DNA of 22,309 nt from a virus. The translations under genes were made by a program, and so were the position numbers. Below are positions 1-22,309 of the stretch, piece after piece (position 1 is the stretch's first letter; the number at the start of each line of letters is the position of its first letter). Location of the stretch: positions 1 to 22,309 of IMG/VR virus record IMGVR_UViG_3300038427_000172; one strand, written 5' to 3'. The notes under the pieces are model-generated. The model worked only from the letters and a program-made list of their open reading frames with translations. It made no database searches and was not told where the DNA came from.

Positions 1-541
1 TCATCGCAACGGGCGAGCCCGAGGTCCCGATCCGCTCTGCAACCCCAGTCGTGCCGGAGCCAGTAGCCGCGGAGAGATCCACGGGATAGGACAGGAATGC
101 TTTAACGTCTGTCGGGAGGGTGAAGCCTGTGATATCGATCCAGAGGTAGCCGCTCTCGTAGTCCGCGACGGCCCCAACGGCATCCCCGGTTGCGGAGAGC
201 GTGAGGGTGTTGTCGTCGCTGAAGTAGACGAGTGCGCCTACGTTGGTGATGGCGGCCGAGGAGTAGGCGATCTTGAACATGCCGGTGCGCTTGACCGGGA
301 TCGAGGTCCATCCATCGGAGGTCCCGACAACATTTGCGCCGCTCCCGACAATCGGGACGACTGTGCCGCTCTCGGCAACTCCCGCGAAGGGATAGCCGTC
401 CGAGGGGTTCCACGGCTGCACATAGCCGCCGTTGTATTCGAGCATCGCGCCCTTATAGATGGTCGTGCTTGCCTTGACCGGGGCGATGACCGTGTGAGGT
501 TCCCGGCGTGGAACATCGAGGGGTGCTGAAAGGTTTCCCAT
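1..541 (-). CDS. Head decoration / capsid cement-like protein, C-terminus cut by window edge
   Basis: Reading from the ATG at 541 gives 180 codons with no stop before the window edge, so the C-terminus is missing. The start follows GGAGGT placed five bases upstream and lies two bases after the prohead-protease stop. The N-terminus (MGNLSAPLDV) leads into a beta-rich, Gly/Ser/Ala-rich protein with segments such as TTIYKGAMLEY and NVGALVYFSDD. That pattern (a G-A-x-V/L strand, later 'G-A-L-V-Y', then 'D-x-x-x-G-Y-L-W-I-D-I') resembles the small phage head-decoration or capsid-cement proteins (DUF2190-like) that usually sit between the protease/scaffold gene and the major capsid gene. Position supports a virion role. 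The major capsid gene is expected just beyond base 1. Family assignment is by eye and moderate. Confidence 0.7.
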   Translation of the reverse strand, partial: MGNLSAPLDVPRREPHTVIAPVKASTTIYKGAMLEYNGGYVQPWNPSDGYPFAGVAESGTVVPIVGSGANVVGTSDGWTSIPVKRTGMFKIAYSSAAITNVGALVYFSDDNTLTLSATGDAVGAVADYESGYLWIDITGFTLPTDVKAFLSYPVDLSAATGSGTTGVAERIGTSGSPVAM

Positions 542-543
542 GT

Positions 544-1830
544 TTAGACCTCCTGGATTACGCGACCCTGATGGAACGTGCCACCGGGCCCGTATTTCTT
601 CACGTCCTCCCAGGTCAGGCCCTTGTTGTCAAGGCCCTTGAACCGGGCGAGGAAGGCGTCTGCGTTGGCAGGCATCGGAAGCTTTGGCTTCTCCTGGGTG
701 GAGGCCGGGACCGGGATCTGCCCGCTCTTGAGGCCCCGCTCATCAGGCTTTGCGAGCTTGTCCGCGATGGTGGTGTAGTTCGCCAGCTCGATCTCGAGTG
801 CCGCGGCCGGGATGGTCACGAGCTCGGTCTTCCGCTTCTCTGCGTCCTCCTGCTTGAGCAGGCCGGCCCTGATCTGAACCTGGACGATTGAGGCAGCGAG
901 ATCCTGCTTGCGGACCTCTTCGAGCTTTGCGGCCAGCTTCTCGGCGACCTGCTTATCAACCGAGGCCGCAACGGAGTTGTCCCCCACAGTCTGACCCACC
1001 GGGGTCCCACAGGCTTCGCAGAACTTCGCGCCGGGTCGGACAGATGCCCCACAGCCTCCGCAGGCCGCATGAAGGCCCTTACCACAGGCCGGGCAGAACT
1101 TCGCATAGGCAGGGAGCTTCTCTCCACATCCCGCGCATACCGCGTTGTGCTCCGGAGATCCCCCCCCATCTTTTCCATCAGTCGATCCTTTCCCGGCGGC
1201 GATGTTGATCGTCACGCCAGGAGCCACCGCCTCCATTCCCGGAAGGGTGGCCTGCTCTTCGGTTGGTTTGTCGGTCACAGTAGATGCTCCTTTTGAGCTC
1301 TGGAAAGGGTAGGACTTCGCTGCCATCCAGGTAAAGCGGGCCTCCGTATAGGCGGGGTCGCTGACAATGCTTGCGCTCTCGCCCCGGATCCCCCGCATCA
1401 TCCCGTCCTCCCCATGTTCGTCAGCGATACCCCAGAGGGAGACAGTTAAGGGAATCGTGCCGGATTGAATCCCCTTGACGGTCGCCGGGTCTGTGATCTT
1501 CGCTCGCTGGTAGAAGACGGTGCGGTTCTGGTCATCCTTTCCCCCGGGCATGACTTTGAGAATAGTGCCTACAACGGCCTTCTGGGAGTTGATGGCGTCG
1601 CAGTAATGCTCGCCCGGGACCCCCGGGATGACCTCCTTTCCATACGGGCAATATCGAATGGGCTTGCCCGTGAATGATGCAGCGAAGTCCGCAGCCTCTT
1701 CCTCGGGGATGCCCCACCCGTTCTTGTTGATCTTTCCCGCGGTGAAGAGAGGGCCCTCGATGAGAAGGGCATTCCCCGCGGTAGCGATCACAAATGGATG
1801 AAGGCTGCCTAAAAGGGTGAACTCCGGCAT
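544..1830 (-). CDS. Prohead protease fused to double zinc ribbon and scaffold-like coiled coil
   Basis: A 428-residue protein in the position of head maturation protease/scaffold. Residues 1-170 look like a phage prohead protease: an early GPLFTAGKINKNGWG segment, 'AKITDPATVKGIQSGTIPLTVSLWG' split around residues 110-134, and SASIVSDPAYTEARF (152-166), the usual 'S-x-V-x-x-P-A-x-x-E-A' end of this fold. Residues 232-274 hold eight cysteines as four CxxC knuckles (C232/C235, C246/C249, C257/C260, C271/C274), a textbook double zinc ribbon. Residues 290-362 are charged and helical, as in scaffold regions. The double zinc ribbon between protease and scaffold is unusual for this family. The ATG at 1830 has no Shine-Dalgarno and lies about 30 bases below a TATA box, implying a leaderless message. 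Confidence 0.75.
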   Translation of the reverse strand: MPEFTLLGSLHPFVIATAGNALLIEGPLFTAGKINKNGWGIPEEEAADFAASFTGKPIRYCPYGKEVIPGVPGEHYCDAINSQKAVVGTILKVMPGGKDDQNRTVFYQRAKITDPATVKGIQSGTIPLTVSLWGIADEHGEDGMMRGIRGESASIVSDPAYTEARFTWMAAKSYPFQSSKGASTVTDKPTEEQATLPGMEAVAPGVTINIAAGKGSTDGKDGGGSPEHNAVCAGCGEKLPAYAKFCPACGKGLHAACGGCGASVRPGAKFCEACGTPVGQTVGDNSVAASVDKQVAEKLAAKLEEVRKQDLAASIVQVQIRAGLLKQEDAEKRKTELVTIPAAALEIELANYTTIADKLAKPDERGLKSGQIPVPASTQEKPKLPMPANADAFLARFKGLDNKGLTWEDVKKYGPGGTFHQGRVIQEV

Positions 1831-1842
1831 ACGCTCAAAATA

Positions 1843-1869
1843 TACAACGCTATACTATATAAATCTAAA
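1843..1869 (-). promoter_or_regulatory. Archaeal TATA promoter (copy 1 of a 27-bp element) for the prohead protease operon
   Basis: On the minus strand this contains TTTATATA (1856-1863), a consensus-like archaeal TATA box, followed by GTATAGCG. The box centre is about 30 bases from the ATG at 1830, so transcription should begin at or a few bases before the start codon. The whole 27-bp element matches 6613-6639, upstream of the portal gene, at 25 of 27 positions, so the two head operons are probably co-regulated. Confidence 0.75.
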
Positions 1870-1875
1870 AAAGGG
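1866..1875 (-). terminator. Poly-T terminator of the RAMP unit
   Basis: After the two TAA codons that end the ribbon-helix-helix gene, the minus strand reads CCCTTTTTTAG, a T6 run directly before the TATA box of the next operon. Archaeal RNA polymerase terminates at U-rich tracts, so this is a plausible end for the unit that starts at 3374. The assignment rests on position and composition only. Confidence 0.4.
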
Positions 1876-1884
1876 AGTCGTTTA

Positions 1885-2082
1885 TTATTGTAAGTCGTAT
1901 TTGATGATGTGTTGCCGGATTGCATCTAATAGGAATGCCTCACGGGAAGCGAATCCGAACCGGGGGTCTTGGATAATGCGTTCAATTTGCCAAAGATACG
2001 CACCGGGGAGCTCTACGTAGACATATTCAGTCTTTTCGGCCCCGTTCGCGTTGATGCTGACCTGCCAGTTATGCGTCGCCAT
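1885..2082 (-). CDS. Ribbon-helix-helix DNA-binding protein
   Basis: 65 residues. A beta strand with alternating residues (YVYVELP, about 20-26) is followed by two helices (AYLWQIERII and SREAFLLDAIRQHI). This is the arrangement of MetJ/Arc/CopG repressors: 'V-x-V-x-L-P' strand, helix, turn ending in 'F-x-S-R-x-x-F', second helix. Such proteins dimerise and bind operators, often near their own promoter. It starts two bases after the stop of the RAMP-like gene and is the last gene of that unit. It could repress the unit's own promoter at 3399-3406 or the adjacent head promoter at 1856-1863. The fold call is fairly secure; the target is a guess. Confidence 0.75.
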   Translation of the reverse strand: MATHNWQVSINANGAEKTEYVYVELPGAYLWQIERIIQDPRFGFASREAFLLDAIRQHIIKYDLQ

Positions 2083-2084
2083 GG

Positions 2085-2657
2085 TTATTCCATGCTCATA
2101 ACGGCGAACTTTCCATACCGGGGGCGATAGTCCCCAAGTCCCTTCCGTTCCCCTGCGATCTCAAGGAACCTTCGGATGGCCTCATCATCGAAGTCCTTCT
2201 CGGAATACTCGATGGTGAACTTAAGTTCCCAGCTGTTGAACCGTGGCCTGCATCGGTTCACTCGGCTTCCCTTGATCCTAGCGCTTCGGAAGTCGCTGAA
2301 TCCTGCTTCCCAGAGCCCGTTCTTGGTGGTTGGTCCTGGATAGATCAGGGGGATATCATCCGGGGAGACTTTGAGCCCGGCGGTGACGGTTCTGCCCTGT
2401 TTCTCCTCCTTAGCAGCGTCCCGAATGCAGGCTTCTACATTGACCGCCGGGACCATGGGTTTACCGTCCTTATCCAGATAGAGGCCGAGCTCCCACTCGA
2501 TACGGGCGATCTGGATGTTGTCGTCGTCCGTTTTCTTCTTCCCTTTCACCGTGAGCTTTTTCAGCTCTTTTATCAGGGGATGTAATGGGTTGATCCCCTG
2601 ACTATCATGCATCAGAAGGGGGGTAATCCCCTTAATCCAAACGTCAACTTTTCTCAT
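2085..2657 (-). CDS. Lone RAMP/Cas7-like protein next to a pentanucleotide array
   Basis: 190 residues. The N-terminal strand VDVWIKGITPLLMH (4-17) and the C-terminal Gly-rich segment AGERKGLGDYRPRYGKFAV (168-186) match the general RAMP plan: a ferredoxin-like first strand with 'G-x-T/S-P-L', and a terminal G-rich loop with 'G-L-G-x-x-R-x-x-Y-G-x-F'. Between them lie KPMVPAVNVEACIRDAAK (66-83), as in the Cas7 core where an 'I/V-P-x-x-x-x-x-x-x-x-R' helix follows, and a basic block RVNRCRPRFNSWELKF (132-147). From memory, phage proteins with TPLLM, RPRF and GLGDYRP motifs occur elsewhere without an agreed function. No other Cas gene and no CRISPR repeats are present. The leader of this gene is the pentamer array at 2678-2850. 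I infer an RNA-binding subunit. The fold call comes from motifs alone, with no structure comparison. Confidence 0.6.
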   Translation of the reverse strand: MRKVDVWIKGITPLLMHDSQGINPLHPLIKELKKLTVKGKKKTDDDNIQIARIEWELGLYLDKDGKPMVPAVNVEACIRDAAKEEKQGRTVTAGLKVSPDDIPLIYPGPTTKNGLWEAGFSDFRSARIKGSRVNRCRPRFNSWELKFTIEYSEKDFDDEAIRRFLEIAGERKGLGDYRPRYGKFAVMSME

Positions 2658-2677
2658 GCTGTTTCACCTTACCTTGA

Positions 2678-2850
2678 AATCCGCGCCGAGCCACACCCTG
2701 CCCCGCCGAGCCGGACCCTACCGAGCCAGGGAATCCCTGCCACGCCAGACCTAGCCGAACCTAGCCGTGCCAAGCCCAACCGAGCCAGACCGCGGAATCC
2801 CTACCTAACCGCGCCGAACCTAGCCCAACCGAGCCTTGCGAAGCCAAGCT
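2678..2850 (-). repeat. Three-block GGYNN pentanucleotide array upstream of the RAMP-like gene
   Basis: On the minus strand GG recurs every five bases. Three in-phase blocks are visible: 2796-2835 (8 pentamers), 2732-2786 (11) and 2678-2727 (10). Each block begins GGCTC then GGT, each ends with GGATT, and every pentamer between is GGC or GGT plus two variable bases. Block spacers are 9 bases (2787-2795) and 4 bases (2728-2731). Upstream, 2836-2850 continues in phase with weaker matches. The array lies between the stop of the winged-helix gene and the start of the RAMP-like gene, in the transcribed direction, and ends about 20 bases before that ATG. Bases 2851-2873 hold nothing I recognise. 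Confidence 0.85.
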
Positions 2851-2873
2851 ACGTCCGCTCCGGGGTTGCCCCA

Positions 2874-3374
2874 TCATTGCGGTTCATCTTTCTTCTCCAG
2901 CTGCAAAGGCCGCCTCTCGGAGAGCCGGATCTTCATCGGGCCGGAGATCACCTGCTTGGACTCGAACTCCCGCATGAAGAGGGCCGCCCTGGTGCCAAGG
3001 CCCACAACATACCGGTCGAACCGCGCCCGGTCCTCTGGAGTCATCTCCTCCCGGGGAGCATACTGCGCGATCTCACAGGCCCGGAGGAGATATTCCTTTG
3101 ACTTCTTCACCCGATCATAGGATACGTCCTCGTAGGAATCCGGGTTCACCACGAGATATCCTACCCCTCGCACGTTTCTGATCATTTTTGACTTCGGGAG
3201 GAGGATTTCGTTGGCATCCGAAACGGCCTGATAATAGGTGTTTTCCTGCTGCGGGATACCGAGGATCTCCGCGATCTCGGAATGCGTATGCGTCGATCCG
3301 TAGGTCCATCCTTCCGCTACCCTGGCAAGTTCACGCGAAGGGGGGTAAAGTTTTAGCTCCGTCGGATTTTCCAT
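2874..3374 (-). CDS. Winged-helix-like protein, first gene of the RAMP unit
   Basis: 166 residues. Residues 29-78 look like a helix-turn-helix with wing: THTHSEIAEILGIPQQ, then YYQAVSDANEILL as a second helical pair, then a hairpin RNVRGVGYLVVNP. The remainder (85-130) is helical and charged, with PREEMTPEDRARFDRYV, and the tail is basic. Proteins of this build are common in phages as putative regulators of unknown target. The ATG at 3374 has no Shine-Dalgarno and lies about 29 bases below a TATA box, so this is the first gene of a separate transcript. Its stop is followed by the pentamer array. It may regulate the unit or act with the RAMP-like protein. Confidence 0.65.
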   Translation of the reverse strand: MENPTELKLYPPSRELARVAEGWTYGSTHTHSEIAEILGIPQQENTYYQAVSDANEILLPKSKMIRNVRGVGYLVVNPDSYEDVSYDRVKKSKEYLLRACEIAQYAPREEMTPEDRARFDRYVVGLGTRAALFMREFESKQVISGPMKIRLSERRPLQLEKKDEPQ

Positions 3375-3397
3375 AAATATATTTGTGTCACAGAAAC

Positions 3398-3412
3398 CTA
3401 TTTAAAGTATAT
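3398..3412 (-). promoter_or_regulatory. Archaeal TATA promoter of the RAMP unit
   Basis: The minus strand carries TTTAAATA at 3399-3406, centred about 29 bases before the ATG at 3374, with ATATAC just upstream where a BRE would sit. There is no Shine-Dalgarno, which fits a leaderless transcript. It lacks the GTATAGCG extension shared by the two head promoters, so this unit probably follows different control. Confidence 0.7.
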
Positions 3413-3433
3413 TCCCGCGATGCGAAAGTATAC

Positions 3434-4900
3434 CTAGGCAGAGAAGAGCGGGATATCGAAGTAGTTGTCTCGCCAATCCGCGCAGAAGTCCCGGGTATCT
3501 GGGCTCACGTCCCCGGTATCGTCCGGGAGATCCCCGAAGTAGGGCGCAAGGGTGCAGCGGCAGAAGTTATGAACGGGCGGCCGGACCATATCCTCGTCAT
3601 CCAGGGCAAAGATTGTCCCGTTGAGGTCCCCACAAATCTCGCAGGTCCGCTCGTCTATGCCCGCCAGGAACTCCACGCCAGGGGCCCCGACTTCAGTATA
3701 CGAGACAATATGCGCCTGATTAAAGGATTCCATCGTGAGGGTCCGGGCCCGCTCGGTCGCCCGCCGGCTGTCGATGCCGAGGGCCTCCTGGATGCGGTTC
3801 CGGAGATCCGGGATCCCTTCCCCCCCATCGAAACCTTCCTGAAGGGTATCGGTCAGCCGGTCCTTCAGGTCGTCCGCGATGCGGTCAAAGTGGTCGACGG
3901 TGTGGAAGGTCATCCGGTCGATGAGCTTCCCGAAGTCCGCGCTGGCCCGGGTCACGGCCCCACCCACTCGCCGGCGAGGTCTCGCTCGGAGGATCATCTT
4001 GTCCGCGTGATGGGCCCCCTGGAGGACGGTCTGCGAGGTATACTGGTAGATGAGGTTCCGGAACTCTTTCCCCTGGAGGATCTTCCGATGTGCAGTGAAT
4101 CCTTTGAGCGCCTGGGCCGCGGTCGGGGCCTCCACATCCACCCCCTCGGTCATTCTCTGAAGGTTCCGCTGGAGGGCTCGGCCGAGCAGATACTCCTTGC
4201 GGTTCAGGTCGGGATCAAGGCCGTGCGGTCGCTGGACGAGCCTGCGCTTATTCGAGGCCACCAGGGGCTCCGTTTGCTCCGCTGGGGATTGGAGCCCGAT
4301 AAACCGCGCAAAAAGGGCCCTACATACCACTTGGGACTCCAGTAGATAGTCAGAGGCGGGGCCCATTACCCGCGGGTCATCGTCCGTCCAGTCCTTGAGT
4401 CTGGCGAGCGTTTGCTCGGGATGGAACTGGACGGCCTGCACGAAGTTGTCCCAAGTAAAGCCGCGGACATGGCCGAGCTCGATATCCCGGGCGAGGGGAT
4501 GGCAGTCCTTCGGGAGCCCGAAGCTCTCATCGTGCCACTCGAAGACGTGGGAGCGCGTCCCCTGGATGGAGATCTCCCGCCAGCCGTATTCATGGCTCTC
4601 CCGCTCCAGGGCCTTCCCGAGATTGAGGGCGATCATCTCGCCCCCGAAGCATACCCCCCAGAGCGGGACCCGCGCCTTTCTGCAGAAGGTGATGAGGGCC
4701 TGCTCCTTCTCAAACCAGGGCTGCCGTTCCGGGGGCTCCTTTCCCCCCATGAGGAGGACCCGATCCCCTGGGCCTGGGTGCGGGAGGTCCTCCTCATAGC
4801 CGCGGGAGATCTCCAGCGGGATCCGGGCCGCCCGCGCAAGGTCCGCGATGTAGTTGGGGCCGCCGTCCGGATCGTGGATGACACAGAGGATACAGGTCAT
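3434..4900 (-). CDS. Class I glutamine amidotransferase fused to MuF-type head morphogenesis protein
   Basis: One uninterrupted frame of 488 residues. Residues 1-200 form a class I glutamine amidotransferase with a complete triad: Cys84 in VPLWGVCFGGEM (nucleophile elbow G-x-C-x-G), and His160 and Glu162 in AVQFHPEQ. These enzymes hydrolyse glutamine and deliver ammonia to a partner. Residues about 215-455 are a phage Mu F-like minor head protein, ending in the usual DERTCEICGDLNGTIF and PPVHNFCRCTLAPYF blocks (C420, C423, H444, C447, C449), which bind metal in this family. MuF proteins connect to the portal inside the head. The gene sits directly downstream of portal, the usual place. The fusion is unusual. 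M250 could serve as an internal start for a separate MuF product, but no Shine-Dalgarno was checked there. Confidence 0.85.
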   Translation of the reverse strand: MTCILCVIHDPDGGPNYIADLARAARIPLEISRGYEEDLPHPGPGDRVLLMGGKEPPERQPWFEKEQALITFCRKARVPLWGVCFGGEMIALNLGKALERESHEYGWREISIQGTRSHVFEWHDESFGLPKDCHPLARDIELGHVRGFTWDNFVQAVQFHPEQTLARLKDWTDDDPRVMGPASDYLLESQVVCRALFARFIGLQSPAEQTEPLVASNKRRLVQRPHGLDPDLNRKEYLLGRALQRNLQRMTEGVDVEAPTAAQALKGFTAHRKILQGKEFRNLIYQYTSQTVLQGAHHADKMILRARPRRRVGGAVTRASADFGKLIDRMTFHTVDHFDRIADDLKDRLTDTLQEGFDGGEGIPDLRNRIQEALGIDSRRATERARTLTMESFNQAHIVSYTEVGAPGVEFLAGIDERTCEICGDLNGTIFALDDEDMVRPPVHNFCRCTLAPYFGDLPDDTGDVSPDTRDFCADWRDNYFDIPLFSA

Positions 4901-4935
4901 TTATACCCAGCATTCCCAGTAAATCGTCTGTGATG

Positions 4936-5076
4936 TCATGGCAGTGTATGTCGTGGTTCCGGTCTAGCAACCTTCTTCTTCTCGATAACCGGCGCCGGCA
5001 TGATGGGGGCTGCCGGTTTGGGATATCCCTTGAGTCGGTCAAGGACATCCCGGACAAATCGGACAAGAAACTCCAT
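4936..5076 (-). CDS. Small protein between portal and MuF genes
   Basis: 46 residues, beginning MEFLVRFVRDVLDRLKG and continuing as a Pro/Ala/Lys-rich tail (PKPAAPIMPAPVIEKKK). The start is well supported: GGAGGT lies seven bases before the ATG, and it follows the portal stop by 23 bases. The N-terminal 17 residues form an amphipathic helix with hydrophobic L, V and F on one side. I do not recognise a family. Possible roles are a membrane-associated or chaperone-like head factor. After its stop, a 12-codon reading frame (4901-4939) fills the gap to the amidotransferase-MuF start by an ATGA overlap and a TAA directly before the next ATG. Confidence 0.6.
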   Translation of the reverse strand: MEFLVRFVRDVLDRLKGYPKPAAPIMPAPVIEKKKVARPEPRHTLP

Positions 5077-5099
5077 TCGTTTACCTCCAATGGGGCCCG

Positions 5100-6602
5100 T
5101 TATGGCCTTTGTCCCGGGGCGGTTCCCGGCTTGACCTCCACGTTGACCGGGACCGGGGTCTTCTGGTCTTCCTGGATGGTCTGCCCCTCCTCCTTGTCAA
5201 CGGTCTCCCTGGGTGGGACATGGATCCCCACAATTTCAAGGGCCTGCCGCACGGTCAGGGCGCTCGGGTCCTGGGCGGCGACTTCCAGAAGGGTCGGGAG
5301 TTCTACGAGTGGCTGGTCGATGGGCTGCAGCTCGATCCGGATTGCCTTGGCCTCATCTTCGCTATAACCGAGGAGGATGAGGTGCTGCTGATAGATCTTC
5401 TCAAAGCCTACCTTGAGCTGGATCCGCATCGCTTCGAGGACCCGCACCGCGTCCATATCGGCTATGTAGGAGGACGCGAAGGTCGTCCCCTTGGCTTTCC
5501 CGCTGCCCGCTTCGGTCTCCAGGAGGCCGTAGGCGATATCGCGCTCCAGGGACTCCTTGAACTCGATGACTCCGGAGGCGTTCTGGAAGCCGCCCGGGAT
5601 GGCCTGGACGGTCTTCCCGATGCTGATGATATCCTCGTCGGGTTTCATGCCCTTCGCAATCTTCGCCTCCGCTGCCAGGATCTTCGCGGCCTGCTTCAGC
5701 GTGAGCTTGTCATCCAGGATCCGCTGCTTCATGAGGTCGTTGTCGATGTGGAGGCGGCCGTATCCGTATCGTCCAATGGCCTTGGAGAAGCCCCAGTTCA
5801 CATCCTCCAGCTTCTTGACCTGCTCGTCCACGAGCTCCATCAGGGAGACCCCATAAAGGCCGATGGTGTTCCGGTTGTAGATATCGCGGCATTGATGGCC
5901 GTGGTGCATGAGCCGCATGAGGGTCACGCGGCCGTTCTTCATGTAGTGGATCTCCCTCTTTGCCTGGAGCCGCTCGTTGATGATGACCTGGGTAACGCCT
6001 CCGATAATGGTTGCATACTCCCAGAGCTGCTCTTCGTTCTGGACCCCGCTCATGGGCTCCACGTCGATAGGGAGGAAGGTTGTATGGCTCATCGGCATGA
6101 AGTCAAGAGTCGTGATGCCCTCCCCGTTGCCAAAGCGCTTATCGGCGCTATTCAGGATCGGGACGCTGCCGTCTCGGGCGAGGAGCCGGCCGGCCGCGGT
6201 GAAGAAGTTCTGCATATCGAGCGCCGTGGTGAAGTCCCCCGCGTCTTGGAGGATCGATTGCTCGGCCTCCCCTTCGAGCCCCGCGCTCTTGTCAACGAAG
6301 AGCTTGAACTCCTTCCCGCGCAGGCGCAGGCCGAGCTTGACGAGCCCGACACCGATCCGGGGGTTGATCTTCTCTACCTGCTGGAAGCGGTCGTATTTGT
6401 TGAAATACGAGATTCTACGGCCACCGTAGACGTCTGTATCCAGGGCTTTGTTCTGGTAGTTCTCATTCTTCAGAAGAGGGGCGACGGGGTTTGAGGGGTT
6501 GAAGTCCGAAGTGATGAGGCCCGCGGCCAGCAGGAACTCCCGGACCTCTCCATCGGAATCCCCCCGGCCCTGCCTTTGTCTATGGAGATCCCTTGCGCGC
6601 AT
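5100..6602 (-). CDS. Portal protein
   Basis: About 500 residues, in the canonical place after the terminase genes. Supporting segments are VEKINPRIGVGLVKLGLRLRG near the N-terminus, DGSVPILNSADKRFGNG, a central stretch EIHYMKNG followed by NRNTIGLYGVSLMELV (the 'G-x-S-x-L-E/M' portal feature), long helices around LTLKQAAKILAAEAKIAKG, and a Pro-rich tail. The portal forms the dodecameric vertex ring through which DNA enters and binds terminase. Two ATGs are available, at 6608 and 6602. I chose 6602 because its distance to the TATA box (about 28 bases) matches the other promoters here. The 6608 start would add MA and would need an unusually short spacing. Confidence 0.85.
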   Translation of the reverse strand: MRARDLHRQRQGRGDSDGEVREFLLAAGLITSDFNPSNPVAPLLKNENYQNKALDTDVYGGRRISYFNKYDRFQQVEKINPRIGVGLVKLGLRLRGKEFKLFVDKSAGLEGEAEQSILQDAGDFTTALDMQNFFTAAGRLLARDGSVPILNSADKRFGNGEGITTLDFMPMSHTTFLPIDVEPMSGVQNEEQLWEYATIIGGVTQVIINERLQAKREIHYMKNGRVTLMRLMHHGHQCRDIYNRNTIGLYGVSLMELVDEQVKKLEDVNWGFSKAIGRYGYGRLHIDNDLMKQRILDDKLTLKQAAKILAAEAKIAKGMKPDEDIISIGKTVQAIPGGFQNASGVIEFKESLERDIAYGLLETEAGSGKAKGTTFASSYIADMDAVRVLEAMRIQLKVGFEKIYQQHLILLGYSEDEAKAIRIELQPIDQPLVELPTLLEVAAQDPSALTVRQALEIVGIHVPPRETVDKEEGQTIQEDQKTPVPVNVEVKPGTAPGQRP

Positions 6603-6612
6603 AGCCATGTAT

Positions 6613-6639
6613 TACACCGCTATACTATATTAATCTAAA
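6613..6639 (-). promoter_or_regulatory. Archaeal TATA promoter (copy 2 of the 27-bp element) for the portal operon
   Basis: The minus strand has TTAATATA at 6626-6633 followed by GTATAGCG. It matches the element at 1843-1869 at 25 of 27 positions. It overlaps the last codon of the gene ending at 6635, so the promoter is embedded at the end of the terminase operon. Downstream transcription should begin at or next to the portal ATG at 6602. Confidence 0.75.
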
Positions 6640-6859
6640 GATGGCCGTTCCCGTCCCGAGTCCGCCGCATCGCGGGGGAGAGCTCGTTATCGTAGTGCGT
6701 GTAGAATTCAACGGTTACAACGGCCCTCCACCATCCCGGGGTCTCATCGCCGTTCATGGACTGGAGCTCGGTCTTCGCCTCGTTGCCGAGCCCCTCCATG
6801 ATTCGGAGGACCATCTCGCAGACCTCCTTCCGCTCCGTGCCGAGAATCGTAAAGGGCAT
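6635..6859 (-). CDS. Small protein after terminase large subunit
   Basis: 74 residues, starting on the base next to the terminase stop (TGA then ATG). It begins MPFTILGTERKEVCEMVL and has a central GDETPGWWRAVVTVEF followed by a charged tail. Predicted as an alpha-beta protein; no recognised motif. It ends at the promoter for the portal operon, so it is the last gene of the terminase transcript. No function is proposed. Confidence 0.6.
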   Translation of the reverse strand: MPFTILGTERKEVCEMVLRIMEGLGNEAKTELQSMNGDETPGWWRAVVTVEFYTHYDNELSPAMRRTRDGNGHL

Positions 6860-8497
6860 TCAGTGACTTCCCCCGCCACCGATCAGCGCGGTCGTTTCAA
6901 CGTCCCGCGGATCGAGCGGCCAGTATTCCCCGCCGGCCTGAACCCGGTCGTCATCGATCCCCTCCCTGGTTGCGACAAAGGTAGAGAAGAGATGGAAGGC
7001 AAGATTGGCGATCACGTCCGGGCCGTCATCGTTCTGGATGGGGCCCGTGTCGGGATGGTGGACGCTGAAGTTCTCGCCGTTCCATTTCTTTTGAAGGGCT
7101 TTGAGCTCCCGGAGGAGACGCTCGTCCGGGGGATACTGGATCTGCCGCTGGAAGAGGCGGTCCTCCAGGGCCCCGTAGATCTTCATCTTATAGGGCTGCG
7201 TGAATGGCGTCTCATGGAGGAGAAATTCGTTGAAGTAGAGCTTGACGGCCTCCCCTTCGTAGCCATCATGGAGGAGGTCCTCTACTTGGAAGGCGCGGCA
7301 TGCCCGCTTGATCTCGTATTGGACCTGGGACCACTCGAGGCGGCCATCCTTGGGTATCCAGTAGCGGATCAGGTCGATGAAGACCTTCCCCCCCTGGATG
7401 TGCCCGATAGCGAAGCAAAAGGCGTCCTTCTTGCGGCTGGTGTCGATTGCGCCATGATAGACGATCTGATGGTCGTAGGGTGGCGTGGGCCCGCTACACT
7501 GATCGACCAGCTCGGGCGGGAGCATCGCGTCGATTGCTTCATCGAACTTGGCCCCGTATTCTCGCAGGAAGGTCCGGGGGTTCTTGGCCTTCTGGGTCTC
7601 CAGGTAGGCGCACCCGGGCGGGTAGTTCGGGTTCATCTCCCAGGTCGGGCGCTGATAGTGGAGGATGGATGGAAGGCGCTGGGCGGTGCCGAAGAGCCGC
7701 CAGAGGATTCCACTCTTCCCCATAGGGGTGGAGATCGACACTACCCTCCCGAGGGCTCGGACGATCATCTCCAGGCCCGGGTCGCCGGCGCACCGCTTCA
7801 GGAACTCGGGCCGGTTGGAGGCGAACCGCCCGACAGACGGCGTGAGGGAGTCGTATACCTCCTCGCCGTCCCGGGTTCCAACCTCCTCACCATATTTCCC
7901 GATCTCATCAAAGAGAACGAGGATGGCCGTCTTCCCGACTTCCGAGGCGCTATTTGAGGTGACGGCTTGGATGTGGAGATTCTTTTCTATCACCACCTCG
8001 TAATTGTTTTGTGAGCGGATCTTCCCCGCGAAGTAAGGGCTGCTGTTGATCTTCGCTTTGATTTCGTCCAGGAGGATTGTGGCCTGTGCCTCCTTTCGGG
8101 CAACGCAGATGATATGGACCTCTTTCTCCCGGTCAACCCGCCCACTATAGAGATAATACGGATCCGGAATTTCTAGCCAGAGGTAAGCGATGTAGGACGC
8201 GATGATCGAGGCGGTGAAGGTCTTCGTGGAATCCCGGCCGCAGATTAAGAGGAGCTCCTCATAGGGTCTCGGGCCGTTAAAAAATTCCCCAAGGATTTCC
8301 CGTTGGGCTGGGTAGAGTTTGCGGCCGAGATATCGGGGATCCTCCGAGAAGGTGAGAATGTCGGCGATGGGGTGGCCTGCCTTGAACGAGCTGATCACGC
8401 GGTCCAGCTGGTCAGCCAGACGCGGGGCCTGGGAGGGCTGCCCGGCGTTTCTCAAGATACGAGATGACGCGCTGGCAGCTTTCGGGGTCGATTTCAC
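6860..8497 (-). CDS. Terminase large subunit (ATPase/nuclease)
   Basis: 545 residues. It packages viral DNA through the portal using ATP and cuts the concatemer. The ATPase half has a Walker A-like LLICGRDSTKT (84-93), Walker B ILVLFDEIG (192-200), and the coupling motif VVSISTPMGKSG (252-263). The nuclease half shows the RNase H-like acidic residues: D352 in YHGAIDTSRK, D411 in LLHDGYEGE, and D491/D494 in NDDGPDVIANLA. The Walker A lacks the usual 'S-G-K' and reads S-T-K-T. The GTG start at 8497 follows GGAGG nine bases upstream and overlaps the small-subunit gene by 86 bases. A later GTG at 8398 would remove the overlap but has no visible Shine-Dalgarno. Confidence 0.93.
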   Translation of the reverse strand: MKSTPKAASASSRILRNAGQPSQAPRLADQLDRVISSFKAGHPIADILTFSEDPRYLGRKLYPAQREILGEFFNGPRPYEELLLICGRDSTKTFTASIIASYIAYLWLEIPDPYYLYSGRVDREKEVHIICVARKEAQATILLDEIKAKINSSPYFAGKIRSQNNYEVVIEKNLHIQAVTSNSASEVGKTAILVLFDEIGKYGEEVGTRDGEEVYDSLTPSVGRFASNRPEFLKRCAGDPGLEMIVRALGRVVSISTPMGKSGILWRLFGTAQRLPSILHYQRPTWEMNPNYPPGCAYLETQKAKNPRTFLREYGAKFDEAIDAMLPPELVDQCSGPTPPYDHQIVYHGAIDTSRKKDAFCFAIGHIQGGKVFIDLIRYWIPKDGRLEWSQVQYEIKRACRAFQVEDLLHDGYEGEAVKLYFNEFLLHETPFTQPYKMKIYGALEDRLFQRQIQYPPDERLLRELKALQKKWNGENFSVHHPDTGPIQNDDGPDVIANLAFHLFSTFVATREGIDDDRVQAGGEYWPLDPRDVETTALIGGGGSH

Positions 8498-8930
8498 TTC
8501 TCAATGCCTCCATGAAGATCTGGGTCAGTTGATTCGATTCCTGAATGAGAATCTGGTTGGTCACCTGCACACCATCACCATTGAGCTCCCCCGCCACCTT
8601 TGCCAGAAGCTCGATAGCCCGGAAGACCTCCCGGCCGGCCTTGATGAAGGAGTCCCGGTCCCCATCCTCCTTGGCAATCTTCATGAGATCCTTAAACTCC
8701 TTTTTTAGATCGTCAACCTGCTGGAGAATGGTGTTGGCCCGGGTGACCTCTTTCGCATCCTTGGCCTTTGCGATGGTGGCTGCAACATGGCCCCCTTTTA
8801 TGTGCCGCATCAGAGCATACCGCGAAATACCCTCCCGGTGCGCTATGGTGCGAATAGGTTCACCTAATACGACGGCCTTATCAATCGCACCGCACCTTTG
8901 TGATGTGCAGATCGAGCAGGGCTTACTCAT
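8412..8930 (-). CDS. Terminase small subunit-like DNA-binding protein
   Basis: 172 residues directly before the large subunit. The N-terminus has CSICTSQRC (5-13), a possible zinc knuckle, then a helix-turn-helix (EPIRTIAHREGISRYALMRHI, in two parts around residues 24-44). The middle (50-110) is helical and charged, as expected for the oligomerisation region of a terminase small subunit, and the C-terminus is helical. The small subunit recognises the packaging site and loads the motor. Identification rests on order and architecture rather than on a diagnostic motif, because small subunits are poorly conserved. A transcriptional regulator is the alternative. Confidence 0.7.
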   Translation of the reverse strand: MSKPCSICTSQRCGAIDKAVVLGEPIRTIAHREGISRYALMRHIKGGHVAATIAKAKDAKEVTRANTILQQVDDLKKEFKDLMKIAKEDGDRDSFIKAGREVFRAIELLAKVAGELNGDGVQVTNQILIQESNQLTQIFMEALRSEIDPESCQRVISYLEKRRAALPGPASG

Positions 8931-9014
8931 TCAGGTTTTCCCTTCCCGGGCCGCATGGCCGCATACTTCGCCTCGGACTCCAGCCCGCTCTAGGAGAATC
9001 GCCTCGTCCATCAT
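8931..9014 (-). CDS. Possible very small protein before terminase small subunit
   Basis: 27 codons starting MMDEAILLERAG, fitted exactly between its neighbours: its ATG overlaps the upstream stop as ATGA and its stop is directly next to the ATG of the terminase small subunit. A second frame over 8929-8987 reads ESEAKYAAMRPGKGKPE and ends with an ATGA overlap with the same ATG, and looks more protein-like, so one indel near GGGCTGGAG may have split a slightly longer gene. Neither version is secure. Confidence 0.35.
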   Translation of the reverse strand: MMDEAILLERAGVRGEVCGHAAREGKT

Positions 9015-9232
9015 TGGGGCCTCCCACCGATTTCTCGTAGAACACCTTCCATCACTTCGGGCTCTTTGATTTTATGGGGCCCGATCCATGCCTCACAGCC
9101 GAACTCGATGGTGAATGAAGCGGGCGAGAGCATGGTCCCGTCCCGCGGGTATGTCAAGCTCATGTGAACTTCTCTCTGCGGGTAGTATCGGCAAAGAGTG
9201 TTCTGGCAGGTTCCGCAATGTTTCCTACTCAT
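9011..9232 (-). CDS. Cysteine-rich small protein
   Basis: 73 residues starting MSRKHCGTCQNTLCRYYP, with Cys6, Cys9 and Cys14 plus a later Cys in EFGCEAWIG, enough for one metal site. The rest is a beta-like stretch with 'TMLSPASFTIEF' and a charged C-terminal helix. The ATG at 9232 overlaps the previous stop by ATGA, so an upstream start in the same frame (9427) is not needed. It is one of many small cysteine-knuckle proteins in this genome. No family recognised. Confidence 0.65.
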   Translation of the reverse strand: MSRKHCGTCQNTLCRYYPQREVHMSLTYPRDGTMLSPASFTIEFGCEAWIGPHKIKEPEVMEGVLREIGGRPQ

Positions 9233-9450
9233 GTGAGCCTCCATTTGATGATCCCCGCTACTGCAAGCCCTACGTAGACCGCACCCAGGGCGGACTGCGC
9301 GAAGGCCCCAATATGAAAATCGTAGAAGGCCCAGGCCGCGTTTGTCCCGAGCCAGATTACGAAGCACCACCATCTCTTGAAGATATTCGAGATGGTCCCG
9401 ATCAGGGAGGCAGCCGTAACGAACCACATGAGGGTTCCAAGGTCAGGCAA
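9229..9450 (-). CDS. Three-helix membrane protein, PnuC-like
   Basis: 73 residues with three hydrophobic segments (about 7-24, 28-45 and 50-69). The pattern SLIGTISNIFKRWWCFVIW, then a second segment with TNAAWAFYDFHIGAFAQ, resembles the short phage proteins annotated as nicotinamide mononucleotide transporter (PnuC) family, which are about half the length of a full PnuC. It would sit in the host membrane. The start is TTG at 9450, supported by GGAGG nine bases upstream inside the preceding small reading frame. ATG at 9429 is an alternative. The transporter role is inferred from similarity to memory of the family, and a different membrane role is possible. Confidence 0.65.
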   Translation of the reverse strand: MPDLGTLMWFVTAASLIGTISNIFKRWWCFVIWLGTNAAWAFYDFHIGAFAQSALGAVYVGLAVAGIIKWRLT

Positions 9451-9511
9451 GGCTGCTTTCCTCCCTAATATCCTTATAACCCTTCAGATTATCAATGCAA
9501 GCCCTAATCAT
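9443..9511 (-). CDS. Possible 22-residue ORF
   Basis: A 22-codon frame (begins MIRACIDNLKGYK) that overlaps the end of the upstream gene (ATGATTAG) and the TTG start of the membrane protein. The Shine-Dalgarno for that downstream gene lies within it. It may be a coupling leader rather than a functional peptide. Confidence 0.25.
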   Translation of the reverse strand: MIRACIDNLKGYKDIREESSLA

Positions 9512-9653
9512 GGCCGCTCTCCTCTGGATACCCACCCCCCGGATGGAGGTGTTTCAGTCCCTTCAGGCTTCTCCTTGGGACTCGCCTGAAGTTGGCCGCC
9601 GTGATGCCCGTCCCATTCGAGAGCGGGGTCTCGGGGAGATCCTCGGCCCTCAT
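9504..9653 (-). CDS. Small basic protein of unknown function
   Basis: 49 residues (begins MRAEDLPETPLSNG), with a basic centre (FRRVPRRSLKGLKHLH) and a Gly-rich end. Its ATG overlaps the stop of the HTH-like gene as ATGA, and it keeps this genome's pattern of coupled genes. A longer frame on the same strand (9508-9720) overlaps it but looks like a shadow of the two coupled genes. No motif recognised. Confidence 0.5.
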   Translation of the reverse strand: MRAEDLPETPLSNGTGITAANFRRVPRRSLKGLKHLHPGGGYPEESGHD

Positions 9654-9817
9654 GGATAAAGTCCCTCCCGGCGAAGGACGGTCTTAACCCGCCTCTCGCT
9701 GACGTGGTGGGTCCGCTCAATCTGATGGATAAACATGCCGTTTCTAAAGGCAGCGACTATTCCTTCATCGGAAATATAGATATGCCCGCTTCCGCGTCGT
9801 TCGGCTTTCTCTGCCAT
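9650..9817 (-). CDS. Small helix-turn-helix-like protein
   Basis: 55 residues. After a short beta-like start (SGHIYISDEGIVAAF) the C-terminal half NGMFIHQIERTHHVSERRV has the spacing of a helix-turn-helix: a first helix, a turn around THHVS, and a basic recognition helix ERRVKTVLRREG. It lies 17 bases after the stop at 9835 and couples to the next gene by ATGA. Probably DNA-binding; target unknown. It is shorter than the usual ORF cut-off. Confidence 0.6.
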   Translation of the reverse strand: MAEKAERRGSGHIYISDEGIVAAFRNGMFIHQIERTHHVSERRVKTVLRREGLYP

Positions 9818-9834
9818 TTATGGGCCCCCCACTC

Positions 9835-10038
9835 TCATCCGGCCGGCCCCCATTGATGGCCCTGGGGAACCCCGTCAACCAGGGAGACTAGGATGATCGG
9901 CTGACACTGCCCGAGGCCCTCGGTCTTGCGATGAGTGGCGAAGTCCGGCCAAGTCCAGATATACTCCCCGAAGCGGCTGGCCGTGAGGATATGGGCATGA
10001 GTCGGGTTCTCGGGGATGAACTCCATGACTCCCTTCAT
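9835..10038 (-). CDS. Small conserved-looking protein of unknown function
   Basis: 67 residues (begins MKGVMEFIPENPTHAHILTA) with aromatic-rich EYIWTWPDFATHRK and a C-terminal PIILVSLVDGVPQ strand. Coupled to the preceding zinc-knuckle gene by an ATGA overlap. A mixed alpha-beta fold is likely. I recognise no family. Confidence 0.6.
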   Translation of the reverse strand: MKGVMEFIPENPTHAHILTASRFGEYIWTWPDFATHRKTEGLGQCQPIILVSLVDGVPQGHQWGPAG

Positions 10039-10304
10039 CCTCGGTTCACTTCCAGTCTCCGGATCGCCGCGGGGATGCCCCCCTGGATGAACTCCCTTGC
10101 ACGGGCTTTACATTCAGAGCAGACCTCAACGTAGATCTCCTCTGGCTGGCCCCGTTCATCGTGGTCGATAAACTCCCCCCGAAGGGCCCCAGAGATGAGC
10201 TGCTTGGGGAGAGGCCATCCGCAGATAATACAGACCGAGACGTAGCCATCGACGGGCTTCCAGGGGTCCTCTATGGGACCCTGCGGTCCGTATTTACCCC
10301 CCAT
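10035..10304 (-). CDS. Zinc-knuckle protein
   Basis: 89 residues with two cysteine pairs: C25/C28 in VSVCIICGWPLP and C62/C65 in VEVCSECKARA. This is a four-cysteine zinc-ribbon arrangement with a 33-residue insert. The start overlaps the previous stop by one base (TAATG). Such proteins may bind nucleic acid or another protein, and this one sits beside a Myb-like protein. Function unknown. Confidence 0.65.
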   Translation of the reverse strand: MGGKYGPQGPIEDPWKPVDGYVSVCIICGWPLPKQLISGALRGEFIDHDERGQPEEIYVEVCSECKARAREFIQGGIPAAIRRLEVNRG

Positions 10305-10543
10305 TATTGGGACCTCCGGGTGTGGTCCTGAATCCCCATCGTGCGGGCCTTACTTGAGACCGAAGATCGAGTGCGCCCGGGGAGATGCTTCATCAGAATA
10401 TAGAGGTTCACCTTCCCGTAGTATCTCTTGAGGATCTTCTCTTCCTTCTCGGTCCAGTTTAGACCGCCACCGTTGACGGTCTTGCCGTGGTTCCGCTTTA
10501 CCTCCTCTTCGAGCTCGGGAATGATGATCTCCTGCCCCTTCAC
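10304..10543 (-). CDS. Myb/SANT-like DNA-binding protein
   Basis: 79 residues. The C-terminal part LNWTEKEEKILKRYYG followed by LYILMKHLPGRTRSSVSSKA and RTMGI is a Myb-like helix-turn-helix of the type common in phages ('W-T-x-x-E/D-x-x-x-L-x-x-x-Y-G' then 'L-P-G-R-T-x-x-S-V-x-x-K-A'). The GTG start at 10543 overlaps the phosphoesterase stop (GTGA) and is chosen over longer in-frame starts that would run through the phosphoesterase gene. Probably binds DNA; target unknown. Confidence 0.65.
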   Translation of the reverse strand: MKGQEIIIPELEEEVKRNHGKTVNGGGLNWTEKEEKILKRYYGKVNLYILMKHLPGRTRSSVSSKARTMGIQDHTRRSQ

Positions 10544-11403
10544 TTCTTCCGGCCCCCTTTCTCTGTAGGCCGATGGGGGAATATCGGGAGTCTCCCGACA
10601 TCCCGCCCGACGACCTTGCAGGGCCGCACGACGGTAGCAATACCGGAAGCATCGACCGCGATCCAGTTCTCGGAAATATGCAGCATCACCCAGCCGATAT
10701 CCGGTACCCCGACGATCCCCTTCTTGACGGCAAAAACTGTCTTCCCCTGCCAGCAAGGGGTAACAAGGGCGATCCCGGACCGGAACTGGGGAGCTACGAA
10801 CTGATGCCGGTGGCTGAAGACCGCCACATCGATCGGGCCGTATTTCTCCTCCGACTTGTTAAGTACCAGGAGCATCTGGTCTCGTCCTGGGGCGGTCGCC
10901 ATGTACTGCCAGGAGGAATTACTGATCCCAATGGCATGCCGGCAGAAGAGCCGGATCCCGCACTCTTCTACTACCAGCTCGTCCCCGAAGTCCGCATTGA
11001 AGGTCTTCGAGATAGCTAAGTCTACGTTGGTGCCGTCCTTGAGCTGGTGGTAATCGGTCCCGGCCGTGAAGTACATTGGGACTTTCGGGAGGGTCTTGAT
11101 CACCTTGATACAGGCCTCCATCTGGACGCCGATATCGGGCGTCATCAATCCCCTGCCGTATTCCCGGTGCTGGTTGCCTTCGATGAGGTCCCCGTTCAGG
11201 ATGATGCAGTCCGGCCGCTCTTTCTTAAGATATGCCAGCATCTTCTTCCAGTGCGCCCAGATTGCAGCGTTGACGGCGTTCTGCGGGATCTCGTCCGTCA
11301 TGTCGGATCTCGCGTTCGGGGAGGTGAACCCGGGCGGCCACAGGGCCCATTTCGATCCGACGTGGAGATCCGACAGTAGCAGGATCCTCTTCGTCTCGGT
11401 CAC
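10540..11403 (-). CDS. Calcineurin-like metallophosphoesterase
   Basis: 287 residues. The metallophosphatase motifs appear in order: D12 and H14 in LLLSDLHVGS; G71-D72 in IILNGDLIEG; AGTDYH (114-119) in place of the usual GNHE/D; H156 in RLFCRHAIG; and H198-x-H200 in VFSHRHQF. These residues bind two metal ions and hydrolyse phosphate esters, in nucleic acids or nucleotides among other substrates. The third motif carries T116 where Asn is usual, which may weaken activity or indicate a subfamily difference. The start is GTG with GGAGG upstream. Phage homologues are often annotated as DNA repair or exonuclease-like, but substrate cannot be assigned from sequence. Confidence 0.85.
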   Translation of the reverse strand: MTETKRILLLSDLHVGSKWALWPPGFTSPNARSDMTDEIPQNAVNAAIWAHWKKMLAYLKKERPDCIILNGDLIEGNQHREYGRGLMTPDIGVQMEACIKVIKTLPKVPMYFTAGTDYHQLKDGTNVDLAISKTFNADFGDELVVEECGIRLFCRHAIGISNSSWQYMATAPGRDQMLLVLNKSEEKYGPIDVAVFSHRHQFVAPQFRSGIALVTPCWQGKTVFAVKKGIVGVPDIGWVMLHISENWIAVDASGIATVVRPCKVVGRDVGRLPIFPHRPTEKGGRKK

Positions 11404-11408
11404 TTCGG

Positions 11409-11771
11409 TTATCCCTCCTTCTTTTCCTTGAGGGGCTCGATCTCCTGGAGGATAGCCCGGAGATCCGCCTCGATCTTGCTCATCTCCTTCGTGAGCAGCC
11501 CAACTTCCCGGATCAGCTCGGCTTTCGTCGCTGCGATGGAGTCCGCGACCATCTTCAGGGCATCCGCGAAGTAGAAGAGGTCGTCCCCCGGATTAGGATT
11601 GGGGTAGCTATCCCCGGAGGCCCCCGGGGTGGGGTTCCGAGCCCTCCCGGTCTGCGGGCCTGTCTTCAAGTTCTCGCAGTCCCGGCAGGTCTTCGAGAGG
11701 CCGCGGCCGTGTGGTCGGAAATTCTCGCTGTTTGCCTCCTTCCCGATATGGCAGACGTTACACTCTCGCAT
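11409..11771 (-). CDS. Zinc-knuckle plus coiled-coil protein
   Basis: 120 residues. An N-terminal knuckle has C4/C7 and C29/C32 (MRECNVCHIG and KTCRDCENL), like the short HNH-associated knuckles but without the HNH histidines. A Pro/Gly/Asn-rich linker follows, then a long helix (about 70-120) with heptad-like leucines (ELIREVGLLTKEMSKIEADL). The start at 11771 is set by GGAGG eight bases upstream; the longer frame to 11786 lacks this. A protein-interaction role is plausible. Function unknown. Confidence 0.65.
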   Translation of the reverse strand: MRECNVCHIGKEANSENFRPHGRGLSKTCRDCENLKTGPQTGRARNPTPGASGDSYPNPNPGDDLFYFADALKMVADSIAATKAELIREVGLLTKEMSKIEADLRAILQEIEPLKEKKEG

Positions 11772-11973
11772 GGGTCTCTCCTCCAAGTGGTAGCCCCCAT
11801 TCCTCCGCCATTTGCTCGATAAGCGGCTTGGCCGGGTCCCGAGCGATATCCTGCGGGATCATCCGAGGGTAGAAGATCCGCTTCTGGATCGGGCCGCCGT
11901 CATGCCGTTCAAAGCCGCGCTTCTTCGCCTGCCGCCCCACGCGGAAGGGCTTCGGGCTCTTGTGTGGTATCAT
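11758..11973 (-). CDS. Small basic protein of unknown function
   Basis: 71 residues, strongly basic at the N-terminus (MIPHKSPKPFRVGRQAKKRG) with a C-terminal helical segment ending IEQMAEEWGLP. It overlaps the downstream zinc-knuckle gene by 14 bases. The same frame stays open upstream for about 25 codons without ATG, GTG or TTG, reading LLRGLLRERDHYARLD, so the true start or a frameshift may lie further upstream. The role is unknown. Confidence 0.55.
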   Translation of the reverse strand: MIPHKSPKPFRVGRQAKKRGFERHDGGPIQKRIFYPRMIPQDIARDPAKPLIEQMAEEWGLPLGGETHARV

Positions 11974-12077
11974 AGAGGGCCCCCGGACGGTATCGAGCCG
12001 TGCATAGTGGTCCCGCTCCCGGAGGAGCCCCCGCAGGAGTCCTCCATTCCAGAGTGGACCGGGGGCCGGTGGGTCAT
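11970..12077 (-). CDS. Possible 35-residue ORF after the lysin gene
   Basis: A 35-codon frame (begins MTHRPPVHSG) starting three bases after the protease stop, with GGGAG upstream, and coupled to the next gene by ATGA. Its Ser/Gly-rich composition is weakly protein-like, and the other frame over the same bases looks better (see the 11758-11973 entry). It could be real or a coupling leader. Confidence 0.35.
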   Translation of the reverse strand: MTHRPPVHSGMEDSCGGSSGSGTTMHGSIPSGGPL

Positions 12078-12080
12078 GGT

Positions 12081-13538
12081 TCAGGCTCCCCCAAAGAGCC
12101 GCTTCTCGAATGCCGCAACCAGGGCCTTAAGGAAGGCGAGGATCCTCTCCCGGAGGCTGGCCGGGGGTATCGGGGTCGGAGTTGGTGCAGGGGCGACCGT
12201 GATGAGATGACCCTTGCTCCCGACCAGTGTGTTGCTCCCGGGCTCCGAAACGATGAGCTGGGTGTTGTAGGTCCCCGCCTTGACGTAGGTGTAGTCAAGG
12301 GTCGGGGTTGCCTTGAAGTCATAGACGTCCCCGTCGCCCGTGTAGAGCACCTGATGGTTGATGGACTCCCCGACGCACTCGTTGAGGAAGGTCACTTTCA
12401 GGGGTGCAATTCCCGAGCTCGGCGAGGCCGAGTAGTCGATGATTTCTGCAGGGGCCCCGCCAGCCGGGACCATCCGCTGCATGTCGTCCGCGTCAACCAG
12501 GGCATACGCGCCGGCGAAGCCTTGCGCCATGTAGTTATAGGAGAGTCGGTGAAGTTGCTGATCCGCGGTGTTGTGGGTCCCTTTGCATCCGCAGGCAGTT
12601 CCCCATGAGGAGATCGCATAGATATAGTGGTCATCGAAGCCCACCGCGCAAAGACAGTGACCCCCGACTTTGGGCCCCTTGGGATCCGGGAAGGTGCAGA
12701 AGCCATCCGTCTCGCCCATCATATCGGTGTAGTTCTCGTAGACGGTGATCCCTATGATGACCGAGCCATATTGCGCGATTGCGGCACAGAGGTCCGCTAC
12801 GTTGTCGATGGCAGCGTAGCCGGCGGCCTTGTGGTAGGGCTCCTCGTTGGAGACTGCCTGCGCGAACTGCGTGGGCGGCGAAGACCAGACGGCCATAGGG
12901 GTCCGGGAGGTAGGCCACTGCATATTTTCGCAGGAGATCCCAACCTGGACGAGTGCCTGGGCAACGTAGACCACTTCGGAGCCTTCCGGATCCGTGATCT
13001 TCCCGATGCGCCGGGAGTTCTGATACACGTCCTCGGCGCTTTTGCTCCAATCGAAGAGGTCATCGGTGATCGTTCCGTCCGCGTTCTTGACCGCGCGCCG
13101 AATACCAGCGATATCGGCCGCATTCGGTAAGTAGGGCTTCCCCTCCTTTGCGCGGTTCATCGCCTCATCGCAGTCCTTCTTATACGCGCCGCCCATCCCG
13201 CAACAGATTCCGCGGTCCGCCTGATCCCGGGATACGATGGCAGGGAGGTAGGGGAACATATAGGATGAGATGGCTATTGCGCGGGCCTTCGGAACCCACT
13301 TCAGCGGGGCCTTCCGCTTCGGATATACCCGGTCAAGCTTGAACCGGATGGCGATCTTTCCGTCCATAGTCTTCTTCAGATACTTCTTCGAGAGGAGCCG
13401 CAGGAGGTCCTCCTGGAAGGCTGTTGCCTCCTCCTTCGTGACGACACCGAGCCGGCGCTGGAGGCTCTCGATAGTGAGGCCGGGCGTCTGCGAGATTTTC
13501 AGGTGTCGAAAGATGTGTTTATGGCCTCGGTAGGTCAT
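12081..13538 (-). CDS. Papain-like cysteine protease with PKD domain, candidate archaeal lysin
   Basis: 485 residues. Residues 1-70 are helical and basic, possibly winged-helix-like or a propeptide. A papain-type (C1) domain spans about 80-350: Q106 and C112 in RDQADRGICCGM keep the Gln-to-Cys spacing of six seen in papain, His294 lies in KVGGHCLCAVGFDDH, and SSWGTACG (310-317) replaces the usual N-S-W-G, so the catalytic Asn is Ser310. Residues 365-448 are a PKD-like beta domain (ASPSSGIAPLKVTF, then GTYNTQLIV), common in methanogen surface proteins. After a Pro-rich linker comes an amphipathic basic helix (460-485). It follows a holin-like gene. I infer digestion of the host S-layer or cell envelope at lysis. 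A virion-associated entry protease is the alternative. Confidence 0.75.
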   Translation of the reverse strand: MTYRGHKHIFRHLKISQTPGLTIESLQRRLGVVTKEEATAFQEDLLRLLSKKYLKKTMDGKIAIRFKLDRVYPKRKAPLKWVPKARAIAISSYMFPYLPAIVSRDQADRGICCGMGGAYKKDCDEAMNRAKEGKPYLPNAADIAGIRRAVKNADGTITDDLFDWSKSAEDVYQNSRRIGKITDPEGSEVVYVAQALVQVGISCENMQWPTSRTPMAVWSSPPTQFAQAVSNEEPYHKAAGYAAIDNVADLCAAIAQYGSVIIGITVYENYTDMMGETDGFCTFPDPKGPKVGGHCLCAVGFDDHYIYAISSWGTACGCKGTHNTADQQLHRLSYNYMAQGFAGAYALVDADDMQRMVPAGGAPAEIIDYSASPSSGIAPLKVTFLNECVGESINHQVLYTGDGDVYDFKATPTLDYTYVKAGTYNTQLIVSEPGSNTLVGSKGHLITVAPAPTPTPIPPASLRERILAFLKALVAAFEKRLFGGA

Positions 13539-13559
13539 GGTTCACCCGGGAAAAAAGGA

Positions 13560-13931
13560 TTAGGCGGGGCCCTCATACGGTGGGGCAAGGGGGAACTTGA
13601 CTCTCTGGACGAGCTGCTCTACCTTGACCTTCTGGGCCTCCATCGCACCGACCGCGGCCGCAGGGTCCTTCTTGAAGAGCTCAAAGATGGTTTCGAGGTC
13701 CTGGAGGACGGCCTTGGCCTGTTTCACAACGGCCTGAAGGTCCGCGGGCGAGACGTTCCCCGCCTGGATCTCATCCATGACGGCAGCCACTCCCGCGGCG
13801 AGGACAGCCCCGTCTTCGATCAACTGCTTTGCATCCTGGAGAGCCGCAGCGGAGAGCTTGCCGGCGACCAGATACCCGCCAACTGCGCCGAGGGCGAGGG
13901 CGGCGATTTCGTAGAGGACAATCGGATCCAT
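13560..13931 (-). CDS. Holin-like single-span membrane protein
   Basis: 123 residues. One hydrophobic segment at about 4-26 (IVLYEIAALALGAVGGYLVAG) is followed by a long, Ala/Val/Gln-rich helix with coiled-coil character up to about residue 105 and a short Pro-rich tail. One N-terminal span plus a long helical tail is the form of LLH-type holins. The gene is directly before the putative lysin and starts a new transcript: the ATG has no Shine-Dalgarno and sits about 28 bases below a TATA box. A membrane anchor for another function is possible. A T6 run (13551-13556) after its stop could partly terminate transcription. Confidence 0.6.
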   Translation of the reverse strand: MDPIVLYEIAALALGAVGGYLVAGKLSAAALQDAKQLIEDGAVLAAGVAAVMDEIQAGNVSPADLQAVVKQAKAVLQDLETIFELFKKDPAAAVGAMEAQKVKVEQLVQRVKFPLAPPYEGPA

Positions 13932-13952
13932 GATAAGGGATAGCAGCGTCCC

Positions 13953-13975
13953 TATATTTTATAGTATAGCATTGG
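13953..13975 (-). promoter_or_regulatory. TATA promoter of the lysis unit, with an inverted copy of the head-promoter motif
   Basis: On the minus strand TATAAAATA (13955-13963) lies about 28 bases before the ATG at 13931. Read on the plus strand, 13956-13974 matches the core of the head promoters (TATAGTATAGC and flanks) at 16 of 19 positions, so the shared motif is present here in the opposite orientation to the gene. It may be a regulator site that overlaps the promoter. Confidence 0.6.
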
Positions 13976-13991
13976 GATACAAGACTATACG

Positions 13992-14363
13992 CTACCATCT
14001 CCTATCGACGTAGCCGAAGCGGATCCTCTTAATCACCGCGTCGACTGAATCGAGGTGGTTCATCTTGACGAACATCGCGCAGAAGTCCGCGGGGTTCCGA
14101 CCAGGGAAGCCTTCGAGGATCATCTCTTGCCGGCCATATACGGGGTCATCCAGGATCCTCCCGAGCCGCTCCGAGCGGACCCCTCGGATCTCAATGAAGC
14201 AGATCCGCGTAACTTTCTCGCCCTTCTTCAATCCCTGCCCTTTCTCCACAGCGCAGAGGATCTCGCCCGAGGAGAGGTCCTTCCAGCCGGTCCTTCTGGT
14301 TACTTCCTTCGTTCTGGCCCTGACCTGCTCCGTGGTGGCGCTGAAGCTGATGTTGCGGGTCAT
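13992..14363 (-). CDS. ASCH-domain protein
   Basis: 123 residues. The opening MTRNISFSATTEQVRARTKE leads to VTRRTGWKDLSSGEILCAVEKGQGLKKGEKV (in two parts), the pattern of short phage ASCH proteins: 'S-F-x-x-T-x-x-Q-x-x-x-x-x-K-x-V-T-R-R-x-G-W' then 'G-x-x-L-x-A-V-E-K-G-x-G-L-K-K-G'. ASCH is a PUA-related fold thought to bind RNA or modified nucleic acid, and some members act as regulators or nucleases. The ATG at 14363 overlaps the previous stop by ATGA. It is the last gene of the metabolic block before the lysis promoter. Confidence 0.8.
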   Translation of the reverse strand: MTRNISFSATTEQVRARTKEVTRRTGWKDLSSGEILCAVEKGQGLKKGEKVTRICFIEIRGVRSERLGRILDDPVYGRQEMILEGFPGRNPADFCAMFVKMNHLDSVDAVIKRIRFGYVDRRW

Positions 14364-14605
14364 GCGAAGGCCCCTACAAGATGCCGCCCATCTCGGACCG
14401 GGCGACAGGTCTTCATCTGGTCGACGCAATAGGCTTCAGTTATGCCGCATCGAAGATATTTCCGCTCCGGGCAGCGGAGGCATTTCCCGCGGGCCCGGTG
14501 GGTTTTTATAAATTCCTGGTGCTCTTCCTGGGCCTTCATTACGCGATCAAAGGTCTCCTTCCAGGCTCGATACTCCTCCGAGCCGTCATCCTCTGGTAGA
14601 GTCAT
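14360..14605 (-). CDS. Cysteine-rich small protein
   Basis: 81 residues. An N-terminal helical half (DGSEEYRAWKETFDRVMK, and AQEEHQEFIKTHR) precedes a five-cysteine cluster C42, C45, C53, C60, C67 in CLRCPERKYLRCG and CVDQMKTC, suitable for zinc or an iron-sulfur cluster. The start at 14605 couples to the methyltransferase stop by ATGA; an ATG six bases upstream (14611) is possible. Function unknown. Confidence 0.65.
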   Translation of the reverse strand: MTLPEDDGSEEYRAWKETFDRVMKAQEEHQEFIKTHRARGKCLRCPERKYLRCGITEAYCVDQMKTCRPVRDGRHLVGAFA

Positions 14606-15336
14606 GCCCATCCCTTCAGGGTTGTTCCTTTAGTCTTCCGCCCATCGACCGCCCGGGCGGGCCTCATCAGGGTCTTTGGAGGGAGGTCCGCAAGGGTCGT
14701 CTGTGACAGCCGGCCCCGGGCGGTCTCGGCAACCTTCGGGTCGATCTCGAAGCCCATCCAGGGCATCCCCAGGAGCTCGGCTGCCAGGAGGGAGGTCCCC
14801 GAGCCCGCGAAGGGGTCCAGAACCGTATCCCCTGGATGCCCGTAGAGCTCGGCGAGGTAGAGGGCCTCCTTGAGAGACTGCTGCCATTTATGATACCGCT
14901 TCTCCATGTAGCTCCTCGGCAGGATATCAACCCCAAACCATTCTTGCTTTTTCAGCGGAGCCTTTTGGAAGATGAGGATCGGCTTGTAGGCCGCGGTGAG
15001 GTTCCGATTCCATATTCGGGCCCGCGGTGCGCGGTTCTCCTGCACCATTAGCCAATACCACTCGAGACTTTGCGAGAGGAGCCCCATCACCCAGGGAAGA
15101 TAGAAGTGGGCCGAGTAGGTGACGAGGAAGCCCGAAGGCTTGAGGATCCGGGCGGCATGCCGGGCGAGGGTCCCGTAGGCTTGCTGATACGTCTCCTGCA
15201 GGTAGGGCGGATCCGTGAGGATCAGGTCGATGGAGCCGTCCGGGATCCGCGCCATGCCGATATCGCAATCCTCGGTGAAGAGCGTCCTCGAGTGCATCTC
15301 CTTCCAGGCCCGGGCCCCGCAGTCTTCACCGCTCAT
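14602..15336 (-). CDS. DNA methyltransferase, beta-class (DPPY before DPFAGSGT)
   Basis: 244 residues. Motif IV LILTDPPYLQ (39-47) precedes motif I TVLDPFAGSGT (171-181), so motif order is that of the beta group of N6-adenine or N4-cytosine methyltransferases. Methyl transfer comes from S-adenosylmethionine. The segment GDTVLDPFAGSG and the following AAELLGMPWMGFEID are the standard AdoMet site. It is coupled by ATGA to the other methyltransferase gene upstream. No restriction enzyme is adjacent, so protection of viral DNA or regulation is likelier than a full restriction system. The target base is not determinable: DPPY is usual for N6-adenine. Confidence 0.88.
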   Translation of the reverse strand: MSGEDCGARAWKEMHSRTLFTEDCDIGMARIPDGSIDLILTDPPYLQETYQQAYGTLARHAARILKPSGFLVTYSAHFYLPWVMGLLSQSLEWYWLMVQENRAPRARIWNRNLTAAYKPILIFQKAPLKKQEWFGVDILPRSYMEKRYHKWQQSLKEALYLAELYGHPGDTVLDPFAGSGTSLLAAELLGMPWMGFEIDPKVAETARGRLSQTTLADLPPKTLMRPARAVDGRKTKGTTLKGWA

Positions 15337-15842
15337 GGCGAGACCTTCCTTTCAACCGTTACGATCGTGTCGTTGTGCCCCTGGCCGTGGCTGACCAGCA
15401 GGATCTCGATGATCTCGAATCCCCTGGACTGCCCGAAGCCGTGAGAATTCCATCCGAAAGAGATGGCGAGGCCGCCCGGCCGGATCTTATCACAGATCGG
15501 ATTCTTCACTCGGTTATAGAACCGATCTGATGTATCCAGGGAGGTCGCTTTCTTCCCGCACGCTTTGTAATGCTCGGATATCTGCCGCTTCGAGTAGGGT
15601 GGATCAAAGAGGACCCCGGCGAAGGTTCCTACCAGCGCCGCGCAGAACTCGCCCGCCTCCATGTGGCACATCGCCGGGGTCTCCGGGTCCATGTCATTCG
15701 TAAGCTCGGCCGGGCTATTCATGCCGGCGAAGGGGTCGACCCACCCCATTCCATCCCCGACATATCTCTTGACGAGCTCGGCGATGGGTCGAATGGTGAA
15801 TGTCCAGCGGGAAGGGGCCGCTACTGCACGGGAGATTATCAT
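15333..15842 (-). CDS. Phage-type DNA adenine methyltransferase
   Basis: 169 residues. Motif IV FDPPYSKRQ (79-87) follows motif I-like WVDPFAG (34-40), the opposite order to the neighbouring enzyme. This short form, with the 'V-D-P-F-A-G-x-x-S-P-A' N-terminal block and DPPY, is known from phages as an adenine-specific methyltransferase-like protein. The ATG at 15842 overlaps the zinc-ribbon gene by ATGA, so longer in-frame starts up to 16019 are rejected because they cross that gene. Likely N6-adenine methylation of viral DNA; specificity unknown. Confidence 0.8.
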   Translation of the reverse strand: MIISRAVAAPSRWTFTIRPIAELVKRYVGDGMGWVDPFAGMNSPAELTNDMDPETPAMCHMEAGEFCAALVGTFAGVLFDPPYSKRQISEHYKACGKKATSLDTSDRFYNRVKNPICDKIRPGGLAISFGWNSHGFGQSRGFEIIEILLVSHGQGHNDTIVTVERKVSP

Positions 15843-16015
15843 GCCGAGTCCGCCCGCACCCCGGCCGGGTGCTTCGCGTAGAACCGATGGCCGCACTTCG
15901 GGCACCGGGCCCTTCCGAGGAGCGCCGTCTTGAAGATCCAGAAGATCCAGCCGCACCCAGGGCAGAAGGTATAGGTCGTGACCTTCTCTTCCAAGCTGAC
16001 CGTTCCTTCCCTCAT
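15839..16015 (-). CDS. Zinc-ribbon small protein
   Basis: 58 residues with two knuckles, C18/C21 (FCPGCGWIF) and C38/C41 (RCPKCGHRF), the classic CPxCG zinc ribbon. It is coupled at both ends by ATGA overlaps, to the coiled-coil gene and to the methyltransferase gene. Too short for common ORF cut-offs. It could bind the methyltransferase or DNA; function unknown. Confidence 0.7.
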   Translation of the reverse strand: MREGTVSLEEKVTTYTFCPGCGWIFWIFKTALLGRARCPKCGHRFYAKHPAGVRADSA

Positions 16016-16365
16016 CCACTCGCCTCCTTTGAGTCTACGAGGGGTCTCTCCAGGGCGACCGGCCGGGCATGCTTCTTCTGAATAAGGGAGGTTATCAACT
16101 GGTATTCCCGGGCCCGGCTTCGGTGCTCTTCGCAGTTTAACTCGCAGCGTTGGGCCGCGATCTCCTCCACCTCGGAGAGTTCCTTAAGTTTCTTCTCGGT
16201 GATATGCCCCTTTTCAACCTGCCCCCGGACGATCTCCTTCAGGGTATTCTGGAGGATCTTCTGGTAGGGGACATTTCCGAGCTCCAGGATCTCCAGCTCA
16301 ACCTTCTCGATGGAGAGGATAAGCCGCTCCCGCTCCCGGTATTTCTGCTTTGGGCCGCGCCTCAT
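16012..16365 (-). CDS. Charged helical protein with an N-terminal basic motif
   Basis: 117 residues, starting MRRGPKQKYRERERLILS. Predicted almost entirely helical, with repeated KxxE-type charges and a central ILQNTLKEIVRGQVEKGHITEKK split by a turn. A lone CELNCEEH could bind metal. The N-terminal RRGPK/R motif is AT-hook-like, so DNA binding is possible. It starts by an ATGA overlap with the uncertain ORF upstream and is downstream of the AT-rich dyad region. Not recognised. Confidence 0.6.
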   Translation of the reverse strand: MRRGPKQKYRERERLILSIEKVELEILELGNVPYQKILQNTLKEIVRGQVEKGHITEKKLKELSEVEEIAAQRCELNCEEHRSRAREYQLITSLIQKKHARPVALERPLVDSKEASG

Positions 16366-16588
16366 GAGGCCCCCCCGAATTGCGGTAATACGGTATCCGT
16401 ATTTATCGCCGGTGACAGAATTATGGAAACCGAGTTTCCAAGTTTCCGGAAAACACCCGAGGGAATTATAGTATTATAGTATCCGTAATTTCTCCTAGCT
16501 ACTACTACTACCAAAGGATCACGGATTCCGTAATTCCCTTTAGGCGTGAAATAAAGTAATATGGATTCCATAATTCGATTTTGAGTCA
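16362..16588 (-). CDS. Uncertain ORF across an AT-rich dyad region
   Basis: A 75-codon frame (begins MTQNRIMESI) with ATGA overlaps at both ends. Its codons (many TTA, ATA, AGA, AGG and a run of four GTA) differ from the GC-rich neighbours, and its DNA is full of short inverted repeats. GVFRKLGNSVSIILSP resembles the AbrB swapped-hairpin core, but the rest does not. It may be a real small regulator, or open only by chance over a control region. See 16387-16572. Confidence 0.35.
16387..16572. promoter_or_regulatory. AT-rich cluster of inverted repeats and repeated YCCRTAATT motifs
   Basis: About 190 bases with several exact dyads: AATACGG-TAT-CCGTATT (16387-16403), GGAAAC-CGA-GTTTCC (16425-16439), TTTCCGGAAA (16443-16452), ACGGA-T-TCCGT (16521-16531) and TATGGA-T-TCCATA (16560-16572). 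Motifs close to TCCGTAATT or TCCATAATT recur about six times on both strands. ACTATAATACTATAAT on the minus strand (about 16466-16481) could hold a TATA box. A CTA microsatellite lies at 16499-16511. Candidate operator array or replication origin. Confidence 0.55.
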
Positions 16589-16822
16589 TGACCGCCCCTC
16601 CCCTGGGCGCGGACCGCCCTTGCCTCTTCCATGCCAAGCTCGGAGGGTTGCGCTGGTCTTGAGGCGGGTCTCCCGGGATGGCCGCCCCATCGAGTTCCTG
16701 CCCATCCGTCTCCGTGCCTCCTTGGAGTATTCTGGGATCCCGTCCCGCTGGTTGAGCTCCTTCAGGACCATCCCGAGGGATACCTTCTTGGTTCCCTCGG
16801 CCCCGAGCGGTGCAACCTTCAT
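16586..16822 (-). CDS. Small basic protein of unknown function
   Basis: 78 residues (begins MKVAPLGAEGTKKVSLG). An N-terminal helix-turn-helix-like stretch (GMVLKELNQRDGIPEYSKEA) is followed by a very basic, Arg/Gly-rich tail. Coupled by ATGA to the gene upstream. The first half could be a small DNA-binding domain. No family recognised. Confidence 0.55.
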   Translation of the reverse strand: MKVAPLGAEGTKKVSLGMVLKELNQRDGIPEYSKEARRRMGRNSMGRPSRETRLKTSATLRAWHGRGKGGPRPGEGRS

Positions 16823-17001
16823 CGCGTCTCAACCTCCTGGATGGTAGCAAGGAAGGCGAGCACCTCGTCCTTCATGTCCTTCGCGGTCTCGTCAGGGAAT
16901 GGCGTGGTCTTCTCCCAAATCTTCTGACCGTGAGCCTTTATGCGGGCGATCTGATCAACGTGAATCGACCGGAAAGGGGAGTCTACCTCTACTTTTTCCA
17001 T
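16819..17001 (-). CDS. Small helical protein
   Basis: 60 residues (begins MEKVEVDSPFRSIHVDQIAR), mostly helical with AKDMKDEVLAFLATIQEVE at the C-terminus. It overlaps the upstream gene by 13 bases. A longer in-frame reading upstream (to 17376) is a shadow of the genes above and is rejected. Function unknown. Confidence 0.6.
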   Translation of the reverse strand: MEKVEVDSPFRSIHVDQIARIKAHGQKIWEKTTPFPDETAKDMKDEVLAFLATIQEVETR

Positions 17002-17270
17002 GAGGAAATCTTCCCCCCCCGCCCGACCGTGTGGACCGTCCAGCCAAGATCGTGCATGGTGTAGCTGATGAGCCGCAGGAGGTATCGCCCCTGGAGGCCG
17101 GCCGTTGTGGTTGTATCGCCATCCAGGGCCCCCATGATGGTCCCGATGCCTACGATGGTCCGACCCTTCAAGATCTTCGATTTCTTGAGAAAGGCGGCGA
17201 GGGCCTTCCGCTCCGGTTTCATCCAGGGAGCGGACCACTTCACCGCCTGCCGTATCTGGAGCTGGCTCAT
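16989..17270 (-). CDS. Small mixed alpha-beta protein
   Basis: 93 residues (begins MSQLQIRQAVKWSAPWMKPE), with a beta-rich centre GRTIVGIGTIMGALDG and TTTTAGLQGRYLLRLISYT, and a C-terminal GWTVHTVGRGGKISSW. The ATG at 17270 overlaps the zinc-ribbon stop by ATGA, which sets the start over longer frames. No recognised motif. Confidence 0.6.
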   Translation of the reverse strand: MSQLQIRQAVKWSAPWMKPERKALAAFLKKSKILKGRTIVGIGTIMGALDGDTTTTAGLQGRYLLRLISYTMHDLGWTVHTVGRGGKISSWKK

Positions 17271-17530
17271 CGAAGTCCCTCCCGCCGCGGGAGATCGCTG
17301 GCTTTGACGAACCCATGCCGCCGCGGTGGGCCCCCATGGACCCATTCGGGGCGGACCCGCTCGGCGTTGTTATCAAGGGTTAGGTCCTTGACCTTGATGG
17401 GGCCGATCTTCTTCTCATGCCCCGCTACCGGGCTCCTCTTATTGCAGAAGAAGCAGAGGAAGGTCTCGGCCCCGGGGATCGCCATTCTCCGAGCCCCGCA
17501 GTGAGGGCAGATAACCCAGACGTTAGCCAT
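17267..17530 (-). CDS. Zinc-ribbon protein
   Basis: 87 residues. C8/C11 (WVICPHCGARR) and C26/C29 (FLCFFCNKR) make a compact zinc ribbon. A basic C-terminal half follows (RRHGFVKASDLPRREGLR). Its start overlaps the PD-(D/E)XK nuclease gene by eight bases. Many phages encode such a ribbon next to nucleases; partner unknown. Confidence 0.7.
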   Translation of the reverse strand: MANVWVICPHCGARRMAIPGAETFLCFFCNKRSPVAGHEKKIGPIKVKDLTLDNNAERVRPEWVHGGPPRRHGFVKASDLPRREGLR

Positions 17531-17933
17531 TGAGCCGGTCCTCCAGGGCCCTCATCTTTATCGAGACCTCCTCCCGGGACTTGAGGATCTCCAGGAAGGT
17601 CTTCCACTCGAGCATGACGAACTCCTGTCCCCGAGCCATTCTGGGGTTCTTGAAGACGAAGAGAGGGGGGAGCTTCAGCTTCTCGCTATGACGCTCGGCT
17701 TGCCGCCACTTTGCCCAGAAGAGGGTGGCGTCCGCGTTCTGGCATTCGACCGCGAAGGGGAAGACCGCCCGGGCCCGCCCAGAGAGGAAGAGCACGTCCT
17801 CCCCCTGGAGACCCATCGGGGTCGACCTGATATCATCCGCGGTGAGCCCAAAGGCATCCCGGACGGCATTCGAGACCATATCCTGACAGACCCGGGCCTT
17901 CGCCTTCCGAGCCTTCACGCTGTTCGCGGTCAT
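17523..17933 (-). CDS. PD-(D/E)XK nuclease-like protein, Holliday-junction-resolvase type
   Basis: 136 residues. Characteristic of a phage family: an N-terminal helix with basic residues, STPMGLQGEDVLFL (36-50), then FPFAVECQNADATLFWAKWRQAE. D46 and E63 are in place for the D...E-x-K catalytic core, but the expected Lys is Gln65 (ECQN where relatives read ECKN). From memory, relatives are annotated as putative resolvases or endonucleases that resolve branched DNA before packaging. The Gln substitution may lower or alter activity. Coupled to the DUF3310-like gene by ATGA. Confidence 0.75.
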   Translation of the reverse strand: MTANSVKARKAKARVCQDMVSNAVRDAFGLTADDIRSTPMGLQGEDVLFLSGRARAVFPFAVECQNADATLFWAKWRQAERHSEKLKLPPLFVFKNPRMARGQEFVMLEWKTFLEILKSREEVSIKMRALEDRLNG

Positions 17934-18184
17934 CGGACGGCCCCCTTCATTTTCTGCATATTCTCAACGGCGACCGCGGCACGCTCCAGATACCACACCG
18001 CCTTTCTGAAGTCCTCGGCAGTCTTGTCTGGGATCTTCATCCCGGCCCGCCAGATATACTTCATCGCGCACCCCTTACAGAACCCCAAGAATGCCTCGGA
18101 GCTCATAGATGCCTCGATAGCGTCGATAGCCTCGATACGGCCCTGATTATAATGCGGGGGATGGAATATTGGATCGCCAGTCAT
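17930..18184 (-). CDS. DUF3310-like (SaV-type) small protein
   Basis: 84 residues. The motif PPHYNQGRIEAIDAIEA (9-25), followed by AFLGFCKGCAMKYIWRAGMK and DFRKAVWYLERA, is the well-known DUF3310 pattern seen in many phages: 'H-Y-x-x-x-x-I-E-x-I-D' then 'G-F-x-x-G-x-x-x-K-Y-x-x-R-x-x-x-K' then 'D-L/F-x-K-A-x-x-Y-L'. It is usually near nucleotide-metabolism or replication genes, as here beside MazG-like. Function is not established; a nucleotide kinase or dimeric regulator has been suggested. Confidence 0.85.
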   Translation of the reverse strand: MTGDPIFHPPHYNQGRIEAIDAIEASMSSEAFLGFCKGCAMKYIWRAGMKIPDKTAEDFRKAVWYLERAAVAVENMQKMKGAVR

Positions 18185-18540
18185 TCCCGTCCCTCCGATG
18201 TAAGGAGGAGCGCCTCAATTCTTCGGCCCTTGGTCTCCCGAGCGAGCTGGTAGATATATCCGAATCGGGCCTCACCAGTCTCCTCGATGAGGGCCTGCTG
18301 TAGTTCCCCCATCATAAGATCTACATCCACCATCTCCCCGATTACCTGGGTGATAACTCGGTTCCGGTTCCCTTTTGGCCTGCGCATGAGATGGGAAACC
18401 GCAACGATGAGCTCGGCGCACTCCTCCTTTACCATGTTAAATTGATCGGCTTCCCCCCTGGCTTTGAGGGCCCGTTTGAAGAGGAGGATCTCTTTCAATG
18501 TGTAATTTCGATTCACGCCATCGCCCCCGCCTTCTGCCAT
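18181..18540 (-). CDS. MazG-like nucleotide pyrophosphohydrolase
   Basis: 119 residues from the ATG at 18540. The motif EExxE is E39-E40-x-x-E43 (KEECAEL) and ExxD is E69-x-x-D72 (GEMVDVD), the metal-binding acidic residues of the all-alpha NTP pyrophosphatases (MazG/dUTPase-like). These enzymes convert NTPs or dNTPs to NMP and pyrophosphate; phage versions may adjust nucleotide or ppGpp-like pools. A GTG at 18516, which overlaps the HNH-gene stop as GTGA, is a strong alternative start, since the ATG shows no Shine-Dalgarno and the frames overlap by 28 bases. Confidence 0.8.
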   Translation of the reverse strand: MAEGGGDGVNRNYTLKEILLFKRALKARGEADQFNMVKEECAELIVAVSHLMRRPKGNRNRVITQVIGEMVDVDLMMGELQQALIEETGEARFGYIYQLARETKGRRIEALLLTSEGRE

Positions 18541-19181
18541 GCTGTCCAGAGGCTTACCCGGTTCGGAGCACAGCGCATCTTCTGGGTCACGCACTCGTAG
18601 AGGTGCGGGCAATCCAGGTGACATCCGAGGTCGATGATCATTCGGTCGATGTTCGGATGGGCCCGGACCTCTTCAGCGGTCGGAGTAGGATAACGCCCTT
18701 CCTTCAACCGCTGCCGGAAGTCCCGGTCATTCTCCCGCCTGAACTTCTCCCGGGAGTCCTTCCGATCCCGGCGAATCTGCCGGAGGGCCCGCTTCATCTC
18801 CGGGGGGAGACAGCGGAAGCAGGTCTCATTTCCTTGCTTCGTATAGCGTTCCTTGCACTTCGGGCAGAGAACTTCACCCCGATGGAGATGGTGGTGACAT
18901 TTCGCGCACATCGGGCGGCAGCCCGAGAGGTAGAGGTTGATATACTCGGGCTTCCCGTAGTCATCCAGGGAGGAGTGATGCGGAACCTGGGCGGGCCTCC
19001 CGCACCAGATACAGACTTTCCCGGGGAGCCATGCCGCCTCCGCCGCCTTCCATTCCGGGGAAGCCCAGATATCCTCCAGCTTCTTCCGGTGGTTGATGGT
19101 CCGAATCTCTTCCGGGCAAACCCCTGGATGAGCCTGCCGGGCGTTCCGCTTATCAAAAATCTGACATCTCCCGGGGCTCAT
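18513..19181 (-). CDS. HNH-type zinc endonuclease-like protein
   Basis: 222 residues. An HNH-like core: C57/C60 (VCIWCGRPA), the doublet H68-H69 (VPHH), N82 in INLYLSG, and C92/C95 followed by HHHLH (CRPMCAKCHHHLH). The pattern 'C-x-x-C ... H-H ... N ... C-x-x-C-H-H' is that of phage HNH nucleases that work near packaging or replication. Two more CxxC pairs follow (C106/C109, C121/C124), then a very basic helix (KRALRQIRRDRKDSREKFRR). The ATG at 19181 overlaps the small membrane ORF by ATGA; the longer frame to 19259 is rejected. Catalysis is not proven. Confidence 0.75.
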   Translation of the reverse strand: MSPGRCQIFDKRNARQAHPGVCPEEIRTINHRKKLEDIWASPEWKAAEAAWLPGKVCIWCGRPAQVPHHSSLDDYGKPEYINLYLSGCRPMCAKCHHHLHRGEVLCPKCKERYTKQGNETCFRCLPPEMKRALRQIRRDRKDSREKFRRENDRDFRQRLKEGRYPTPTAEEVRAHPNIDRMIIDLGCHLDCPHLYECVTQKMRCAPNRVSLWTAWQKAGAMA

Positions 19182-19291
19182 AGGGGTATCGCCCCCCCGA
19201 TCCCCACGGCCGTCAGCGCGAGCAGCATAGCGGAGACCATCAGGAAGTAGCAGCCCCACTCGAGATGAGTTAGGGTCCCTTCGCGGGTCAT
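19178..19291 (-). CDS. 37-residue membrane peptide
   Basis: 37 codons (begins MTREGTLTHLEWG) with one hydrophobic segment LMVSAMLLALTAVGIGGA, a likely single transmembrane helix. It starts three bases after the upstream stop and couples to the HNH gene by ATGA. Short, but its hydrophobicity and coupling suggest it is real. Function unknown. Confidence 0.5.
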   Translation of the reverse strand: MTREGTLTHLEWGCYFLMVSAMLLALTAVGIGGAIPL

Positions 19292-19294
19292 TTG

Positions 19295-19513
19295 TTACAC
19301 CCGGAGGGTAGTCTGGGCTGCCCGGGCCGCGGCCTCTTCCTCATACTGACGAGTCGCATCCTTCAGGGCCGCAGAGAGGAGCGCGGGATCCTCGATACCG
19401 CCCCCCCCGACTGTGATCGAATCGAAAGGATGTGTGTAGGTAGTCCCTGTTGCATCTCCCCCGGCGGACATTTCTTTGACCCTGACCATGACAGAGACCT
19501 CGTAGTCGGGCAT
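19295..19513 (-). CDS. Small protein of unknown function
   Basis: 72 residues (begins MPDYEVSVMVRVKEMSAGG), with an N-terminal beta strand, a Thr/Gly-rich middle and a helical C-terminus with ALKDATRQYEEEAAARAA. The start overlaps the previous stop by one base (TGATG). No recognised motif. Confidence 0.6.
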   Translation of the reverse strand: MPDYEVSVMVRVKEMSAGGDATGTTYTHPFDSITVGGGGIEDPALLSAALKDATRQYEEEAAARAAQTTLRV

Positions 19514-20304
19514 CAGGTCACCTCCAGGTCTTTCGCAGTCCCCACCCAGAGGATCTTCGCATCCTTGCCACCGTGTAGCCTCCAGATCTTCCCGTCAAAG
19601 GAGGCAACTAACCCGAGTTCCCAGAGGGTGACGGCGGGTTTGAAGGGATACTCCTTTCCCGGAATCTTCTCGGTGTATTTCCATGCCTTTCTCGGAAGGA
19701 CAAAGAACGACCCGGTATAGGCCCAGACCGAGTCCCTGACCGAGTCCCAGGCCGAGTCCCTGACCGAGTCCCAGGCCGAGTCCCCGACCGAGTCCCAGAC
19801 CGAGTCCTTGACCGAGTCCCAGACCGAGTCCTTGACCGAGTCCCCGACCGAGTCCCAGACCGAGACCCCGACCGAGTCCCAGACCGAGACCCTGACCGAG
19901 TCCCAGGCCGAGTCCCTGACCGAGTCCCATTCTTTCAGGAGCTGGAGGATCTCCGGGGTGATCTCCGGTGGCTGAAGGGTAAGGGGATTCACAATGGCCT
20001 TTCTCACAAGGATCTTTTCCAGTTTCTTCAGCCATGCCTTATGCGCCCTCTCGCAGGCCCGTTTATGCGCCAGCGTCCACCACTTCGGCGTGATGTCCAT
20101 ATCAATCTTGAAGACCCATTTATCGGGCTCAAGATAGGAGCCGTTCTTGGGGGCGCTCTCGATTCGGGCAAACTCAATTATCTCCGGATCCCTGGTATCA
20201 TCCTTGTAGCCGGCGATCTTTAGGAGGTCTTCATGGGAATCGACCCCCATCTTCCAAATAACCTTCTTATCTCGCCCGATTACACAGGAAAATGCTTTAC
20301 ACAT
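19513..20304 (-). CDS. MCKAFSC-type phage protein with 17 WDSV-like tetrapeptides
   Basis: 263 residues. The ATG at 20304 has GGAGG eight bases upstream and overlaps the upstream gene by eight bases; an in-frame start at 20325 is rejected. The N-terminal 100 residues (MCKAFSCVIGRDKKVIWKMG, then VFKIDMDITPKWW) match a phage family I recall as widespread and of unknown function. Residues 126-193 are 17 tetrapeptides alternating WDSV with R/G/K-D/V-S-V/A. The C-terminus (WKYTEKIPGKEYPFKP, KIWRLHGGKD) is beta-rich. Alternating Trp and acidic/Ser residues could form a beta-solenoid or a protein-binding surface. Confidence 0.7.
   Translation of the reverse strand: MCKAFSCVIGRDKKVIWKMGVDSHEDLLKIAGYKDDTRDPEIIEFARIESAPKNGSYLEPDKWVFKIDMDITPKWWTLAHKRACERAHKAWLKKLEKILVRKAIVNPLTLQPPEITPEILQLLKEWDSVRDSAWDSVRVSVWDSVGVSVWDSVGDSVKDSVWDSVKDSVWDSVGDSAWDSVRDSAWDSVRDSVWAYTGSFFVLPRKAWKYTEKIPGKEYPFKPAVTLWELGLVASFDGKIWRLHGGKDAKILWVGTAKDLEVT
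19726..19929 (-). repeat. 12-bp tandem repeat coding the WDSV tetrapeptides
   Basis: Seventeen 12-base units, 204 bases in total, with a 24-base higher-order pattern (WDSV plus a variant unit). The variant unit changes mostly in its first codon (R, G or K) and its second (D or V). The units differ by point changes, so the repeat has aged or is under selection. Unit number could change by slippage or recombination without breaking the frame. Confidence 0.9.
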
Positions 20305-21277
20305 TTTGGAGTCCCTCCTTGCCATTCTGCATGTAGTCGTTGAACTTGTCCGCGGTGTGGAGGACCAGCTCCATCTGTTCGGCGAAGCAGAGCATGAGGG
20401 TCCCTGGCTGCCCCTTGACGAGCTCCACGGCCGCCTTCACCGCGGTCTGCCGCATGATCGAGAGGTCCGTCTTTGTGTAGTAGGGCTTTGGCTCCATCAC
20501 ATCAGAGAGGGGCCGCCCGGTCCCTGCCGCTCGGCCGGTTAGATCCTCCACTTTTCCCTGCCCAGGGGCAACGGGCCGCGGGGCCTCTGCCGGCTTCGCA
20601 GGGGGGATAGGCTTCGCTACCTCCTTGGGGGGTGCGGCCGCTGGCGGGGCTTCCTTGGGCTTCGCTGCGGGCTCCTTTTCCTTGGCTCCTTCAGGGGGCT
20701 TCTGGAGGCTCCCCTTGATCTCCTTCACCGCCTGGGCCGCGGGATCGCTTGGCTGCCCGGTCTGGGCAGCGATCTTATCGCCCTCGGTCTTCTCCCTTAA
20801 GGCCAACCTTGCGAGGGACTCGATCCGATCCGGGATACAGCTCCCAGGTTGACTTACATCCTCCAGGATCTTGCCGGCCCATACGATCCGGTCCTCGGGG
20901 TGCATGGCCTTCACGCGGTCGTAGACGGCATCCCATCGCTTCTTGATCTCCTCCGGGGTCTCCGGAGTCGCTCCCGAGAGATCCGCCTGGAAGATCTCCT
21001 TTGGTCCCGCGGGTTTCTTCTCCTCTGTGGGTTTCTGGGCTGCTGCTGGAGCCGGGGCCCCATCCGTCTTCGCGGTCCCGATCTTCTTGCCAAAGGACAT
21101 AGCCCCCTTGTCATTCTTCGATGTTGAGTATTCGAGGATATCCCCGACCATCCACCCGCTCATATATTGCTTGACTGCCGGGAGCGCGAAGAGGGTCTTG
21201 TCCTTCGTTGTGCCGTCCTTCTCTGTGACCGAGAGGACAATGTTCTGGCCTTCGATTTTCAGAATCGTTCCTTGCAT
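20297..21277 (-). CDS. Proline-rich linker protein with beta-barrel-like N-terminus
   Basis: 326 residues in three parts. Residues 1-70 (GTILKIEGQNIVLSVTEKDG and SGWMVGDILEYSTS) are beta-rich and could be an OB- or SH3-like domain. The centre is Pro/Ala/Lys-rich and probably disordered, with one helical island (EIKKRWDAVYDRVKAMHPED). The last 60 residues (KTDLSIMRQTAVKAAVELVKG then LVLHTADKFNDYMQNG) resemble the helical tail of phage single-strand-binding-type proteins. Together they suggest, but do not prove, a single-stranded DNA-binding or recombination accessory protein. A regulator with a flexible linker is the alternative. Confidence 0.6.
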   Translation of the reverse strand: MQGTILKIEGQNIVLSVTEKDGTTKDKTLFALPAVKQYMSGWMVGDILEYSTSKNDKGAMSFGKKIGTAKTDGAPAPAAAQKPTEEKKPAGPKEIFQADLSGATPETPEEIKKRWDAVYDRVKAMHPEDRIVWAGKILEDVSQPGSCIPDRIESLARLALREKTEGDKIAAQTGQPSDPAAQAVKEIKGSLQKPPEGAKEKEPAAKPKEAPPAAAPPKEVAKPIPPAKPAEAPRPVAPGQGKVEDLTGRAAGTGRPLSDVMEPKPYYTKTDLSIMRQTAVKAAVELVKGQPGTLMLCFAEQMELVLHTADKFNDYMQNGKEGLQNV

Positions 21278-21280
21278 GAA

Positions 21281-21499
21281 TTATGCCTCCTTTAAGGCGT
21301 GAAATTTCTGGATATCATTCGTGTCGACGATCACACTTTCTACCCGGACCGGGACGGGGAGGGCCGCGTTCAGGGTCCCGACCACCTTGGGCGAGGTATC
21401 GGGCATGAGGGAGAACTCCACGAGCTGTCCCGTCTCTGAATAGGCCACATACCATGTCGTATCGGCCCGGCGGATTTTCCCAACAAGGCGGAGCTTCAT
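21281..21499 (-). CDS. Small beta-rich protein
   Basis: 72 residues (begins MKLRLVGKIRRADTTWYVAY), with strands around WYVAYSETGQLVEFSLMP and PVPVRVESVIVD. Its ATG overlaps the stop of the upstream small gene by ATGA. A longer frame on this strand (to 21733) overlaps two other genes and is rejected. It precedes the linker protein by a few bases and may act with it. Function unknown. Confidence 0.6.
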   Translation of the reverse strand: MKLRLVGKIRRADTTWYVAYSETGQLVEFSLMPDTSPKVVGTLNAALPVPVRVESVIVDTNDIQKFHALKEA

Positions 21500-21654
21500 G
21501 GGAATCCCTCCAGCTCCCAGAGGACCGCAAGACAGGTGACGCTCGCCCGGAGCTCCCGGGCCTGGATGGGCTCCACATCCTGCAGGCGGTCCGCATCCCT
21601 TCGGAGGCCGTGAGCCCGCACTCGAGCAAGGGCCCGCTCGGTCTCGTAGGTCAT
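21496..21654 (-). CDS. 52-residue protein
   Basis: 52 residues (begins MTYETERALARVRAHGLRRD), helical and rich in Arg, ending TCLAVLWELEGFP. Coupled to the next gene by ATGA. Below the usual ORF cut-off but supported by the coupling. Function unknown. Confidence 0.55.
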   Translation of the reverse strand: MTYETERALARVRAHGLRRDADRLQDVEPIQARELRASVTCLAVLWELEGFP

Positions 21655-21702
21655 ACCGCCGCCCCGAGTAGTCTGGATCCGCGCCGAGCACCTTCAAAGC
21701 AA

Positions 21703-21801
21703 TCAAGTGGTGGAGTGTCCCCCCCCCCAACAACGCTCATCATCTTCGAAGGGACAGAGTGTGCAAGCATAGGGTATCCGGTATTCTTCTATGAGGACCA
21801 C
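21703..21801 (-). pseudogene. Small zinc-knuckle ORF apparently broken at a run of ten G
   Basis: From a GTG at 21801 the frame reads MVLIEEYRIPYACTLC then PFEDDERCWGGG and stops soon after the G run, giving 32 residues. Cys13, Cys16 and Cys24 suggest a knuckle. If the run were 9 or 12 G instead of 10, the frame would end at 21651 with a four-base ATGA overlap to the next gene, matching the genome's habit. If it were 8 or 11, it would read HHLIALKVLGADPDYSG, which looks well coded but then runs over the next gene. A sequencing or assembly error, or slippage, is likely. Confidence 0.45.
21719..21728 (-). repeat. Homopolymer of ten G (minus strand)
   Basis: An uninterrupted run of ten G inside a small reading frame, with a seven-base run 80 bases upstream. 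Such runs are prone to slippage in polymerase and sequencer alike, so the frame here is uncertain. Confidence 0.9.
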
Positions 21802-22286
21802 CGGGACCCCCCCTTGGCCTGGACGTAGGGAGTGCCCTCTACCTTGAGATCGCAGAGCTCGGAGACCTTCTCCTTGCCAACCAGGGCATCGGCCATCGTC
21901 AGCGGGATCGTATCCCCGACCTTCTCGGCCTGCCTGATGAGCTCCTCCCGCTGCTTTTCCGCGATGGTCATGGCGTCCAAGGGATACTTCTCCTTGAAGG
22001 CCCGCACATCGAGGATCCGGGTGGTCCGATACTTGTAGAGGAGGACCAGATCGTCCTGCTCCTTGATGTTGAGCTCCTCGGCCCGAGTGATGAGGCCCGC
22101 CCGCTCCGTCTGGAGGGCGGCGAGGTCCCGCTTGGTTGTCTCGATGAGGTTGTCGACTGTGTAGATCCGCGTGAGGATGTGCTCATCCTCTTCGCCGGGC
22201 GGGAGGGGCTCTTTCCGCAGCTCGCGGGCTTCCTCCCCCGGGGTCATGGTCTCCTCTGGAAGTCGGTGGGTCGGAGTCTTTGCCAT
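21789..22286 (-). CDS. Coiled-coil protein of unknown function
   Basis: 165 residues. After a charged N-terminus (ETMTPGEEARELRKEPLPPG), residues 38-70 form a coiled coil (TVDNLIETTKRDLAALQTER then AGLITRAEEL). A second helical part (VRAFKEKYPLDAMTIAEK) and a C-terminal DLKVEGTPYVQ follow. It starts directly on the base after the upstream stop (TGA then ATG). I recognise no family. Position upstream of the beta-barrel-like protein suggests an accessory replication or recombination factor, but nothing in the sequence proves this. Confidence 0.6.
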   Translation of the reverse strand: MAKTPTHRLPEETMTPGEEARELRKEPLPPGEEDEHILTRIYTVDNLIETTKRDLAALQTERAGLITRAEELNIKEQDDLVLLYKYRTTRILDVRAFKEKYPLDAMTIAEKQREELIRQAEKVGDTIPLTMADALVGKEKVSELCDLKVEGTPYVQAKGGSRWSS

Positions 22287-22309
22287 TCAGGTCATCCCCT
22301 GGAGGCGCT
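22287..22309 (-). CDS. Last codons of an upstream gene, cut by window edge
   Basis: The frame that ends RLQGMT and TGA directly before the ATG at 22286 is open to the window edge. Only six residues are visible, so this is a positional inference from the tight packing of the other genes. Confidence 0.3.

Follow-up and report, generated by a model that had tools for sequence, protein, structure and literature searches.

A probable VIPR locus with a linker-joined pentamer array among the head genes of a virus with archaeal-looking promoters

A viral sequence of 22,309 nt (IMGVR_UViG_3300038427_000172, whose whole length is called the window below) carries on its minus strand, at 1885-3374, what is very probably a VIPR locus, whose guide RNAs would lead the RAMP protein Vipr to gapped DNA targets. 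VIPR (Viral Interference Programmable Repeat) was described in a bioRxiv preprint of April/June 2026 (PMC13142463), and no other paper on it was found among the literature matches listed. In that work RNAs of 9-16 GGY/NN pentamers co-purify with Vipr, a viral RAMP protein, their NN letters recognise DNA at a skip of one base, and the targets, which in nature are competing phages and satellites, are repressed; the founding phage is SUSP1, and a further system lies in a P. fulva prophage (PMC13142463). VIPR is thus a months-old, and possibly pre-CRISPR, kind of RNA-guided DNA recognition, to which the present locus adds a member from a virus with archaeal-type promoters, together with a relative of that virus that is devoid of the unit. 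On the strength of sequence, one could hardly be surer that the locus belongs to VIPR.

In the 5' to 3' direction of the minus strand, the unit is composed of vap, the array, vipr and a gene for a ribbon-helix-helix (RHH)-like protein (Table 1). The preliminary description of this DNA had reported three genes in one direction, a TATA box of their own and a terminal T6 tract, all of which are in place, the three reading frames being open throughout. We take the promoter to follow archaeal grammar, with a leaderless archaeal-type start at vap, and the second TATA-like stretch, ahead of the ATG at 1830, means that the 544-1830 gene can restart on its own. A scan of the window for sigma-70 promoters gave 1 site versus 1.1 in shuffles, and one for bacterial-type terminators gave 6 sites versus 1.9 in shuffles, with no site at the T6 tract; no Rfam family reached its gathering threshold within the window.

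Table 1. Features of the unit and its surroundings in the window
Feature	Position	Strand	Description
TATA box TTTAAATA	3399-3406	minus	25-32 bp ahead of the vap ATG (3374); read from the sequence
vap	2874-3374	minus	166 aa; predicted OmpR/PhoB-like winged helix with long C-terminal helices; relative of phrog_5926
vrRNA tract 1	2799-2848	minus	10 pentamers; NN = TT TT AA TC TG TA TC GC TA AG
Linker ATTC	2795-2798	minus	4 nt, between tracts 1 and 2
vrRNA tract 2	2735-2794	minus	12 pentamers; NN = GC CT TC TG TT AC TA TC TA CT GT AG
Linker ATTC	2731-2734	minus	4 nt, between tracts 2 and 3
vrRNA tract 3	2681-2730	minus	10 pentamers; NN = CT TC AG CC TC GG AG GT TC GC
Array end	2658-2680	minus	ATTT CAAGG TAAGG TGAAACAGC, then the vipr ATG; likely ribosome-binding site
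vipr	2085-2657	minus	190 aa; Cas7/RAMP-like protein, phrog_4652
RHH-like gene	1885-2082	minus	65 aa; weak profile matches, putative fold and role
T6 tract	1867-1872	minus	past the RHH stop; possible archaeal-type terminator, read from the sequence
Second TATA-like stretch TTTATATA	1856-1863		ahead of the ATG at 1830

The unit is flanked by a MuF head gene (3434-4900; PF04233, E 5e-15 in the family search) on one side and by the 544-1830 gene on the other. Its insertion between a MuF gene and a prohead protease, as had been suggested, is thus borne out for the MuF gene and for the position, whereas the protease label found no confirming match in the family search. In a related contig (L050; TerL 69%, portal 75%) the MuF gene ends at 6130 and the next head gene starts at 6198, with no unit gene in between, and no match to vap, vipr or RHH was obtained within its 11.4 kb.

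The Vipr protein belongs to phrog_4652 (E 2.1e-47), a family annotated as being of unknown function, and gave no Pfam family at E<=1. An AlphaFold2 model calculated from 30 aligned sequences, from the window and from viral contigs, had a pLDDT of 92.2 and a pTM of 0.85. When this model was compared to the PDB using Foldseek, the 50 matches listed were effector chains from class 1 CRISPR systems (types III and VII), the best of them being 6s6b_I (type III-B Cmr; E 8.6e-7). VIA-align superposed it on 6xn3_F from a Csm complex with a Z score of 11.5 (rmsd 3.2 over 152 residues) and on 6nbt_B, titled Csm3, with a Z score of 10.3, and the third-ranked match in BFVD was a siphovirus 'Cas system-associated RAMP superfamily protein'. 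G173, G182, R137 and P138 are invariant in the alignment of 30 sequences, and G169 and G175 nearly so. The RAMP/Cas7 fold initially proposed from the letters alone was thus upheld by structure prediction and fold search, and the size, the model, the PDB matches and the conserved residues agree with the ~20 kDa single-RRM RAMP with G-loop and thumb that is expected of a VIPR system, the thumb being covered only as part of the model as a whole. The window's Vipr is 31% identical to its SUSP2 homologue; in our tree it forms a long branch, whose placement is without support.

Vipr shares its fold, as well as a glycine-rich stretch near the C terminus, with Cas7 proteins of class 1 CRISPR systems (Csm3, Cmr4). 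Cas7 subunits stack along their RNA, and a like stacking is expected of Vipr. The locus differs from these systems in its viral setting and in a pentamer rhythm as opposed to one of 6 nt; where they have a repeat-spacer array and a cas operon, no direct-repeat (CRISPR-like) array was called at the locus, and the neighbours are head genes, the winged-helix gene and the RHH-like gene. With such a fold, Vipr could be thought of as a reduced CRISPR-Cas effector, a stray Cas7 acquired by the virus with a degenerate array, but we give this idea almost no credence, since phrog_4652 is a viral family with the same array grammar, and tblastn with Vipr found relatives in 129 phage records, phiSUSP1 among them, and in 6 plasmid records. 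In addition, neither a CRISPR-like repeat nor a further cas-like gene is seen in the unit. Vipr is reported to stand apart from CRISPR Cas7 in the published tree (PMC13142463). Judging by the available part of its report (PMC12045711), TIGR-Tas resembles the present system in being a phage-borne RNA-guided DNA system with an array.

Between vap and vipr lies a non-coding stretch of 173 nt (2678-2850) formed of YNNGG pentamers on the minus strand. The preliminary description had noticed a GGYNN array here, and this stands, except that it is not one run but three tracts of 10, 12 and 10 units, separated by linkers that shift the register. Tract 1 has one deviating unit, CTTCG, and the part of it retained by the strict caller is 2799-2838. 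The longest chain of units with gaps of 0 or 4 nt counts 30 in the array and 32 on the whole minus strand, versus 4 on the plus strand and maxima of 6 in 1000 Markov shuffles of the array, in 1000 mononucleotide shuffles of the array and in 60 Markov shuffles of the window; 30 units in a chain greatly exceed what chance would give. In length, in strand and in adjoining vipr, the three tracts correspond to the vrRNAs of 9-16 GGY/NN pentamers of VIPR systems. No noteworthy hairpin emerged when two linker stretches were folded as RNA.

The association of gene and array extends to other viruses. An alignment search of viral contigs yielded 34 Vipr loci, 32 of which are distinct from the window's two near-identical relatives. 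YNNGG tracts (score of at least 6) adjoin vipr in 29 of these 32 contigs (exceptions L020, L025 and L030) and in 7 of 8 GenBank phages (exception L006, whose array is imperfect), with LittleE and Trine counted in both sets and L033-L036 being close kin. Co-occurrence of the gene with a GGYNN array had been named in the preliminary description as a test able to overturn its reading, and in both sets it holds. In every one of the 29 contigs and 7 phages the tracts lie on the vipr strand, never on the opposite one. As for the 20 fetched loci that lack a Vipr match, 18 (206,945 bases) have no tract at all; the remaining two, L067 and L083, were both fetched by the array pattern and end beside the array, where their relatives carry vipr. 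When each of 42 loci was Markov-shuffled 10 times, the mean number of tracts was 0. The arrays of the relatives, with up to 9 tracts, may precede vipr and vap, separate them or follow them, and in distant viruses only the GGY grammar is kept.

Two further contigs, 3300038425_000058 and 3300038424_000215, encode a Vipr that is 100% identical to that of the window. Over the 2.9 kb shared with the former, the array shows 7 substitutions and a 39-nt deletion, which corresponds to seven units and a linker, versus no difference at all across the other 2,740 nt or so. Over the about 10.4 kb shared with the latter, the array shows 8 substitutions, the same 39-nt deletion and a 5-nt insertion (one unit), versus 15 substitutions across the other 10,300 nt or so; this contig also has about 173 nt extra between portal and MuF. 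With counts taken by hand from the alignments, Fisher tests of array versus outside gave p = 4e-10 and 2e-10, respectively. In the units that could be matched among the three contigs, changes fell on NN, once on Y and never on GG, as expected of VIPR arrays, in which NN is hypervariable and GGY conserved; because there are few events, this variation is modest in number. Such variation is what guides under selection from changing targets should show, and the three contigs provide a clear case of array turnover on an almost frozen genome.

Whole-unit differences in copy number between near-identical contigs are also what would be seen if the array were a slippage microsatellite, or a set of DNA-binding sites (iterons), with no function as RNA. 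We consider this extremely improbable, since the units are not copies of each other, NN being free while GGY holds, and Tandem Repeats Finder did not call the array; the constant strand and the sharing of GGY grammar alone by distant viruses also argue against it. A cis-acting leader is another reading, in which Vipr, or Vap or the RHH protein, would bind GGYNN in the vipr mRNA or DNA for autoregulation only, with no guides. Indeed, the window's array directly precedes the vipr start inside the operon, it is flanked by two predicted DNA-binding proteins, and our search for targets (see below) gave none that convinces. This reading is nonetheless very unlikely, given that the position of the array varies in relatives, and thus no cis position is fixed, that the NN letters change while the protein is identical, and that trans action on programmed targets is reported for homologues (PMC13142463).

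The Vap protein is matched at E 5.5e-5 by the phrog_5926 profile, which was built independently of this analysis, and a gene of that family stands next to phrog_4652 in 8 of 8 GenBank phages inspected, SUSP2 included; a vap HMM matched in 24 of the 32 Vipr contigs (L016-L047). Its model (pLDDT 85, with C-terminal residues 146-166 under 50) is a winged helix like the DNA-binding domains of the OmpR/PhoB type, followed by long C-terminal helices. The top Foldseek match was the DNA-binding domain of AdeR (E 0.009, probability 1.00), in agreement with the winged-helix protein that had been claimed at this position; VIA matches were middling (Z up to 8.2), the top three spanning the helical C-terminal part only. 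Thus, by its phrog_5926 match and its winged-helix model, Vap corresponds to the vap accessory gene of VIPR systems, of which vap1 of SUSP1 enhances interference (PMC13142463). The 65-aa protein matches phrog_38461 (E 2.5e-6; no function assigned) and, far below the cut-off of the model, NikR (E 0.0087); it is weakly RHH-like and a probable regulator of the unit.

Taken over from the published homologues, the mechanism at this locus would be as follows. The unit would be transcribed from its own promoter in the order vap, array, vipr, RHH, and each tract of the array, with its 10-12 YNNGG units, would give rise to one guide RNA (vrRNA). Vipr would line the vrRNA, probably with one subunit per pentamer, gripping GGY and presenting NN, and the NNs, following the 1-nt skip rule of the preprint (NN x NN x NN ...), would together recognise a double-stranded DNA target with gaps. 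The bound complex would repress the gene at the target. Because no nuclease is seen in the unit, as the preliminary description had also noted, the expected outcome is silencing, presumably of a competing virus or provirus in the same host. The winged-helix Vap may strengthen or anchor binding, and the RHH protein would have a regulatory role. Ribonucleoprotein formation, the skip rule and repression are those of the homologues: experiments on those of SUSP1 and P. fulva are reported to show ribonucleoprotein formation and silencing by binding without a nuclease (PMC13142463), and the protein-array ribonucleoprotein that had been proposed from the sequence, silencing by binding, agrees with them.

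We searched for targets with the NN letters of each tract, one free base in between, on both strands; by our own estimate, chance gives about one match in viral_contigs for a pattern with 18 fixed bases. Match counts for the tracts are of the order estimated for chance, and no target is convincing. Tract 2 (22 fixed bases) had 0 exact matches in viral_contigs and genome_contigs; shortened to 18 fixed bases (9 of 12 NNs) it had 1 viral match, which falls outside the wobble register of any long frame. For tract 3 (18 fixed bases, 9 of 10 NNs) there were matches in a pair of proteobacterial prophage contigs, both within the same homologous gene, which belongs to no known family; they are in frame and have the free base at the wobble position. 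Tract 1, with variants of the window and its relatives merged, gave 7 matches, two of them the same sequence, and none of these shared a gene with the window (tblastx, 1e-4).

The best match of tract 1 (L057, 7867-7896; 9 of 10 NNs) lies on the coding strand of a phage integrase gene (PF00589, E 2e-19), its free bases falling on wobble positions, and the two NN changes between window and relatives read there as Y to F/L and S to T. A rival's integrase would in principle be a fitting target. This one is of a bacterial type, nearest to integrases of Pseudomonas and Synechococcus phages (about 40%), which misfits the host, and one match is expected by chance; we thus keep it as a lead only. Matches in L061 and L062, open in the wobble register of one strand, were set aside as they fit the merged pattern only and neither real variant in full. 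In nine related records, allowing 3 mismatches, each tract matched 0 of 9. Among local loci (409 kb), the best scores differed by no more than one unit from those obtained after shuffling the order of units, the tract 3 pair excepted. With the free base set at wobble, a stop-free reading is possible for each of the three tracts in either direction.

As regards the host, TerL has only distant phage relatives, mostly actinophages, and its alignment found no relative in genome_contigs; the portal had no match in the host search, and the 12081-13538 protein had one weak match, to an uncultured phage record. TATA boxes and a PKD-bearing protein are methanogen habits. Our guess is an archaeal host, perhaps a methanogen; it is a guess because it rests on the TATA boxes before vap and 1830 and on the PKD-bearing protein.

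With the VIPR of SUSP1 the locus has in common a single small RAMP (phrog_4652), tracts of 9-16 GGY/NN units on the same strand, a DNA-binding vap (phrog_5926), a viral genome and the absence of any visible nuclease. It differs in the placement of the array between vap and vipr, in a vap-array-vipr-RHH operon, in the additional RHH-like gene and archaeal-looking promoter, and in tracts joined by 4-nt ATTC/ATTT as opposed to the structured 3' tail of SUSP1 tracts. Members of the SUSP1 clade (type II) have such a tail after each tract, and because only 4 nt separate the tracts here, we did not file the window in that clade.

In order to survey arrays of this build, viral contigs were searched with a pattern of three units, ATTY and three units, which retrieved 19 contigs including the window's two relatives. 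Real arrays were present in 16 of the other 17 (L065-L083; not in L066) and a Vipr match in 14, the latter being the independent part of the survey because the contigs were fetched by array. Like the window, these loci have tracts joined by 4-nt linkers; they differ from it in a vipr-array-vap order, where vap is seen, and in having up to 9 tracts. In 19 loci, 29 distinct junctions with 4-nt gaps were collected (ATTC 9, ATTT 6, GTTT 5 and nine others), 20 of them RTTY, one junction per locus being biased by the search pattern and the rest unbiased. Six AA junctions occur in L031 and L047. In the Vipr tree the other linker-joined loci form two supported clades with no supported join to the window's Vipr, and a common origin with them is possible but lacks support in this tree.

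These 29 junctions, with no tail between tracts, together with the 'staggered arrays with overlapping vrRNAs' named in the preprint with no detail in its main text (PMC13142463), could mean that the three ATTC-joined tracts act as one long guide in a single filament with register shifts. This would be a variant of VIPR and does not conflict with membership; we find it rather unlikely, as the tracts in linker-joined loci, of 6-15 units and most often 13, fit single published vrRNAs, and as their number varies by locus from 1 to 9. Keeping to one guide per tract, we propose, as a possibility that falls short of being probable, that tail-less arrays joined by linkers represent a distinct route to VIPR guides, in which several guides directly follow one another and a 4-nt signal is their sole boundary. 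Here this would take place in one archaeal-virus mRNA, between vap and vipr, coupling guide production to Vipr synthesis, and the RHH protein would close the loop. The linker architecture may already be contained in Fig. S18 of the preprint, on the staggered arrays. The compact array raises the question of how guides are made without tails, and should the linkers serve as processing sites, a VIPR array could be multiplexed at a spacing of just 4 nt from guide to guide.

Many Vipr loci, the named ones being from Mycobacterium and Gordonia phages, have a tRNA-like minihelix between tracts; the word 'tRNA' is absent from the main text of PMC13142463. It is built of a 5-7 bp stem, a connector mostly of 10-11 nt, often with GG, and a T arm with a TTCRANY loop. 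It was detected in half (18 of 36) of the distinct gaps of 25-95 nt between tracts, and in none during 200 rounds of shuffled gaps; when the loop motif was kept (in 23 gaps), the shuffle mean was 0.025, with at most 1. Within the loci, 36 of 41 such elements lie beside a tract.

In half of the gaps that separate vrRNA tracts, the runs of YNNGG guide pentamers in Vipr loci, we found a tRNA-like minihelix (18 of 36 inter-tract gaps, versus none in shuffled gaps). It is composed of an acceptor-like stem, a connector in which GG is often present, and a T arm with the loop TTCRANY. The loci listed in the table are examples, and further ones exist. The minihelices may be tails of the vrRNAs, or they may be processing signals for RNase P/RNase Z; the VIPR preprint (PMC13142463) makes no reference to them in its main text.

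Minihelices and annotated head-operon genes
Feature	Position	Strand	Family match
tRNA-like minihelix	L004 (phage) 3272		
tRNA-like minihelix	L005 (phage) 4209		
tRNA-like minihelix	L007 (phage) 3005		
tRNA-like minihelices	L038 (viral contig) 3155-4354		
tRNA-like minihelix	L041 (viral contig) 2194		
tRNA-like minihelix	L044 (viral contig) 2137		
MuF head protein with N-terminal class I glutamine amidotransferase domain	window 3434-4900	(-)	PF00117, E 2.2e-8, residues 46-166
Head-operon gene with double zinc ribbon	window 544-1830	(-)	PF12773, E 9e-10

Another packed architecture is that of two Vipr-bearing viral contigs, L031 (2033-2387) and L047 (2074-2408), in whose arrays the tracts are linked by AA and which both close with a common tail, CGACCTGGGGAAGTCGTGAAACTCCCCACCA.

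Regarding targets, nine of the ten NNs of window tract 1 are fitted, by 1-nt skip, by positions 7867-7896 of viral contig L057, on the coding strand and in wobble register within a phage integrase gene (7139-8182). This integrase is a possible target of the tract, or the match may have arisen by chance.

The stretch 2124-5564 of L084, from a Bradyrhizobium japonicum plasmid (CP126019.1), also encodes a Vipr homologue; an HNH endonuclease lies on one side of it, and a metallophosphoesterase/AAA ATPase pair lies one gene further along on the other, a setting that resembles the nuclease-bearing VIPR types of PMC13142463.

In the head operon, MuF measures 488 aa, versus 287 aa in L050, a relative lacking the VIPR unit. 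The zinc-ribbon gene had been described as a prohead protease; the family search found no protease family in it. The near-identical contig L049 carries approximately 173 nt (5503-5675) between portal and MuF that are absent from the window.

Elsewhere, a 12-bp repeat (17.3 copies, 19722-19929) within gene 19513-20325 encodes a WDSV-type peptide repeat. PKD-domain proteins are of a kind found in methanogens, and a weak PKD match near the C terminus of the large 12081-13538 (-) protein (PF00801, E 0.006, below cut-off) is a hint at the host, perhaps a methanogen.
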